This document shows, one piece after another, positions 1 through 64,000 of a stretch of DNA of 64,000 nt (the stretch's first letter is position 1; each line of letters begins with the position of its first letter). Source of the stretch: Rhodocytophaga aerolata (lineage in GTDB: Bacteria > Bacteroidota > Bacteroidia > Cytophagales > 172606-1). The DNA lies in the NCBI RefSeq assembly GCF_030503435.1, contig NZ_JAUKPO010000003.1, positions 310,001 through 374,000 of the forward strand, written 5' to 3'. The position numbers and the translations under genes are program-made. The notes beneath the pieces were generated by a model. That model did no database searches and had not been told where the DNA came from. It saw nothing but the letters and a program-made list of their open reading frames with translations.

Positions 1-255
1 GTTGGTATCTGTGCAGTTACAGCCGTAGCATTAAGTGTGGGAGATGTAACCAGAAGCCTATGCTATATTTTTCCTTCATTTTTTGTCGCATTATTTATAC
101 TTCAAAAAGTAGAGAAAACAGTTACTTTAAGATATATCGCTTTATTTATTGCTTTATTTAATTTTATAATAGGAAGTTATTTTGTTCTAAATCAGATACA
201 ACCAATTGCTCCTTCATTTAAATTTTTTTACATTTTAAATGAAGGAGCATTTTGA
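1..255 (+). CDS. C-terminal end of an integral membrane protein (partial)
   Basis: The reading frame is open from the first base and ends with TGA at 253-255, so only the last 84 residues are seen. They contain two strongly hydrophobic stretches (around SLCYIFPSFFVALFIL and YIALFIALFNFIIGSYFVL) separated by a short charged loop (QKVEKTVTLR), which is the pattern of a polytopic inner-membrane protein. No family motif is visible and no function is proposed. A GTG at 37 is in frame, but the frame is open upstream of it and the true start lies outside the window. The last 16 codons overlap a long perfect inverted repeat, so the terminator is apparently built into the coding end. Confidence 0.6.
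   Translation, partial: VGICAVTAVALSVGDVTRSLCYIFPSFFVALFILQKVEKTVTLRYIALFIALFNFIIGSYFVLNQIQPIAPSFKFFYILNEGAF
207..249. terminator. 16-bp hairpin overlapping a gene end, probable bidirectional terminator
   Basis: The arms at 207-222 and 234-249 are perfect reverse complements (TGCTCCTTCATTTAAA and its complement) with an 11-base loop, followed by a short T run. The hairpin lies just before the stop codon at 253-255 and 77 bases before the end of the convergent gene at 326. It can therefore serve both strands. Confidence 0.6.
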
Positions 256-325
256 ACTTGACTATACAATTTCAAATACTATTGCCCATAACATTCTTGT
301 TACTCAGCCGCAAGGATACTCCTCA

Positions 326-1009
326 TTATTTAGCAATAACCTTTTGTTCTGGCAACTTATTAAATTTCTTTTTGTAATAATTCACCCAGATAGATATTCC
401 TATGCCCCCCAGGATAGTTGGCCATAACCAGCGGACTACAGGCGGCAGAAAATGAAAATTTACGGCGGAAAAAGCAGAAAGAGTAGCAATATAACTACCC
501 AACATACCATTCATGTGGTCAAACCACCAGTTCATTTTAGTAGTAGAAGGCCAATAAAGTTTATGGAGCTGGCTTATAGAAAAACGCAGGCCTACTAATC
601 CGAAAGCAATAGCAATAATCCCGAATGCTGTATCCGCAGTGCTTAATGCCGTGTACAACCCCCAGCCGATTAACAACAGGTAAACCAGTAATGAAGCGCC
701 AGCAATACTTTTATCAATTAAAATACTCTGATAAACATTCTTTGCTTTTCTGGCCGCAGAAGCTCGGTATCCCGATACAGACAAATGCAAACTGAATACA
801 GCAACCAGAAACAAAAATATATTTGGGTTATAGATAGATATAGGAATGGCCGTGAAAGCTACCACAACCATGCTCCAGAAAAATATCCTGCCCCAGAATA
901 CATGCACAGAACTCCCTTTTCTGGCAACCATTGCTACAGGAGCCACAAAAAATGCCGTAATGCCCGCCGCAATATGTAAGTAACGGACAGCTATATAAAT
1001 ATTTTCCAT
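326..1009 (-). CDS. DUF2306-like multi-pass membrane protein
   Basis: A 227-residue, very hydrophobic protein with about seven predicted membrane segments, starting MENIYIAVRYLHIAAGITAFF. A His in the first helix (YLHIAAG), a conserved-looking HVFWGRIFFW stretch and the later WWFDHMNGMLGSYIA segment resemble the DUF2306 group of predicted membrane proteins, whose function is not established. ATG at 1007-1009 is the only sensible start, immediately before the first membrane helix. It is convergent with the left-edge gene and divergent from the GAF/PAS sensor, with no operon partner. Family assignment is from motif memory only. Confidence 0.7.
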   Translation of the reverse strand: MENIYIAVRYLHIAAGITAFFVAPVAMVARKGSSVHVFWGRIFFWSMVVVAFTAIPISIYNPNIFLFLVAVFSLHLSVSGYRASAARKAKNVYQSILIDKSIAGASLLVYLLLIGWGLYTALSTADTAFGIIAIAFGLVGLRFSISQLHKLYWPSTTKMNWWFDHMNGMLGSYIATLSAFSAVNFHFLPPVVRWLWPTILGGIGISIWVNYYKKKFNKLPEQKVIAK

Positions 1010-1331
1010 TGTACAGATGATGTATTTTGAATACTCTTCCTATACCAAAATAAGCCTTGCTTACAGGATGCACAACACACTGCCGATGAAGCATACAATA
1101 CTGCCCTTGAAGCAGATAAAGATCCTGGTAAAGCGGAAACCCAGAAATCGGGAGATTTTTTAGTATAGCCTATCAAACAATTTCGAATAAAATAGCTCAA
1201 AACACTACATTCGTTATACCTGGGTTTCATTTATACATAAGGGCCTTTCCATAAACTTTAAATTGTGCAATCAAGTAACAGATTTTTTCATATTCTGATT
1301 TTTTAAGCTTTTTGAAGAAAATTCCTGATCT
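1010..1331. other. Divergent intergenic region
   Basis: 322 bases between the membrane protein and the sensor gene. It must hold both promoters, but no convincing -33/-7 pair stands out. The small ORFs here have no recognisable protein character. No RNA gene or repeat is seen. Confidence 0.4.
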
Positions 1332-2900
1332 ATGTCGAAAGAGAATGCAGTAACTACAGCAAAGATTTACCTGATTCCGGGTTCTATTGCTTTTTTAGCC
1401 ATTGTCAATTATCTGTGCAATCGGCAGACAACAACTTATATAGATGAACTGTTATTGTTCCTGTTTTCAGCGCTGGCTATGCTAGCATATATTTTCATTC
1501 AGTACACTTTTCTTAAAGCCCTTAATCAAGTAGCAGAAAAAGCCCTTTTAATTGCCCAAGGTGATGTAGAACAAAGAATAGAAGAAGTATCTCTTCCTCA
1601 ACTGGCCCAGATAGGTACCGTTATAAACAGCCTGGCTATAAACAACGAAAATGCTACTGAGTTTATAAAAAGTATAAAGGAAGGCAACTTGGAGGCTGAA
1701 TATAATACTTCGGCAACAGAGAAAAATGGACGTAAAGATGTTCTGGCCACTACACTCACCGACCTACGCGACCATTTGAAAAATATCGCTAACCAGGAAC
1801 AAGAAAGAAACTGGGCTACCGAAGGGTTAGCCAAATTTGTATATATTCTGCGTGCAAACAATGAAGAGATCACAACACTCGGCGACCAAATTATCACTAG
1901 TCTGGTAAAGTACGTAAATGCTAACCAGGGAGGCTTATTTGTGGTTAACGAAGAAGACGGACAACTTCCCCAGCTGGAACTGGTTTCTTGCCATGCCTAC
2001 AACCGTAAAAAATACATAGAGAAAACCATTCAACCAGGGCAGGGGCTCATAGGCCAAGCCTACCTGGAAAAAGATACTATTTATATAACCGAAGTACCGG
2101 AAGACTATGTACACATTACTTCTGGCCTGGGGCTGGCAAACCCTAAAAGTATCCTGATTGTGCCGCTAAAAGTAAACGACCAAGTGTTAGGCGTTGTAGA
2201 ACTGGCTTCTTTCCAAAAATTTCAGAAATACCAAATTGAGTTTATTGAGAAATTAGGTGAGAGTATCGCTTCTACTATTTCCAATGCAAAAGTAAACGAA
2301 CGCACCAAAAAACTGCTGGAAGAATCGCAGCAGCAATCTGAGCAGATGCGGGCACAGGAAGAAGAAATGCGTCAGAATATGGAAGAACTTCATGCAACCC
2401 AGGAAGATTTACAACGCAAAAATTCAGAACGCCAGCAGGCCGAAAACGAATTGACAAAAGCCAGAAACTACCTGCACAGTATTATTAATAAAATCAGTAG
2501 CCCAATTCTGGTGAAAGACCGTCAGCATCGCTTAATCCTGGTGAATGATGCTTTCTGCGCTTTTGCTGGAATGAAACGCGAACAACTAGTGAATAAAGCC
2601 GACCATGATTTGTTCCCTAAAGAGCAGGCCGATATTTTCTATGAAAAAGATGAGGTAGTGTTTAATTCCGGAGAAGAAAATGTTAATATAGAATCTAATA
2701 CAGATAGCAGCGGTATAGAGCGGACGGTACTTACCCGGAAAACAACCTTTACTGATGAGTCTGGTGAAGTGTACCTGGTAGCTACCATTACAGACATTAC
2801 AGATAAAAAACAAACAGAAGAAGCGCTGAACCGGGAACGGCAAACGCTGGAAGCCATTATGCTAGCATTTCCTGAAGCTAGTAATTTCAAAAAAGAATAA
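1332..2900 (+). CDS. Membrane-anchored GAF-PAS sensor protein without an output domain
   Basis: 522 residues. Two membrane segments lie near residues 13-30 and 38-60, followed by a HAMP-like linker (IAQGDVEQRIEEV). A GAF domain spans about residues 165-320 (GGLFVVNEEDG, GQGLIGQAYLEKDTIYITEVP, SILIVPLKVNDQVLGVVELAS). A coiled coil covers about 325-380 (EESQQQSEQMRAQEEEMR). A PAS domain follows at about 380-505 (ILVKDRQHRLILVNDAFCAFAG to VATITDITDKK). No histidine kinase, GGDEF or methyl-accepting domain follows. The stop is backed by a strong terminator, so the protein seems complete rather than frameshifted. Its likely role is sensing or scaffolding for a partner encoded elsewhere. Confidence 0.85.
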   Translation: MSKENAVTTAKIYLIPGSIAFLAIVNYLCNRQTTTYIDELLLFLFSALAMLAYIFIQYTFLKALNQVAEKALLIAQGDVEQRIEEVSLPQLAQIGTVINSLAINNENATEFIKSIKEGNLEAEYNTSATEKNGRKDVLATTLTDLRDHLKNIANQEQERNWATEGLAKFVYILRANNEEITTLGDQIITSLVKYVNANQGGLFVVNEEDGQLPQLELVSCHAYNRKKYIEKTIQPGQGLIGQAYLEKDTIYITEVPEDYVHITSGLGLANPKSILIVPLKVNDQVLGVVELASFQKFQKYQIEFIEKLGESIASTISNAKVNERTKKLLEESQQQSEQMRAQEEEMRQNMEELHATQEDLQRKNSERQQAENELTKARNYLHSIINKISSPILVKDRQHRLILVNDAFCAFAGMKREQLVNKADHDLFPKEQADIFYEKDEVVFNSGEENVNIESNTDSSGIERTVLTRKTTFTDESGEVYLVATITDITDKKQTEEALNRERQTLEAIMLAFPEASNFKKE

Positions 2901-2934
2901 AAGCAGAAACTATGCTATAGCAACCCCAGTGAGG

Positions 2935-2971
2935 AATGCCCTGTAATAAGTATTTTATTACAGGGCATTTT
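2935..2971 (+). terminator. Rho-independent terminator after the GAF-PAS gene
   Basis: Perfect 15-bp stem, 2935-2949 with 2955-2969 (AATGCCCTGTAATAA and complement), 5-base loop, followed by TT. It lies 34 bases after the stop codon. Confidence 0.8.
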
Positions 2972-2990
2972 CATGACTATAGCTTTATAG

Positions 2991-3185
2991 TTATGTTAAT
3001 TTTGTTTCGAGTTTATGAACTATCCGCTGCTCTTTTAAAGTAGTAGATAATTTGCGGAAACCCTTTTTGGAGATAAATACCAGATACTCCTCTTGCTGTA
3101 CAACTTCATCCGACAACTCCTTCAGTTGTCCCATTAGGTTGGCCTTGGATATGTATTCCTGCCTTACAAACACTTTATATAACAT
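2991..3185 (-). CDS. Small hypothetical protein (64 aa)
   Basis: Starts MLYKVFVRQEYISKANLMGQ and ends in a Lys-rich tail. Residue use (mixed charged and aliphatic, helical, no low complexity) looks like a real small cytoplasmic protein, and it stands alone downstream of a terminator. A 63-residue frame on the opposite strand (3052-3243) is Ser/Thr/Cys-rich and looks like the shadow. No family recognised; no Shine-Dalgarno sequence, which is normal for this phylum. Confidence 0.45.
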   Translation of the reverse strand: MLYKVFVRQEYISKANLMGQLKELSDEVVQQEEYLVFISKKGFRKLSTTLKEQRIVHKLETKLT

Positions 3186-3581
3186 AGCTTCACAATTAAT
3201 GTCTGCACTCTCTGCTCCGAAAGGGATTAAAAAATTTCAATAAATTAATAAAAAATTTCACTTTATTCCTACAGATTTAAAAAAATTATCTTCTGCATTT
3301 ATCCGCAGCGTTCAATTATTCTACTTGGCGCCTCATCAACAACCGAAGATTCTCACATTAATGAATTATTTAGTAACTAGCAGAAAATTTGTTTTTTGTC
3401 TTCTACGTAGCCAGCTGCCTGTAGTGAACACGGTAGTTATAGCCAAGCTTTACGTATATGCGTTAAACTGATAGATACGAAGGGGTTTTTAAGCAACAAC
3501 TTACGCAAGCTTCAGAAATAAGTTGGCCTTTTGGCTTCGTTAACCGAATGTTTTGTATAGCCTTTTAAACTAATTATTCTC
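3186..3581. other. Intergenic region before gldC
   Basis: 396 AT-rich bases. AAAAAATTTCA occurs twice near 3230-3260. No ORF, RNA gene or clear promoter was recognised; the gldC promoter is presumably in the 3' half. Confidence 0.4.
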
Positions 3582-3932
3582 ATGAAACGATCAGAAATAA
3601 AATTCACTGTAGAATTAGACGATAAAAACATACCGGAGAAAATATTCTGGGATGCTACCGATAATCCGAACGAAGGACTGGAAGAAACAAAAGCCATCAC
3701 TATATCCTTATGGGATCATTTTCATTTCAATACCTTAAAAATTGATCTGTGGACGAAAGACATGCCGGTAGGAGATATGAAGCGGTTTTATATCGAAACC
3801 ATTGCTGGTATGGCCGATGCGCTTCGCACAGCCACAGGAGACGAGAAAATGACAGAGGAAATTCACACGGTTTGCCGTAAATTATTCAAACACCTGGAAG
3901 AAGAAATAAAGAAGGAGCAAGAGAAGCTATAA
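3582..3932 (+). CDS. gldC: Gliding motility protein GldC
   Basis: 116 residues, starting MKRSEIKFTVELDDKNIPEK and containing IFWDATDNP and SLWDHFHFNTLKIDLWTKDMPVGDM, the hallmark of the small soluble GldC family found in gliding and type IX secretion Bacteroidota. The length matches the family. In other genomes gldC is often next to the lipoprotein gene gldB; here no gldB is seen and the next gene is the pyruvate dehydrogenase E2. GldC is cytoplasmic in sequence character (no signal peptide or membrane helix) and its biochemical role is unknown. The identification is strong; the functional link to motility is from the family. Confidence 0.9.
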   Translation: MKRSEIKFTVELDDKNIPEKIFWDATDNPNEGLEETKAITISLWDHFHFNTLKIDLWTKDMPVGDMKRFYIETIAGMADALRTATGDEKMTEEIHTVCRKLFKHLEEEIKKEQEKL

Positions 3933-4007
3933 AGCTTGTATAAGTTATGCACAAAACCCTATAACTCTTTTAGGAATTATTTGAATAAACTCTTAATTAG
4001 AACTATT

Positions 4008-4039
4008 TTTGACACACTAAAATCGAAACTGTAATTTTA
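4008..4039 (+). promoter_or_regulatory. Bacteroidota-type promoter candidate for pdhC, close to the start codon
   Basis: TTTG at 4008-4011, a 20-base spacer, then TAATTTTA at 4032-4039, against the Bacteroidota consensus TTTG and TAnnTTTG. The -7 box ends only four bases before the ATG at 4044, so transcription would begin at or next to the start codon and give a leaderless or nearly leaderless mRNA. Confidence 0.45.
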
Positions 4040-4043
4040 CCCT

Positions 4044-5711
4044 ATGGCTGAAATCATTAGAATGCCCAAAATGAGCGATACCATGACGGAAGGTGTAATA
4101 GCTGCATGGCATAAAAAAGTGGGTGATACTGTTAAATCCGGAGATGTACTGGCAGAAGTGGAAACAGATAAAGCTACCATGGATCTGGAATCGTACCAGG
4201 ATGGAACCCTATTGTATATTGGCCCCAAAGAGAAAGATGCTGTACCAGTAGATGGCATACTTGCTATAATCGGCGAAAAAGGCGAAAATATTGATGCTTT
4301 ATTGAAACAATCTGGTAACAATACAAATGGTAATGGAAGTGCTCCAGCCAGTAAGCCGGCCGATGCTCCGGTAAAGGAAGAAGCCAAACCTACTGCCCCG
4401 GCTATGGCTCCTGCTGAGGTAAATGCTTCAGTAATCCGGATGCCTAAAATGAGTGATACCATGACAGAGGGTACCATTGTAGCCTGGCATAAAAAAGTAG
4501 GAGATGCTGTAAAATCTGGCGACCTGCTGGCAGAGGTAGAGACCGACAAAGCTACCATGGAACTGGAATCTTATGAAGATGGCACTTTATTATATATTGG
4601 TGTAGAAGCGGGTGCCTCGGTAGTAGTAGATGGCGTATTAGCCATTATAGGCGAAAAAGGTGCTGATTATAAAGCTTTATTACAAGAACCAAAAACACAG
4701 CCAGCCAAAGAGGCGAATGGCGCACCATCTAAACCGGAAGAAAAAACCACGGCTCCCGCTGCAACCAGTCCGGCACAAACGCCCGAACCAGTAGCTGCCG
4801 ATTCCGATGAACGCCTCAAAATATCTCCATTAGCTAAAAAATTAGCCCAGGAAAAAGGCTTTGATATCCGCCAGATTAAGGGCTCAGGAGACAATGGGCG
4901 TATTGTAAAAAGAGATGTAGAATCGTTTGTACCTGCTGCCAAACCTGCTACTTCAGCTCCGGCTCAGGAAAAAGCTCCGGCTGCAAAGCCTGCCGAAAAA
5001 CCCATGGTATTGCCAAGCATAGTAGGCGAAGAAAAATTCGAAGAGGTACCAGTTTCGCAAATGCGTAAAACGATTGCCCGCCGCCTAGCCGAAAGTAAAT
5101 TTGGTGCACCCCACTTCTACCTCACCATGGAAATTAACATGGATAAAGCAGTAGAAGCCCGGCAAAGCATGAATGAATTTTCTCCAGTTAAAATCTCCTT
5201 CAACGACTTAGTAATAAAAGCTGCGGCTGTAGCCTTAAGGAAACATCCAAAAATTAACTCTTCTTGGCGGGGTGATAAAATAAGGTATAACCAGCACATA
5301 CACATTGGGGTAGCTGTAGCAGTAGAAGAAGGATTGTTGGTGCCCGTTGTCCGTTTTGCCGACAATAAAACCTTATCTCATATTGCAGCTGAAGTTAAAG
5401 ATCTAGGTGGCAAAGCAAAAAACAAACAATTACAACCTGCTGACTGGGAAGGAAATACCTTTACTGTTTCTAACCTGGGTATGTTTGGTATTGAAGATTT
5501 CACAGCTATTATTAACCCACCAGATGCGTGTATATTAGCCGTAGGAGGTATTAAACAAACGCCAATTGTGAAAGATGGAGAGATTAAAATCGGAAATGTG
5601 ATGAAAGTAACCTTATCCTGTGACCACCGCGTGGTTGATGGTGCTTTGGGAGCTGCTTTCCTGCAAACACTAAAAGGCTTGCTGGAAGATCCGGTAAGAA
5701 TATTAGTATAA
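4044..5711 (+). CDS. pdhC: Pyruvate dehydrogenase E2, dihydrolipoamide acetyltransferase
   Basis: 555 residues. Two lipoyl domains lie at about 1-80 and 130-210, each with the ETDKAT lipoylation motif (Lys43 and Lys169). They are joined by Ala/Pro-rich linkers. A peripheral subunit-binding domain lies near 255-290 (ISPLAKKLAQEKGFDIRQIK). The C-terminal catalytic domain has HRVVDG (His528, Asp532) and a typical end at DPVRILV. It transfers acetyl groups from lipoate to CoA in the pyruvate dehydrogenase complex. The domain order and two N-terminal lipoyl domains fit the pyruvate rather than the 2-oxoglutarate enzyme. No E1 or E3 gene is adjacent. Confidence 0.93.
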   Translation: MAEIIRMPKMSDTMTEGVIAAWHKKVGDTVKSGDVLAEVETDKATMDLESYQDGTLLYIGPKEKDAVPVDGILAIIGEKGENIDALLKQSGNNTNGNGSAPASKPADAPVKEEAKPTAPAMAPAEVNASVIRMPKMSDTMTEGTIVAWHKKVGDAVKSGDLLAEVETDKATMELESYEDGTLLYIGVEAGASVVVDGVLAIIGEKGADYKALLQEPKTQPAKEANGAPSKPEEKTTAPAATSPAQTPEPVAADSDERLKISPLAKKLAQEKGFDIRQIKGSGDNGRIVKRDVESFVPAAKPATSAPAQEKAPAAKPAEKPMVLPSIVGEEKFEEVPVSQMRKTIARRLAESKFGAPHFYLTMEINMDKAVEARQSMNEFSPVKISFNDLVIKAAAVALRKHPKINSSWRGDKIRYNQHIHIGVAVAVEEGLLVPVVRFADNKTLSHIAAEVKDLGGKAKNKQLQPADWEGNTFTVSNLGMFGIEDFTAIINPPDACILAVGGIKQTPIVKDGEIKIGNVMKVTLSCDHRVVDGALGAAFLQTLKGLLEDPVRILV

Positions 5712-5724
5712 GGATTAATAAAGA

Positions 5725-5778
5725 ATGCCGAATGATTAATGAATAAAGCTAAATCATTTCATTAATCATTCGGCATTT
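5725..5778. terminator. 20-bp bidirectional terminator between pdhC and the YbjN-like gene
   Basis: Perfect 20-bp arms at 5725-5744 and 5759-5778 (AATGCCGAATGATTAATGAA and complement) with a 14-base loop, then TTCTTTTT on the plus strand. It sits 13 bases after pdhC and 4 bases from the end of the convergent gene. Confidence 0.85.
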
Positions 5779-5782
5779 CTTT

Positions 5783-6214
5783 TTATGACAAAGGGGCTGT
5801 GCCAGCGTGGTATTTTTTCAGTAACACATCGTCATAATCATCTGCATAATTGCCTATTCTATTGAGCATAGCTAATGCTTCGCCTTCACTAAAGTTATCC
5901 AGCTCCCGCACCGTTTTTATATATACCCAGTTCTCAAATACGGTCATGCCCACTCCATACAATTTGTGGTTAATTTCCAATATTTCCTTAAAAAAAGCTT
6001 CCCGGTTCATCTTAGGAATTTCCACCACAGGAGCCATAGCCTGGAAATAGCCATACTCTTCTCCCTCTTGCTTCCATATATCAATCCATACTTTGGCCGA
6101 TCCTTTTTTCAAATCCCATTGCCCTGGTTTTTCACCGCGGCATATTTTAGGATCTGCGCCCAGATTGGTGATACAGTTTTCAATCATGTTGTAGTAGTAT
6201 TCAATGTTTTCCAT
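5783..6214 (-). CDS. YbjN-like protein
   Basis: 143 residues, soluble, starting MENIEYYYNMIENCITNLGA. The pattern of a short N-terminal helix, WIDIWKQEGEEYGYFQAMAPVVEIPK, FFKEILEINHKLYGVGMTVFENWVYIKTVREL and a C-terminal helix (LNRIGNYADDYDDVLLKKY) matches the YbjN / type III secretion chaperone-like fold, where such proteins act as small chaperones or regulators. No catalytic motif. It is convergent with pdhC and divergent from hslV with a 145-base shared promoter region. Function is not known; the family call is moderately sure. Confidence 0.65.
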   Translation of the reverse strand: MENIEYYYNMIENCITNLGADPKICRGEKPGQWDLKKGSAKVWIDIWKQEGEEYGYFQAMAPVVEIPKMNREAFFKEILEINHKLYGVGMTVFENWVYIKTVRELDNFSEGEALAMLNRIGNYADDYDDVLLKKYHAGTAPLS

Positions 6215-6359
6215 AGTTTGAGTTTTGTCTTGTAAATAAATTAACAGAAATAAAGTAAAATAAGCAAAAAAGGTAATTCCCTTTATTTAGTAACTTTACC
6301 CCTTCAGATGTAATTTTCGGGGAAGGGAATTGCATAAAAAAAACAAAAAGAAACATTAT

Positions 6360-6896
6360 ATGAATAAAATACATGCAACCACCGTACTGGCCGTATTGCA
6401 TAATGGCGAAGCAGCCATTGGTGCAGATGGGCAGGCAACTATTGGGAATACCGTAGCAAAGAGTAATGTTAAAAAAATACGCAAGCTCATGGATGGTAAG
6501 ATAATTACCGGATTTGCTGGCTCTACAGCTGATGCCTTTGCGCTGCTGGAAAAATTTGAAGAAAAATTAACTGCCTATAGTGGCAACCTGAAAAGGGCAG
6601 CTATAGAATTGGCGAAAGAATGGCGCACAGATCGCTACCTGCGACGCCTGGAAGCGATGATGGTAGTGGCCAGCAAAACCGAACTACTGGTGATTTCCGG
6701 CACAGGCGATGTACTGGAGCCGGATGAACAAATTGCTGCCATTGGCTCAGGAGGGATGTATGCCCAATCCGCTGCGTTAGCTTTAAAAAGACATGCACCT
6801 CATCTCACTGCTGAAGAAATTGTAAAAGAAGGGCTACATATTGCGGCAGACATTTGCATCTATACCAATCATAATCTGGTTATTGAAAAGCTATAA
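6360..6896 (+). CDS. hslV: ATP-dependent protease subunit HslV
   Basis: 178 residues from ATG 6360. The N-terminus [12 protein letters not shown] carries a short propeptide that would be cut before Thr7 to expose the catalytic threonine. Family motifs follow: [76 protein letters not shown]. HslV forms the double-hexamer peptidase of the HslUV complex in the cytosol. A TTG at 6330 extends the frame, but with a Lys-rich, unlikely leader. hslU is not in the window although the two are adjacent in many bacteria. A 16-bp hairpin follows the gene. Confidence 0.92.
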
Positions 6897-7269
6897 CCGT
6901 AGGAGTTTACAATTTACTGCCTAGAACTGTAGTAGTAAGAAAAAAGGGTAAGTTTAAAATTTTAACTAATAACTAGAAATTAACCTATCTGTGAAGAAAA
7001 CGTCAAGTTAATTCTCCTACAGATGGGTTAATTTTTATAGTATAGCTTATACGTGAGTACTACCTATTGTACTTGGTTAATTATAGTACACTTGAGATGA
7101 TTTTCCTATCCAATCATAGCCATCTATTAGTTAGAGCATCCCGTAATTTTCTAAATCTGATTTTATATATTTAGTATAATAATTCTACTAAAAGGACCTT
7201 TAGTTAGCTACTACCCTGTCCGATAATAGAATAATTTGATAGCTTCTCCCAAATCTTAACCATTCCAAT
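6897..7269. other. Intergenic region after hslV
   Basis: 373 AT-rich bases holding the hslV terminator (6977-7034) and presumably the promoter of the amidohydrolase pair. No other ORF, RNA gene or repeat was recognised. Confidence 0.4.
6977..7034 (+). terminator. Hairpin terminator after hslV
   Basis: Arms 6977-6992 and 7019-7034 pair over 16 bp with one G-T wobble, 26-base loop, then TTATAG after a T run. Located about 80 bases past the hslV stop. Confidence 0.55.
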
Positions 7270-10200
7270 ATGAATAAAAAGTTTTTACTCTTAGGTGGCT
7301 TGCTGCTCCTGAAGGTACACCTGTTTGCACAGGTTACATTCCCCAGAAATGGTGTGTATGACCAGCGAAGCAGAATGTATGCTTTTACCAATGCCACGCT
7401 TCACACGGATTATCAGACTACCCTGGAAAAAGCAACTTTACTGATCAAAGATGGGCTAATAGAAGCAGCAGGTGCTAATCTTCAAGTACCCAATGGCTAT
7501 GTAAAAGTAGATTTACAAGGCAATCATATCTACCCCGGACTAATAGATTTGCACACATTCTATAGTATGCCAGAAGTACCTAAGCCGGCTCCTAAAAATG
7601 GCCCCCAAATGGAATCGGCCAAGAAGGGGCCTTACAGCTGGAACCAGTCTATACGTCCGGAAACAAACGCCAGTGAACAATATAAATTAAATGCCAAGGA
7701 AGCCGAAGAAATGCGTAGCCTGGGTTTTGGCACTGTGCTTAGCCACATCCCTGACGGAATTGCACGCGGGTCTGCAACTTTAATAACCCTACATGAAGGC
7801 TTGGAAAATGAGGCCACGCTGAAGCAGAAAGCGGCTGCCTGGTATTCCTTCAATAAAGGAAGTTCTACACAAGACTATCCCACTTCGCTGATGGGTGCTA
7901 TAGCTTTACTCCGCCAAACCTACCTGGATGCCGACTGGTACAAAAAAGGAGGCAGTGCCAAAGAGCAGAATCTTTCTCTGGAAGCTTTCAATCAATTGCA
8001 AAATTTGCCACAGTTTTTTGAAGTAAGTGATAAATTAAATGTTCTGCGTGCAGATAAACTGGGAGATGAGTTTGGTATACAATATATTATTAAAGGGGCT
8101 GGCGATGAATACCAGCGGATAGCAGAAATTAAAGCAACCAACGCTTCTCTGGTCATTCCTGTTAATTTTCCAAATGCCCTCACCGTAGACGATCCACAAG
8201 ATGTAGTAATGATCCCTATTGCTGATATGAAACACTGGGAACTGGCTCCTGCTAATCCGGCAGCGTTAGCCAAAGCAGGAATTACTTTTAGTCTTACAAG
8301 CAGTGGCTTAAAAGATAAAAAAGATTTCTGGAACAATGTACGCAAAGCCATTCAATATGGTCTACCTGATAATGAAGCATTAAAAGCTCTTACCTATACT
8401 CCTGCACACCTAATAAAAGCAGATAATCAGCTGGGAAGCTTAAAAAAAGGTATGTTAGCCAACTTTATTATTACTTCCGATAACCTGTTCAGTGAGCAAA
8501 ATACCATTTATGAGAATTGGGTGCAAGGGTATAAGTATGTCGTAAATCAACTGCCGGTTACAGATATCAGAGGAGTATACGATCTGAGAGTAGGAGGTCA
8601 AACAGGTATGAAACTACTGGTTTCTGGGAAAGCCGGTAATCCGGAGTTTGCTGTACAAGCTGGCAAAGATACCTTAAAAGTAAAAGCTACCCGTTCAGCA
8701 AGTAATTTGCTAACCCTGGCTTATTCACCTGACAAAAAAAGCAAAAAAGGAGAAAACAGACTTAGCGGCTGGATAGAAGATAAAACATTAAAAGGAGAAG
8801 GTATTACAGCCGAAGGTACCCCTGTAAAATGGGTAGCTACGTATTCAGAAGCTTTCAAACAAGCAATTCCTGCAAAAAAAGACTCCGCTGCTAAAGCTGA
8901 TGTGGCTAGTTTGGGTAAAGTTACTTACCCGTTTAATGCATTTGGAGTGGATACCAAATTATCGGCAGAGAATATCATTATCAAAAATGCTATGGTATGG
9001 ACCAACGAGAAAGAAGGTAAATTAGACAATACAGATGTACTGATTCAGAATGGCAAAATAGCTAAGGTAGGAAAAAACCTCTCACTGGCAGGTGCACGCA
9101 CAATAGATGGTACAGGAAAACACCTAACAGCAGGTATTATAGATGAACACTCACACATTGGTATTAGCAATGGAGTGAATGAAATGGCCCAGGCAGTAAC
9201 AGCAGAAGTACGTATTGGCGATGTGGTAAATTCAGAGGACATTAATATCTACCGGCAGCTGGCAGGTGGGGTAGTGGCTTCCCAGCTGCTGCATGGCTCC
9301 GCAAACCCTATTGGCGGACAATCTGCCTTAATAAAACTCAAATGGGGAGCTTCACCAGAAGAAATGAAAATACCCAATGCCGATGGCTACATAAAGTTTG
9401 CTTTGGGTGAAAACGTAAAGCAGGCAAACTGGGGCGAAGCCTATGGTATCCGTTTTCCGCAAACCCGTATGGGCGTAGAACAAGTGTTTATGGATGCCTT
9501 CACTAGAGCAAAAGAGTATGAACAAGCCATGAAAGCCTATAATTCTTCTAAAAACAAGATCGGTACTCCGCCTAGAAGAGATCTGGAATTAGAAGCTCTG
9601 GTAGAAATTTTGAATAACAAACGTTTTATCACATGCCATTCCTATGTACAGTCTGAAATTAATATGTTGCTGCATGTAGCGGATTCCATGGGTTTTAAAG
9701 TAAATACCTTTACTCATATTCTGGAGGGATACAAAGTAGCTGATAAAATGAAGGCGCATGGGGTTGGTGGCTCTACGTTCTCCGACTGGTGGGCATACAA
9801 GATGGAGGTACAGGATGCCATTCCGTATAATGCAGCTCTTATGCATAAAGTAGGTGTTACTACTGCTATTAACTCTGATGATGCTGAAATGGGCCGCCGT
9901 CTTAATCAGGAGGCTGGCAAAACAGTAAAGTACGGTGGTGTATCCGAAGAAGAGGCCTTAAAAATGGTAACCCTAAATCCTGCGAAACTACTTCACCTGG
10001 ATAATCGCATGGGAAGCATTAAACCTGGCAAAGATGCCGACATTGTGCTTTGGTCTGATCATCCTCTTTCTATCTATGCAAGAGCTGAAAAAACCTTTGT
10101 AGATGGCATTTTATACTATGACCTGGAAAGAGATATTAAGTTGCGGGAAGAATTGAAAGCAGAACGCAACCGGATTGTAAGAAAAATGATGGATGCCAAA

Positions 10201-10284
10201 AACGGAGGTGCTGCCGCAGAAAGCCCTGCTTTGAAGAAAACTCAGATCTGGCATTGTGAAGATATAGGTGGAATAGAGGAGTAG
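7270..10284 (+). CDS. Exported double-domain amidohydrolase
   Basis: 1004 residues with a signal peptide (MNKKFLLLGGLLLLKVHLFA, cut before Q). Two imidazolonepropionase-like amidohydrolase modules lie in tandem. In the first (about 25-420) the usual HxH metal motif is changed to D93-L-H95-T-F97 and no later metal ligands are apparent, so it is probably not catalytic. The second (about 575-980) keeps D625-E-H627-S-H629, then TCHSY, FTHILEGY and NSDDAE, the expected metal-binding His/Asp set. It ends with GSIKPGKDADIVLWSDHPL, typical of the family. The substrate is unknown; a periplasmic cyclic amide or peptide hydrolase is likely. It probably forms an operon with the next gene (72-base gap). 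Confidence 0.85.
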   Translation: MNKKFLLLGGLLLLKVHLFAQVTFPRNGVYDQRSRMYAFTNATLHTDYQTTLEKATLLIKDGLIEAAGANLQVPNGYVKVDLQGNHIYPGLIDLHTFYSMPEVPKPAPKNGPQMESAKKGPYSWNQSIRPETNASEQYKLNAKEAEEMRSLGFGTVLSHIPDGIARGSATLITLHEGLENEATLKQKAAAWYSFNKGSSTQDYPTSLMGAIALLRQTYLDADWYKKGGSAKEQNLSLEAFNQLQNLPQFFEVSDKLNVLRADKLGDEFGIQYIIKGAGDEYQRIAEIKATNASLVIPVNFPNALTVDDPQDVVMIPIADMKHWELAPANPAALAKAGITFSLTSSGLKDKKDFWNNVRKAIQYGLPDNEALKALTYTPAHLIKADNQLGSLKKGMLANFIITSDNLFSEQNTIYENWVQGYKYVVNQLPVTDIRGVYDLRVGGQTGMKLLVSGKAGNPEFAVQAGKDTLKVKATRSASNLLTLAYSPDKKSKKGENRLSGWIEDKTLKGEGITAEGTPVKWVATYSEAFKQAIPAKKDSAAKADVASLGKVTYPFNAFGVDTKLSAENIIIKNAMVWTNEKEGKLDNTDVLIQNGKIAKVGKNLSLAGARTIDGTGKHLTAGIIDEHSHIGISNGVNEMAQAVTAEVRIGDVVNSEDINIYRQLAGGVVASQLLHGSANPIGGQSALIKLKWGASPEEMKIPNADGYIKFALGENVKQANWGEAYGIRFPQTRMGVEQVFMDAFTRAKEYEQAMKAYNSSKNKIGTPPRRDLELEALVEILNNKRFITCHSYVQSEINMLLHVADSMGFKVNTFTHILEGYKVADKMKAHGVGGSTFSDWWAYKMEVQDAIPYNAALMHKVGVTTAINSDDAEMGRRLNQEAGKTVKYGGVSEEEALKMVTLNPAKLLHLDNRMGSIKPGKDADIVLWSDHPLSIYARAEKTFVDGILYYDLERDIKLREELKAERNRIVRKMMDAKNGGAAAESPALKKTQIWHCEDIGGIEE

Positions 10285-10356
10285 GCAAAGTCATTAAGCC
10301 TGAAAGACTATGTTAAAATTTCTTCAAATAACTAACATCCTTTATTCAACAAACCC

Positions 10357-11652
10357 ATGAGAGCATTATTCACTTTTATATACTGTATATTCATTTCTAT
10401 ACACCTCATTGCCCAGCCACCCACCCCTGGAAAGCCCCAAGTTAAAGCCGTAGCCCTAGTAGGTGGAACAGCACATCTAGGCAACGGACAAGTAATAGAA
10501 AATGCTATTATAGCCTTTGAAAATGGGAAACTGACGATAGTAGCTTCGGCAGCTACAGCCAATTTCGACCGGTCCGGATACGATATTATAGACGTATCTG
10601 GCAAACATATATATCCCGGACTAATTGCACCAAATACCAGATTAGGACTGGATGAAGTTTCAGCTGTACGGGCTACCAGGGATTTTAGTGAAGTAGGAGG
10701 TATTAACCCCAATGTACGTTCGCTGATTGCCTATAACACCGACTCTGAACTGATCCCTACCACCAGGGCAAATGGCGTATTGATAGCCCAGGTAGTACCA
10801 CAAGGCGGCCTGGTTACTGGCACCTCTGCCTTAGTTAAGTTAGATGCCTGGAACTGGGAAGATGCGGCTGTAAAAGAAGATGGCATTCACCTGAACTGGC
10901 CGGCTATGTTTGTAGCCGGAGGAATCTGGTATGACCCGGAACCCATTAAGAAGAACGAAGGGCATCCGAAAATTCTAGATGAACTAAGCCGCACCTTTGC
11001 CGATGCGTTAGCCTACAGCCAGGTTAAAAATCCTTCACCTGCTAATCTCAAACTAGAATCGATGAGGGGTCTGTTTGATGGAAGCAAAAACTTATACATT
11101 CATGCCAATTACGGCAAAGAAATTATAGAAGGTGTACAATTTGCCAAAATTCATGGGGTGAAGAAAGTCGTTATAATGGGAGGGGAGGATGCCTGGATGG
11201 TCGTAGACTTTTTAAAAGAAAACAATGTAGCAGTGATAGTTAGTGAACTTCACCGCTTGCCAACCCGTCCCGAAGACGATGTGGATTTACCTTTCAAACT
11301 TCCGGCCATGCTGAGCAAAGCAGGAATTCTGGTAGGACTAAGTTATCCTGGTGAAACAAAAAATTATACCAACCTGGCTTTTATGGCCGGTACTGCTGCC
11401 GGGTATGGTCTCAGCAAAGAAGAAGCACTTACTCTGGTTACTGCTAACAATGCCAAGATACTCGGTATAGACAATCAGGCAGGTACGTTGGAAAAAGGGA
11501 AAGATGCCACACTTGTAGTCTCTTCCGGCGACTTATTAGATATGCGAACTAATGACGTTACCTACGCCTTTATTCAAGGCCGCCAGATAGTATTAGATAA
11601 TAAGCACAAACGCCTGTTTAAACGCTTCGATGAAAAGTACAGCACGAAGTAA
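10357..11652 (+). CDS. Exported amidohydrolase-like protein lacking metal ligands
   Basis: 431 residues with a signal peptide ending around HLIA before QPPTPGKPQ. The fold signature is clear: AIIAFENGKLTIVASA, DVSGKHIYPGLIAPNTRLGLDE, a central KVVIMGGEDAWMVVDFLKENNVAVI region and a C-terminal GTLEKGKDATLVVSSGDLL. The HxH motif that follows PGLI in active members is replaced by APNTR, and no downstream metal-binding His/Asp set is visible. It is best read as a non-catalytic paralogue of the upstream protein. The close spacing suggests the two work as a pair, perhaps as a hetero-oligomer (inference). Confidence 0.82.
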   Translation: MRALFTFIYCIFISIHLIAQPPTPGKPQVKAVALVGGTAHLGNGQVIENAIIAFENGKLTIVASAATANFDRSGYDIIDVSGKHIYPGLIAPNTRLGLDEVSAVRATRDFSEVGGINPNVRSLIAYNTDSELIPTTRANGVLIAQVVPQGGLVTGTSALVKLDAWNWEDAAVKEDGIHLNWPAMFVAGGIWYDPEPIKKNEGHPKILDELSRTFADALAYSQVKNPSPANLKLESMRGLFDGSKNLYIHANYGKEIIEGVQFAKIHGVKKVVIMGGEDAWMVVDFLKENNVAVIVSELHRLPTRPEDDVDLPFKLPAMLSKAGILVGLSYPGETKNYTNLAFMAGTAAGYGLSKEEALTLVTANNAKILGIDNQAGTLEKGKDATLVVSSGDLLDMRTNDVTYAFIQGRQIVLDNKHKRLFKRFDEKYSTK

Positions 11653-11686
11653 AATCCAAGGCTTCCCATATCTGTACACAATGCCT

Positions 11687-11713
11687 AAAGCCTGACTATT
11701 GAAGTCAGGCTTT
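11687..11713 (+). terminator. Terminator after the amidohydrolase pair
   Basis: 11-bp perfect stem 11687-11697 with 11703-11713 (AAAGCCTGACT and complement), 5-base loop, T run (GGCTTTTTG). It lies 34 bases after the stop. Confidence 0.85.
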
Positions 11714-11757
11714 TTGCCTGGCTATAGAAAATAGCTTATCTTGTTCTAAATCCCTTT

Positions 11758-13044
11758 ATGTATCACCTCATGCCATTTCGTTTGCTTAAACTTGTTGTTA
11801 TCTCAATTCTTGTACTTTTGATGAGTACCACTCTATTTGCACAAACAAAACCCGCCAAAGGCAAAAATTTGATAGAAGACTTATTAAAATCCCATTCCGA
11901 ACTGTTCAGTAAGGTTTTGCAGAATCCGGAAAAATTTGAGGTACAAGTACTGTATACGCAAATCAACCGGGACAAAAACAACAAACCTTCTTTTACCACC
12001 TATTCTTACCGCACAGATGCAGGTCAGTATTTTTACCCGGCTAGTACCGTAAAACTTCCGGCAGTTCTGCTCTCCCTGGAAAAGCTCAATCAACTCAACG
12101 TACCAGGCTTAATCAAGGAAAGTCCGCTGAAAATAGATAGCACTTGTACCAAACAAGCTGCCGTGTTGGAAGATTCTACAGCTGCGGATGGCAAACCTAC
12201 GTTGGCACATTACATCAAAAAGATACTACTTGTTAGTGATAATGATGCGTATAACCGGCTCTATGAATTTGTGGGACAGAAAGGCATGCACGATGGTTTG
12301 CATAACAAAGGTTTTACGAATAATCGTTTCATCAAACGTCTTCAAGTTGGAAGCACTGCTGAAGAAGACCGTTGTACGAATGGATTTACTTTTTATAACA
12401 CAAAAGGGGAGATCCTTTATCAGCAACCAGCTGCTTATAATCAGGAGGAGTATCCCAATCAACTGCAAACAACCTTAAAAGGCAGCGGCTATATGCAGCA
12501 GGAAACACTGATTGAAAAGCCCATGGATTTCTCTGCTTTAAACCAGATTGCCTTGCAGGATTTACATGGTATACTTCAGGCACTAATTTTTCCAGAAGCC
12601 GTGCCCCAAAAACAACGTTTTGGGCTAACAGAGGCTGATTACCAGTTTGTTTATAAATATATGTCTATGTTTCCGGAAGAGAGCAAAAGCCCGGTATATG
12701 ACGAAAGTTATTATAACAGCTATGGCAAGTTCTTTCTCTATGGCGATACTAAAAAGAAAATTCCTGCCAACATCCGCATTTTCAACAAAGCCGGCTGGGC
12801 CTACGGTACCCTCACTGACAATGCCTATATTATTGACCTGGAAAATAAGATAGAGTTTTTGCTGACGGCTACCATTCTTGTAAATGAAAATGGCATTTTC
12901 AACGACAACCAGTATGAATATGAAACTATTGGAAAACCTTTTTTAGCCAACCTGGGCCGGGTAATTTTAGAACATGAGTTTAAACGAAAAAGGAAAAATA
13001 AACCCGACCTTTCAAAATTCAGCATTGATTATACCCAACAATAG
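11758..13044 (+). CDS. Exported class A beta-lactamase-like serine hydrolase
   Basis: 428 residues with a signal peptide (hydrophobic LLKLVVISILVLLMSTTLFA, then QTKPAK). Penicillin-recognising enzyme motifs are in order: S96-T-V-K99 (nucleophile and base, in FYPASTVKLP), S160-D-N162 and K344-A-G346 (in place of KTG). Spacing between the second and third motifs is much longer than in class A beta-lactamases of about 290 residues, because of an insertion around residues 200-330. It is therefore probably a related periplasmic serine hydrolase of unknown substrate rather than a resistance enzyme. It is monocistronic, preceded by a terminator, and nearly abuts the convergent TPM gene (5 bases apart). 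Confidence 0.78.
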   Translation: MYHLMPFRLLKLVVISILVLLMSTTLFAQTKPAKGKNLIEDLLKSHSELFSKVLQNPEKFEVQVLYTQINRDKNNKPSFTTYSYRTDAGQYFYPASTVKLPAVLLSLEKLNQLNVPGLIKESPLKIDSTCTKQAAVLEDSTAADGKPTLAHYIKKILLVSDNDAYNRLYEFVGQKGMHDGLHNKGFTNNRFIKRLQVGSTAEEDRCTNGFTFYNTKGEILYQQPAAYNQEEYPNQLQTTLKGSGYMQQETLIEKPMDFSALNQIALQDLHGILQALIFPEAVPQKQRFGLTEADYQFVYKYMSMFPEESKSPVYDESYYNSYGKFFLYGDTKKKIPANIRIFNKAGWAYGTLTDNAYIIDLENKIEFLLTATILVNENGIFNDNQYEYETIGKPFLANLGRVILEHEFKRKRKNKPDLSKFSIDYTQQ

Positions 13045-13049
13045 TCTAT

Positions 13050-14015
13050 TTACCAGGAGCCGCTGCTACCCCCACCACCAGAGCTTCCGCCCCCACCGGA
13101 GTAACTACTGCCGCTACTACCAGATGACCAGCTACTAAAGGAAGAACCGGAAGAAGAACCAGAGGAGCTTGAACTGGAAGAACGGGATTTGCCGGACGAT
13201 GCGCCAGCTGTCATAAACTTGGATGTCTGGAAGCGGCTAACAGCTTCTTTGCCATTTTTGCTGCCAAAGTATATTCTGGATAGCAGGAAGAAGAGTACAT
13301 ATAGGGCTGCAATGCTGAATCCAACGGCTGCCCCAAAAATGATAGGCGGAAACACCAGGTAGAAGATCAGGATAAATAAAAACAGGTACCAGGAGATTTT
13401 TAAATCTGGGGCAAAAAAGTCAAGAAAAATAATGATGGCTGTAAAAACCAGTAGTGCAAGCATCACCGGTATACCGATCCAAAGCTGTTCAGCTACGTTT
13501 AGCTCATCTTCGGTATCTTCTGCAGACAACGTATAAGTTCCATCAACTGCTCCGACAATTGCTTTTATACATGCTTTTATTCCCTCTTCGTACTGTTCTT
13601 CTTTAAAATGGGGCGTTAATTCATTCCGGATAATGCGGTTACTCAAGGCATCTGTCAATACATGCTCCAATCCGTAGCCTACTTCAATACGCATTTGATG
13701 GTCATTGACGGCTATTAGCAACAATACGCCATTATTCTTTCCGGCTTTCCCGAGTTTCCATGTGTTGAAAACCTCATTGGCAAACATCTCTATGGGTTGC
13801 CCTTCAAGCGAAGGAATAGTGAGAAGTACTAGTTGATTAGTGGTAGTGTCTTCCTGCTGTTGGAGTTGGTATTCCAGCGCCTGCCGGGTTTCGGCAGACA
13901 AGATGTTGGAGTAATCATTTATTCTGCCTTGCAGCACAGGAACCTGTATGGCAAAGCTTTGATGGGCAACGATGCAAAGCAGAGCAAAAAATAAAAGAAT
14001 GTATCTGAAGTTCAT
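13050..14015 (-). CDS. TPM-domain (YgcG-like) membrane protein
   Basis: 321 residues from ATG 14015. This start was chosen because it begins a good signal peptide (MNFRYILLFFALLCIVAHQS); the longer frame to 14054 adds 13 residues in front of it. An exported TPM domain (about 25-165) shows VPVLQGRINDYSNILS, NNGVLLLIAVNDHQMRIEVGYGLE and DALSNRIIRNELTPHFKEEQYEEGI. Three or so membrane segments follow (about 180-255), then a cytoplasmic or periplasmic tail made almost only of Ser and Gly (SGGGGSSGGGG). TPM proteins are linked to photosystem repair in plants and have unknown roles in bacteria. The Ser/Gly tail is normal for YgcG-like proteins. Confidence 0.85.
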   Translation of the reverse strand: MNFRYILLFFALLCIVAHQSFAIQVPVLQGRINDYSNILSAETRQALEYQLQQQEDTTTNQLVLLTIPSLEGQPIEMFANEVFNTWKLGKAGKNNGVLLLIAVNDHQMRIEVGYGLEHVLTDALSNRIIRNELTPHFKEEQYEEGIKACIKAIVGAVDGTYTLSAEDTEDELNVAEQLWIGIPVMLALLVFTAIIIFLDFFAPDLKISWYLFLFILIFYLVFPPIIFGAAVGFSIAALYVLFFLLSRIYFGSKNGKEAVSRFQTSKFMTAGASSGKSRSSSSSSSGSSSGSSFSSWSSGSSGSSYSGGGGSSGGGGSSGSW

Positions 14016-14079
14016 TTGTTTGAGGTGATGGCCAAAATGTATCCTTAATGGCATTCTTCAAATAAAGTAAACCAAGGAT

Positions 14080-14236
14080 GATGTGCTGATATGCTAATGT
14101 GCTGATGGTTGTGCGATTTACATTTATAGTTTTTGTGCAAATAGTTACTTATATGCCAAACCCAAACCTGTTAGGTTTTGAAAACCTAACAGGTTTTTAC
14201 TCTGAACACCCAACATCAACACATAAGCACATCAAT
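14080..14236. repeat. Intergenic repeat with imperfect inverted ends around a palindrome
   Basis: The left arm at 14088-14107 reads GATATGCTAATGTGCTGATG. The right arm at 14214-14233, read on the other strand, matches it at 17 of 20 positions and runs into the viaA stop codon. A perfect palindrome (14164-14196) lies between. The left arm, extended to 14080-14110, has a close relative at 38995-39022. This looks like a dispersed non-coding repeat, REP- or MITE-like. No transposase is present. Confidence 0.5.
14164..14196. terminator. Palindromic hairpin, probable bidirectional terminator
   Basis: AAACCTGTTAGGTTTT at 14164-14179 and its complement at 14181-14196. T runs on both sides make it usable on either strand. 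It lies downstream of viaA (minus strand) and inside the repeat. A hairpin with the same AAACCTGTTAG arm recurs at 48451-48487. Confidence 0.6.
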
Positions 14237-15860
14237 CTATCTTCCGTAAATCTTCGGCCAGTTGGCGGGCAATTTCTTTATTTTCGGGATGATAAATCCA
14301 GTAATTATCGAATAGCTCTACAATACTGGCGTTAGACTCGGTAGAAACAGTAAGGCTATGGAAACGTGTGCCGCGCCGCTGCTCTTGTTTGATCTTCTTC
14401 ATCAGGTCTTCCCGCATTTCATACATAATAAAGTCAGAAATCATCAGCACATCAGCTTCTTTGTAGTCGCGGGTTTGCAGCATATTTAAGGCTTCATACA
14501 TAGGTGGGTGAATATCGGTACCTCCGTTAAACGTCATAGATAAGAATTTAACTACCTGATCCAGGGAGGTTTCCAGCTCCAGCAAGTTGATTACCTGCAA
14601 GCCGGTAGAAAAGGAAATCAGATAGCACCTCCGCCCTTCACCGGCAGCCATTTTCAGAATAGCAAAGCAAAGCACTTTTGCCACATGCTCTGGCAAGCCT
14701 TCCATAGAGGCACTGGCATCTACACAAATAATAAATGGTCCTTTTTCTTTCCGCCTGGTAATTTCCCGCTTATCGGTAGCGGTACCTTCCCCGGAAACAG
14801 ATTCACGGCCCTGATACTGAAAAGTAAGTAAGCCTTTTTCTACATATTTTTTGTAAAAAGCTGTTTCTGTTACCGCATCCGATAGCATAGCCATTTCGGA
14901 AGGCAATACATAGTTTAAATCATCACTTTCGTGAATGCCCCCAATTTCTGTTTTCTGCTCTATACTGCCTTTCCAGGAAGCTTTGGAAATAGTATATTCA
15001 TACAACTGTTCTTCTATCTCTGTTTGTGCTTCCCGCATCCGGCCCAGCAGATCTGCCAGTTCGCGGATAGATTTTTCGTTTTTCAGCAGTTCAGCATACC
15101 GATGCAATACATCAAAATTAGTTTGCTTCCACAAGCCCCGCGACATATCCCAGAAACGGCCTACTTCCTGCGCAAAAGGGGCAATCAGTTCCATCATGTT
15201 TTCATACTCTTCTACCTTCGCATACAGCAACTTGGCGTACTCGTCTTGCTTCCTGACCATTTCCTGCATTTCGTATTGCAGACTTTTTGCAATCAGCAAC
15301 TTTTCCCATTGCATCAGCAAATCGTCGAGCAGTATATCTATCGGCAGTTTCTCTTGTTGGTTCTTGATAGATTCCAGAAATTTTGCCTTATCCCGGAAAA
15401 TGTCATCAAAATACTTCTCATAAAAGCTGATGTCTATTTCTTCTCTAGTATAGGTCTCTTTCAGGAAATTAGTCAGGTGATACCAGGTATCGGCATAAAT
15501 TTGCAATGGCCGGTCTTTCCAGGATTGCAGGCGTTTAAACTCCTCCTGGCAAGGATTATCCCGGTTAATTTCCTGTTGCGATTTGCGCATCCACTGCAAC
15601 GTATCGTGGATGATCTGCTTGGAAAGGCTCAGATTGCCCGAAGCCACTTTAAGTAGTTTATCATCAGCAAACACCGTATCCAGGCTTTCTTTCAGGTAAT
15701 CGTACTGCGGACTGTTATACCGGTGAGATTCCAGGGCTGCTGCTGGCTGCACTTTGTGTTGAAGGTAATACACCAGATACCGCCTAGTGGCTTTATCGAA
15801 TATATTCCCAAATTCAATAAATTGCTTGAATTCCTCTTCTGCCTGTTCGTATGCTTTCAT
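14232..15860 (-). CDS. viaA: VWA-domain protein, ViaA-like partner of RavA
   Basis: 542 residues. The N-terminal two thirds are helical and charged. A C-terminal von Willebrand A domain (about 370-540) has the MIDAS metal site: DASAS after FIICV, the T of GGTDIHPPM, and MISDF. In the RavA-ViaA system of enterobacteria the VWA protein stimulates a MoxR ATPase and the pair acts as a chaperone-like complex on respiratory enzymes. Here the same MoxR partner gene lies upstream on the same strand, separated by one small gene. Length and layout match ViaA better than the CoxE-type VWA proteins. No signal peptide, so cytoplasmic. Confidence 0.82.
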   Translation of the reverse strand: MKAYEQAEEEFKQFIEFGNIFDKATRRYLVYYLQHKVQPAAALESHRYNSPQYDYLKESLDTVFADDKLLKVASGNLSLSKQIIHDTLQWMRKSQQEINRDNPCQEEFKRLQSWKDRPLQIYADTWYHLTNFLKETYTREEIDISFYEKYFDDIFRDKAKFLESIKNQQEKLPIDILLDDLLMQWEKLLIAKSLQYEMQEMVRKQDEYAKLLYAKVEEYENMMELIAPFAQEVGRFWDMSRGLWKQTNFDVLHRYAELLKNEKSIRELADLLGRMREAQTEIEEQLYEYTISKASWKGSIEQKTEIGGIHESDDLNYVLPSEMAMLSDAVTETAFYKKYVEKGLLTFQYQGRESVSGEGTATDKREITRRKEKGPFIICVDASASMEGLPEHVAKVLCFAILKMAAGEGRRCYLISFSTGLQVINLLELETSLDQVVKFLSMTFNGGTDIHPPMYEALNMLQTRDYKEADVLMISDFIMYEMREDLMKKIKQEQRRGTRFHSLTVSTESNASIVELFDNYWIYHPENKEIARQLAEDLRKID

Positions 15861-15920
15861 GGGAGTAAGACTATACTTACTAAAGCACTAAAGAAAGGAA
15901 AAAGTTTTAAAGAGCTAGCG

Positions 15921-16433
15921 TTACACCCCGCTGAACATCCAGGCAATGCGGCCATACATGAGAATGGCGTTGAGTTCCATCATTTCCTGCTCGTTGTGCA
16001 GGTTGCTTTGCACCATAAATTCATTTTTGTTCTTCTCCTCAAATTTCAATAGCACTACCTCATCTTCACTAACCGTCATGGATTTTAAATCTATGGTATA
16101 CTCCCGGCCATCTGACATGATCAGCTTATTCCTTCGGCGGTTTATTTTTCGGATTACGCCAATTTTATCCTGGCTATCGTAGCGTCTAATTTTGATTTCT
16201 CCATCGTAAAAGCCTTTCGTTTTGAATTGCAAGGCTACCCGGCGGGAGGTAAATACAGCTTTAGAACTGGCAGGATTATAGGCAAGCCGGCCTATTTTAT
16301 TCCCCTGTGCATCAAAGAAATCCAGATAATCATTATACATAGTTGGCCGGTACCAGCGGGGTGTATCCGCTTCTGAAGCTGCCGGAAAAAGCAACCTGCC
16401 AATAAAGAGCCATATAATGAGGATGAGTGTCAC
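15921..16433 (-). CDS. Exported or membrane-anchored hypothetical protein inside the ravA-viaA locus
   Basis: 170 residues from a GTG start; an in-frame TAG five codons upstream excludes a longer form, and the first ATG lies about 30 codons in. The N-terminus (MTLILIIWLFIGRLLFPAAS) is a signal peptide or anchor. The rest is beta-rich with repeated short basic strands (FDAQGNKIGRLAY, GEIKIRRYDSQDKIGVIRKINRRR, SDGREYTIDLKSM). No known domain was recognised. It lies 60 bases upstream of viaA and 136 bases downstream of ravA, all on one strand, so co-transcription is likely. An envelope protein between two cytoplasmic partners is unusual. Confidence 0.65.
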   Translation of the reverse strand: MTLILIIWLFIGRLLFPAASEADTPRWYRPTMYNDYLDFFDAQGNKIGRLAYNPASSKAVFTSRRVALQFKTKGFYDGEIKIRRYDSQDKIGVIRKINRRRNKLIMSDGREYTIDLKSMTVSEDEVVLLKFEEKNKNEFMVQSNLHNEQEMMELNAILMYGRIAWMFSGV

Positions 16434-16569
16434 CTGAACGGAAAGCTATCAATAAATATACATAAATCTTTCCTTTCAGAGAAGCTGATTTACCTGCAGC
16501 TGATGTAAGGACTGTATAAGATTCTTTAAAAAAGATGCTTCTTATTCGAGAAAAATTATGCAACTGTGT

Positions 16570-18114
16570 TTACCTTATACTATCGTACAAATGCTTAATC
16601 TTTTCTATCTGTAAGGCTAAAGAATCCAGAGAATCAGCCGATTCACGAAAATTAGTTTCTACCAGTTCACTAAATTCCGGGGCTACAAACAGATTGTTCC
16701 GCAGATGAAGCAAAGCTTCTGGCATACTATTTTTAATCGTTTCCTTTTGTTCCAGAATGAATGAATTTAACTGGTTTGCCCGGTCATTCCAGTACCGCTG
16801 CACCAGCGGATGTGGTTTCTTATAGATATATTCTGTTTTTTCGGCTTTATCGGTGAGCAGTTGAAACGTATAAATGCGGGCATTGTAATTAATGACTAAA
16901 CCTGTCGGTTGATCTTCTGGTTTTCGGGCTTTGAGGCGATTGGTGAGGTTACCGTTTTTATCATACAAATTAATCGTAGATTCCTCATCAATAGCCAGCC
17001 GGTCGTAATCTCCCCGCTTAATGCGGTTGCCATCGAAGTATTGTTCTATGTTCAGAATTTCGTAATACTCTTTATCTACCGGCCGGGGTTTGTCTACCAG
17101 CACAACATTGGGAATCTGGGTTTCTTTACGGACATCTTCTTCAAAATCCCGTAATTCTCCTTTCAGTGGAGTAATATTCAAGGCAATACTGTACCCATGT
17201 TTGCGGATAGTTTCGGCAACTATTTCCTGGGCTATTTCCAGTTGTTCGGGGCGGTTCCAGAGGCAGTGGGGGAGCAGAAAGCAATCCATCAGGTCTACAG
17301 CTGTACGTTCGTTCAAAAAGGCAGAAGTACGCAACAGGCGGATCATTTTTTTCCAGCGGCGGTCGTATACATGAAAGGAGTTTTCGGTATGGGCAGCATC
17401 ATATTGCTCTAGTTTATGCTTAATAACCTGAATAACATTAATAACCTCCGCAGGTACTTCTATGCTGTTAATAGCTTCATCCCACTCGTGTAGTTCTTTT
17501 TCGGTAATCTTTAGTTCTTCTTCCATCACATCCTCATATACATCTGAGGTATCTACAATCATGTTTACAAAATTGCCACTCGTTTTAATCTCTGTAATCA
17601 TATACCGCACCAGGAAACGGTCCCATAAGGCACTAAGGCCTTCGCTTTGTCCGGGCAGTTCGTTGGAAGCAGAAACAATAGCTTTTATCTGCACTTTTAC
17701 TTCCTGCTCGCCATTGCGGTAAATTTTCTCATTTAAGACCGTAAGCAAAGCATTTTGAATAGAAGGGCCGGCTTTCCAGATTTCATCCAGAAACACTACA
17801 TTAGCTCCAGGCAGGTATTTATCTGTTAGCCGTTCATATTTATCTTCGTCTTTCAATTTTTTAATAGATACCGGCCCGAAAATTTCGTCGGGTGTACTAA
17901 AGCGGTTCATCAGGTACTCAAAGGAGTTACCTCCTCGGAAAGCATATTTGAGTTTACGGGCTATTAAGCTTTTAGCTACTCCTGGAGGGCCCAGCAAAAA
18001 TATACTTTCGCCAGCCATAGCAGAGAGTAAGGATAGGCGGATGGCTTCTTCTTTCTCGTATAAACCAGCTTGCAAGGATTGTATTATCTGTTTAATTCTT
18101 TCTTTTCGGCTCAT
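16570..18114 (-). CDS. ravA: MoxR-family AAA+ ATPase, RavA-like
   Basis: 514 residues. An N-terminal AAA+ module (about 10-300) has Walker A GPPGVAKS, Walker B VVFLDEIWK, sensor ASNELPG and the arginine-rich LWDRFLVRYMI. FRGGNSFEYLMNRFSTPDEIFGPVS is characteristic of the RavA branch of MoxR proteins. A RavA-type C-terminal region follows (beta-rich, then helical). It assembles as a hexamer and works with the VWA protein encoded downstream. First gene of the locus; ATG at 18114 places the usual IKQIIQSLQAGLYEKEEAIRL helix at the start. The length agrees with the E. coli protein. Confidence 0.88.
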   Translation of the reverse strand: MSRKERIKQIIQSLQAGLYEKEEAIRLSLLSAMAGESIFLLGPPGVAKSLIARKLKYAFRGGNSFEYLMNRFSTPDEIFGPVSIKKLKDEDKYERLTDKYLPGANVVFLDEIWKAGPSIQNALLTVLNEKIYRNGEQEVKVQIKAIVSASNELPGQSEGLSALWDRFLVRYMITEIKTSGNFVNMIVDTSDVYEDVMEEELKITEKELHEWDEAINSIEVPAEVINVIQVIKHKLEQYDAAHTENSFHVYDRRWKKMIRLLRTSAFLNERTAVDLMDCFLLPHCLWNRPEQLEIAQEIVAETIRKHGYSIALNITPLKGELRDFEEDVRKETQIPNVVLVDKPRPVDKEYYEILNIEQYFDGNRIKRGDYDRLAIDEESTINLYDKNGNLTNRLKARKPEDQPTGLVINYNARIYTFQLLTDKAEKTEYIYKKPHPLVQRYWNDRANQLNSFILEQKETIKNSMPEALLHLRNNLFVAPEFSELVETNFRESADSLDSLALQIEKIKHLYDSIR

Positions 18115-18186
18115 GCAGGTGTTCTATTCAGTTGCCTAACTGTGAAAAAGCTAGAATTGTTCGGAAAAATGCAGGTTTGGAGAAAG

Positions 18187-18227
18187 TACAGCTCACAGAT
18201 TTCAGCATCCTAAACCTGTGAGCTGTA
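18187..18227 (-). terminator. Hairpin between the S24 regulator gene and ravA
   Basis: 12-bp perfect stem, 18187-18198 with 18216-18227 (TACAGCTCACAG and complement), 17-base loop, just downstream of the regulator gene on the minus strand. The following T run is weak (CTTTCTCC), so termination may be partial. Confidence 0.4.
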
Positions 18228-18231
18228 TAAA

Positions 18232-19026
18232 TTATCTTTCTGAGACCATTACTTTGGTAAGCATCCCTACAACAGAATTAATGCTTTCTTCAAATCTACG
18301 CAGGCGGTTATCCAGGTATAAAGGAGGTTCCAGGTTAGTGCTGACTTTTACTTTTACTTCCCATATTTCAAATATTTCACTGGCGGCCAGCTCAAAAGCC
18401 GGATAAAAGTCATTTTCCGAACACAATATTATTTTATTCTCTTTCCGGATACGGTTTAATACCCGTTTTACCACAATTCCAATTCCATCTACGCCAGCTA
18501 CCAGGTAGATCTTATTATCCATCATATGGTACCAGTTTTCTACGTAGCGGCATATTACAATATCGCCGGCATGAATGGTGGGCTTCATACTATCGCCTTC
18601 TACTTCAAAAGCCCGGTAGGTGCCATCTTTCAGATTGGGTAGATTAAAGCTGGGCAGTTGCTGAATGTATTCTACATCCTGGTACCGGGTAAGGTAACCG
18701 GCGGCTGCTTTAATGGGAACAAACGTAATGCGTTCGTTTTCCTCTTTATCTACTACTATCGGTAATATCCGGATATTAGCTCCAGTATAAAACTCTGCAC
18801 TGGATGAAGCGGCGGGTGCTACTTCGGTTGTTGGCTTGCTGTTGAAAAAAGAAGCCGGTTCTACCCCCAATACTTTACTGATTTTTAGCAGGGTTTCTAC
18901 TTTCATGCTTTTGTTCCGCAGCATGGCATAAAAACCAGTTTCCGTCATGTCAATTTTAGTAGCCAGGGTTTTGAGCGGTATTTCTTTCTCAGTGGCCAGT
19001 TGTTTAATCCTTTCTTCAATGTTCAT
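18232..19026 (-). CDS. LexA-like XRE family regulator with S24 peptidase domain
   Basis: 264 residues. An N-terminal helix-turn-helix lies at about 5-60 (LATKIDMTETGFYAMLRNKSMKVETLLKISKVLGV). A C-terminal S24 domain has the Ser-Lys dyad S146 (EVEGDSMKPT) and K187 (GIVVKRV). A candidate self-cleavage site A108-A109-G110-Y111 lies before it, in the place of the Ala-Gly bond of LexA and CI. It could be a repressor inactivated under DNA damage. It is divergent from the holin-like gene. Two identical palindromes in the shared 173-base spacer are possible operators. Confidence 0.85.
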   Translation of the reverse strand: MNIEERIKQLATEKEIPLKTLATKIDMTETGFYAMLRNKSMKVETLLKISKVLGVEPASFFNSKPTTEVAPAASSSAEFYTGANIRILPIVVDKEENERITFVPIKAAAGYLTRYQDVEYIQQLPSFNLPNLKDGTYRAFEVEGDSMKPTIHAGDIVICRYVENWYHMMDNKIYLVAGVDGIGIVVKRVLNRIRKENKIILCSENDFYPAFELAASEIFEIWEVKVKVSTNLEPPLYLDNRLRRFEESINSVVGMLTKVMVSER

Positions 19027-19066
19027 CAGTTTATTTGTTTAAAAAGCTAAAATTGTTTGCAGTAAC

Positions 19067-19079
19067 TAAAATTATTTTA
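19067..19079. promoter_or_regulatory. Operator candidate 1 for the S24 regulator
   Basis: Perfect palindrome TAAAATTATTTTA, 41 bases before the regulator start codon. The identical 13-mer recurs at 19175-19187. The whole spacer is AT-rich, so chance must be considered. Confidence 0.35.
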
Positions 19080-19174
19080 CGTATATTCGTGTTATAATAC
19101 TGCAATATATAATAATTTTAATGAAAATACACAACAGATTGACTAATAAATAAATATAAATTTTAGCATTTCAA

Positions 19175-19187
19175 TAAAATTATTTTA
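19175..19187. promoter_or_regulatory. Operator candidate 2, before the holin-like gene
   Basis: Second copy of the palindrome TAAAATTATTTTA, ending 12 bases before the holin-like gene. A bound repressor here would block transcription or initiation. Confidence 0.35.
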
Positions 19188-19199
19188 ACTACTAAGGCT

Positions 19200-19685
19200 A
19201 TGAACATGTTATTTGTACTACCGGCATTTGTGTGTATGCTTACAAAATTAGATACTGGAGAAAGCATTGCACAGCTACTGCATTTTTTTGAAACCTATGT
19301 GTTTGCTGACTGGCAATTTCTGACTTTCTTCCTGACTTTGCAGGTAACGGATACGATTTTATTATTTTACAAAGCTATAGTCAGTAAGTCGGTATCGGCG
19401 AAACTGTTTGGTATTGTTTTCCAGAAAATGCTAATCTATATCTGTTTTCTGGTACTGGTACATATTATGGCTAATTATACGATAGCTGGCGAGCGGAACA
19501 GCTTCTTCGGATGGTTTACAGCTGTGGCCTATTCAGCTATAATGGTGCGGGAAGGAATTTCTATTCTGGAAAATATAGGTAGTATACGGCCCGACCTTAT
19601 TCCGCATTGGATTCTGAAACGGCTCAAACACTATGATAAGACCGGGAGGTTTGAAGCAAAAGGAGTGAAGAAAGCGGCTAAATAA
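19200..19685 (+). CDS. Phage holin family membrane protein
   Basis: 161 residues with about four membrane segments. WQFLTFFLTLQVTDTILLFYKAI, SKSVSAKLFGIVFQKMLIYICFLVLVHI and VAYSAIMVREGISILENIGS match the toxin-secretion / phage lysis holin (Phage_holin_4) family, including the acidic EGISILEN motif and the basic tail (RLKHYDKTGRFEAKGVKK). Such proteins form inner-membrane pores, but chromosomal homologues may have other roles. No endolysin or other phage genes flank it, so this is not a prophage as seen here. The divergent LexA-like gene suggests stress-controlled expression (inference). Confidence 0.75.
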   Translation: MNMLFVLPAFVCMLTKLDTGESIAQLLHFFETYVFADWQFLTFFLTLQVTDTILLFYKAIVSKSVSAKLFGIVFQKMLIYICFLVLVHIMANYTIAGERNSFFGWFTAVAYSAIMVREGISILENIGSIRPDLIPHWILKRLKHYDKTGRFEAKGVKKAAK

Positions 19686-19687
19686 AA

Positions 19688-19735
19688 TACCTATGTTACC
19701 TGAGCTTTAGAAAATGTGCATAGGTAACATAGGTA
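19688..19735. terminator. 14-bp hairpin between convergent genes
   Basis: Perfect arms 19688-19701 and 19722-19735 (TACCTATGTTACCT and complement), 20-base loop. It lies between the holin-like gene and the convergent small gene. Confidence 0.65.
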
Positions 19736-19760
19736 ATAATAAGAACATACGTAAGTAGTT

Positions 19761-20021
19761 TTATGCAGTAAATTTAGTTAATGCATTGTTTAACTGGTTG
19801 TGTATCTGACTACAGGGAACAAAAAAGCTTTTATCTATCACATGAATAAATAAGCTTTCTGTAGGTTCGTCCCAGGCATAATCAATCACGATGCCGTAAG
19901 GTCCGCGGATAGTTCCGCTGGTGCCAGGCACAGAAAAGCCGTTGCTTTCCAACTCTTGTTTTACGGATTGAAATATCTGGGGAGTAACTCCCTGGTAGGT
20001 TACTGGGTCGCATGCAGCCAT
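19761..20021 (-). CDS. Small hypothetical protein (86 aa)
   Basis: Begins MAACDPVTYQGVTPQIFQSV and continues with an alternating helix, strand, strand, helix pattern (SGTIRGPYGIVIDYAWDEPTES, LFIHVIDKSFFVPCSQI). The composition and clean terminator context indicate a real cytoplasmic protein. No named family was recognised. It is convergent with the holin-like gene and shares its terminator. Confidence 0.6.
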   Translation of the reverse strand: MAACDPVTYQGVTPQIFQSVKQELESNGFSVPGTSGTIRGPYGIVIDYAWDEPTESLFIHVIDKSFFVPCSQIHNQLNNALTKFTA

Positions 20022-20351
20022 AATAATGTTAAGATTTGGTGAGTAGTTAATTTATTATACGCAATGAGTACGGCTTTGTTAATAAAAGCTATCCGCTCAC
20101 AAAACTAAAAGTTGTGTCTAAAAATCAATTCATTCAGCTGATATATTTTTCATCTGTTAATGTACCTGCCTTAGAGAAAACTTTGCTTAGAAGAATACCT
20201 GCTGTATCCGGTTTCTTTTAAAACGGTAAGAATGCACCCGGCACAATAGCCGCAGCATCTACTTTTTTAGTAATTTCGCACTTCATTTAATCTAATCCAT
20301 AGAATAACCCTGTACGTCATTTCTGTTGATTGATCATAATAAGAGTATACC
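20022..20351. other. Divergent intergenic region before hisS
   Basis: 330 bases with no ORF, RNA gene or repeat recognised. TAATTTCG near 20270 resembles the -7 box (one change from TAnnTTTG), but no good -33 partner is visible. Confidence 0.35.
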
Positions 20352-21743
20352 ATGAGTAATCAGAAACCTTCCTTACCTAGAGGTACCCGTGATTTTGGCC
20401 CAGACAAAATGGTGAAACGGAATTTTATTTTCGATACCATTAAAGCTACCTTTCAAAAATTTGGGTTTATGCCCTTGGAAACACCGGCTATGGAAAACTT
20501 GTCGGTACTAACTGGCAAATACGGCGAAGAAGGCGACCAGTTACTGTATAAAATCCTTAATTCACGCCCGCATGAAGCCCGTGATAGTGAAAAAGAAAAG
20601 ATGCGGCAAGATTTTAACCGGCTGCTTACCCAGAATACTAATTCGCCTGTTTTAACAGAAAAAGGGCTCCGCTACGATCTTACCGTGCCTTTTGCCAGGT
20701 ATGTGGTGATGAACCGTAACGAGATTAAGTTTCCATTTAAACGGTACCAGATACAGCCTGTATGGCGGGGAGATAGTCCGCAGAAAGGCCGCTACCGGGA
20801 ATTTTACCAGTGCGATGCCGATGTAGTAGGAACCGATTCTTTACTATGCGAAGCGGAAATTGTGCTGATGATGAACGAAGTGCTAAGTAAACTGGGTATA
20901 AAAGACTTCACCATTAAAATTAATAACCGCAAAATTCTTACTGGAATTGCTGAAGCAGTGGGTTCTCCGGGCAAAGAAGGCGACTTATGTGTAGCCATAG
21001 ACAAACTGGATAAAATAGGCCGGGAAAAGGTAGAGAAAGAACTGGAAGAAAGAGGATTTAGCAGAGAATCTGTAGAAAAGCTGAATCCGGTATTTTCTCT
21101 GAAAGGCAGCTTTGCAGAACAGAAAAAAGTCTTATCTGAACTTTTTGCCAGCTCCGAAACCGGCAGAAAGGGACTGGAAGAATTAGGGCAAGTAATGCAG
21201 CTGGTAGAAGCTTTCGAAATAGGCAACACTCATCTGGAATTTGATACCACGTTAGCCAGGGGACTTTCGTATTATACCGGAGCAATTTTTGAAGTAAAAG
21301 CCCACCATGTACAAATAGGCAGCATCAGCGGTGGTGGCCGCTACGACAACCTGACTGGTAGTTTTGGTATGCCTGGTATTTCAGGGGTAGGCTTCTCTTT
21401 CGGGGTAGACCGCATATATGATGTTATGGAAGAGCTAAACCTATTTCCGCAGAATAATTTTACCACCACCAGAGTATTATTCAGCCATTTTGATGAAGCC
21501 GCTTTGCTGTATACCTTGCCGTTGTTAAAACAACTTCGTGAAAATGGCATTAACAGCGAAGTATATCCGGAAGCAGGCAAACTGAAAAAACAACTGGATT
21601 ACGCCAACAGCAAACAAATTCCTTTTGTCGTACTGGTAGGTTCCGATGAAATGGCGAGCGGCAAACTTACATTGAAAAATATGCAGATAGGTTCCCAGCA
21701 ACAAGTCACTCTGGAAGAATTAATAAAAGCTGTGATTCTTTAA
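20352..21743 (+). CDS. hisS: Histidyl-tRNA synthetase
   Basis: 463 residues, class II aminoacyl-tRNA synthetase. PSLPRGTRDFGPDKMVKRNFI and motif 1 lie at the N-terminus. Motif 2 is VWRGDSPQKGRYREFYQCDADVVG, and the histidine-specific region LARGLSYYTGAIFEV follows. GISGVGFSFGVDRI is motif 3. A C-terminal anticodon-binding domain lies at about 370-463. It charges tRNA-His in the cytosol. ATG at 20352 gives the standard N-terminus. Monocistronic. Confidence 0.96.
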   Translation: MSNQKPSLPRGTRDFGPDKMVKRNFIFDTIKATFQKFGFMPLETPAMENLSVLTGKYGEEGDQLLYKILNSRPHEARDSEKEKMRQDFNRLLTQNTNSPVLTEKGLRYDLTVPFARYVVMNRNEIKFPFKRYQIQPVWRGDSPQKGRYREFYQCDADVVGTDSLLCEAEIVLMMNEVLSKLGIKDFTIKINNRKILTGIAEAVGSPGKEGDLCVAIDKLDKIGREKVEKELEERGFSRESVEKLNPVFSLKGSFAEQKKVLSELFASSETGRKGLEELGQVMQLVEAFEIGNTHLEFDTTLARGLSYYTGAIFEVKAHHVQIGSISGGGRYDNLTGSFGMPGISGVGFSFGVDRIYDVMEELNLFPQNNFTTTRVLFSHFDEAALLYTLPLLKQLRENGINSEVYPEAGKLKKQLDYANSKQIPFVVLVGSDEMASGKLTLKNMQIGSQQQVTLEELIKAVIL

Positions 21744-21812
21744 CAGGTTAGCCTATTTTCTGCGTTTTATCAGCAATCTCCTGTTTAACCAAAAACCATT
21801 CGTATACCCTTA

Positions 21813-23780
21813 ATGCCTATACTCCTGCGTATCCTGGTTTCTTCTTTTATACAGCATAACTGGAAAGCAACTGGGTACTTAGGAATATGCATCAGTCTAT
21901 TTGTCTTATCGGTAACTTATTCCTTTGCTCAGCCGGGTCCTTGCTTTACGGCTGATATTACCCGGGGTTGTGTTCCGTTAACCGTTACTGTAACCACTTG
22001 CTCTACAGACGGCACTCAGATTGGCTATGATTACGGAAATGGAAATTTTACGAACAATACCTCTTTTACTTATACCACGCCCGGCATTTATACCATCCGA
22101 CAGATTGGCAACTTTGAATCTTCTAATGGAGGAGATACCCTGACTAGAGTTGATTATATTGAAGTCTTAGACACACCTCCACCTGCCTTTGTACTAAGCA
22201 CCTGTGCCGGCCGGACTGTAGAAGTTGGCATTACCGATACAAATTATGATTCGTACCTGATTAACTTTGGCGATGGTTCTACCCAGGTTGTAACGCCAAA
22301 CACAACTGCCCGGCGAACTTATCCGGATGTAACTCTCCGCACCATTACCGTTACCGGGCAGCATATTACCAGGCCAACTAATCTGGCGTGTGCAGGTAGC
22401 TCCAGCAGCCAGACTATTACCCCTATACAAGCTTTAGTAAAACCCATTATTAATACACTCACGGCTAACAGCTTTACCGATGTAGTGTTAGATTTTCAGA
22501 CCAATAATCATCTGAACTATAGAATTTACCAGAAAACTGGTACCAACGGGGCTTATCAGGAAATAGCAGCTGTTAACAATCCACCAGCAAACCCGCTTCA
22601 GCAAGCGGTAAATACGGTAGATGTGAGCACTGAGCTTTATACATTTCAGGTAGCTGCTGTAGATGTTTGCGGCAACCAGCTACGCTCCGATGAAATCAGC
22701 AGCATCCTTCTTACAACGACTACTACCAATAATCAGAATGTTGTTTCCTGGCAGATTAATTCTTTGCCTTTACTCCAGGGATTCACCATTTACCGCAATG
22801 GACAAGCATTAACAGCTATAACAGACATTAACCAACGGACCTATATAGATGCTGGTGTTAGATGTCCGGATGAATATTGTTATCAGGTAGTAGCAAACTA
22901 TAGCAACGGGGCTCAATCTACTTCTACTCAAAGCTGTGTAAGAGCCATTTCTACTGATACGCCTCCAGCTATACAAAACTTAACAGCTTCTGTACAAACT
23001 GGAAATTTTGCACTCCTTACCTGGGAATTACCAGGAGGACAGCAAGCAGAAGAATTTGTCATTTTCCGTTCGGATAATGGGGGTGCTTTCCGGGAACTGG
23101 ACCGTACCACCAGCAATACCTATCTGGATAATACTGGGAATCCGATAACTCCAGCTAATACGTATTGTTACCGCATTCAGTATACCAATACCTGTGGCAA
23201 TACCTCCGCCGAAAGTATACTTGCCTGCCCGGTTTTACTTACGCAAACTACTACCTCATCCACCGTTCAACTCGACTGGACAGCTTACCGGGAGTGGCCC
23301 GGAGGAGTTCGCGGATATATTCTGGAACGGGTTGATGCACAAGGAAATGTATACAATTCTCAGTCGATGGGTACGTCTCTTACTACCCAGTTTGAAGGCC
23401 AGGTGATTGATACGACTACACAAATCTTGCGTTTCCGGATACTAGCCCTGCCTGTCAATGGCCAGATAGATTCAGCCTATTCTAACATTGTAGAACTCGT
23501 ACAACCAGTACAAGTACATCTGCCAACTGGCTTTACACCTGATGGAAACGGGTTAAATGATATTTTTACAACCAAAGGGTTATTTATCAGTGAATTCACG
23601 CTTACTATTTACAGCCGCTGGGGAGAAGTAGTATTTCAATCTGATGCACCGGAAAACGGTTGGGATGGAACTTACCGCAATGAAGAAGCCCCACCCGGAA
23701 AATACGTATACTCTGTACGGGTCCGGGATTTTTCCGGCAGAGTGTATACAAAAGAAGGTGCCGTTCAATTAATCCGGTAG
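21813..23780 (+). CDS. Exported protein with gliding-motility-associated C-terminal (T9SS type B) domain
   Basis: 655 residues. A long signal peptide (hydrophobic YLGICISLFVLSVTYSFA, cut before QPG) precedes a PKD-like domain (about 45-125: GCVPLTVTV, IGYDYGNGNF, PGIYTIRQIG). Fibronectin III-like beta repeats follow (about 210-560). The C-terminal domain is HLPTGFTPDGNGLNDIF, IYSRWGEVVFQS, GWDGTYRNEEAPPGKYVYSV, the CHU_C / type B sorting signal that directs export by the type IX secretion system and surface attachment. It is probably a surface adhesin or structural protein. Monocistronic, 69 bases after hisS. Confidence 0.88.
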   Translation: MPILLRILVSSFIQHNWKATGYLGICISLFVLSVTYSFAQPGPCFTADITRGCVPLTVTVTTCSTDGTQIGYDYGNGNFTNNTSFTYTTPGIYTIRQIGNFESSNGGDTLTRVDYIEVLDTPPPAFVLSTCAGRTVEVGITDTNYDSYLINFGDGSTQVVTPNTTARRTYPDVTLRTITVTGQHITRPTNLACAGSSSSQTITPIQALVKPIINTLTANSFTDVVLDFQTNNHLNYRIYQKTGTNGAYQEIAAVNNPPANPLQQAVNTVDVSTELYTFQVAAVDVCGNQLRSDEISSILLTTTTTNNQNVVSWQINSLPLLQGFTIYRNGQALTAITDINQRTYIDAGVRCPDEYCYQVVANYSNGAQSTSTQSCVRAISTDTPPAIQNLTASVQTGNFALLTWELPGGQQAEEFVIFRSDNGGAFRELDRTTSNTYLDNTGNPITPANTYCYRIQYTNTCGNTSAESILACPVLLTQTTTSSTVQLDWTAYREWPGGVRGYILERVDAQGNVYNSQSMGTSLTTQFEGQVIDTTTQILRFRILALPVNGQIDSAYSNIVELVQPVQVHLPTGFTPDGNGLNDIFTTKGLFISEFTLTIYSRWGEVVFQSDAPENGWDGTYRNEEAPPGKYVYSVRVRDFSGRVYTKEGAVQLIR

Positions 23781-23867
23781 AGTGCTGGCTACTCATAGAT
23801 AGGCAGGTAAATTACCTGTCATATATCTAGAAACGCTGAACACTATCCCCCCTGAAAGATACATTGC

Positions 23868-24275
23868 TTACCTAAAAGGATATTTTTTGAAGGATACCCG
23901 GCTTAAGGCATCTTTCTCAAAGACGGCAAGGCAATAAGGTTTGTAGGTGTCCTCAAAATTGTCTTTACCGGCAGATACATGGGTGGGAGCAGGCGTACTT
24001 TGTAAAAAGTAATAAACTTTTGTTGTGCCATATTTGGTATGCGGCATCAACTCACCATAGGTTTGCATTTGCTGCCAGAGTGTATCTTTGAGTGTGACGG
24101 CATATATTCTGTTAACTGGCCCGGTGTTGTTTTCATTCCGGTAAAAAGCTACTTCTTTAAATTCTCCACTTAAATCCCCGGTACTTGGTTGCGAGAAGCT
24201 GTCATAAAGGATATATCCTAAAAGGGCTAAAATTCCAAGGATAATACCATTTCGAAGGCGGTTCTTTTTGCTCAT
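23868..24275 (-). CDS. Hypothetical protein with one N-terminal membrane anchor
   Basis: 135 residues from ATG 24275 (MSKKNRLRNG), preferred over a TTG 42 bases upstream because it directly precedes the helix (IILGILALLGYILYDSF). The rest is a soluble beta-rich domain (FKEVAFYRNENNTGPVNRIYAVTLKD, TTKVYYFLQSTPAP, YKPYCLAVFEKDA). No family recognised. It sits between the type IX cargo gene (convergent) and the Nudix gene (same strand, 114 bases apart). Confidence 0.6.
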   Translation of the reverse strand: MSKKNRLRNGIILGILALLGYILYDSFSQPSTGDLSGEFKEVAFYRNENNTGPVNRIYAVTLKDTLWQQMQTYGELMPHTKYGTTKVYYFLQSTPAPTHVSAGKDNFEDTYKPYCLAVFEKDALSRVSFKKYPFR

Positions 24276-24389
24276 AGCAGTAAAGCTACTATTCACAACG
24301 TTTGGCTTTACTACCAAGTATGGATATTTTGTTTAAAAGTGCTTATAAATAGAATAACTCCAGCAAAAATTGAGTAGAAGCCGGAAAGA

Positions 24390-24935
24390 TTATTTCAACA
24401 TCTTTTGTGCTTTCAGCAGTAACACACAACTGGGGCCATGAGTAATTTTGCTATCCATTACTAGTTGAACGGCTTCATCTAAGCTCATCTTCACCTTTTT
24501 TACGTCCTCCGTATCATCCTGAGAAGTATCGGTAAATTGCAGGTCTTTTGCCATATATAGATACACCGGGCCTTTTATCATAGATGTTTCCAGGTGAAAA
24601 TACCCTGCCTCTATCCATTGTTTTGCCTGAATACCTAATTCTTCCCTAGCTTCACGTCTGGCAGCTTCCAGCGGTTCTCCTTCTTCCTCTATTCCTCCGC
24701 TGATCACTTCAAGGCTGTCTTTTCCTATAGCATAGCGGAATTGTTTGGTGAGATATACATGGCCATGTTCATCTATAGGCAAAATGGCTACACCAGACTT
24801 TAATTTTACCGTTGCATATTGTCCTGGTTCCCCATTGGGCTTAATTACCTGGTCTACACATAGTTCTAAAAACTCATCTTTGTATTTATTCTGAGTAGAT
24901 TGAATTGTCCAGGGTCCGTTTCTCTTTTCCATCAT
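24390..24935 (-). CDS. Nudix hydrolase, ADP-ribose pyrophosphatase-like
   Basis: 181 residues. The Nudix box runs from about G80 to I102: GGIEEEGEPLEAARR with the catalytic R94-E95 and E98-E99 before LGI. The first Glu position of the box is a Gly (G86) flanked by Glu on both sides, a mild departure from consensus. The N-terminal WTIQSTQNKYKDEFLELCVDQV strands and VYLTKQFRYAIGKDSLEV are typical of ADP-ribose/NDP-sugar pyrophosphatases. It would clean up nucleoside diphosphate-linked metabolites in the cytosol. Substrate not determinable. Confidence 0.83.
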   Translation of the reverse strand: MMEKRNGPWTIQSTQNKYKDEFLELCVDQVIKPNGEPGQYATVKLKSGVAILPIDEHGHVYLTKQFRYAIGKDSLEVISGGIEEEGEPLEAARREAREELGIQAKQWIEAGYFHLETSMIKGPVYLYMAKDLQFTDTSQDDTEDVKKVKMSLDEAVQLVMDSKITHGPSCVLLLKAQKMLK

Positions 24936-25029
24936 CTTACCTAAATTATTGATCAGTATACGGAGAATGGGCTAGGTTATGTTTAATGTTAGCACATAGT
25001 CTTTTTCTTAGGGTGTTTCCATCAACTAA

Positions 25030-25052
25030 AAAGGAGCTATTTAAGCTCCTTT
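25030..25052 (-). terminator. Terminator of the RND efflux operon
   Basis: 9-bp stem AAAGGAGCT (25030-25038) with AGCTCCTTT (25044-25052). On the minus strand it is followed by a T run, and it lies 28 bases past the pump stop codon. Confidence 0.8.
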
Positions 25053-25079
25053 CTATTATAACACACATTACTAATCAAT

Positions 25080-28000
25080 CTACGCCAATACAGCGGCCTC
25101 TTTTGCTACTTCCACTCTGGGTGGCAATAATTTGTATAATACTGGGGTAACTACCCTGGTAAGTAAGGTAGAGCTTATTAAACCACCGATAATCACCAGG
25201 GCCAGTGGAGAATATAGTGGTGAGTTTTCTAACACCAAAGGGATTAAACCACCAATAGCTGTTAAAGTAGTTAAGATGATCGGGATAAATCTGGTTTCCC
25301 CGGCTTCCTGGATTGCTTCGTCCAAACCCATTCCATTTTGCCGTAACTGGTTGGTATAATCTACCAGCAGAATGGAGTTTTTGATTTCTATGCCAACCAA
25401 CGCAATTAAGCCAATGGTAGCTGTGAAAGAGAACGAGTTGCCGGTAAACAACAGCATCAGCACTGCACCAATAATACCCAATGGAATAACGGATAATACA
25501 ATTAACGTGCTTTTGAATGTTTTAAACTCCAGAATCAGAATAGCCAGAATACCAAATACAGTTACAATTACGATGGTACCCAGTCCACCGAAAGATTCCT
25601 GGCGGCTCTCCAGTTCTCCGGCAGGCATGTAGCGGTATCCATCCGGAAAGTCAAACGTATCCAGTTTCTGAAGAATTTCTGTGGTCACATTGTCTGTCAG
25701 GTAGCCTGTTCTTACAAATGCGTTTACTGTAACATAGCGGTCTTTGTCGTAGTGGCGGACAATGGTAGGGGAGGCTTTCAGCTGCACATCGGCCAGGTGT
25801 CGCAACGGAACCAGCGTGCCTGTTCCAGAATGCACATACATTTGATCAAAAGCGGCCATGGTCTGGCGGTTGCCTCGGGGCAGGCTTACATTAATCTGGT
25901 ATTCGTCTCCATTATCCTGCCGGAACATGCCCACCGGTAAACCGGCAATACCCATCCGGATGGTGCGGTCAATTTCACTTACTGGAATGCCTAATATACC
26001 TGCTTTATCTTTATTGATGCGTACCTGCAAATCGGTTTTCAGCGTGGTAAGCGGATTTTCTACATAGATGGTTCCAGGTGTATTTTTAATTATATGCTCT
26101 ACTTTGAAAGCCAGTGAACGCAGAGAGTCTAGGTCTTCACCGAAGATACGGATAGCAATAGGCGCATCTATGGGTGGGCCTTGCTCAAACTGTTTCACCT
26201 GAATTTTGGCATTGGGATAATCGGTAAAGTTTACCCGCAATTCGTCTACAAAATGTTCAATCTCCTTGGGGGGCATATTCTCCAGCTGTACAAAAATCTC
26301 AGCAAAGTTGGCCGACTCATTCTTCTGAATCACATTATAATAGATCCGCGGATTGCCCCGCCCCACGTTAGTGGCATAGTTTTTTATGCCCTTTTTGGTA
26401 TTCAACACTTTTTCTACCTCTCTGGCAATGCGGTCTGTTTCATAAAGGCTGGTACCCAGCGGAGTTTCAACGGTAATTAAAAACTGAGGCTTATCGGATT
26501 TAGGAAACAAGCTGAACCCAACTACCGGAACCAGGGCCAGGCTTCCTACAAAAATGGCCAATGCTATGAATAAAGTAGCAATCGGATAAGCAATAGCTTT
26601 ATTCAGCAGTTGACGGTATGAGCCTCCAATCAATTGTTTTAATCCTCTCAAGAAGAAATTGCCTTCTTCATGTGCTTCCTCTTTCAAAATCAGGCTAGAT
26701 AAGAAAGGCACAATTGTAAGCGATACGAATAAGGAAGCCAGTACGGTGGTAACGACAGCCATCGGTAAACTGCGGATAAAATCCCCGGCAGCTTCGGGTA
26801 AAAACATCAGCGGCAAAAAGGCAAAGATTAACGTAGCCGTGCATCCCAATACGGCCACACCAATTTGCCTGGTAGCAGCAATGGCAGCATCTTTCGGGCG
26901 GTAGCCCATTCGTAAGTAACGGGCAATATTCTCTACTACCACAATAGAATCGTCTACCAATAACCCTAAGGCGACAACCAACCCTACAATACTTAATTGA
27001 TTAATGCTGAATCCGGCAAAGTCCAGTAAGGCCAGTCCAATAGCCAGGGATAATGGAATGGAGATCATGACCACTACGGAAGCCCGGAAACCCAAGGGGA
27101 GTAGAGTTAACAGTACAAGAAATATGGCAATAGCAAAGTCTCTGGTGAAGCCAGATAAGCGGTGTGCCACACTTTCCGACTGATCGAAGCTTTTTTCATA
27201 TTGAATGGTAGCTGGCAAGGTTTTCTGGAAGGCTTCCAGTACCGGATTTACCTGGTCACGGACGTGGTAAATGTTCATGCCATCTTTCTGGCTGGCGGTA
27301 ACAAATACAGCCCGTTTTCCATTGAGCCTGGCCAGGTAGCTCTCATTCTCGTAGTTGAAATTTACATCGGCTATATCTTTCAGGTAAATAGTCTGCCCAC
27401 CGGATGATTGAATCACTGTATTCCGGATTTCGTCAATAGAGGCATAGTCGCCACTGGTTTTTACATTGAACTTCTTCGTGCCCGCTTCTATGCTACCTCC
27501 GGGAATATTAGCATTTTCACTTTGAATAGCTCCCAGCACTTTGTTCAACCCTATGCGGTAAGAGGCCATTTTACCTAAGTCTACTGAAATGCGTACCTGC
27601 TGCTCCGGAAAGGCCCAGGTATCGATGTTTTTCAGGCTTTTAATTTTTTCCAGGCGTTCCTGTAATTCTTCTGCCTGTTTTTCCAGGACTTTGTAAGGAG
27701 CTGTTTCCGAAATAAGGGCTACTTGCAGAATATTTACATCAGAAGGAGTAAACTTTTGCACGTGCAGATCAATAATGCCTTCAGGCAAGCTGCTGCGAGA
27801 GTTATTTATCTCCCGGAGCACCTCGTCATACTTTTTATCCGGATCAGCATCATAGGTAAACTCCACGCGGATTACCGCCAGACCATCGTCAATATCTGCC
27901 CGGATGTTTTTAATGTCGTCCAGTTCATTTAGCTTTTCCTCTAATGGATCTACCACCAGCTCCTCCATATCCGTAGGACTGGTACCCGGATACACAACGA

Positions 28001-28142
28001 CCACTCCGAATTGTGGAGATTTAAAGGTAGGATCTTCGCCGCGGGGCATATTAAACAGCGAATTCAAGCCCAGTGCCAATACCATAATGAAAATGATAAT
28101 GGTGAACTGGTAATTTTTCACAGAAAATTCAGCAATTTTCAT
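25080..28142 (-). CDS. RND efflux pump, inner-membrane permease
   Basis: About 1020 residues from ATG 28142 (MKIAEFSVKNYQFTIIIFIM). The frame reaches 28190, but this start gives the family N-terminus. It has 12 membrane helices in the usual 1+5+1+5 plan and two large periplasmic loops. TM4 carries the proton-relay Asp pair (GLVVALGLLVDDSIVVVEN). Pore/porter motifs include VVYPGTSPTDMEELVVDPLEEKL and the final VVTPVLYKLL. It exports small molecules out of the periplasm with the adaptor and TolC proteins encoded upstream on the same strand (80 and 105-base gaps between genes). Substrate unknown. Confidence 0.92.
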   Translation of the reverse strand: MKIAEFSVKNYQFTIIIFIMVLALGLNSLFNMPRGEDPTFKSPQFGVVVVYPGTSPTDMEELVVDPLEEKLNELDDIKNIRADIDDGLAVIRVEFTYDADPDKKYDEVLREINNSRSSLPEGIIDLHVQKFTPSDVNILQVALISETAPYKVLEKQAEELQERLEKIKSLKNIDTWAFPEQQVRISVDLGKMASYRIGLNKVLGAIQSENANIPGGSIEAGTKKFNVKTSGDYASIDEIRNTVIQSSGGQTIYLKDIADVNFNYENESYLARLNGKRAVFVTASQKDGMNIYHVRDQVNPVLEAFQKTLPATIQYEKSFDQSESVAHRLSGFTRDFAIAIFLVLLTLLPLGFRASVVVMISIPLSLAIGLALLDFAGFSINQLSIVGLVVALGLLVDDSIVVVENIARYLRMGYRPKDAAIAATRQIGVAVLGCTATLIFAFLPLMFLPEAAGDFIRSLPMAVVTTVLASLFVSLTIVPFLSSLILKEEAHEEGNFFLRGLKQLIGGSYRQLLNKAIAYPIATLFIALAIFVGSLALVPVVGFSLFPKSDKPQFLITVETPLGTSLYETDRIAREVEKVLNTKKGIKNYATNVGRGNPRIYYNVIQKNESANFAEIFVQLENMPPKEIEHFVDELRVNFTDYPNAKIQVKQFEQGPPIDAPIAIRIFGEDLDSLRSLAFKVEHIIKNTPGTIYVENPLTTLKTDLQVRINKDKAGILGIPVSEIDRTIRMGIAGLPVGMFRQDNGDEYQINVSLPRGNRQTMAAFDQMYVHSGTGTLVPLRHLADVQLKASPTIVRHYDKDRYVTVNAFVRTGYLTDNVTTEILQKLDTFDFPDGYRYMPAGELESRQESFGGLGTIVIVTVFGILAILILEFKTFKSTLIVLSVIPLGIIGAVLMLLFTGNSFSFTATIGLIALVGIEIKNSILLVDYTNQLRQNGMGLDEAIQEAGETRFIPIILTTLTAIGGLIPLVLENSPLYSPLALVIIGGLISSTLLTRVVTPVLYKLLPPRVEVAKEAAVLA

Positions 28143-28222
28143 AACTATATCTTGATAGTGTGAGAGATAAATAGCGTAGTGCTCATTCATAGCGTAGGGT
28201 TTAAATCCTATGCTATAAAAGA

Positions 28223-29299
28223 TTATTTAACCTGGCTAACAGCCGTGGGCTGGGTTATTACTTTCACCTTGGAACTTTCAGTCAGGTAATTATTTCCTTC
28301 CGTAACGATGGTGGTGTTCTCCTCTAAACCGCTGCTAATTCCTACCTGATTATCATAAATTCCGGCCAGTGTTACGGCTGTTTTCGTTACTGTCTGCTTG
28401 TCATCACTCAGCACATACACGAATCCTTTCTCACCATCTGCTTCTATCAAAGCCTCTATTGGCACTATTACAGCGGCTACTTTCTGGGAAGGAAGTATTT
28501 GTACTTTGGCTACCATACCAGTTGCCAGCTTTTTCCCTTGCGGATCTACAGTCAGCTCCACTTCAAAAGTACCTTTGGACGCATCGGCCATCTGGGCTAT
28601 TTCTGTTACCGTAGCTGGGAAATCTGTTCCGGGGTAAGCATCGAATTGTACTGTGGCTTTATCTCCTAAGGTTATCCGTACCATGTCCCTGTCAGATACA
28701 CCTGTACGCAGAATCCACTGTTCTTTGCTAGCAGAAGCAAACACAAATACCGGCGAACCTGGAGAAAGCAGCTCTCCACTTTCAGCATACCGTTTTAGAA
28801 TCTGTCCGTTTTCCGGTGCATAAATGGTTGAATATTGCCGGTTAAATCTGGCGGATTGCAGCGTAGCGGAAGCTACTTCCAGCCCGGTGGTGGCATTTTG
28901 TACCTGCTCTTTAGTGGCCGCACTATCAGCATATAAGTTTTGCGCCCGGTTCAAATCCCGCTGTGCTTTGTCAAATGCCTGCTCGGCCTGGCTCACCTGT
29001 GCATTGATTTCTGTTAAATTCAGGCTTGCCAGCACCTGGCCTTTTTTTACCGTCTGCCCTTCATCTACAGCTATGGACTGAATAATGCCGCCTGTTTTAA
29101 AAGACAATTTTACCTCTTGCTTGGAAGCTAGTAAGCCACTTGTACTAATAGGCTGTGTAATAGTCTGGGCATGCACCTGCTGTGTTTTTACCGGTACCTT
29201 TTCTTCTGTAATGGTGTTTTCTTTTGCTTGATTTGGGCTACAGGCATATATACCCAAAACCCATATGCCCATGTAGAAGATATTTGCTGTATTTTTCAT
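28223..29299 (-). CDS. RND efflux periplasmic adaptor (membrane fusion) lipoprotein
   Basis: 358 residues. The N-terminus MKNTANIFYMGIWVLGIYAC looks like a lipoprotein signal with Cys20, slightly off the lipobox consensus. The order is beta-barrel strand, lipoyl-like half (GGIIQSIAVDEGQTVKKGQVLASLN), coiled-coil hairpin (about 100-160, QVSQAEQAFDKAQRDLNRAQNLYADSAATKEQVQ), second lipoyl half (IYAPENGQILKRYAESGELL), then beta-barrel and membrane-proximal domains. It bridges the pump and TolC. Second structural gene of the efflux operon. Confidence 0.9.
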   Translation of the reverse strand: MKNTANIFYMGIWVLGIYACSPNQAKENTITEEKVPVKTQQVHAQTITQPISTSGLLASKQEVKLSFKTGGIIQSIAVDEGQTVKKGQVLASLNLTEINAQVSQAEQAFDKAQRDLNRAQNLYADSAATKEQVQNATTGLEVASATLQSARFNRQYSTIYAPENGQILKRYAESGELLSPGSPVFVFASASKEQWILRTGVSDRDMVRITLGDKATVQFDAYPGTDFPATVTEIAQMADASKGTFEVELTVDPQGKKLATGMVAKVQILPSQKVAAVIVPIEALIEADGEKGFVYVLSDDKQTVTKTAVTLAGIYDNQVGISSGLEENTTIVTEGNNYLTESSKVKVITQPTAVSQVK

Positions 29300-29308
29300 A
29301 GGGATAAA

Positions 29309-29336
29309 GTTGATGTGCGGGTGTGTTGATGTGCGG
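29309..29336. repeat. 12-base tandem repeat in the tolC-adaptor spacer
   Basis: GTTGATGTGCGG occurs at 29309-29320 and 29325-29336, 16 bases apart. The same 105-base spacer also holds the short palindromic stretch ACGCATCATGCGT near 29386. The repeat resembles the GATGTGCTGAT-type units at 14080 and 38995, so it may belong to the same class of intergenic sequence. Confidence 0.35.
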
Positions 29337-29404
29337 ATAAAGGATTATAGTTTTTTGAGAATCACCGAATAGTATTCATTCGTTACGCATCATGCGTCAT
29401 TATT

Positions 29405-30760
29405 CTATCTGGCGGCTATGCGGTTAAGTTCAATGAGTTTGATCTGGTAATCGTATTCGGCCACTATTTTGCTGATACCTGCATTGGTGAGGGTAGTGAG
29501 GGCACTTAAATACTCTATATATAAGGCGGCTCCTTCCCGGTATTTTTTATTCACTATACTGAAGTATTTGCGGGCACTTTCCAGGCGTTCGGTAGTTGTT
29601 TGGATGCTTTGCCTGGCTACTTTGGCATTTTCGGCAGCGGTTGTTACCTGAAGTTTAATCTGGTTTTGCAGCTCGCTTTGCTGGGTTTGCAAACGTTGTT
29701 TATCTAAGGTGGCCTGGGTAATTCGGCTGCGGTTTTGCAGACCTCCGAAAATGCGCCAGTTTAGCAGCAATGATCCTTGTACAAAATCGTCGTTACTGGT
29801 AAAGCTGTATCTGGTGCCTTGAAAGCCATAATCTAACACCAGGTTTAATGTGGGCAATGCCCGGCTTCTATTCAGTTTTACGTTTTGCTCAGAGGCAACA
29901 ATACCACTACTTAATTGCTTTAATTCTTCGCGGTTTTGTAAAGACAGAGATATTAATTCTTCTTCTCCTGGAAGTACTACGTCTTTAAAAGCAAATACGG
30001 TGTCTGCCTGTATTTCTGTATCCAAAGATTTATTGAGCAGGAAGTTAAAGTAAGCTGCCGCTACCTTTCGGTTTTTTTCAGCTTCGGCCAGTTTCAGCTC
30101 TGTTTCGCTTAGGTCTGCTTTGGAGGCATAGATTACATCGTAGGTGATTTTGTCGTTATTAAATAGCTTTTCATTAAAGGTTATATTTTCCTGCTGCAAC
30201 TGCTGTACTTTTTTGTATAAGTCTATCACCCGGATGGTTTTCAGGTAAGTATAGTAACTGCTGCGGATATCGGCTTCCAGTTGCCTCCTGTATACAGCAA
30301 CAGCATTGCTCTGTATGTCTACCTGGGTATGGCGGATTTGCTGGTTGTATAAAATACCTGGCTGCAGAATGGGCTGTACAAACCGTAAGCGGGTCTCATG
30401 TTCCTGTGGACGCAAGAAAGGAATAGCTTCGTTGTTGAGGGTAGGGAACTGGTTGCTCTCCGTTAACTGGTTTAAGGTGCTATACACCGGATTAAGAATA
30501 TCTCCGATCGGAAACTCTATTAACCTGCCTCCGGCAGCTCTGGAATAACGGGCATCCAAATCTAGGGTGGGCAGAAATAAAGCTTTTGCTTCTTGCAGAG
30601 CAGCAATATTTTTTTCAAGGCTAATGGTTTGCTGTTTTAAAGCCAGGTTAGTGTGCACGCCTTCTTCTACATAAGCATTGAGAATAGTGCTTTGCGAAAA
30701 AGCTTGAATGCATGCGGTGCCAATCAGCAGAAAGACTATGAAGAAACGATTGGGTTGCAT
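29405..30760 (-). CDS. TolC-family outer-membrane efflux protein
   Basis: 451 residues with a signal peptide (RFFIVFLLIGTACIQAFS before QST). Two repeats of long helices (about 25-240 and 250-445) follow the TolC plan: NLALKQQTISLEKNIAALQEAKALFLPTLDL in the first and NREELKQLSSGIVASEQNVKLNRSRALPTLNLVLDYGF in the second. YREGAALYIEYLSALTTLTNA near the end is typical. It forms the outer-membrane channel of the pump. First structural gene after tetR; a spacer of 199 bases holds a promoter and operator candidate. Confidence 0.9.
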   Translation of the reverse strand: MQPNRFFIVFLLIGTACIQAFSQSTILNAYVEEGVHTNLALKQQTISLEKNIAALQEAKALFLPTLDLDARYSRAAGGRLIEFPIGDILNPVYSTLNQLTESNQFPTLNNEAIPFLRPQEHETRLRFVQPILQPGILYNQQIRHTQVDIQSNAVAVYRRQLEADIRSSYYTYLKTIRVIDLYKKVQQLQQENITFNEKLFNNDKITYDVIYASKADLSETELKLAEAEKNRKVAAAYFNFLLNKSLDTEIQADTVFAFKDVVLPGEEELISLSLQNREELKQLSSGIVASEQNVKLNRSRALPTLNLVLDYGFQGTRYSFTSNDDFVQGSLLLNWRIFGGLQNRSRITQATLDKQRLQTQQSELQNQIKLQVTTAAENAKVARQSIQTTTERLESARKYFSIVNKKYREGAALYIEYLSALTTLTNAGISKIVAEYDYQIKLIELNRIAAR

Positions 30761-30927
30761 AAGAGTTTATTGTTTATGTGTAAGTGCTTGTTATTTTCTC
30801 CTTTTATGGTAAGTATACAATTCCGGAACCCAGTTAGCACGCCTTATTGGGGTGAATGCTATGCTTTTGTAGCTGAAGTGTATGAATCTGGCTTTGAATA
30901 GTAGTCGAATATGAACGATATTTATTT

Positions 30928-30944
30928 TATGAACACCGTTTAGT
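30928..30944 (-). promoter_or_regulatory. TetR operator candidate before tolC
   Basis: The 15-mer TGAACAccGTTTAGT (30930-30944) matches the site before tetR (31602-31616) at 13 positions, differing only at the two central bases. It sits in the spacer between a TTTTG (-33-like, 30951-30955) and a poor -7 (TAAAATAA), and lies 168 bases before the tolC start. Confidence 0.5.
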
Positions 30945-30959
30945 TATAAGCAAAATTTT

Positions 30960-31574
30960 TTACTTTTTCCGGAACAGATCAAGCATCATATCGCATGATT
31001 CTTTCATAAGCTTTTTTACCTCTGCCTCACTATACATTTTAAACCTATTACGAATGGCCAGGGAGGTCATGCCATGTTTAAATGACCATATGGATAGAGC
31101 CGCAACCTCTACATCCATTTCTTTCATTAGCCCTTCATCCATACATTCTTTAATTAATGCTTTCAGAAAGTTATACGCCTGAAATCCGCAGGTCCAGTCC
31201 TCATTATTATGTGTGAGAGCTTCTATAGGAGCCATCATAATAAACATCAGATCATAATACTCCGGATTTTCATACGCAAAATCTATGTATAGATCCGATA
31301 ACCTTATCAGGCGGTCGAAGGGATTTTCAATAGATCTGGTTGTTTCCATTAAGGCAAAAAACTTATCAAAGCCTTTGTCATGAATGGCATGGAAAATCTC
31401 ATCTTTATCTTTGAAGTACAAATAAATAGTAGCCGGACTATATTCTATCTTATCAGCAATCTTGCGGATAGATGTTTTATCATAGCCTTCTTCAATAAAC
31501 ATAGCTGTGGCGGCATTTAAAATTAAATCCCGCATTTCCTGCTTCTCCCGTTCTTTTCTCTCTGAAATTCCCAT
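30960..31574 (-). CDS. TetR-family regulator of the efflux operon
   Basis: 204 residues. N-terminal helix-turn-helix (about 15-60): ILNAATAMFIEEGYDKTSIRKIADKIEYSPATIYLYFKDKDEIF, the TetR signature. The C-terminal ligand domain (about 75-200) includes NPEYYDLMFIMMAP and SIWSFKHGMTSLAI, as in the WHG-type TetR group. It lies directly upstream of tolC-adaptor-pump on the same strand, so it is probably their ligand-released repressor and its own. Operator candidates precede both tetR and tolC. Confidence 0.9.
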   Translation of the reverse strand: MGISERKEREKQEMRDLILNAATAMFIEEGYDKTSIRKIADKIEYSPATIYLYFKDKDEIFHAIHDKGFDKFFALMETTRSIENPFDRLIRLSDLYIDFAYENPEYYDLMFIMMAPIEALTHNNEDWTCGFQAYNFLKALIKECMDEGLMKEMDVEVAALSIWSFKHGMTSLAIRNRFKMYSEAEVKKLMKESCDMMLDLFRKK

Positions 31575-31592
31575 TCTTAAAACTTAACGACA

Positions 31593-31624
31593 CAAATATA
31601 CTGAACAGTGTTTAGTAAAGTCAA
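31593..31624 (-). promoter_or_regulatory. tetR promoter with overlapping operator
   Basis: On the minus strand TTG (31622-31624), a 21-base spacer and TATATTTG (31593-31600), a perfect match to TAnnTTTG. The spacer holds a near-perfect 17-base palindrome, ACTGAACAGTGTTTAGT (31600-31616), mismatched only at one pair plus the centre. The arrangement predicts autorepression. Confidence 0.65.
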
Positions 31625-31713
31625 GCACTTTCTCAAATTTTCTTTATACATCAAAGAATTACATGTCGTAAGTTGCTGATTATAAATACATTAATAATAA
31701 TTAAAATTATAAA

Positions 31714-32295
31714 CTATAGTGATGAATGGTAATCCTCTGCCGTCATTCCATAGTACACTACGTCGGATAACGTCTTATCGTATGTTAAAAAATCTTTCCG
31801 GATAATCCCTTCATTTCGGAAGCCACAGCTTTCGGCTAGTTTGCCGCTACGGGTATTGGTGGGGGTTGTGCGTATAAATAGTTTTTGTGTGTGCAAATGG
31901 TCGAAACAAAATTTAATCAGTAGTAACAAGGCTTCCTTTACAAATCCTTTCCCTTCATAGGCCTGATCTATATAATAAGAAAGCTCTGCCCGGGGTATTT
32001 CCCAGTCTATGTTTTTGGCTGATATTTGTCCGATATACTGCTGCCCACTTGCCTCCCACATGCCAAATACATAACCCTTTTGTGCATGCCACTCAGCAAG
32101 TTTATTTTTTATAAACAACTCTCCCCGTGCTTCATCCGTGAGTTGAGTAATGGTTTTCGGGAAATGATCTATTAATCTGTCTCGGTTACTGGCTACCAAT
32201 TGATATACCATAGCGCCTTCACCCTCCTGATACGGGCGTAGCATAAGTCTTGGTGAAGTTAGCTTTTGAGGAATTGGGGCTAGAATTTCTTGCAT
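31714..32295 (-). CDS. GNAT-family N-acetyltransferase (RimJ/RimL type)
   Basis: 193 residues from ATG 32295; the frame extends 11 codons further to a GTG at 32328. LTSPRLMLRPYQEGEG starts the fold. Then come WEASGQQYIGQISAKNI, ELSYYIDQAYEGKGFVKEALLLLIKFCF (acetyl-CoA binding loop), NTRSGKLAESCGFRNEGIIRKDF and a final YYGMTAEDY. It would acetylate an amino group of a protein or small molecule with acetyl-CoA. Monocistronic and divergent from the dehydrogenase gene. Confidence 0.85.
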   Translation of the reverse strand: MQEILAPIPQKLTSPRLMLRPYQEGEGAMVYQLVASNRDRLIDHFPKTITQLTDEARGELFIKNKLAEWHAQKGYVFGMWEASGQQYIGQISAKNIDWEIPRAELSYYIDQAYEGKGFVKEALLLLIKFCFDHLHTQKLFIRTTPTNTRSGKLAESCGFRNEGIIRKDFLTYDKTLSDVVYYGMTAEDYHSSL

Positions 32296-32407
32296 ATGCA
32301 GGTATGCTTTTGCTTTTTTACTTTCCACACGAATATAAACAATAATAGGCTTAGTACGTGTTAGATTATTTACTCAGTAGCCTCCTCCTTACAAAAATTT
32401 TTAACCT

Positions 32408-33406
32408 ATGAAAGCACTTGTTTTAGAAGGTTTACACCAGCCACTAGCTATAAAAGAAGTATCAACGCCCTCTCTACAGCCTGGGGAAGTACTGGTACAG
32501 GTGAAAGCCGCAGCTCTTAATCACCGGGACGTATGGATTCAGAAAGGCCAGTATGGAGGTATTAAATATCCGTCTATTCTGGGTTCAGATGGGGCAGGGG
32601 TGGTGGTGGAGGCGTTCAGTGAAGCCGAAAAACATTGGGTAGGAAAAGAAATTATTATTAATCCTAGTCATAACTGGGGCAATAATCCGAAGGGGCAGGG
32701 GAAAAGTTTTAAAATATTAGGGTTGCCGGATGAAGGCACTTTTGCACAATATGTAAAAGTAGCTACGCGGTATCTGGCTGATAAACCAGCACACCTGAGT
32801 TTTGAAGAAGCTGCAGCCCTGCCATTAGCCGGCCTTACTGCCTACCGGACATTAATTAGCCGGGCACAGGTGCAAAAAGGCGAGAAAGTATTAATTACCG
32901 GCATTGGGGGAGGCGTAGCCCTGTTTGTTCTGCAATATGCGTTAGCTATAGGTGCTCAAGCGTATGTTACTTCCAGTTCAGAAGCAAAAATTGCCAGAGC
33001 CAAAGAAATGGGCGCTATAGGTGGTACCAATTATACTTCACCTGACTGGGCGGATGAGCTAAAAAAACAGACCGGAGGCTTTGATGTACTAATAGATAGT
33101 TCAGCCGGAGAAGGCTTTGCAAAGTTGGTAGACATTGCCGCTGTAGGAGGAAGAATTGCCATCTATGGAGGTACCCAAGGGGTAATTAAAGAACTGGTGC
33201 CTCAACGGATCTTCTGGAAACAGCTTTCCATTCTGGGTGCTACCATGGGATCGGAGGAAGAATTTGGGCAAATGGTATATTTTATTATTCAACATCAACT
33301 GAGGCCGGTTGTAAACAAGATATTTCCCTGGGAAGAAGCCGAACAGGCTTTACGGCGAATGGACAACAAAGAACAATTTGGTAAAATTGTTCTGAAAATT
33401 GAGTAG
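32408..33406 (+). CDS. Zinc-type alcohol dehydrogenase-like oxidoreductase (quinone oxidoreductase group)
   Basis: 332 residues, medium-chain dehydrogenase/reductase. The N-terminal GroES-like domain has AAALNHRDVWIQKGQYGGIKYPSILGSDGAGVV, without the usual catalytic-zinc Cys/His set. The Rossmann domain begins GEKVLITGIGGGVALFVLQYALAIGA, followed by GGFDVLIDSSAG and GGRIAIYGGT. The lack of zinc ligands points to an NADPH-dependent quinone/enone reductase rather than an alcohol dehydrogenase. It precedes the ilv leader region, but its own mRNA probably ends before that. Confidence 0.85.
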   Translation: MKALVLEGLHQPLAIKEVSTPSLQPGEVLVQVKAAALNHRDVWIQKGQYGGIKYPSILGSDGAGVVVEAFSEAEKHWVGKEIIINPSHNWGNNPKGQGKSFKILGLPDEGTFAQYVKVATRYLADKPAHLSFEEAAALPLAGLTAYRTLISRAQVQKGEKVLITGIGGGVALFVLQYALAIGAQAYVTSSSEAKIARAKEMGAIGGTNYTSPDWADELKKQTGGFDVLIDSSAGEGFAKLVDIAAVGGRIAIYGGTQGVIKELVPQRIFWKQLSILGATMGSEEEFGQMVYFIIQHQLRPVVNKIFPWEEAEQALRRMDNKEQFGKIVLKIE

Positions 33407-33622
33407 GTATATCTACTCAAGTAACCAAATTTAACGATGTGACTATAAACTATATATGAATAATTATACGCTAAGCATTTTTACGTTAAACCTAAGACAA
33501 AAATTAAAAATAGGACTTATCCAAAAGTAAATATTATATATTCAATAATAATCAAAATTTTCTGTAATATTTTTTGCATAAATGAGGAATTTTAGCAAAC
33601 TTAACCCACTTTTTAGATTGAA

Positions 33623-33682
33623 ATGAACTTAAATAGAGTCAATTTATTCCTTCTTCTCATTCTACTGGTGGTACTTCAGTAG
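33623..33682 (+). CDS. ilv leader peptide 1
   Basis: 19-codon ORF ending in TAG: MNLNRVNLFLLLILLVVLQ. Eight Leu, three Val and one Ile make 12 of 19 residues branched-chain. The densest run, LLLILLVVL, lies just before the stop. Such a peptide is the sensor in ribosome-mediated attenuation: a ribosome stalled for lack of charged tRNA-Leu, -Val or -Ile frees the downstream RNA. The CTT CTT CTC codons themselves form hairpin strand 1. Confidence 0.8.
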   Translation: MNLNRVNLFLLLILLVVLQ

Positions 33683-33732
33683 CATGAGAAAGGTGTATTA
33701 TATACGTAAGCCTTTCTCAAACAGAAAGGCTT
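33649..33732 (+). promoter_or_regulatory. Attenuator 1: mutually exclusive RNA hairpins
   Basis: Strand 1, CCTTCTTCTCAT (33649-33660, inside the Leu codons), can pair with strand 2, ATGAGAAAGG (33684-33693). Strand 2 can instead pair with strand 3 (TGAGAAAGG 33685-33693 with CCTTTCTCA 33711-33719), which blocks the strand 3-4 terminator (33708-33732). This is the classic protector / antiterminator / terminator set. Pairings were derived by eye. Confidence 0.75.
33708..33732 (+). terminator. Attenuator 1 terminator
   Basis: Perfect 10-bp stem AAGCCTTTCT (33708-33717) with AGAAAGGCTT (33723-33732), loop CAAAC, followed by a T run to 33736. Confidence 0.88.
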
Positions 33733-33781
33733 TTTTATCTAATAAGGGATATGCATACATTGTCAAGAAAATATTCTAAAA

Positions 33782-33805
33782 ATGCTTGTTGCTCTACTTT
33801 TATAA
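33782..33805 (+). CDS. ilv leader peptide 2 (mini-leader)
   Basis: Seven-codon ORF ATG CTT GTT GCT CTA CTT TTA TAA, peptide MLVALLL: four Leu and one Val of seven residues. It lies between the two terminators and 28 bases before the second. Translation of so short an ORF is inferred only from composition and position. Confidence 0.5.
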   Translation: MLVALLL

Positions 33806-33833
33806 GTAAACAACAGGTAATCTATGTATAATG

Positions 33834-33864
33834 AAAAGCCTTTCCATGAATGGGGAAGGCTTTT
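33834..33864 (+). terminator. Attenuator 2 terminator
   Basis: Stem AAAAGCCTTTCC (33834-33845) with GGGGAAGGCTTTT (33852-33864) containing one G-T pair, loop ATGAAT, followed by T residues. It ends 49 bases before ilvE. Its 5' arm is also complementary to the 3' arm of terminator 1 (GAAAGGCTTTT), so the two units can interact. Confidence 0.85.
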
Positions 33865-33913
33865 TTTGTAAGTATAGTTACCAACGAACGAAACAAAATT
33901 TTTTAAAAGCGGA

Positions 33914-34810
33914 ATGTATCATACGAAAGATTCGATTGTTTACCTGAACGGCAAATTTGTGAAGGCGTCAGAGGCTACGTGCAGCTTGTATTCACAAACC
34001 GTTCATTACGGAATGGGTGTATTTGAAGGAATCCGTTCTTACCACACACAGCATGGCACCAGACTGTTTAAAGCCAGAGAGCATTACGAACGTTTGCTAC
34101 ACTCGGCACAACTCATGCAAATTCCTCATTCTTTGCATATAGAGGAATTAATTCAAGCCACTTATTTGCTGTTAGAAAAAAATAACCTGGAAGATGCCTA
34201 TATCCGTCCTTTAATTTATATGGATGAAAATATGAGCTTACAGGTAAAAAAAGATTCTACGTCTAATTTATTTATAGCCGCCTGGCAATGGGACAAGTAC
34301 TTAGGTGATAAACGCATTCATGTGTATATTTCTTCATTTATGCGGCCAAGTCCCAAAGCTTTTCCAGTAGAAGCCAAAACCTGTGGTAACTATGTAAATT
34401 CCATTCTAGCTTCCACCGAAGCCCGTAATGCTGGCTATGATGAAGCTATTCTACTGGACCAGAATGGATTTGTAGCCGAAGGCGCCGCCTCTAACTTATT
34501 TATTGAAAAAAATGGCAAATTATATACGCCTCCCCGTGGAAATATATTACCCGGTGTTACCCGGGGAGCCGTTATGGAGATGGCCAAAGAGAAGGAGATT
34601 GAGGTAATTGAAAAATTGTTTACTACTGATGAATTATATGCCGCAGACGCTGCTTTCCTGACAGGAACCGCCGTAGAAATAGCTCCCATCAAATCTGTAA
34701 ACAAAATTCAATATAAGAAGGAATATCACCATACCATTACCTACGAACTGGAAAGAGATTTCAAGCATTTTGTGCGGAACTACCACGATCCGGCTTATAC
34801 TATTATATAA
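33914..34810 (+). CDS. ilvE: Branched-chain amino acid aminotransferase
   Basis: 298 residues, fold-type IV PLP enzyme. The N-terminal VYLNGKFVKASEATCSLYSQTVHYGMGVFEGIRSY, the PLP lysine K155 in EAKTCGNYVNS, and DEAILLDQNGFVAEGAASNLFI and PRGNILPGVTR are family motifs. It makes Leu, Ile and Val from their 2-oxo acids with glutamate, the final step of the pathway. First gene of the ilv-leu cluster, 49 bases after the second attenuator terminator. Having the last enzyme first is common in this phylum. Confidence 0.93.
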   Translation: MYHTKDSIVYLNGKFVKASEATCSLYSQTVHYGMGVFEGIRSYHTQHGTRLFKAREHYERLLHSAQLMQIPHSLHIEELIQATYLLLEKNNLEDAYIRPLIYMDENMSLQVKKDSTSNLFIAAWQWDKYLGDKRIHVYISSFMRPSPKAFPVEAKTCGNYVNSILASTEARNAGYDEAILLDQNGFVAEGAASNLFIEKNGKLYTPPRGNILPGVTRGAVMEMAKEKEIEVIEKLFTTDELYAADAAFLTGTAVEIAPIKSVNKIQYKKEYHHTITYELERDFKHFVRNYHDPAYTII

Positions 34811-34858
34811 AACAAACTACCTATTGTTTAACCCCTTATTGTACATAAAGAATTTTTA

Positions 34859-36559
34859 ATGGAAACCTCCCAAAACACCTCTACACAGCCACTCAATAAA
34901 TACAGTGCCACCTTAACGCAGGACGAAACACAGCCAGCCTCCCAGGCGATGCTGTATGGCGCAGGATTCACCGAAGAAGATATGTCTAAAGCGCAGGTAG
35001 GTATTTGCAGTACCGGGTATGAAGGAAATACCTGTAATATGCACCTGAATGGACTGGCTGCCCAGATCAAAAAAAGTGTGTTGGATACTAAACTCGTCGG
35101 CCTTATTTTCAATACCATAGGCGTAAGCGACGGTATTTCCATGGGAACACACGGCATGTCGTATTCCTTACCCTCCCGCGACATTATTGCCGATTCCATA
35201 GAGACTATTTCCGGTGCTCATTATTACGATGGCCTTATAACCGTGGTAGGTTGCGATAAAAATATGCCTGGTGCCATGATAGCTATGAGCCGGCTGAACC
35301 GTCCGTCATTGATGGTGTATGGCGGAACCATTAAATCAGGCTTGTATAAAGGCGAAAAATTAAATATTGTTTCTGCGTTTGAAGCTTTAGGCAAAAAATC
35401 GGCAGGTACTATCTCAGAACAAGATTTTAAACAAGTAATAAAGAATTCTATTCCAGGTGCCGGGGCTTGCGGTGGCATGTATACAGCTAATACCATGGCT
35501 TCGGCTATTGAAGCGATGGGCATGAGCTTACCCTATAGTTCTTCTTCCCCTGCTTTAAGTGAACGGAAAAAACAAGAATGCCGCATGGCAGGCCCGGCCA
35601 TATTAGAATTACTCAAGAAAGACATTAAGCCGAAAGACATCATGACCTATGAGTCATTCCTGAATGCTATTAAGCTTACTACCATTCTAGGAGGTTCTAC
35701 CAATGTAGTGCTACACTTACTAGCCATTGCTAAATCTGTAGGTGTAAAATTGTCTCTGAAAGATTTCCAAAAGGTGAATGATGAAGTGCCACTTCTGGCA
35801 GACCTGAAACCCAGCGGTAAATACATGATGGAAGACCTGGATGCGGTGGGAGGGGTGCCAGCCATTCTGAAAATGCTTTTGAAAGAAGGAATTATTAACG
35901 GAGACTGCCTGACCGTAACTGGAAAAACCTTACGGGAAAACCTGGAACAAGTAGAAGATATGCCGGCCGGACAAGATATTATCCGTCCATTCAGCAACCC
36001 TATTAAAGAAACCGGACACATCCGAATTTTATTTGGTAATCTGGCCGAACAGGGAGCGGTAGCCAAGATAACTGGCAAAGAAGGAGAAAAATTCGACGGT
36101 GAAGCCATTGTTTTTGACTCGGAAGATGAACTAAATGACGGAATTTTAACTGGTAAAGTAAGGGCCGGCCATGTAGTAGTAATCCGCTATGTAGGACCTA
36201 AAGGTGGACCAGGTATGCCAGAGATGTTAAAACCAACAGGTGCTATCATGGGAGCAGGATTAGGAAACAGCGTAGCCTTAATTACTGATGGCCGCTTTTC
36301 TGGAGGTACACATGGCTTTGTAGTAGGCCACATCACACCAGAGGCGCAGGATGGAGGTACTATTGCCTTAGTAAAAAATGGAGACAGAATAGTAATAGAT
36401 GCCGTAAATAATACGATAGACTTAGCCGTATCCGGAGAGGAAATTACCCGCAGAAAAACTGCCTGGGTAGCTCCACCATTGAAAGCAACATCCGGGGTAC
36501 TAAGAAAATACATTAAAACCGTTTCTTCAGCTTCTGAAGGATGCGTGACAGATTTATAA
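34859..36559 (+). CDS. ilvD: Dihydroxy-acid dehydratase
   Basis: 566 residues, IlvD/Edd family. Iron-sulfur and metal motifs include [28 protein letters not shown] and [17 protein letters not shown]. The later region has [30 protein letters not shown] and [41 protein letters not shown]. It dehydrates 2,3-dihydroxy-3-methyl acids to 2-oxo acids in the Val, Ile and Leu pathways. ATG at 34859, 48 bases after ilvE, and 10 bases before ilvB. Confidence 0.95.
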
Positions 36560-36569
36560 TTAACGAAAC

Positions 36570-38309
36570 ATGGAAGCATTAACCAAGCAAACTTTAAGCG
36601 ATCAATCAGAAAAACAAGTAAGTCAAATTGTATCAGGTGCAGAAGCACTTTTACTGGGCTTACTGGAAGAGGGAGTAGATACGATTTTTGGTTATCCGGG
36701 CGGTGCCATTATGCCCATTTATGATGCCCTGTATGGATATCAGGATAGATTGAGGCATATTTTAGTGCGTCATGAACAGGGGGCTACGCATGCAGCCCAA
36801 GGCTATGCCCGCGTAACCGGAAAAACAGGAGTAGTGTTTGCTACGTCAGGCCCTGGGGCTACTAACTTGATTACTGGTATTGCCGATGCACAGATAGATT
36901 CTACGCCAATGGTGTGTATTACTGGCCAGGTTGCCACGCCACTTTTGGGGACAGATGCTTTCCAGGAAACAGATGTACTAGGTATTTCTATGCCGGTCAC
37001 TAAATGGAATTATCAGGTTACCGATGTAACAGAACTACCTGAAGTGATAGCCAAAGCTTTCTTTATCGCCAGAACTGGCCGCCCCGGCCCGGTATTGATA
37101 GATATTACCAAAGATGTACAGTTTGCCAAATTTGAATATACTTACAAGAAATGCGAAAAAATCAGAAGTTATGCTCCGTATCCAAAGGTAAATAACGATG
37201 ATATAGAAGCCGCTGCTAAATTGATTAATGCTGCTAAAAAACCATATATTCTGGCAGGCCATGGCATTTTAATATCTGGTGCACAGAAAGAATTACTGGC
37301 AGTGGCTGAAAAAGCAGGGGTTCCGGTAGCTTCTACCTTACTAGGCTTATCTGCTTTTCCATGTAATCATCCCTTGTATGTGGGTTACCTAGGGATGCAT
37401 GGCAACTATGGCCCAAATGTAAAAACCAATGAATGTGACTTGTTAATTGCCATTGGTATGCGTTTCGACGACCGGGTAACCGGCGATTTAAAAACGTATG
37501 CCAGACAAGCCAAGGTAATTCATATTGAAATTGACCCATCGGAGATCGATAAAAATGTAAAAACAACAGTTGCTATTAATGCCGATGCAAAAGCTGCCTT
37601 GAAAGCCTTATTACCCAAACTAAAAGAAAACAAGCATGATAAGTGGGTAAATGAATTCAGGGAGTGTGATAAAATTGAGTATGAAAAAGTAGTAAATAAA
37701 GCCTTGCACCCAGCTGAAGGAGGTTTGTTAATGGCAGAAGTAGTAAACGTTATTTCTGAAATGACTAAAGGCGAAGCCATTGTAGTAACCGATGTAGGAC
37801 AACATCAGATGGCAACTTCCCGGTATTATAAATATAATACCACAGACAGCAATGTTACCTCTGGCGGATTAGGCACTATGGGTTTCGCTTTACCGGCAGC
37901 TATGGGTGCCAAAATAGGAAGGCCAGATAAACAGGTAGTGGCTATTATCGGCGACGGTGGCTTTCAGATGACCTTACAAGAATTAGGTACTATCTTTCAG
38001 TTTAATATTGGCGCTAAAATAGTGATTCTCAATAACAGCTTCTTAGGTATGGTTCGCCAGTGGCAGCAGCTATTTTTCGATAAGCGCTACTCTGCCACTG
38101 AAATGACCAACCCGGATTTTGTAGCCATTGCCAGAGGTTTTTATATCAATGCTGCTAAAGTTTCTTTACGAGAAGAGTTGAAGCAATCTATTCAAACGAT
38201 GCTGGACCACAACGGACCCTATTTACTGGAAGTAGTGGTAGAGAAGGAAGAAAACGTATTCCCAATGGTTCCTGCCGGAGATTCAGTAGGAAATATCCGT
38301 TTAGAGTAA
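36570..38309 (+). CDS. ilvB: Acetolactate synthase large subunit
   Basis: 579 residues, thiamine diphosphate enzyme. The N-terminal domain has YPGGAIMPIYDALYGYQDRLRHILVRHEQGATHAAQGYARVTGK (catalytic Glu in HEQ). The FAD domain is central, and the C-terminal domain has the ThDP motif GDGGFQMTLQELGTIFQFNIGAKIVILNN. It condenses pyruvate with pyruvate or 2-oxobutanoate, the committed step. It works with the small subunit encoded downstream. ilvD and ilvB are 10 bases apart, so tightly co-transcribed. Confidence 0.95.
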   Translation: MEALTKQTLSDQSEKQVSQIVSGAEALLLGLLEEGVDTIFGYPGGAIMPIYDALYGYQDRLRHILVRHEQGATHAAQGYARVTGKTGVVFATSGPGATNLITGIADAQIDSTPMVCITGQVATPLLGTDAFQETDVLGISMPVTKWNYQVTDVTELPEVIAKAFFIARTGRPGPVLIDITKDVQFAKFEYTYKKCEKIRSYAPYPKVNNDDIEAAAKLINAAKKPYILAGHGILISGAQKELLAVAEKAGVPVASTLLGLSAFPCNHPLYVGYLGMHGNYGPNVKTNECDLLIAIGMRFDDRVTGDLKTYARQAKVIHIEIDPSEIDKNVKTTVAINADAKAALKALLPKLKENKHDKWVNEFRECDKIEYEKVVNKALHPAEGGLLMAEVVNVISEMTKGEAIVVTDVGQHQMATSRYYKYNTTDSNVTSGGLGTMGFALPAAMGAKIGRPDKQVVAIIGDGGFQMTLQELGTIFQFNIGAKIVILNNSFLGMVRQWQQLFFDKRYSATEMTNPDFVAIARGFYINAAKVSLREELKQSIQTMLDHNGPYLLEVVVEKEENVFPMVPAGDSVGNIRLE

Positions 38310-38336
38310 AAGGCAGCTCAATACAAATTATATAGA

Positions 38337-38362
38337 TGAATCTCCTATAAAAGGGAGATTCA
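38337..38362 (+). other. Hairpin between ilvB and ilvN
   Basis: 9-bp stem TGAATCTCC (38337-38345) with GGAGATTCA (38354-38362) and no T run, so more likely an mRNA processing or stability element than a terminator. Confidence 0.5.
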
Positions 38363-38408
38363 CTTCAAAATTTAACAAACCTTCCCTGAAAAAGAATAAA
38401 TTTACCCC

Positions 38409-38990
38409 ATGGAACATCCAAATGGCTATAGTACAGAAGTAAAACTTTTTGTAATTTCTGTGCTAACTGAAAATAAAAGTGGATTATTAAATGCCATTAC
38501 TATTATCTTTACCCGCCGGAAAATAAATATTGAAAGCATTAATGTTTCTGAATCAGAAGTAGCTGGTGTAAGCCGCTATACCATTGTAGTAAAAATTACC
38601 CGTGAACGGGCTGAGAAACTGGTAAAACAGGTCCGAAAACTGATTGAAGTGCTGGGCGCTTTTTTATATGAGGAAGAAGAAACGCACTTTCAGGAACTGG
38701 CTTTATACAAAGTGCCCTTAGAGCCTTTCCTCAATGATAGCAACAACCGGATAGAAAAACTGATCCGCGATAATTTTGCAAGGATATTAGTAATCGAAAG
38801 AGAATATATTATTATAGAGAAAACCGGCCGTAAGTCAGAAACGCAAAAGCTGTTTGAAGAACTGAAGGCCTATGGCGTATCGGAATTTGTGCGGTCCGGG
38901 CGGATTTCCATATCCAAATCAAAGCGACGGACAGAAACTTTCCTCAAAGAACTGGAAGAACTGAGCGCCAATTCTTTAGTAAAGGAATAA
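38409..38990 (+). CDS. ilvN: Acetolactate synthase regulatory small subunit
   Basis: 193 residues. An N-terminal ACT domain (about 8-85: LFVISVLTENKSGLLNAITIIFTRRKINIESINVSES) binds valine for feedback inhibition. The ALS small-subunit C-terminal domain follows (about 90-180: ARILVIEREYIIIEKTGRKSETQKLFEEL). It raises activity of IlvB and makes it sensitive to valine. TAAATTTA at 38397-38404, a partial -7 box with no -33 partner, lies four bases before the ATG. Length 193 is slightly above the usual 160-175. Confidence 0.92.
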   Translation: MEHPNGYSTEVKLFVISVLTENKSGLLNAITIIFTRRKINIESINVSESEVAGVSRYTIVVKITRERAEKLVKQVRKLIEVLGAFLYEEEETHFQELALYKVPLEPFLNDSNNRIEKLIRDNFARILVIEREYIIIEKTGRKSETQKLFEELKAYGVSEFVRSGRISISKSKRRTETFLKELEELSANSLVKE

Positions 38991-38994
38991 AACA

Positions 38995-39022
38995 GATGTG
39001 CTGGTATGCTCATATGCTGGTT
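38995..39022. repeat. Copy of the GATGTGCTGAT-type intergenic repeat
   Basis: 28 bases starting GATGTGCTGGTATGCTCATA. They align to 14080-14110 with three substitutions and one 3-base gap. The copy starts five bases after the ilvN stop. Confidence 0.5.
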
Positions 39023-39230
39023 ACAGATTATACTTTTTAAGATGTAATTCTTGTGCGATAGGTGGTGCAGTAACAGCGCGGACTTTTTGGGCATGTGCAG
39101 TTGCCAGAGGCTGTGGGCCTGCCTTTTCAGGCGTAAAAAAATCTCTGTTGGTGCTGTCTTTTTGTTTTGTTACTTTTATTTTGGACAAGCAAAATAAAAG
39201 TAAGAAGCCCTCGATGAGGTAATTAATCAA
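39023..39230. repeat. Probable dispersed non-coding element between ilvN and ilvC
   Basis: About 200 bases of G+C-richer sequence than the flanks, open on both strands (225 and 210 bases) without protein-like content. The minus-strand frame contains KVTKQKDSTNRDFFTPEKAG, a type of sequence I associate with repeated, over-annotated small ORFs in Bacteroidota intergenic repeats. Whether it is repeated in this genome cannot be seen here. It separates two genes of one pathway by 321 bases. Confidence 0.35.
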
Positions 39231-39311
39231 TATTATTACAACCTGTTGGCTTACATAATCTTAATTCAATTTATATTATTTTTTAAACCCCTTTTCAATT
39301 ATTAACTAAAC

Positions 39312-40355
39312 ATGGCAAAAATTAAATTCGGAACGGTTGAAGAAAATGTAGTGACTAGAGAAGAGTTCCCCCTCGAAAAAGCACGTGAAGTGTTGAAGAA
39401 CGAAACCATTGCTGTTATTGGCTATGGTGTACAAGGCCCAGGCCAGTCGTTAAACATGCGTGACAATGGATTTAATGTAATCGTTGGTCAACGGAAGCCC
39501 TCTAAATCTTGGGATCATGCGGTGAAAGATGGTTTTGTAGAAGGCAAAGACTTGTTTGAAATCGAAGAAGCATTACAGAGAGGTACGATTATTTGTTACT
39601 TACTATCTGACGCCGGACAAATTGCTATGTGGCCAACAGTTAGCAAATACCTGACAGAAGGCAAAACTTTGTATTTCTCTCACGGATTTGGTATTACCTA
39701 CAAAGAACAAACTGGTATTATTCCACCTAAAAATGTAGACGTTATTCTGGTAGCTCCTAAAGGTTCTGGTACCAGCTTGCGGAGACTATTTTTAGAAGGA
39801 CAGGGCTTAAACTCTAGCTTTGCCATCTTCCAGGATTATACTGGCAAAGCCAAAGATAAAGTAGTGGCAATGGGTATTGGCGTAGGTTCAGGCTATTTGT
39901 TTGAAACAGATTTCAAAAAAGAGGTATACAGTGACTTAACCGGCGAAAGAGGTACTTTAATGGGTGCTATTCAAGGTATTTTTGAAGCACAATACAACAT
40001 ACTCCGCAAAAGAGGCCACTCACCTAGTGAGGCTTTTAACGAAACGGTAGAGGAGCTTACCCAGAGTTTAATGCCGCTGGTAGCCGAAAATGGGATGGAT
40101 TGGATGTATGCCAACTGCTCTACCACTGCTCAGCGTGGTGCCCTAGATTGGCGTCATAAATTCCGCGATGCCGTAGCTCCGGTGTTCGAGGAATTATACG
40201 AAAGTGTAGCCACTGGTAAAGAAGCCGAAAGAACCATAAAACTGAACAGCCAGCCAGATTACCGAGTGAAACTGGAACAAGAGTTGAAAGAACTGAGAGA
40301 ATCAGAAATGTGGCAGGCAGGCTTGCAAGTGAGAAAATTAAGACCCAAAAAGTAA
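39312..40355 (+). CDS. ilvC: Ketol-acid reductoisomerase
   Basis: 347 residues, class I length. The Rossmann domain has IAVIGYGVQGPGQSLNMRDNGFNVIVGQRK (NADPH-specific loop QRKPS). The C-terminal knotted domain carries metal-binding DLTGERGTLMGAIQGIFEAQY and the Glu in FNETVEELTQSLMP. It converts acetolactate or acetohydroxybutyrate to dihydroxy acids. It is separated from ilvN by the repeat region and followed by a strong hairpin, so it may have its own promoter. Confidence 0.94.
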   Translation: MAKIKFGTVEENVVTREEFPLEKAREVLKNETIAVIGYGVQGPGQSLNMRDNGFNVIVGQRKPSKSWDHAVKDGFVEGKDLFEIEEALQRGTIICYLLSDAGQIAMWPTVSKYLTEGKTLYFSHGFGITYKEQTGIIPPKNVDVILVAPKGSGTSLRRLFLEGQGLNSSFAIFQDYTGKAKDKVVAMGIGVGSGYLFETDFKKEVYSDLTGERGTLMGAIQGIFEAQYNILRKRGHSPSEAFNETVEELTQSLMPLVAENGMDWMYANCSTTAQRGALDWRHKFRDAVAPVFEELYESVATGKEAERTIKLNSQPDYRVKLEQELKELRESEMWQAGLQVRKLRPKK

Positions 40356-40372
40356 AATATAGCTCTTAGTTT

Positions 40373-40415
40373 ATAGGTATCGGATGAATAAAGTAATTTT
40401 ACATCTGATACCTAT
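40373..40415 (+). terminator. 14-bp hairpin between ilvC and leuC, overlapping a leader ORF start
   Basis: ATAGGTATCGGATG (40373-40386) pairs with CATCTGATACCTAT (40402-40415) with one G-T pair. TCTTTATTTTTT follows. The ATG of the leader ORF is the last three bases of the 5' arm, so translation of that ORF and hairpin formation exclude each other. Confidence 0.65.
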
Positions 40416-40464
40416 TCTTTATTTTTTACATAGCCTATTACTAACATTGGATGGCAAACTATGA
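40384..40464 (+). CDS. Hydrophobic leader ORF overlapping the leuC start
   Basis: 26 codons from ATG 40384, ending with TGA at 40462-40464, which overlaps the leuC ATG (40461-40463) as ATGA. The peptide begins [20 protein letters not shown]; 13 of its 26 residues are Leu, Ile or Val. It could couple leuC translation to branched-chain aminoacyl-tRNA supply. T-rich DNA alone tends to encode Leu, Ile and Phe, so this may be chance. Confidence 0.4.
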
Positions 40465-41864
40465 GTGCAACAACCTTATTCGATAAACTATGGGACAGCC
40501 ATGTGGTAAACCGCAGAGAAGGCTTTCCTGACGTATTATATATTGACCGGCATTATATTCATGAAGTAACCAGTCCACAGGCATTCGATGGATTGCGTAA
40601 ACGGGGGATTCCGGTTGCCCGCCCTGACAGAACAACGGCTACCGCCGACCACAATGTTCCTACCAAAGATCAACACCTGCCGATTAAAGAAGCCTTATCC
40701 AGGTTTCAGGTAGAAACCCTCCGGAAAAATTGCCGGGAGTTCGGCATTGAATTGTACGACTTGCTTCACCCATTCCAGGGCATTGTACACATCATTGGTC
40801 CGGAACTGGGATTAACCCAGCCAGGCATGACGATGGTTTGCGGAGATAGCCATACTTCTACGCATGGGGCTTTTGGCAGCATTGCTTTTGGTATTGGTAC
40901 CAGTGAAGTAGAGCAAGTTTTAGCAACACAATGTATATTGCAGTACAAGCCCAAGCAAATGCGGATTGAGGTAAATGGAAAGCTGGGTAAAGGCGTATTA
41001 TCAAAAGATATTATTCTCTACATTATTTCCCAGATTTCTTCCAGTGGCGGCAACGGCTATTTTGTAGAATATGCAGGTTCGGCTATTACCAATCTTTCCA
41101 TGGAAGCCCGCATGACTATCTGCAACATGAGCATTGAAATGGGTGCCCGCGGCGGATTAATTGCTCCAGACCAGACAACATTCGATTATGTAAAAGGTAG
41201 AAAGTTTGCACCGCAAGGTGAAGCGTTTGAAGAAGCCATTGCTTACTGGAAAACCCTTAAAACAGATGAAGGAGCCCAATACGATAAAGTATTGACCTTC
41301 AATGCCGAAGATATCGAGCCCATGATTACCTATGGAACCAATCCTGGAATGGGTATTGGTATCACTGAACGTATTCCAACGGTAGCAGAATTGAAAGACC
41401 ACCGTGAAGAAGCTTCGTTTAAAAAATCACTGGAGTACATGGCCCTGGAGCCAGGTTCTCAACTGCTTGGTAAATCGTTAGATTATGTATTTATCGGCAG
41501 TTGCACAAATGCCCGCATTGAAGATCTGCGTCTGGTAGCTGATTTTGTAAAAGGTAAAAGGAAAGCAGCTAATGTAGAGGTACTCGTAATTCCAGGTTCT
41601 AAACAAGTAGAACAGCAAGCCATCAGAGAAGGACTGGATAAGGTTTTTGAAGAGGCAGGCTTTGAGTTAAGAAGCCCGGGTTGTTCAGCCTGTTTGGGAA
41701 TGAATGAAGACAAAGTACCTGCTGGTAAATATTGTATTTCTACCTCTAACCGGAATTTTGAAGGCCGCCAAGGACCAGGTGCTCGTACGTTCCTTGCCAG
41801 TCCACTTTCAGCTGCTGCTGCTGCCATTACTGGTAAAGTAACTGATGTGCGGGAATTGATTTAA
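40461..41864 (+). CDS. leuC: 3-isopropylmalate dehydratase large subunit
   Basis: 467 residues, aconitase superfamily. Iron-sulfur cysteines are in [15 protein letters not shown] and SPGCSACLG. Substrate motifs include [52 protein letters not shown] and [21 protein letters not shown]. It isomerises 2-isopropylmalate to 3-isopropylmalate with the small subunit encoded next. ATG at 40461 gives the standard N-terminus ([14 protein letters not shown]). Confidence 0.95.
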
Positions 41865-41884
41865 TTTCATTGAATAAATTTTAT

Positions 41885-41931
41885 AAACTTGAAAAGTTTT
41901 TACCAGATGATATAAAAAACTTTTCAAGTTT
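41885..41931 (+). other. 17-bp hairpin between leuC and leuD
   Basis: Perfect arms AAACTTGAAAAGTTTTT (41885-41901) and complement (41915-41931), 13-base loop, 20 bases before the leuD start. It lies between two subunits of one enzyme, so mRNA processing or tuning of subunit ratio is more likely than full termination. Confidence 0.55.
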
Positions 41932-41951
41932 TCAGCCTTTATTTTTATCTC

Positions 41952-42536
41952 ATGCAAAAAGAGAAATTCAAATCACTTACCTCTACCGTAGTTCCACTGC
42001 CGATAGAGAATATAGATACAGACCAGATTATTCCAGCCAGATTTTTAAAGGCTACCACCCGTGAAGGTTTCGGTGAGAACCTGTTCCGCGACTGGAGGTT
42101 TGATAACAATGGTAACAAAAAAGATTTTATCCTCAACAATCCTAATTATTATGGGGATATCCTGGTGGCTGCCAAGAACTTTGGCTGCGGCTCTAGCCGT
42201 GAACATGCTGCCTGGGCTATCCATGATTATGGCTTCAAAGTAGTAATCTCTAGTTTCTTTGCGGATATTTTTAAAAATAATGCCCTCAATAATGGGCTGT
42301 TGCCAGTACAAGTCTCGGATGAGTTTTTAAGCAAAATATGGGCACAATTAGAGGCCGATCCACATTCTACAATAGAGGTAAATCTGGAAGCGCAGAAAGT
42401 CATCTTAGCGGATGGTTCTTCAGAAAGCTTTGATATTAATCCTTATAAAAAAGCTTGTTTATTGAATGGCTATGATGATATAGATTATTTGCTGAGCTTA
42501 AAAGATAGAATAACCCAGTTTGAATCTGCAAATTAA
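41952..42536 (+). CDS. leuD: 3-isopropylmalate dehydratase small subunit
   Basis: 194 residues, aconitase swivel domain: [76 protein letters not shown]. It pairs with LeuC. 87 bases after leuC and 26 bases before leuB. The length fits the family. Confidence 0.95.
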
Positions 42537-42562
42537 ATTCTAATACACCACTTAACAACAAC

Positions 42563-43639
42563 GTGAGAGAATACAAAATAGTAGTAATGCCTGGCGATGG
42601 CATTGGTAAGGAAGTTACCACCTGGGGCAAAAAAGTGCTGGAAAAAGTTACCGCTAATTCAGGTGTACATTTTTCATTCGATGAAGCCCTTATTGGGCAT
42701 ACAGCCATTGAAGCCACTGGCAATCCACTGCCAGACGAAACCTTAGAAAAACTGAAAGCTTCGGATGCCGTGCTTTTTGGTGCGGTAGGTCATCCCAAAT
42801 ACGATAATGATCCTTCGTTAAAAGTCCGTCCAGAACAGGGCTTACTAAAAATGCGGAAAGAGTTAGGGTTGTACGCCAATTTACGCCCCATCAAATTATT
42901 CGATGAACTCATTCATGCCTCCAGTATCAAACCTGAAATTTTGAAAGGTTCCGATATATTATTTTTTAGAGAACTAACCGGGGATGTCTATTTCGGTGAA
43001 CCCCGTGAACGCCGCGACAATGGCAATGTAGCGTTAGACACTATGATCTATTCTAAGTTCGAAGTACGTCGCATAGCCAAACGTGCTTTTGAAGCTGCCC
43101 GAACCCGCCGGAAAAAAGTGACATCTGTAGATAAAGCCAATGTACTGGAATCTTCCAGGCTGTGGCGCGAAGTGGTGCAGGAAATGGCAAAAGATTATCC
43201 GGATGTGGAAGTAGAACATATGTTCATTGATACAGCCGCTATGAAACTAATCAAAGATCCTCGATCTTTTGATGTAGTGCTTACCGGTAATTTATTCGGC
43301 GACATTTTAACAGATGAAGCTTCGCAGATCGCTGGCTCTATGGGGATGCTTGCCTCCGCTTCTTTAGGAGATATTACTGGTTTGTATGAACCAATCCATG
43401 GTTCTGCCTATGATATTGCCGGTAAAGGAGTAGCTAATCCATTGGCTTCCATTCTATCAGTAGCTTTAATGTTAGATATTTCTTTTAACCTGAAAGCAGA
43501 ATCAGAAAGAGTAATTAAGGCTGTAGAAGCCACGCTGAAAGAAGGTTTCCGCACCAGAGATATTGCCGATAGCACTACTCCTGCTGATAAAATTATAGGC
43601 ACCGATGCCATGGGCGAAAAAATTGTTGAAAAGATTTAA
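42563..43639 (+). CDS. leuB: 3-isopropylmalate dehydrogenase
   Basis: 358 residues from a GTG start at 42563; no ATG is available before the essential VMPGDGIGKEV motif. NAD-dependent decarboxylating dehydrogenase motifs are present: LRPIKLF, FFRELTGDVYFGEPRERRDNGNVALDT, VDKANVLESSRLWREVV, GNLFGDILTDEASQIAGSMGMLASASLGD and YEPIHGSAYDIAGKGVANPLA. It produces 2-oxoisocaproate, the leucine precursor. 26 bases after leuD. Confidence 0.95.
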   Translation: MREYKIVVMPGDGIGKEVTTWGKKVLEKVTANSGVHFSFDEALIGHTAIEATGNPLPDETLEKLKASDAVLFGAVGHPKYDNDPSLKVRPEQGLLKMRKELGLYANLRPIKLFDELIHASSIKPEILKGSDILFFRELTGDVYFGEPRERRDNGNVALDTMIYSKFEVRRIAKRAFEAARTRRKKVTSVDKANVLESSRLWREVVQEMAKDYPDVEVEHMFIDTAAMKLIKDPRSFDVVLTGNLFGDILTDEASQIAGSMGMLASASLGDITGLYEPIHGSAYDIAGKGVANPLASILSVALMLDISFNLKAESERVIKAVEATLKEGFRTRDIADSTTPADKIIGTDAMGEKIVEKI

Positions 43640-43741
43640 TGTACATTTTTAATATAAATCCTTAACTTTCAATCTTTAAACTTTCCTTACGCTGAATCGG
43701 CGTACAGAATGTATAGGTATTACTAACAAAACCATTTTATC

Positions 43742-44917
43742 ATGAGCGATAGAGTCTATATCTTCGACACTACCTTAAGAGACGGCGAGCAGGTTCCTGG
43801 CTGCCAGTTAACAACCAAAGAAAAAATTGAAATTGCTATTGAACTGGAAGCCCTCGGTGTAGATATTCTCGAAGCCGGATTCCCTATTTCCAGCCCTGGC
43901 GATTTTAATTCGGTAGTGGAAATATCTAAAGCTGTTCGCAATCCAATAATCTGTGGACTAGCACGTGCAAAAAAAGAAGATATTGAAATTACAGCTGACG
44001 CACTCAAGTTTGCTAAATATAAAAGAATTCATACCGGTATTGGGTCTTCCGATATGCATATTAAATACAAGTTTAATAGCACCCGGGAGAAAATTTTAGA
44101 ACAAGCTGTTTGGGCCGTAAAATATGCGAAAAGCTTTGTAGAAGATGTGGAATTCTATGCAGAAGATGCCGGACGTGCCGATCTTAACTTTCTGGTGCAA
44201 CTGGTAGAGGCCGTTATTGGTGCCGGAGCTACTGTGGTAAATATTCCGGATACAACCGGCTATTGTTTGCCTCATACGTTTGGTAACCGCATTAAATATG
44301 TATTTGAGCATGTAAAGAATGTTCACAAAGCTACTATATCTGTGCATTGCCACAATGACCTGGGCTTAGCCTCGGCTAATGCTGTGGAAGGCTTGGTAAA
44401 TGGTGCCCGCCAAGTAGAAGTGACCATGAATGGAATAGGGGAGAGAGCTGGTAATACTTCTTTAGAAGAAGTAGCCATGATTCTAAAAACTCACCAGGAT
44501 TTAAAGCTCCATACAAATATCAATACAAAATTAATTTACCCAACAAGTTTACTGGTTTCTGAACTGATGCGTATGCCGGTTCAGCCGAATAAAGCTATTG
44601 TTGGTAAAAATGCCTTTGCTCACTCTTCTGGTATTCATCAGGATGGTTTCCTGAAGCATGCGGAGAACTACGAAATTATTAACCCACAGGAAGTAGGTAT
44701 TCCTTCTTCTTCTATTGTACTGACAGCCCGCAGTGGCCGCCATGCGTTGAAGCATCGCCTGGAGCTACTAGGGTATAGCTTCGATAAAGCTGAACTGGAT
44801 GATATGTACAAAAAGTTTATTGCATTAGCTGATGAGAAGAAGCTGATTACTGACGAAGATTTGCAGGAACTGGTAGCTGAGCAATACCCTGTAAAAGCAG
44901 AAGCTAACCGGAAATAA
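43742..44917 (+). CDS. leuA: 2-isopropylmalate synthase, short form
   Basis: 391 residues. The catalytic TIM barrel starts [20 protein letters not shown] and has the metal-binding [23 protein letters not shown] and [17 protein letters not shown]. The accessory subdomain includes [17 protein letters not shown]. The protein ends at about the point where the roughly 120-residue leucine-binding regulatory domain of classical LeuA (about 510-520 residues) would begin. Homocitrate synthase or a related enzyme is possible for such short forms, but the leuCDB context supports LeuA. Last gene of the cluster, with a very long terminator after it. Confidence 0.88.
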
Positions 44918-45228
44918 ATTTAATATAAGTATAACAAATTATACACATAAAAAGCAAAAGCCGCTTCTATGCAGGAGCGGCTTTTGCTTTTTATGTGTAT
45001 TTAAGAAAAGATTCTTTTTGATTATTACACCGCATTATAACTCGATAGTAGACTAACTACAAATTAGAATACAGTAAGTTTCAAATGTATAAATACTTAT
45101 CTAATAAAGCATCTATTCTGTTCAACTGTTTTTCAAAAAAATTCAACAGCATTTCTGTTTTTATAGAGAAGGCTCCCCACATAAAATGAATTTCTGTTAT
45201 CTCTGTTTGAATGAAAAACTTTGTAGAG
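44918..45228. other. Intergenic region after leuA
   Basis: 311 AT-rich bases containing the leuA terminator (44941-45000). Nothing else recognised in the remaining 230 bases. Confidence 0.5.
44941..45000. terminator. Long palindromic terminator ending the ilv-leu cluster
   Basis: 27-bp arms 44941-44967 and 44974-45000 pair with a single G-T wobble around a TATGCA loop. The core is AAAAGCCGCT / AGCGGCTTTT with T runs on both strands. It ends the cluster and can also stop transcription from the opposite direction. Confidence 0.92.
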
Positions 45229-45537
45229 TTATAAACCTGCTAACGTAGCATTCCGGTTTACGCCTACATTTCCATTTGCTTTATGGAACAAAGCATCTGC
45301 ACCTCTTCTGGCTAGCAACTGGGCTACACCTATTGCAGCGCTGCTTACAATGGTCCATAAAATAGCTTCCTTCCAGCTGGTATCTGCTGCAGCCGGATTC
45401 AGTGGTGGATTTTTCTTAGCTACTGTTTTCCAGCTGGTATTTAATAGGGATTTTACAGCGGCACCTACTACTACGGTAGAACCTGCAAGAGCTAGCTTAT
45501 ATATGTCCTGATTGGCAAATAATGATTTAGTATTCAT
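45229..45537 (-). CDS. DUF4235 family membrane protein
   Basis: 102 residues with a hydrophobic segment at about 13-30 (YKLALAGSTVVVGAAVKSLL) and another at about 58-75 (ILWTIVSSAAIGVAQLL). TSWKEAILWTIVSSAAIGVA followed by QLLARRGADALFHK matches the DUF4235 pattern. Function unknown; such proteins are small and membrane-bound. Stands alone between two terminators. Confidence 0.75.
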   Translation of the reverse strand: MNTKSLFANQDIYKLALAGSTVVVGAAVKSLLNTSWKTVAKKNPPLNPAAADTSWKEAILWTIVSSAAIGVAQLLARRGADALFHKANGNVGVNRNATLAGL

Positions 45538-45641
45538 AGCTAATCGATTTAAAAATGTTAATTACTTTATATTCATATACTCTTTCCTTCAGGTAAATGA
45601 TTCATTAAATGAGATTTCTTTTGAAAACTTTACAGTATAAA

Positions 45642-45672
45642 AAAAGCAGCCATATAAAGTATGGCTGCTTTT
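45642..45672 (-). terminator. Terminator of the acyl-CoA dehydrogenase gene
   Basis: 13-bp stem AAAAGCAGCCATA (45642-45654) with TATGGCTGCTTTT (45660-45672), loop of 5. A run of T on the minus strand lies 24 bases past the gene end. Confidence 0.85.
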
Positions 45673-45695
45673 CTCAGATTTGCGTTTTACCTGTG

Positions 45696-47492
45696 TTAAA
45701 AAATATATTTATTTTCTGCAATTAACCGGTCCGCTATTCTCCGGCGGGTGTCTTTTGTATTGATTGGAGCAATCTTAGTAAACCGCTTCAGGCCCATCAA
45801 CATTACCCGCTGTTCGTCTCCTTCAGCAAATGAATTGATGGCATTTTTACCTGCAGTATTTATTCTATCCACGGCATCATTCAGATAGAGCAAGGTCATA
45901 TCCTTTTGATGCGCACAAGCTTCTTCGCCCCGTTGGCTAATTAATTTTTCGGTACGTAATAAAGCTGATTCGGTGGCATATACTTCAATTACCATATCGG
46001 CAATGTTCATAATAATTTCCTGTTCATGCGATAATTTCAGCATAAACTTTTGAACAGCAGCGCCGGCCACCATTAATATAGCTTTTTTGAGGTTCCGCAG
46101 TACTTTCTTCTCAGCCACAAATAAACCTTCTTCCTCTTCACCCATTTCCGGGATAGACATAATCTCTTTCGAAACAGCCATAGCCGGCCCCATTAGATCC
46201 AGTTCGCCTTTCATGGCCCGCTTCAGCATCATATCTACAGAAAGCAAGCGGTTAATTTCATTGGTACCTTCAAAAATCCGGTTGATCCGGGCATCGCGGT
46301 ACGCACGGTCCATAGGCGCTTCGGCCGAATAACCCATGCCGCCATATATTTGAACTCCTTCGTCGGCTACATAATCTAATACTTCTGATCCATGCACTTT
46401 CAGAATAGCACATTCAATGGCAAACTGCTCAACTCCTTTTAATTTGGCTTCGGCTTCCGGCATTCCGTTCGCAATTAACGCATTGATCGTATCTTCAATG
46501 TTTTGTCCGGCCCGGTATGCAGCAGATTCACTCACATAGGTACGGGTGGCCATTTCGCCTACTTTGTGTTTGATAGCTCCAAACCTGGAAATGGAAATGC
46601 CAAATTGTTTACGCTCGTTGGCATAATTAACGGCTGTGTTAATAATCCGTTTACATGCACCAATAGCTGCGGCCCCTAATTTAATCCGGCCAATGTTGAG
46701 GATATTTACCGCTATTTTAAAACCATTCTCCCGGGTAGATAATAGATTCTCTACTGGCACTTTGCAATCATTAAAGAAAACCTGCCGGGTAGATGAGCCT
46801 TTGATACCCATTTTCTTTTCTTCTTCATTCATGGTAATTCCGCCAAACGAACGTTCTACAATAAAAGCAGACAAATTTTTATCGTTATCTATTTTGGCAA
46901 ATACAATATATACATCGGCAAATCCCCCATTGGTGATCCACATTTTCTGGCCATTGATGAGGTAATACTTGCCATCCTCTGTTAAGATAGCTTTGGTTTT
47001 GCCAGAATTAGCATCCGATCCGGAATCTGGTTCTGTGAGGCAGTACGCCGCTTTCCATTCGCCGGTGGCAAGTTTTGGCAAATACTTGGCTTTCTGCTCC
47101 TCATTTCCATAATACAGGATTGGCAAGGTACCTATGCCGGTGTGGGCAGATAATGCTACAGCAAAAGAATGTCCGGCACCAATAACTTCGGTTACCAGCA
47201 TAGAGGTGTTGAAGTTCATACCAAATCCACCATACTCTTCCGGTACAGAGGTACCTAGTAAACCAAGTTCTCCAGCTTTATCCATTAAAGTTGGCATCAG
47301 TTCCGGATTTTTCATGGAGTCTATTTCATCCAACCGGGTGAAGACTTCTTTGTCCAGAAAGTCCTGACAGGTTTGTGCAACCATTTGCTGCTCTTCGGTA
47401 AATTCTTCCGGAATAAACACTTGCTGTGCTTCTGTTTCTTTGATGAGAAATTCTCCGCCTTTTACTATTTTTTTATTGGCTACTGTTTCCAT
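45696..47492 (-). CDS. Acyl-CoA dehydrogenase (long, VLCAD-like)
   Basis: 598 residues. The acyl-CoA dehydrogenase core lies at about 30-420: YCLTEPDSGSDANSGKTKA, MWITNGGFADVYIVFAKI, ERKQFGISISRFGAIKHK and YGGMGYSAEAPMDRAYRDARINRIFEGTNEINR, whose Glu in FEGTNE is the catalytic base position of the VLCAD/IVD branch. An extra C-terminal helical domain (about 430-598) is as in VLCAD/ACAD9-type enzymes. FAD-dependent first step of fatty-acid beta-oxidation. It is near the thiolase and hydratase-dehydrogenase genes on the same strand. Confidence 0.92.
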   Translation of the reverse strand: METVANKKIVKGGEFLIKETEAQQVFIPEEFTEEQQMVAQTCQDFLDKEVFTRLDEIDSMKNPELMPTLMDKAGELGLLGTSVPEEYGGFGMNFNTSMLVTEVIGAGHSFAVALSAHTGIGTLPILYYGNEEQKAKYLPKLATGEWKAAYCLTEPDSGSDANSGKTKAILTEDGKYYLINGQKMWITNGGFADVYIVFAKIDNDKNLSAFIVERSFGGITMNEEEKKMGIKGSSTRQVFFNDCKVPVENLLSTRENGFKIAVNILNIGRIKLGAAAIGACKRIINTAVNYANERKQFGISISRFGAIKHKVGEMATRTYVSESAAYRAGQNIEDTINALIANGMPEAEAKLKGVEQFAIECAILKVHGSEVLDYVADEGVQIYGGMGYSAEAPMDRAYRDARINRIFEGTNEINRLLSVDMMLKRAMKGELDLMGPAMAVSKEIMSIPEMGEEEEGLFVAEKKVLRNLKKAILMVAGAAVQKFMLKLSHEQEIIMNIADMVIEVYATESALLRTEKLISQRGEEACAHQKDMTLLYLNDAVDRINTAGKNAINSFAEGDEQRVMLMGLKRFTKIAPINTKDTRRRIADRLIAENKYIF

Positions 47493-47668
47493 AATCTATT
47501 GTGAATAAAAGTTTCTGTTTTAGAAAATCTTTTTTGAAAGGCTATCTCTGTTTTGTCAAAACACTACTTACAAAATTTGTTTAACTTTTTTATAAAAAAA
47601 TTAAACAATATACATATATGCCTGTTACATTAACATTAATTAGTCGTTTAATTTAAATATGTAGTTTT

Positions 47669-48403
47669 ATGAAAATCAACCTATTAATCAACAAACTCCT
47701 TCTAACTGCACTTACTCTCAGTATTGGCTTTTCTTTTACATCCTGCAAAGACGATGATAATAACGCCACGCCAGCCCAGGCAAGGGTTATGGTAGTGCAT
47801 GCATCTCCTAGTGCTCCCGGTGTAGATTTACTGGTAGACAATTCTAAAGTAAATACTGCCCCCTTAACTTTCCCGAATAACACCGGCTACCTGAATGTAG
47901 ATGCCGGTACCAGAAATTTTAAAGTAAATGTTGCCGGAACTTCTACTACCGCTATTGAAGCAAACCAAATGGTAGAAGCCAACATGAATTATTCCATTTT
48001 TGCTATCAACACAGATGCTTCCGGAACTGCTTTTGAAGCTTTGGTAACCGAAGACAACCTGGCTCTTCCAGCTTCCGGACAAGCCCATGTACGTTTTATC
48101 CACCTGTCACCTGATGCGCCTGCTGTAGATATTGTTAATGTAACAAATGGAGCAAACACAGTGCTGATACCCAACCGGGCGTACAAGAGTGCTACTGATT
48201 TTACGCCTTTACCTGCCGGTACCTATGATCTGGCTGTAAGAGTGGCCGGTACTCAAACCACAGCTTTAACATTGCCTGGCGTAACATTACAAGCTGGCAA
48301 AATTTTAACTGTATTTGCCCGTGGTTTTTTAAGCCCACCTACCGGCAATAGCAACGCATTGGGAGCTGAAATTATCGATAACACCCCGACTGGTGCTCAA
48401 TAA
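47669..48403 (+). CDS. DUF4397 lipoprotein, probably surface-exposed
   Basis: 244 residues. Lipoprotein signal with Cys26 (LSIGFSFTSC), followed directly by KDDDNN, which fits the Lys-Asp/Glu rule of the Bacteroidota lipoprotein export signal and suggests the outer face of the outer membrane. Two DUF4397-like beta repeats follow: RVMVVHASPSAPGVDLLVDN at about 38-130 and HVRFIHLSPDAPAVDIVNVT at about 140-230. Function unknown. It is encoded on the plus strand between two blocks of minus-strand beta-oxidation genes. Confidence 0.85.
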   Translation: MKINLLINKLLLTALTLSIGFSFTSCKDDDNNATPAQARVMVVHASPSAPGVDLLVDNSKVNTAPLTFPNNTGYLNVDAGTRNFKVNVAGTSTTAIEANQMVEANMNYSIFAINTDASGTAFEALVTEDNLALPASGQAHVRFIHLSPDAPAVDIVNVTNGANTVLIPNRAYKSATDFTPLPAGTYDLAVRVAGTQTTALTLPGVTLQAGKILTVFARGFLSPPTGNSNALGAEIIDNTPTGAQ

Positions 48404-48450
48404 GTTTGTCAAAGAATTGCTTGAACTTCTTTCAAGCATAGGATAGTGGT

Positions 48451-48487
48451 AAACCTGTTAGACTTGCATAAAAAGCCTAACAGGTTT
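48451..48487. terminator. Hairpin between the DUF4397 gene and the thiolase gene
   Basis: 11-bp stem AAACCTGTTAG (48451-48461) with CTAACAGGTTT (48477-48487) and a T run. The 5' arm is the same 11-mer as in the palindrome at 14164. Confidence 0.8.
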
Positions 48488-48492
48488 TTTTA

Positions 48493-49668
48493 TTAAGATA
48501 ATAATTCGTAGATACCCGCTACACCCTGGCCACCTCCCACACAAGCAGTTACCATTCCGTACTTTTTATTTCGTCTGCGCAATTCATTGAACAGTTGTAC
48601 CGATAATTTTGCCCCAGTACACCCCAGTGGATGACCCAAGGCAATAGCCCCGCCATTTACATTCACTTTCTCCATATCCATATCAAGTTCGCGGATTACA
48701 GCCAAGGCTTGTGCCGCAAAAGCTTCGTTTAGCTCAATTAAGTCCAGTTGGTTCATGGTCATGCCTGCTTTTTTTAAGGCTACTGGTACGGCTTCTACTG
48801 GCCCAATGCCCATATATTTTGGCTGTACCCCCATGGCTGCATAACTTACCATGCGGGCTATTGGCTCCAGATTGAGTTCTTTTACCATCCGTTCCGACAT
48901 TACCATCACAAAAGCTGCTCCGTCTGATGTTTGTGAGGAATTACCGGCGGTGATGTTACCTCGGTTAGAAAATACCGGTTTCAGGGAGGCAAGCACTTCC
49001 ATAGAGGTATCGGCTCTGGGACCTTCATCGGTGTCTACTATATATTCTTTCGTCTTCTTTTTCCCGTTTTCATCTATATATGTTTCTTTCACAGTAACAG
49101 GCACAATCTCTTCTTTGAATATGCCTTTGTTGATTGCCTCCAGTGCCCGCATATGTGAACGGTAAGAGAAATCATCCTGATCCTGCCGGGATACCTTGTA
49201 TTTTTCGCCTACATTTTCAGCCGTATGTCCCATACTGGTATAGTAGTCGGGGGTTTCAGAAGCTATCTTGTAATTCAAGGCTGTTTTCCATCCCATTGTC
49301 GGCACTAGGGACATAGATTCCGTTCCTCCGGCAATAATGCAATCGGCAAGACCAGCATGTATTTTAGCAGAGGCAATAGCAATAGCTTCTACCCCTGAAC
49401 CGCAATACCGGTTGATAACCATTCCTGGTACATTCTGTGGTAAGGATAACAGAGAGATGATTCTGCCCATCTGCATACCTTGCTCTGCCTCTGGAACAGC
49501 ATTTCCTACGATCAGGTCTTCTACCCTGGATGGGTCAAATCCGGGAATGGAAGCAGTGAGATGTTTGATTACGTCAGCGGCCAGATCGTCGGGGCGGGTA
49601 AAGCGGAATCCACCCCGGTTAGCTTTGCCTACGGCTGTTCTATATCCTGCTACTATATATGCATCCAT
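48493..49668 (-). CDS. fadA: Acetyl-CoA C-acyltransferase (thiolase)
   Basis: 391 residues, thiolase II family. Nucleophilic Cys in NRYCGSGVEAIAIASAKI; GGTESMS; NEAFAAQALAVIREL; general-base region GGAIALGHPLGCTGAKL; second Cys in VTACVGGGQGVAGIYE. It cleaves 3-oxoacyl-CoA to acetyl-CoA, the last step of beta-oxidation. It lies 41 bases downstream of the fused dehydrogenase/hydratase gene on the same strand, forming a fadJ-fadA pair. Confidence 0.93.
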   Translation of the reverse strand: MDAYIVAGYRTAVGKANRGGFRFTRPDDLAADVIKHLTASIPGFDPSRVEDLIVGNAVPEAEQGMQMGRIISLLSLPQNVPGMVINRYCGSGVEAIAIASAKIHAGLADCIIAGGTESMSLVPTMGWKTALNYKIASETPDYYTSMGHTAENVGEKYKVSRQDQDDFSYRSHMRALEAINKGIFKEEIVPVTVKETYIDENGKKKTKEYIVDTDEGPRADTSMEVLASLKPVFSNRGNITAGNSSQTSDGAAFVMVMSERMVKELNLEPIARMVSYAAMGVQPKYMGIGPVEAVPVALKKAGMTMNQLDLIELNEAFAAQALAVIRELDMDMEKVNVNGGAIALGHPLGCTGAKLSVQLFNELRRRNKKYGMVTACVGGGQGVAGIYELLS

Positions 49669-49709
49669 AAAATTTTCTGTTTTTGATGTTACTAATCTTA
49701 TAACAAACT

Positions 49710-52172
49710 TTAGTTTCTTAAAGGTTTACCACCTTGTAGTATGCTCTGGATTCTTTCCAGGGTTTTCTTTTCTCCAGTTAACGAAAGAAAAGCTTCCCGT
49801 TCCAGATCGAGCAGGTATTGTTCAGAAACCAGCTGAGGGTAGGAGAGGTCTCCTCCACACATGACATAGGCTATTTTGTTGGCTATTTTAGCATCGTGTT
49901 CGGAAATATAGCGGCCGGTTAGCATTCCGTAAATACCAGTCTTGAATAATGCCATACCAGTTTTACCTTGTACCTTAATGTCTTTCCGTGGCAAAGGCTG
50001 TGTATATCCTTGCTCTACCAGATCCAGTACAGCTGTTTTGGCATCGGCAATCAGGCGGCTACGGTTCAGGGTAATCTGATCGCCCCTGCGGAGAATATCT
50101 AAATCAAAGGCTTCTTGTGCGGACGTAGATACCTTTGCCTGGGCAATATTCATAAATGTATTTTGTAGGGCATTCAGTTCCACGTCACCTGCCTCTATTC
50201 TATCTGAAACCCGTAGGGTCATTTCCTTAGTACCCCCGCCTCCAGGGATCAGGCCTACACCTACCTCCACCAGACCCATATAGGTTTCGGCTGCGGCTTG
50301 CACCCGGTCAGCATGCATTACCATTTCACAACCTCCGCCCAGAGTCATTCCGTGTGGCGCCACTACTACTGGTATAGCAGAGTACCGTACCCGCATAATG
50401 GTGTTCTGAAACTGGCGGATCATAAAATCTATTTCATCATATTCCTGCTCTATAGCATACATGAAGATCATGGCCAGGTTAGCTCCGGCAGAGAAGTTGG
50501 CTCCATCGTTGCCTATCACTAAGCCGGCAAAATCTTTCTCAGCCAAGGAAATTGACTTTGTAATACCTTCTACTACTTCGGCTCCCAGCGTATTCATTTT
50601 GGTATGAAACTCCAGGTTTAGTACACCGTCTCCAATGTCAAACAGGGTAGCTCCTTTGTTGCCCCATACTTTTTTTCCACTGCCTCTCAGGTTATCCAGA
50701 ATAATAAACTCTTCGGTACCTGGAATGGCTTTATAGCTTTTGGTAGGAATATCATAGTACTGTTTCTGTCCACCTTCTACTTTGTAAAAACTTTCGTGGC
50801 CACACTGCAGCATTTCATACACCCAGGCTGCTGGTTTTTTACCAGTTTCTTCCATCAGTTGTACTACTTTCTTTACACCTATGGCATCCCAGGTTTCAAA
50901 AGGCCCAACCTCCCAGGCAAAGCCGGCAGATACAGCCGCATCGATACGGTATAGTTCATCGGCGATTTCTGGAATGCGGTTGCTCACATACTGGAATATA
51001 TCTAGGAAGGTACGGCGGTAGAATTCTCCGGCTTTGTCTCTGCCAGCTAAAAGCACAGCAAACCGGTCTTTTACATTCTCAATGCTTTTGGTAGATTCCA
51101 GAGTTTCGAACCTGGCCTTTTGCTGCGGGCGGTATTCAAATGTATTCAGATCGAGGGAAAGGATTTCGGTTTGGCCTTCTGGTGTCTTTATCTTGCGGTA
51201 GAATCCCTGACCAGTCTTATCCCCTAGCCATTTCCTCTCCTGCATCTTCTGAACGATTGTAGGCAGTTTAAATCCGTTTCTCGATTCATCAGTGGGAAGG
51301 CCTTCATACAGGTTATTAGAAACATTAATGGTCGTGTCCAGGCCTACTATATCCGACAAGCGGAAAGTACCGGATTTTGGCCTTCCCACTACCAGGCCAG
51401 TAAGTTTATCTACCTCTTCTACGGTGAGCCCCATTTCTTCTACGATTTGCAACGTACGCATCAGTGAATACACACCTACCCGGTTTGCGATGAAAGCCGG
51501 CGTATCTTTAGCAAGTACGGTAGTTTTGCCCAGATACAAGTCTCCGTAGTGCATCAGAAAATCTACTACAGGTTGATCCGTTTTTTGGGTAGGAATAATT
51601 TCCAATAGTTTCAGATACCGGGGTGGGTTAAAGAAGTGTGTGCCGCAGAAGTGACGCTGGAAGTCTTCGCTTCTTCCTTCAGCCATCAGGTGTATTGGAA
51701 TACCGGATGTATTGGAAGTAACCAGGCTGCCTGGTTTCCGGAATTGTTCTACCTGGTCATAGATAATTTTTTTGATCTTTAAGTTTTCTACTACTACCTC
51801 TATCACCCAGTCGTAGGCGGCGATATCCTTCATATTGTCTTCAAAATTTCCCAGCTTTATGCGGCTGGCAAAAGACTTATGGTAGAGTGGGGCAGGGGAA
51901 GATTTTATGGCATTCTGAAAAGAATCATTCACAACCCGGTTTCTTACCTGCTTGTTTTCTAAGCTCAACCCTTTTGCCTTTTCCGCATCACTTAATTCCT
52001 TTGGCACAATATCCATCAGCAATACTTCTACGCCGATGTTTGCAAAATGGCAAGCTATCCGAGAGCCCATGATGCCTGAGCCTAGCACAGCTACTTTCCT
52101 GATAGTTCTTTTTGCACTTCTTGTTTTACTTTTTTCTGGCTGTATTTTTTTTTCTACTAATGTAGGTTCCAT
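49710..52172 (-). CDS. 3-hydroxyacyl-CoA dehydrogenase / enoyl-CoA hydratase fusion
   Basis: 820 residues. The NAD-binding dehydrogenase domain comes first (about 24-330: VAVLGSGIMGSRIACHFANIG, RHFCGTHFFNPPRYLKLLEIIP, DTPAFIANRVGVYSLM). A second dehydrogenase C-terminal segment follows at about 370-450. A crotonase domain lies near the C-terminus (about 500-720: GLVIGNDGANFSAGANL, PHGMTLGGGCEMVMHADRV, GVGLIPGGGGTKEM). This order is the reverse of E. coli FadB/FadJ, where the hydratase is N-terminal. It hydrates and oxidises acyl-CoA intermediates. Between the MarR gene (38 bases) and thiolase, so one operon. Confidence 0.9.
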   Translation of the reverse strand: MEPTLVEKKIQPEKSKTRSAKRTIRKVAVLGSGIMGSRIACHFANIGVEVLLMDIVPKELSDAEKAKGLSLENKQVRNRVVNDSFQNAIKSSPAPLYHKSFASRIKLGNFEDNMKDIAAYDWVIEVVVENLKIKKIIYDQVEQFRKPGSLVTSNTSGIPIHLMAEGRSEDFQRHFCGTHFFNPPRYLKLLEIIPTQKTDQPVVDFLMHYGDLYLGKTTVLAKDTPAFIANRVGVYSLMRTLQIVEEMGLTVEEVDKLTGLVVGRPKSGTFRLSDIVGLDTTINVSNNLYEGLPTDESRNGFKLPTIVQKMQERKWLGDKTGQGFYRKIKTPEGQTEILSLDLNTFEYRPQQKARFETLESTKSIENVKDRFAVLLAGRDKAGEFYRRTFLDIFQYVSNRIPEIADELYRIDAAVSAGFAWEVGPFETWDAIGVKKVVQLMEETGKKPAAWVYEMLQCGHESFYKVEGGQKQYYDIPTKSYKAIPGTEEFIILDNLRGSGKKVWGNKGATLFDIGDGVLNLEFHTKMNTLGAEVVEGITKSISLAEKDFAGLVIGNDGANFSAGANLAMIFMYAIEQEYDEIDFMIRQFQNTIMRVRYSAIPVVVAPHGMTLGGGCEMVMHADRVQAAAETYMGLVEVGVGLIPGGGGTKEMTLRVSDRIEAGDVELNALQNTFMNIAQAKVSTSAQEAFDLDILRRGDQITLNRSRLIADAKTAVLDLVEQGYTQPLPRKDIKVQGKTGMALFKTGIYGMLTGRYISEHDAKIANKIAYVMCGGDLSYPQLVSEQYLLDLEREAFLSLTGEKKTLERIQSILQGGKPLRN

Positions 52173-52210
52173 ACGTATCCGGTTTAATTTGTTATAGAGT
52201 AGATGTAGAC

Positions 52211-52660
52211 TTAAACTTCTATTTCCTGATAACTTTTTTTGTTTTCAACCAGCTTGTTTATTTCTTCTATTACTTCAAAAAACACCTCTAGTTTTGCTGA
52301 TGATATATTCTCCTGAATCATTTTATTGAAAGCAATTACCGTTTTTCTTGCCACTTCCCGCTTTCGTTTTCCCTCTTCTGTCAGCTTAATTTTTACTCCT
52401 CTTTTATCATTCAGGTCTGCTTCCCGGTAAATCATTTTATCTTCTTCCATTGTTTTTAGCATCCGTGTGAGACTCCTAGTTTCCAGGCCTAGCAGTGGAG
52501 CTATTTTAGTGGCAGATGTTCCTTTTTCTACGTCTATGTTGAGCAATACATAGCCAATGGATGCCGTCATCTCATGTTTTACTGCCTGCGCATTATACAT
52601 CCTAGAGATAGCATGCCAGGCTGCTTTTATATGGTAATCTACTGTTTGATGCGCCTTCAT
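52211..52660 (-). CDS. MarR-family regulator of beta-oxidation genes
   Basis: 149 residues with a winged helix-turn-helix (about 40-110): VLLNIDVEKGTSATKIAPLLGLETRSLTRMLKTMEEDKMIYREADLNDKRGVKIKLTEEG, the MarR signature. First gene of the operon with the dehydrogenase/hydratase and thiolase, so it probably senses an acyl-CoA or fatty acid and represses the operon (inference). A tandem site in the upstream region is its likely operator. Confidence 0.88.
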   Translation of the reverse strand: MKAHQTVDYHIKAAWHAISRMYNAQAVKHEMTASIGYVLLNIDVEKGTSATKIAPLLGLETRSLTRMLKTMEEDKMIYREADLNDKRGVKIKLTEEGKRKREVARKTVIAFNKMIQENISSAKLEVFFEVIEEINKLVENKKSYQEIEV

Positions 52661-53510
52661 TTCTCAATCTATTTCTAAGGTACTGGTATATCTCCAAATG
52701 TAAGCATATTTAGTATGCAAGCATAATAAATTAATAATTATTTTCAGATTATATATGAAATAATTATGCTATATGCCCTTTTTTCTTTGTTTTTAAGCCC
52801 TCTTAGATTAGTTATACAGATAATCTTGTATATATTTTAGAGATTTTTATTTGAAAATTTATTTGAAGGAAGGGTATTTATTTGATGTAGTTGCAGTAGA
52901 AAAGTATGAGCCATAGAGAGGTTAACAGGCCGGCGCATGCCTTGTATGGGAGTATCTTTATTTCAGGCAACGATTGAAGTATCGCTAATGAATTTTCCAG
53001 ACAAACCCTTCTTATTCTTAACTGATTTTCTTTAGTAGTGTTTTGAAAAACAGGGGGACTAAGATACTAAATTTACTGGCTATCAGTCAATTATAACGAG
53101 TGAAAATTTGTACATGTTTATGTGCTACTAGCTTTTCTACTGGAGGCGAGTACTGCTTTTGACTTGAGGCAACCTTCCAAAAAATCTTACGTTTGAGATA
53201 TTCCCTGCTGTGAAATTGATTTACTGCTCTTGAAGTGGCCTAATTTCGATTTAGAAGGGGTGTCTATCTAATCTAATGATAGTGGTGGTGTGATTGTCTA
53301 TTTAGATGATTGCATTTGTTATAGGGCTTTTAAATCGCTCCGTCATTTAAGAGTTTTTCTTTATTTCTATTTTCAACATTACATCTGCTAGTTTTTTCCT
53401 TTTTTAGTCACGCTCTTTTATCCCTTCTATCTCAAAATTCCTCCAATGTTGTTCGGCAGGTATTTCTTTCTATCCTTTTTTCTTGGGCTGTTTTTTTTAC
53501 TACATCTACA
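52661..53510. other. 850-base stretch without a recognisable gene
   Basis: Begins with the MarR promoter and operator region. The rest is AT-rich, with only short ORFs such as 29 codons at 52946-53035 that lack protein character. No RNA gene, repeat or pseudogene was recognised. It is much longer than any other gap in the window. Confidence 0.4.
52697..52725 (-). promoter_or_regulatory. MarR operator candidate (tandem sites)
   Basis: TATGCAAGCATA at 52714-52725 is an inverted repeat (TATGC / GCATA around AA). A related AATGTAAGCATA lies at 52697-52708, 17 bases away. Both are within 65 bases upstream of the marR start. Confidence 0.4.
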
Positions 53511-53575
53511 TAAATTAGACGAGTCTAAACTTTATAATTTTTTTAGACTCGTCTAATTTAGACTCGTCTAATTTA
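53511..53575. repeat. Three copies of a palindromic 19-mer at the end of the TPR gene
   Basis: TTTAGACTCGTCTAATTTA occurs at 53542-53560 and, overlapping by four bases, at 53557-53575. Its reverse complement occurs at 53511-53529. Each contains TTAGAC..GTCTAA. The inverted copies can form a 19-bp stem with a 12-base loop; the third copy includes the TPR stop codon. Confidence 0.75.
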
Positions 53576-55397
53576 TAGAATCTCCTCGTAAGTGCCTGAA
53601 TCTCTTGCGTGATTCGGCAACGTAGATACTTCCCGGATACTTGGTCAGGTGATTTTGATAGAGTTCCATAGCTTTTTCTTTATCCCCTAATTTTTCCTCA
53701 TACAGTTTTGCCATCAAGAAATGGGCATCATCTCCCAATATATCTAGGCCATAGCTGGCCACAATTTTTTCTAAATTTTCTATGGCTTTTTGATTCTCAT
53801 TTTCTTTTATATAAATCTGCGCCTTTTGCCATAGTATCTCATCAGTCAAACTATGGTTTGGATATTTTTCCATCATTTGTTCCAAAAGTTGCAAAGCTTC
53901 CTGGTTCTTATTTTGAAAAAGCATCAATTCTATGGAAGCATATTCTTTCATTGCCTCACCGGTTGTATCCATTGCGGTGTTGTCTTGAATGAGCAAACTC
54001 AAATCCATGGCATCGTTGGCAATTTCTCTGGAAGTAGCCATTTTCAAAATATCCAGATGTCCTTGTGCCAATTCAAATTCTCCTTTGTAATAGGATAATT
54101 TGGCATTTTTTAACTTTGCCTCGTAGCCTATGGGCTGCTCTTTATTGCTTTTTTCTACCTGTGAGTAAAGTAACGTAGCTTCCCAGGGTTCATTTTTCAA
54201 TAAATAAATATCCCCCATGTCTAACTTGCATTTCGCAGTTAAGTCACCTTCTGTCCGGGCAATTTTTACAGCTTCATTCAAATAATTTAGTCCTTCTTCT
54301 TTTTGATCCAGGTAGAATGCATGTAGCAAACCCATACTTCTTAACGCTTCTGCTGTTTGGGGAGTTTTGCCTAATTCTGCTATAAGCTTTTGATAATCAG
54401 CAATTAACGATACTATATTTTCTGTGTTTATCGGATAGGTTTGCTTTACTAGTTCTTCCTTTGATAAAATCAGGTATCTTCTGGCTGTAGGATAGGTGCT
54501 GCTTCTTGGGTATTCTTTCACTAAATATTCAAAAATATTACTAGCACTTTTATAATCTTTATTCTGTAAACTGATCAATCCGATTTCCATCACTTTTGCG
54601 CCTTCTAATTTTAATCGTTTATCCAGTGACCTTGCTTGAAAAAATGCTTTGGTGAATTCTTTTTGCTGTATATAATACCAAATCAATAAGTCGCTATAAA
54701 CACTCTGCCCTGGATCTTTCTGAATTTTTGCTATAAGTATTTGCTCAAATTTTTCAAGATCTTCTTGTTTTGTAAGGTTATCCTGCAAAATGTTTTGTAA
54801 ACCACTCAAATTACTTTTATTCTCCGCTGCTATGTTGATATATTCTTCTACCATCTTTACAGTTTCATTTTTCAATCTGTAAATGTTAGCTAACTGAATG
54901 GCAAATGCAGTTTCTTTACCACTTCTGTTTCTTGCTTCCTGGTATGTTTTCTCTGCCCAATCTATCTTTTCATTTTCCATAAAATAACTTGCCATCTGTT
55001 CTGTTCTTGCAGAATCCGATACTGTTTCATTTATGAATTTCACTCCTGTTTTACTTGCTTCTTCTACTTTATTTTGGTTCTCCAGAAGTATGATGTATTC
55101 TGCTTTATAGGCTATATTTTCTGGCTTATTTTTTATAAGCTTTTTAATATATTTTTCTGCTTCACCTCCTTCTTTTAATCTTTGCAATGTCTGGATATAA
55201 TTTTTATAGACATACTTTTCATTGTCTTCTTTCTTGATTAGTTTCTGGTATATTGATTTTGCCTTGTCATATTCTTTTTGCTCGAAATACTGATTCGCCA
55301 GTTGAATATCTTGTTGCTGGGCAAACACCCCTATGGGCATAATCAACATTACCCCCACCGCACACTTTTTCAGTTTAATGAATCTGGGTTTTCTCAT
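53568..55397 (-). CDS. Exported tetratricopeptide-repeat protein
   Basis: 609 residues with a signal peptide (CAVGVMLIMPIGVFA, then QQQ). About twelve TPR-like helical pairs cover the rest, e.g. ANQYFEQKEYDKAKSIYQKLI, ISLQNKDYKSASNIFEYLVKEYP, KLYEEKLGDKEKAMELYQNHLTKYPGS. The last units resemble the BamD/YbgF-type outer-membrane TPRs. It probably scaffolds a periplasmic complex. The partner is unknown. It flanks the origin on the left and reads away from it. Confidence 0.85.
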   Translation of the reverse strand: MRKPRFIKLKKCAVGVMLIMPIGVFAQQQDIQLANQYFEQKEYDKAKSIYQKLIKKEDNEKYVYKNYIQTLQRLKEGGEAEKYIKKLIKNKPENIAYKAEYIILLENQNKVEEASKTGVKFINETVSDSARTEQMASYFMENEKIDWAEKTYQEARNRSGKETAFAIQLANIYRLKNETVKMVEEYINIAAENKSNLSGLQNILQDNLTKQEDLEKFEQILIAKIQKDPGQSVYSDLLIWYYIQQKEFTKAFFQARSLDKRLKLEGAKVMEIGLISLQNKDYKSASNIFEYLVKEYPRSSTYPTARRYLILSKEELVKQTYPINTENIVSLIADYQKLIAELGKTPQTAEALRSMGLLHAFYLDQKEEGLNYLNEAVKIARTEGDLTAKCKLDMGDIYLLKNEPWEATLLYSQVEKSNKEQPIGYEAKLKNAKLSYYKGEFELAQGHLDILKMATSREIANDAMDLSLLIQDNTAMDTTGEAMKEYASIELMLFQNKNQEALQLLEQMMEKYPNHSLTDEILWQKAQIYIKENENQKAIENLEKIVASYGLDILGDDAHFLMAKLYEEKLGDKEKAMELYQNHLTKYPGSIYVAESRKRFRHLRGDSIN

Positions 55398-55399
55398 AT

Positions 55400-55870
55400 G
55401 GCTCTTTATTTAAGTTTCTTTTACTTTTCTTTCTCTTTCTTTTAATAATTTTTCTTTTTTATATATAACAGTTTTTATTATTAGTGTGTGGATACTGTGG
55501 ATAAATTTTTTCTTTTTATTATTTGCTTTTGATGTTTGTGGATATTTATCCACTTGTCCACAGAGTTATCCACATTTTTGCTTCTGATTTTCTGTTTGTT
55601 ATATTCTCCCGTCCACTTGTCCACATTTCCAAGATTGTGGTTAACTTTTAGAGCTTTTCTATTTTTTGTGTTGTGGATAAAGTAGTTTACAGATTGTGTA
55701 TTTGTATAGGCTAACTGGTTAAGAGTTGGATTTTTTAGTTATATACACATTCTTCCTTTTTCTACGCCCTGTTTCTCTTTATAAAACCATGTGTTGTCTA
55801 CTGGGTTTTTAGACATATCCACAAAGTTATCCACATTTTTATTGAAGTTTTTTAATATCAAATTGACCTT
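55400..55870. other. Probable chromosomal replication origin (oriC)
   Basis: Eleven DnaA-box-like 9-mers lie within 350 bases. Four are perfect TTATCCACA: 55496-55504 and 55672-55680 on the minus strand, 55566-55574 and 55827-55835 on the plus strand. Seven have one mismatch: 55487-55495, 55537-55545, 55546-55554, 55554-55562, 55617-55625, 55636-55644, 55815-55823. A T-rich tract at 55405-55483 is a candidate unwinding element. No protein is encoded here. mnmG and parS-like sites lie nearby, as at many origins. dnaA itself is not in the window. Confidence 0.82.
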
Positions 55871-55877
55871 TTCATAT

Positions 55878-57485
55878 TTAAAAGGAAAAATCTTGTCCTG
55901 TTTGTTCCCAGTTTTGTTTTAGAGGGATTTCGTTTTTGTTATATAGTATACGTTCAGGAAGAATTTTTTCTGTAAAGTTTCCTTGATCCCAACGTCCGTT
56001 CCCATTGCTATCTATAATAACCCGTAGAAAATAGGTACCAGCTTGCAGATAATTGAAACTGTAGGTGCTTATGTTCCGCTGTTCTTCTACTACGTCATAA
56101 TTCGCATTAAGTAACTGGATAATAAAATTTTTTTCTCTCGTATTTATCATTCCACTTATTGTTCCATACTCCTCTATGTCCTTCAACTCATGGTCAGTCA
56201 CAATATGTTTGTTGGTATCATTCTCCACACTAAAAAAAGTTTCTTCCGGAATTTCCACTCTGGTTAGTTTCGAAGTTGGAATCTGTTTTTCAATTTTGAG
56301 TTGCGTCCGGCTTTCATTCCAGGCAAAATCTTTAGTTTCATCTAGTGGAACAGGAGTGATTGTATCTGCCAAAACCTGGATTTTCCCTAAGTCATATGTC
56401 CGGACTGGTTTTGTGAATGCAATTTCATAGGAAAGATTACCGGTGATTTTGTCTCCACCTTTAGGATCTGTATCTACTTTAAAAGGCCGGACTCTAGGTT
56501 TGGTTTTCCCTGCTGCGTTAAACTTTATTTTTGTCTCAGTCTGTAGAATATTTTGTGCAGAATCCTGAGCAGTTATTTGCACAGCAATGCTATCGGTTGT
56601 TTGAAAGGTATTGTATACTTGAATAAATTTATTCTTCTCAATCTGAAAATAAATTTCTTGATTTTCCTTCTCTACATTTGCATTGATTAACCCTTCGTTC
56701 AGTTCTATGGTATAAATATCTGTATCTGCACTTCCCCTAAGTATTTTTGGTTTTTCGTTATCTATTATAGTAACATTAAATTCTAACGAATCTATATTCG
56801 TTGTTAAAGCCAGCGAATCTGGTAAAAAAGCAATTTTTTCTTTAGCTCCTTCATATTTCAAATTGTTATTATAATCCACCAACGCATAGATATTATAAAT
56901 TCCTCCTTTTAAATTTTCTACTAAATATTTTCCTTGCTTATCAGTTTTTGTAAAGTAGTAGGGTGGATGTTTGGTAATGACTGATGTATCGTTATATTGG
57001 TATAACATAACCAGTGCATTTTCTACAGGTTTATTTGTCAGAAGATCTTTAACCGAGCCATTAATGTATAGGGAATCGATTGTATTTCCTGTACTGAAAA
57101 CTATCTTTTCATTTTCTGCAATATTTTTCTCTGTTATATCTTTTATGGCCTTTCTGAAATTCAATGTATAGGTAGTATTTGGCGAAAAGCTTTTATCAAA
57201 TTTTAAACTTACGCGGTTCTTTTTAACTTCAAATTCATAATTGCCTTCTATTCTTGGAGTTATAAGCAATTCTTGCTTAATATTTTCCAGCGTAATTGCT
57301 TCATCAAACAGCATTTCGACTATTTTGCCATTATAGTTGGTAGATTTTTGAGCTGGTATCGTAGAGATAACTTTTGGCGCAAGTTCATCTTTCTCACCAC
57401 CTGTTGGAGGAGAAACACTTGCACACCTATGAAGTAATGTAATTGATAGTATCAGTACACTTAAGATAATTATTAATTGTTTCAT
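55878..57485 (-). CDS. Ig-like domain lipoprotein
   Basis: 535 residues. The N-terminus MKQLIIILSVLILSITLLHRC suggests a lipoprotein (Cys21, loose lipobox), followed by SVSPPTGGEKDELAPKVIST, a start common to a Bacteroidota family of surface lipoproteins. The N-terminal SbsA/Big-5 Ig-like domain lies at about 35-130 (TIPAQKSTNYNGKIVEMLFDEAIT). A carboxypeptidase-regulatory-like beta-sandwich follows at about 135-220 (VKDLLTNKPVENALVMLYQYN). The C-terminus has RVIIDSNGNGRWDQGNF. Function unknown, probably envelope-associated. Right neighbour of the origin, transcribed towards it. Confidence 0.8.
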   Translation of the reverse strand: MKQLIIILSVLILSITLLHRCASVSPPTGGEKDELAPKVISTIPAQKSTNYNGKIVEMLFDEAITLENIKQELLITPRIEGNYEFEVKKNRVSLKFDKSFSPNTTYTLNFRKAIKDITEKNIAENEKIVFSTGNTIDSLYINGSVKDLLTNKPVENALVMLYQYNDTSVITKHPPYYFTKTDKQGKYLVENLKGGIYNIYALVDYNNNLKYEGAKEKIAFLPDSLALTTNIDSLEFNVTIIDNEKPKILRGSADTDIYTIELNEGLINANVEKENQEIYFQIEKNKFIQVYNTFQTTDSIAVQITAQDSAQNILQTETKIKFNAAGKTKPRVRPFKVDTDPKGGDKITGNLSYEIAFTKPVRTYDLGKIQVLADTITPVPLDETKDFAWNESRTQLKIEKQIPTSKLTRVEIPEETFFSVENDTNKHIVTDHELKDIEEYGTISGMINTREKNFIIQLLNANYDVVEEQRNISTYSFNYLQAGTYFLRVIIDSNGNGRWDQGNFTEKILPERILYNKNEIPLKQNWEQTGQDFSF

Positions 57486-57509
57486 ATTCAGTAATTTAGC
57501 GAAAAATGA

Positions 57510-57545
57510 ATAACCCTCACAATTTATTATAATTGTGAGGGTTAT
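57510..57545 (-). terminator. Terminator after the methyltransferase gene
   Basis: Perfect 15-bp stem ATAACCCTCACAATT (57510-57524) with its complement (57531-57545), 6-base loop. On the minus strand it is followed by CATTTTTCG. It lies 25 bases after the methyltransferase stop and before the Ig-like gene. Confidence 0.85.
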
Positions 57546-57569
57546 CTACTTAGTAGATGCTAGTTTGCT

Positions 57570-58496
57570 TTATTTGGAAAATATATACGTTAAACTTGAA
57601 TAATTATTGTCATTTTGTTCTGCCCATTTATTAGATTTATAGCCTTCTGTTATCGCTTCTAGAAAATTAATTTGCTTGTACTTATTTTTTGTACTTAACA
57701 AACTAATATAGTATGCATCAAACTTCATTGGTATTATTTCCACAAGCCTTACCCCATAATTACTCATTAATGATTCCAACGTTTTTTTTGTAAAATGATA
57801 CAGATGCTTAGGTATATCGTATGCTGCCCAATAGTTTTTATACAGCTGTGCATCATATGAACCTATATTCGGGACAGCTATAACTACTTTTGCATCTGTC
57901 GTCATCATACTCACTATTTTCTCAACCGTTTTATTGAGTTCATGAATGTGTTCTAATACATGCCAAAGGGTTATAATATCAAATTTTTCATTTGGAAAAG
58001 ATGTTAGAAAATCTTTTTCAATGGGAACATTTAACCGGTTATATGCTATAGTGCGGGCTCCTTCATCAGGTTCAATACCTTTCGTTTGCCATCCCTGTTT
58101 TTGACAGTGTTCTAAAAAAACACCTGTGCCACATCCAATATCTAGCAACTTACCTTTTTCATGCAAGCGGTTTACCAACTTTACTTTATCTGCTACTGTC
58201 TTTTTCCTTACCAGGTGATACACCTTATTAATGATTCCTTTATTTGTATCTGTATGTGATATATAATTTGCTGACTGATAATATTTTCCTATCTGCTTTT
58301 CATTAGGTCGTGGATTTGTATATACAAAATTACAGCTTGCACATTGAACTAAAGTAAACTCTTCACCACTTACAGAATGATCTTTACAAATAAGATAGGG
58401 TTTACTTATTCTATACCCGCATACTGGACAGGCCTCAACTTTTTCTAAAGTCACTTGCAATCTATTCGGTTTGATTTGTATGAAATTATCGGCCAA
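57570..58496 (-). CDS. Class I SAM-dependent methyltransferase with N-terminal zinc ribbon
   Basis: 308 residues. The N-terminal zinc-ribbon-like part has four Cys (CPVCGY and CASCNFVYTNPRP). The SAM-binding core begins GKLLDIGCGTGVFLEHCQKQGWQTKGIEPDEGA, then FDIITLWHVLEHIHE and VVIAVPNIGSYDAQLYKNYWAAYDIPKHLYHFTKKTL. The pattern is that of Methyltransf_23 proteins in envelope and nucleotide-sugar clusters; the substrate is unknown. It starts with TTG at 58496, overlapping the mnmG stop by 11 bases; in-frame TTG or GTG codons about a dozen residues later are alternatives. Translationally coupled to mnmG. Confidence 0.82.
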   Translation of the reverse strand: MADNFIQIKPNRLQVTLEKVEACPVCGYRISKPYLICKDHSVSGEEFTLVQCASCNFVYTNPRPNEKQIGKYYQSANYISHTDTNKGIINKVYHLVRKKTVADKVKLVNRLHEKGKLLDIGCGTGVFLEHCQKQGWQTKGIEPDEGARTIAYNRLNVPIEKDFLTSFPNEKFDIITLWHVLEHIHELNKTVEKIVSMMTTDAKVVIAVPNIGSYDAQLYKNYWAAYDIPKHLYHFTKKTLESLMSNYGVRLVEIIPMKFDAYYISLLSTKNKYKQINFLEAITEGYKSNKWAEQNDNNYSSLTYIFSK

Positions 58497-60351
58497 TGTA
58501 TACCATTAATATTGAAATATCTGCCGGCGAAACGCCACTTATTCTGGATGCTTGACCAATCGTTTTTGGTTTTACTTTTTTTAATTTTTCCCTTCCTTCC
58601 TTCGACATAGCCACCAACATATCATAGTTTAAGGTTTCACTTATTCTTAGATCCTCTAGGTTGCCAATTTTATCTGCCATTTTTTGTTCTTTCTCTACAT
58701 AATGTTCGTATTTGATATTAATTTCTACCTGATTTCTGATCTCCTCTGAATATATAGCCAGACTTGCTTTTGTTTCCGGAGTGAAATTATATATATCATT
58801 TATAGAGATATCTGGCCTTTTTAACAAATTATAGATACTGGTTTTCTCTTTAATGGGAGCGCTATTTAATTGCTCCAAATGCGGGTTTATATACTCTGGA
58901 GACACTTTCCATTTTTTTACCTCATCTAACAATTCCGCTGTTTGTTGTTTCTTTATATGAAGTAATTTTATACGGTCTTCGTCAGCTAATCCAAGAGCGT
59001 ATCCCTTTTCTGTCAACCGGATATCTGCGTTATCTTGTCTCAACAATATGCGGTATTCAGCTCTGGAAGTAAACATCCGGTAAGGTTCATCTGTACCTTT
59101 GTTGATTAAATCATCTATTAAAACTCCGATATAGGCTTCAGATCTTTTTAATATAAATTCTTCTTTTCCTTTAACCTTATTATGAGCATTTATCCCTGCC
59201 ATTAATCCTTGACATGCCGCTTCTTCATATCCTGTAGTGCCATTTATTTGGCCCGCAAAATATAAATTTTGTATTAGTTTCGTCTCCAAACTTAAATTTA
59301 GTTGGGTAGGAGGGAAGTAGTCATACTCAATAGCATAGCCAGGCCTAAACATGCGAACATTTTCAAAACCCGGAATTTTTGATAAAGCCCTATATTGAAC
59401 ATCTTCCGGCAAGGATGTAGAGAAGCCATTTACATATATTTCAACTGTATTCCATCCTTCGGGTTCTACAAATATTTGATGGCGGTCTTTATCTGCAAAT
59501 CTATTTATTTTATCCTCTACTGAAGGACAATATCTTGGACCTAATCCTTTTATTCTTCCTGCAAACATGGGTGATTTTTCAAACCCGGTTTTCAGTATTT
59601 CATGTACCTTTTGGTTTGTATAGGTGATATAGCAGCTTCTTTGTTTGGTTAATGGTTCCGTGAGAGTGTAAGAAAATTTCCCTGGGTGTAGATCCCCTTT
59701 TTGTTCTTCCATTTTTGTGTAATCCAGGCTTCGGCCATCTACTCGTGGAGGTGTTCCGGTTTTCATTCTCCCAGCTTCAAATCCCATTTTTATTAATTGT
59801 TCGGTTATTCCTTTAGCTGCTTTTTCTGCTGTTCTTCCGCCTCCAAAATTTTTTTCTCCAATGTGAATTAAACCATTGAGAAATGTTCCATTTGTTAGTA
59901 CTACTGCTTTACCTCTTATCTCTATATCCAAACCAGTTTTAACACCCACTACTTTTCCTTTTTCTACTATCAACCCTTTCACCATATCTTGCCAGAAATC
60001 AATATTCGTGTTTTGCTCCAATACCGATCTCCATTCTTCAGCAAATTTCATACGGTCACTTTGTGCTCTAGGGCTCCACATGGCAGGGCCTTTAGACGAA
60101 TTCAGCATTCTGAATTGTATCATCGTTTTGTCAGTTACAATTCCTGACATTCCTCCTAGTGCATCAATTTCTCTTACAATTTGACCTTTTGCCACTCCTC
60201 CCATAGCTGGGTTGCAAGACATTTGAGCAATCGTTTGCATATTCATAGTTATGAGCATTACGCTAGATCCCATAGTTGCTGCTGCGTGTGCTGCTTCACA
60301 ACCTGCATGTCCCGCTCCAACTACAATAACATCATATTCTTTAAACATCAT
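58486..60351 (-). CDS. mnmG: tRNA uridine-34 carboxymethylaminomethyl modification enzyme MnmG (GidA)
   Basis: 621 residues. FAD-binding VIVVGAGHAGCEAAHAAATMG, CNPAMGGVAKGQIVREIDALGG, RMLNSSKGPAMWSPRAQSDR, GTFLNGLIHIGEKNFGGGR, catalytic Cys in PRYCPSVEDKI, QINGTTGYEEAACQGLMAGINA, and the C-terminal helical GidA-associated domain. With MnmE it modifies the wobble uridine of several tRNAs. Often beside oriC in bacteria, which supports the origin call. Two adjacent ATG codons (60351 and 60348) can start it. Confidence 0.96.
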   Translation of the reverse strand: MMFKEYDVIVVGAGHAGCEAAHAAATMGSSVMLITMNMQTIAQMSCNPAMGGVAKGQIVREIDALGGMSGIVTDKTMIQFRMLNSSKGPAMWSPRAQSDRMKFAEEWRSVLEQNTNIDFWQDMVKGLIVEKGKVVGVKTGLDIEIRGKAVVLTNGTFLNGLIHIGEKNFGGGRTAEKAAKGITEQLIKMGFEAGRMKTGTPPRVDGRSLDYTKMEEQKGDLHPGKFSYTLTEPLTKQRSCYITYTNQKVHEILKTGFEKSPMFAGRIKGLGPRYCPSVEDKINRFADKDRHQIFVEPEGWNTVEIYVNGFSTSLPEDVQYRALSKIPGFENVRMFRPGYAIEYDYFPPTQLNLSLETKLIQNLYFAGQINGTTGYEEAACQGLMAGINAHNKVKGKEEFILKRSEAYIGVLIDDLINKGTDEPYRMFTSRAEYRILLRQDNADIRLTEKGYALGLADEDRIKLLHIKKQQTAELLDEVKKWKVSPEYINPHLEQLNSAPIKEKTSIYNLLKRPDISINDIYNFTPETKASLAIYSEEIRNQVEINIKYEHYVEKEQKMADKIGNLEDLRISETLNYDMLVAMSKEGREKLKKVKPKTIGQASRISGVSPADISILMVYIGR

Positions 60352-60365
60352 ATTTTTATTCGTTT

Positions 60366-60381
60366 TGTTCCACGTGAAACC
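60366..60381. promoter_or_regulatory. parS-like ParB-binding site 1
   Basis: TGTTCCACGTGAAACC matches the 16-bp parS consensus TGTTTCACGTGAAACA at 14 positions, with the CACGTG core intact. It lies 15 bases upstream of mnmG. Confidence 0.75.
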
Positions 60382-60404
60382 TTTTAATTAGTATATCGCA
60401 GTTT

Positions 60405-60420
60405 TGTTTCACGTGGAACG
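60405..60420. promoter_or_regulatory. parS-like ParB-binding site 2
   Basis: TGTTTCACGTGGAACG, 14 of 16 to the parS consensus, starts 39 bases from site 1 and overlaps the ybeY stop codon. The two sites are near mirror images of each other. parA and parB are not in the window. Confidence 0.75.
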
Positions 60421-60846
60421 TACTGTAAAATCAATCAAAGATAAATAATAATTTTCCTTTAGCCGAATTTGAGCAATTTCACTATCTGAATGATCATTAT
60501 ACCCAAGTAGGTGAAGTAAGCCATGGACCATAACCCGGAAAAGTTCAAAGTCAAAAGTAGAATTAAACTTAGTTGCATTATCAGTTATACGGTCAATACT
60601 GATAAAAATGTCACCTTCTAAAAGTTCAGATGAAGAATTATCAAAGGTGATAACATCTGTGAAATAATTATGGTTTAAATATTTAGTATTAATTTCTAAT
60701 AAATAAGCATCAGAACAAAAAATGTAATTAAGGGTTAAAAGAGAATGCTGTTCATAAATGATGACGGACTTCAACCATTTACGAACAGCATTTTTATTTT
60801 TTAACTGAAAAGTAATATCTTCAGAAAAGAAATGAATAGATGCCAT
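60409..60846 (-). CDS. ybeY: Endoribonuclease YbeY (rRNA maturation)
   Basis: 145 residues. The zinc-binding signature HGLLHLLGYNDH lies near the C-terminus, and LNHNYFTDVITFDNSSSELLEGDIFIS is the second family motif. It trims 16S rRNA ends and takes part in ribosome quality control. It starts by a TAATG overlap with the upstream anti-sigma-like gene, so the two are translated together. The end overlaps a parS-like site. Confidence 0.93.
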   Translation of the reverse strand: MASIHFFSEDITFQLKNKNAVRKWLKSVIIYEQHSLLTLNYIFCSDAYLLEINTKYLNHNYFTDVITFDNSSSELLEGDIFISIDRITDNATKFNSTFDFELFRVMVHGLLHLLGYNDHSDSEIAQIRLKENYYLSLIDFTVRST

Positions 60847-61247
60847 TAATCAAAATAAAAAACCAACTCAACTTTTCTGCCATTATCAGTAAAATGAACT
60901 TCATCAGACAAATGCTTCATTAAGAATATGCCGCGTCCACCTGGTTTATCAATATTTTCGGGTAGGGTAGGATCAGAAAGATTGGTAAAGTCAAATCCGG
61001 GACCTTGATCTTCCACTACAAAACGAACTTCGTTTTCTTTTAGAATTAAGGATAAATTTACATTTTTAGTTTTGTCTTCCTTGTTCCCATGTTTGATAGC
61101 ATTGTTGACAGATTCAGTAACAGCAATCATAATATTACCATAGATATCATCATCAATGTTGTAAATATCTTTCGTATTATCAATAAAACTTTCAATAATC
61201 CGGATATTCTCCATGAGAGAAGGAATTTGTATATTAATAGACTCCAT
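60846..61247 (-). CDS. RsbW-like serine/threonine kinase / anti-sigma factor ATPase
   Basis: 133 residues, a single HATPase_c domain of the SpoIIAB/RsbW type. The N box MIAVTESVNNAIKHGN, G1 VEDQGPGFDF and G2 PGGRGIFLMKHLSDEV are all present, so ATP binding is expected. Such proteins phosphorylate anti-anti-sigma partners or bind sigma factors. No partner gene is visible. It lies upstream of ybeY with a one-base overlap. Confidence 0.88.
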   Translation of the reverse strand: MESINIQIPSLMENIRIIESFIDNTKDIYNIDDDIYGNIMIAVTESVNNAIKHGNKEDKTKNVNLSLILKENEVRFVVEDQGPGFDFTNLSDPTLPENIDKPGGRGIFLMKHLSDEVHFTDNGRKVELVFYFD

Positions 61248-61303
61248 TAGTTACAATAATTATTCTTATAAATCATAATTGAAAAGCAAGCAAATATAAG
61301 GGT

Positions 61304-64000
61304 TTACTCTATTTTCTTGAAGTATTCATCTACTTCTTTTCTATAATAAGGTGAAAGGGCAGGAGGTACTGTTTTCAATAATTCGATCTGCTTCTCCTTT
61401 ACCTTAATGTAATCCTCAAATTGACTAGGTACATTACGTGGTTTGTCCTTAGCTTGTTCTGCTTTCCGCTTTTCTTCTTCGTCACGTTCACGCATGGCTT
61501 TTTCTGACTCAAGCAACCGGGTAAGAATTTCCTTCTGACGATCAACAGTTTTAGGGTCAACTTTTTTATTCACCAAATCTTTTTCAGTCTCTTCCATTTG
61601 TTTCATAAGTTCACCCATAGATCCACCATCTGCATCTTTGCCATCGCGGTTTTTCATCTTACCTTTCTCTAGTTCTTTTAGCGCATTCCGGATCATTTCT
61701 TGTTCGGCTGCAAGTCTTGCCAATTCTTCAGATAATTCACGTCCGGATTTTCCGCTCTTTTGAAGTTGCTGAATTTTTTCATTTAGCTGTTGTTGCAGCT
61801 GGCTTAAACCTGGACTTTTCTGTTTGGACTTTTGTTGCTTTCCAGATTTGGCTTGCGACATCTGGTTTTGCATTTGTTTAAGAACATCATTTAGAAGGAG
61901 AGCCAAGTTATTCATAGATGTCATGGCCAGTTGCTGATTACCAGTAGCTACATTCAATCGTCTGTTCCGAATGCCTTGTACACTTTCATCCATGTATTCC
62001 TTCATAGAGCTTACTTCACGGGTTACAAAAGATTCTATTTGGAAAACCCGCTTGGCTAATGAATACAGGCTGTCTTCAATAATTTTAGCGTCATCTTTTA
62101 ATTTCAGTTGTTCTTGAGACAGATTAACAAAGCGGGGGTCTGACAAATTTACGTTTCTGAAATCTTTCATTAACTTTTCCTGATCGAAAGAAAGCGTAAT
62201 AAGATTTTCAAGAATGTCTCTCAGATGATCTAGGTTCTCCTGCGCTTGTTCCATCTCCATCTCATTTTGCATTTCAGAAAGCTTAGAAGCCATGTCTTTC
62301 ATCTGTTGAGCAGCATTTTTCTGAGATTGAGAAGCTTTCTTGTTTTGATTATTTTGAAGCTGCTCCATGCTTTTTTGCTGTTCCTCTGAAATGTTTTTTT
62401 CTTCTTCGGAGGTATTCTGCATCTCACTGGGTTGCTCCAAAGATTTATTCATCTCCTTTAGTTCTTCTATGGATTCTTTTGTTTCATCAAACTTCTGTTT
62501 CAATTCATCTTGTTTTTGCTTCAATTCATCCTGCTTCTGTTGCTTTTGCTCATCAGATAGTTTGTTGTTTTTATCTTTATTTTCATCTCCTTCTTTTGTT
62601 TCTTCGCTCAGCTTATTTTGCTCTTCAGCTAATTTGTTTAAGTCATTAATCTCCTTTTCTAACTTTTGATCAAACTGAATTTGCTTAAACATCTCTAAAG
62701 CACGGGCAATCTCTTTCTCTAGATTAGATTCTTTTTTATTAATTTTTTCTAATATATCCTGCGAATTATTGCGGTTAGACTCGAGAAGTTTTTGAAGTTC
62801 TTCGTAAAGTTTTTTGGTTTCCTCATCGAGCAATTCATCCATAAGCTTTTGTAATTGCTGCATTTTTTCAGAAAGCTGATTGCTGTTTTCAGAAAAGCGG
62901 TCCCGTTTTTCATTCATGACGCCCATCTGTTTCTGCATTTCCTCAATCTTCTTTGTGAGTTCTTCTTTCTTTTTCAGGATATCTTCAATAAGTTTCTTAT
63001 CCTGAAAATCTAGATTCTTTTTTGACTTTAGCCGGTTTTCTAAACTACTAATATCTTTTTTCAGCTTATCAACCTGACTCAACGTACTGTTCATCGTGCC
63101 CTTAGCCTGCTCAGCTTCTTTTTCCAAGTTTTTCTCCAGTTCATTAATAGAAGGTAGTTGAAATGTAAAGTTTGAAGAGCGTGTGCTTTTACTACCATTC
63201 ACTCCATCATTATCCCAGACCTGAGCGAAATAGTCAAGCTTATCGCCGGGAGATAGTTTTAAGCTATCTAATACCCATTGATAATAAAAATTCTGTATAG
63301 CCTGTTTGGATTGGATGCCAATTGGAAAAGATTGATAAGGCTTATTATCTGGAGATGAACCTGCTTTAGTTATTTTATAAAACAAAGTCAATTTATTTAA
63401 GCCATAATCGTCCGAAATGTTGCCTCCTAGAATAATATAATTAAACAAAGTAGTGTCCTTGAAATAGTCAACTGATATTTTTGGATACTGATCAGGTATC
63501 ACTTCCAGGAAATAATTAATATCCTCTTTGTTAGAACCAAAATTGTTTTTCAGTTTTATGCGGTAAGGTTCAGAAACAGAAGCTTGTTTATTAAAACCAA
63601 AACTATTCCTAGCCTTCTTTTGGGCTGGTACATAAGCACTATCCGATTCAAAATACACAAGCAAGCTATCGGCTTCAGAAGAAGAAAATTCCCAGTCTAT
63701 TTGAGAACCTTCTGGCACAACCAAGTTTCCAACATTGTTTAGCTTATCGTCTACCCTGTTTAAATAATCCGGATAGGAAATATGTGCATTAAACTGGGTT
63801 AAACTTGGCCGGGTAATTAAATTTAGTGAGTAAGTAGTTGAAGTAAAACCGGCAGCATCAAATGAAAAATCTATAGCCTTCTGAATTTTTGAGAAGGTAT
63901 ACGAAAAGCTGTGGTTTCCCAGACTATTCATTTTATAGTTTCTGCCGTTGTAGGTAATGTAAACTGCTTCGGGAATAGCCTTTCCTTCTAAGTTAAGATA
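61304..64000 (-). CDS. DUF4175-like large coiled-coil protein (N-terminus beyond the window)
   Basis: The frame is open to base 64000 (upstream residues GKAIPEAVYITYNGRNYK precede the first ATG at 63931), so about 898 C-terminal residues are seen and the start lies outside. The beginning is beta-rich (about residues 25-250: NAHISYPDYLNRVDDKLNNVGN, VVPEGSQIDWEFSS). A long Gln/Lys/Glu-rich coiled coil follows (about 280-850, e.g. QKQDELKQKQDELKQKFDETKE). The pattern matches the DUF4175 family of large Bacteroidota membrane-associated proteins, which normally begin with membrane helices. Function unknown. Repetitive KQDELKQ units may vary in number. Confidence 0.75.
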   Translation of the reverse strand, partial: YLNLEGKAIPEAVYITYNGRNYKMNSLGNHSFSYTFSKIQKAIDFSFDAAGFTSTTYSLNLITRPSLTQFNAHISYPDYLNRVDDKLNNVGNLVVPEGSQIDWEFSSSEADSLLVYFESDSAYVPAQKKARNSFGFNKQASVSEPYRIKLKNNFGSNKEDINYFLEVIPDQYPKISVDYFKDTTLFNYIILGGNISDDYGLNKLTLFYKITKAGSSPDNKPYQSFPIGIQSKQAIQNFYYQWVLDSLKLSPGDKLDYFAQVWDNDGVNGSKSTRSSNFTFQLPSINELEKNLEKEAEQAKGTMNSTLSQVDKLKKDISSLENRLKSKKNLDFQDKKLIEDILKKKEELTKKIEEMQKQMGVMNEKRDRFSENSNQLSEKMQQLQKLMDELLDEETKKLYEELQKLLESNRNNSQDILEKINKKESNLEKEIARALEMFKQIQFDQKLEKEINDLNKLAEEQNKLSEETKEGDENKDKNNKLSDEQKQQKQDELKQKQDELKQKFDETKESIEELKEMNKSLEQPSEMQNTSEEEKNISEEQQKSMEQLQNNQNKKASQSQKNAAQQMKDMASKLSEMQNEMEMEQAQENLDHLRDILENLITLSFDQEKLMKDFRNVNLSDPRFVNLSQEQLKLKDDAKIIEDSLYSLAKRVFQIESFVTREVSSMKEYMDESVQGIRNRRLNVATGNQQLAMTSMNNLALLLNDVLKQMQNQMSQAKSGKQQKSKQKSPGLSQLQQQLNEKIQQLQKSGKSGRELSEELARLAAEQEMIRNALKELEKGKMKNRDGKDADGGSMGELMKQMEETEKDLVNKKVDPKTVDRQKEILTRLLESEKAMRERDEEEKRKAEQAKDKPRNVPSQFEDYIKVKEKQIELLKTVPPALSPYYRKEVDEYFKKIE

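Follow-up and report, generated by a model that had tools for sequence, protein, structure and literature searches.

A candidate branched-chain amino acid attenuator followed by a second serial terminator upstream of the ilv-leu operon of Rhodocytophaga aerolata, and tandem attenuator candidates in related Bacteroidota

On balance, we favour a reading of the ilvE leader of Rhodocytophaga aerolata, moderately probable in our estimation, in which a single ribosome-mediated attenuator senses branched-chain amino acids (BCAAs) and is followed by a conserved, serial intrinsic terminator with no BCAA-sensing function of its own. The window analysed is a 64,000-nucleotide stretch of contig NZ_JAUKPO010000003.1, to which all coordinates refer; all features described are on the plus strand. 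The gap upstream of ilvE in the open reading frame (ORF) map of the window is 507 bases long (33407-33913), which is the leader length given in the initial annotation. It precedes a putatively controlled operon, ilvE-ilvD-ilvB-ilvN-ilvC-leuC-leuD-leuB-leuA (33914-44917), in which the gene names are our reading of the proteins encoded by the ORFs. A tblastn comparison recovered the identical gene order from ilvE to leuA in a genome of the same genus (G001). Folding of the leader RNA (33600-33913) had been proposed with the initial annotation, and this RNA is far more stable than its shuffled counterparts (z = -5.96, with 0 of 100 shuffles as stable).

The first attenuation unit (unit 1) begins with ORF1 (33623-33682), encoding the leader peptide MNLNRVNLFLLLILLVVLQ. 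As annotated, this peptide has 19 codons and 12 Leu/Ile/Val residues (8 Leu, 3 Val and 1 Ile). The counterpart in the same-genus genome is MFIKRILAPFLLILLVVNW, and the other family genomes encode Leu/Ile/Val-rich peptides at this position. Unit 1 therefore has a leader ORF whose codons are rich in the amino acids of its own ilv-leu operon and which is kept in relatives. Five of the eight Leu codons in ORF1 are CTT, CTC or CTA, which together make up 23% of the Leu codons in ten neighbouring genes. A protector (strand 1, 33654-33667) lies within Leu/Ile codons and is 93% complementary to 33677-33690, while strand 2 (33677-33693) runs across and past the ORF1 stop codon and includes the antiterminator strand TGAGAAAGG at 33685-33693. 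An alignment shows that AATGAGAAAGG, from the strand 2 region, is present in the same-genus genome too. The antiterminator (2:3) pairs 33685-33693 with 33711-33719 at nine of nine positions. The terminator T1 (strands 3 and 4 with a U-run, 33708-33737) consists of a hairpin at 33708-33732 (-12.5 kcal/mol) and the T-run behind it. The strand layout and T1 stand as first described; the protector had been placed at 33649-33660, which does not hold, and the antiterminator strand, given as 33684-33693, needed only a small correction. The exact antiterminator/terminator pattern of unit 1 occurs once in the 9.07 Mb genome, and a pattern search of that genome found no second copy. Directly upstream of ORF1, CTTAACCCACTTTTT (33600-33614) is identical in the same-genus genome within an otherwise variable stretch. 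It is perhaps near the transcription start; inspection by eye gave no convincing Bacteroidetes-type promoter before ORF1.

Complementarity, constrained folds and cross-species pairing all describe 1:2, 2:3 and 3:4 as mutually exclusive structures. When RNA up to 33695 was barred from pairing, T1 formed (0.97), and when RNA up to 33670 was barred and transcription extended to 33722, the 2:3 pairing formed (0.98). Once strand 4 has been made in the stalled state, T1 prevails at equilibrium (0.84 vs 0.12 for 2:3). Unit 1 is very likely to be a ribosome-mediated attenuator that controls Leu/Ile/Val biosynthesis genes. BCAA attenuation of the ilv-leu operon, as originally suggested, is strongly supported for unit 1 by comparison across the family and class, by strand and position controls and by cross-species pairing, but not for the second sensor that had been attributed to the downstream terminator (see below).

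To place unit 1 in a wider context, ilv and leu genes were mapped in 100 ilvD neighbourhoods from 99 genomes (G025 was used twice). This survey of the class and order has roughly one genome per genus, with several genera repeated, and was chosen by hand rather than at random from the matches listed, which gave an IlvD match in 198 of 291 order genomes and 58 of 295 class genomes. The family set comprises seven genomes (G000 to G006); G007 was left out as it had no IlvD match at the cut-off. A further set of 60 loci from the family designated f74, also hand-chosen and not random, was taken mostly from the top-scoring of the 109 genomes (out of 149) with an IlvD match. The f12 leaders resemble the named Hymenobacter locus L005, in keeping with the assignment of the window to Cytophagales.

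Our detector required a mini-ORF rich in Leu/Ile/Val and, behind it, an intrinsic terminator. Under strict settings, it called a unit in 32 of the 66 ilvD-ilvB operons surveyed, and in 5 of the 34 loci that lack a nearby downstream ilvB. The 34 ilvD-ilvB operons with no called unit include three family genomes that do have unit 1 (G002, G003 and G005), which the class detector misses on account of a six-of-ten peptide or a GTG start. As a control, 29 units were called from the 75 terminators that precede the first ilv gene, compared with 6 from 185 terminators in other plus-strand gaps and 1 from 174 on the reverse strand. We then measured pairing between the strand around each peptide stop codon and the 5' arm of the same unit's terminator, and compared it with pairing after arms were permuted between loci. 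Across 93 units, including that of the window, own pairing averaged -13.98 kcal/mol vs -9.39 kcal/mol when permuted (z = -15.4, with kinship ignored), and none of 5000 permutations fell below -10.49 kcal/mol. These 93 units admit six-of-ten peptides in the f74 part and seven-of-ten peptides elsewhere, and some doubtful calls were kept. As the sequences differ between species yet the pairing is kept, this suggests that antiterminators of the unit 1 type are working elements.

The codons of the leaders are also unusual. In 42 leaders CTA accounts for 26% of Leu codons, vs 6% in the mapped genes, and GTC for 47% of Val codons, vs 9%. Sensitive attenuators are expected by theory to use rare codons (PMC1183508), and the enrichment agrees with this expectation. 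Leu contributes 58 of 147 Leu/Ile/Val residues in the 14 leaders with at least three different leu genes in the same 18-kb locus, and 77 of 299 in the 25 leaders with no leu gene in the locus. In this large class of Bacteroidota, BCAA operons seem commonly to be under leader-peptide attenuation.

Several loci depart from this arrangement. In L127, L131, L132, L139, L143 and L151, leuA, leuC, leuD and leuB lie, partly or wholly, directly upstream of ilvD, and the detector called no BCAA leader unit in the stretches fetched for these loci. Some other form of control may act on these ilv-leu clusters, or the retrieved sequence may not reach as far as the leader. Locus L193 (G069) has a BCAA-type leader unit between ilvD and ilvB, which suggests that attenuation may act inside an operon too. 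Wide gaps separate ilv genes in L123, L124 and L122 (G002, G004 and G006), including that from ilvB to ilvN in L123 (roughly 1.9 kb); the rest of the gene order resembles that of the window.

The second terminator of the window, T2 (strands 5 and 6 with a U-run, 33834-33868), has the annotated arms 33834-33845 and 33853-33864, which are 92% complementary. A hairpin is present at the T2 position in all seven family genomes. It follows T1 by 100-108 nt in six of them and by 184 nt in G004, and in G003 and G005 only four T residues follow it. A pair of predicted serial terminators is a trait of the window's family. The 3' arm of T1 can pair with the 5' arm of T2 (4:5), as had been pointed out, at 11 of 11 positions (33724-33734 with 33834-33844). 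The energy of this pairing is -14.3 kcal/mol in the window and ranges from -9.7 to -18.4 kcal/mol over the seven family genomes. It is not species-specific (own -12.8, cross -11.8 kcal/mol; 13% of permutations were as good, n = 7), and 8.7% of 2450 random terminator-arm pairs were as strong as the pairing in the window, so the likeness of terminator cores accounts for part of it. Strand 2 of unit 1, considered as another partner for T2, gave similar values (own -14.3, cross -13.8 kcal/mol in the family genomes). In a constrained fold with 2:3 held and transcription extended to 33851, the 4:5 pairing formed (0.98); at equilibrium with strand 6 made, T2 reached 0.90 vs 0.00 for 4:5.

These parts can be assembled into a model in which T2 obeys the same signal as T1. 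When charged tRNA is sufficient, the ribosome would reach the ORF1 stop codon and cover strand 2, allowing T1 (3:4) to form. When Leu (and probably also Val or Ile) is short, the ribosome would stall on Leu/Val/Ile codons, 2:3 would pair and the polymerase would pass T1. The 2:3 pairing would also free the 3' arm of T1 (strand 4), which could capture the 5' arm of T2 (strand 5) before strand 6 is made. A polymerase that leaked through a formed T1 would meet an intact T2, which would act as a back-up that cuts leakage. Both the 2:3 and 4:5 steps would need kinetic control, because T1 and T2 win at equilibrium. We infer the stalling, the read-through and the release of T2 through 4:5; the parts, their conservation and the pairing of unit 1 are seen at the sequence level.

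Alternatively, T2 could be gated by translation, with a ribosome on ORF2 (and ORF3) covering the 5' arm of T2, so that T2 would open only during translation of ORF2 and add another input to the BCAA shortage read at T1; we consider this possible but rather unlikely. ORF2 (MHTLSRKYSKNACCSTFISKQQVIYV, 33751-33831) is a candidate translated ORF whose stop codon lies 3 nt before the 5' arm of T2, and a ribosome placed at this stop leaves T2 at only 0.08 in the fold. Six of the seven family genomes have a comparable ORF: their first ATG downstream of T1, at a distance of 10-25 nt, starts a frame 20 or more codons long, which either continues through T2 or stops no more than 10 nt from it; shuffled sequences yield such an arrangement in 8-25% of cases per genome. 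The ORF2 stop codon overlaps the start of ORF3 (MYNEKPFHEWGRLFL, 33824-33871), which spans T2, and the same-genus genome has an equivalent overlap, with MYNLKPFPCRKRLFC as the counterpart of ORF3 at the same place. However, the comparison involves few genomes that are related to each other, and in G004 the first ATG after T1 opens only five codons, a longer ORF beginning 109 nt after T1. The ORF2 peptide is poorly conserved and not Leu/Ile/Val-rich; judged by eye, its BCAA content is low in G006, G002 and G003/G005, and ordinary in G001 (5 of 28) and the window (5 of 26). The ribosome would also have to catch the polymerase within about 100 nt. Strand exchange was ranked before translation gating as it needs only parts already demonstrated. 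Both mechanisms fit the sequence of T2; they are not mutually exclusive, and neither is proved.

T2 is unlikely to be a leaky terminator without regulation, a stabilising hairpin, or the end of a small RNA transcribed from the T1-T2 interval. The interval does lack a dedicated antiterminator for T2 (no species-specific partner was found within it in the seven family genomes; own -8.0, cross -8.8 kcal/mol), its length is nearly constant outside G004, and it has small-RNA family matches below threshold (e.g. MicC with 32.8 bits against a threshold of 90). However, a strong terminator that blocked nine genes without regulation would carry a high cost, the window gave no Rfam hit at threshold, and the interval sequence differs between genera. 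A hairpin before T2 (33783-33819) has a folding z of -2.31 in the window and -1.85 in G001, and is weaker or absent in the other five family genomes (Stouffer combination over six genomes, -1.95).

The initial annotation had described two complete-looking attenuation units, the second formed by T2 and a seven-codon ORF, MLVALLL (33782-33805). This ORF exists in the window, in a frame different from that of ORF2, but it is absent from the six other family genomes (the same-genus genome and five others), and no ATG occurs at its position in the G001 sequence aligned to it. The 5' arm of T2 pairs with the region around the MLVALLL stop codon at only -4.4 kcal/mol, vs -14.9 kcal/mol for unit 1, and just 3 of the 93 called units are as weak. 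MLVALLL was therefore rejected as a conserved second BCAA sensor, being found in one of seven family genomes and having no antiterminator near its stop codon. Among relatives, what is conserved is unit 1 and the T2 hairpin, and not this peptide; T2 keeps the hairpin and U-run of an intrinsic terminator, and the claim of a complete second unit is not confirmed. Given a peptide that relatives lack and a T2 without a dedicated antiterminator strand, we read T2 as a serial back-up terminator and not as a second sensor. MLVALLL and T2 could instead form a second BCAA attenuator that arose recently in this species, which we regard as improbable. Five of the seven residues are Leu or Val, only 7 of 3000 shuffled versions of the T1-T2 interval contained a mini-ORF as rich in Leu/Ile/Val, the distance from stop codon to terminator (28 nt) is like that of real units, and the hairpin before T2 begins within the MLVALLL codons. 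Weak matches to Phe_leader (E = 0.12, 23.8 bits, below the gathering score of 55) and Thr_leader also fall at unit 2. The improbability of MLVALLL by chance, the sub-threshold Phe_leader matches and the 34 operons with no called unit are among the points that count against our preferred reading, a single attenuator followed by a non-sensing terminator. That the whole leader is chance complementarity is very improbable; terminator cores are alike across the class and some cross-pairing is expected, but the conservation, the position control and the permutation test all oppose it.

Complete pairs of BCAA units are found in other members of the class. The f74 loci probably belong to Flavobacteriaceae, based on their likeness to the named MAG L002; of the 60, 12 have two complete units, 22 have one and 26 have none. 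In 10 of the 12 tandems a type A terminator (CCTTC...GAAGG) is followed by a type B terminator (CTGTATC or GATACAG), and the single units are of type A in 12 loci, type B in 8 and another type in 2. This distribution is as expected if an old A+B pair had lost one member in several lines. Outside f74, the class survey contained two convincing units only in G051 and G386 (one genus, from the window's order). Together with G324 (which belongs to f74) and L002, the 12 f74 loci and these two give 16 tandem loci, each with two self-contained sets of ORF, antiterminator and terminator. Tandem calls with one doubtful member (G455, G328, G136 and G124) were not counted. The antiterminators of the 16 loci fit their own terminators (-13.2 and -15.1 kcal/mol) better than the other unit's (-10.0 and -7.4 kcal/mol), and own pairing exceeds permuted pairing whether the unit is first (z = -6.2) or last (z = -4.4) in its locus, with 0 of 5000 permutations as good in each case. 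The predicted strands of the two units are mostly orthogonal, and clean mutational tests would be possible. Both peptides are Ile/Val-rich and Leu-poor in 11 f74 tandem loci, and in the f74 tandem peptides GTC makes up 46% (A) and 83% (B) of Val codons vs 12% in genes. At L230, the two units (MTTYTNSIIISIIIRSTE and MPTYTNSIIISIIIRSIE) are nearly identical, which suggests a recent duplication; their terminators are identical, and a third terminator with no called peptide lies further upstream.

Judged from sequence, true double BCAA sensors exist elsewhere in this class. The general idea of tandem BCAA attenuators in this phylum is therefore a good one, and the window locus is not its best example. 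More tentatively, serial terminators behind BCAA leader peptides could be a recurrent design across the class, a proposal we hold to be plausible but somewhat short of probable. The A+B pair of f74 would read Ile/Val via orthogonal strands, as filters in series that sharpen the response and cut leakage, while in the window's family T2 would be released by strand exchange or by translation of ORF2, making a coupled or a two-input gate.

Leader-peptide attenuation is a classical mechanism, best known from Proteobacteria and Actinobacteria, and ribosome-mediated BCAA attenuators are known from the ilv and leu leaders of Proteobacteria and the ilvB leader of Corynebacterium. The leader in the window shares with these an amino-acid-rich short ORF, mutually exclusive hairpins and an intrinsic terminator before ilv genes. 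Unlike them, it has a second conserved terminator and no Rfam family at threshold. Rfam 15 at its thresholds identified no family in the window, nor in the eight related loci scanned; a permissive scan matched unit 1 to Phe_leader below threshold (E = 0.0016, 32.2 bits, gathering score 55), with MicC and Thr_leader among the other matches of this kind. Leader-like short ORFs have been noted in Bacteroides thetaiotaomicron (PMC7366714), and the Bacteroid-trp RNA (RF01692) is a leader-type cis-element of Bacteroidetes (PMC2864571) that has been likened to the E. coli trp leader (PMC6414381). Bacteroid-trp and the leader in the window are both leader-type elements of biosynthetic operons, the former for tryptophan and the latter for BCAAs, and the RF01692 model has no match in the window or its genome. 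Our literature search found no BCAA attenuators in Bacteroidetes and no tandem leader-peptide attenuators that respond to the same signal, although its coverage was incomplete and Lopatovskaya et al. 2010 may overlap. The window contributes a well-supported case of such an attenuator together with a conserved second terminator, and the tandem form comes from its relatives. The rimP leader also has two serial terminators, the upstream one with a potential antiterminator and the second in tandem with it (PMC2965389); it concerns other genes in another phylum, and its description there mentions no amino-acid leader peptide. The tandem attenuators of Salmonella mgtCBR, which are called a singular example in PMC3641672, likewise place two attenuators one after the other, with two leader ORFs, but their signals differ (ATP and proline) and their stems are unlike intrinsic terminators. 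The terminators described here are intrinsic, and in other families both peptides of the tandem loci are rich in Ile and Val. If serial attenuators with the same signal are real, they would provide a natural test of whether stacked terminators buy steeper or tighter control.
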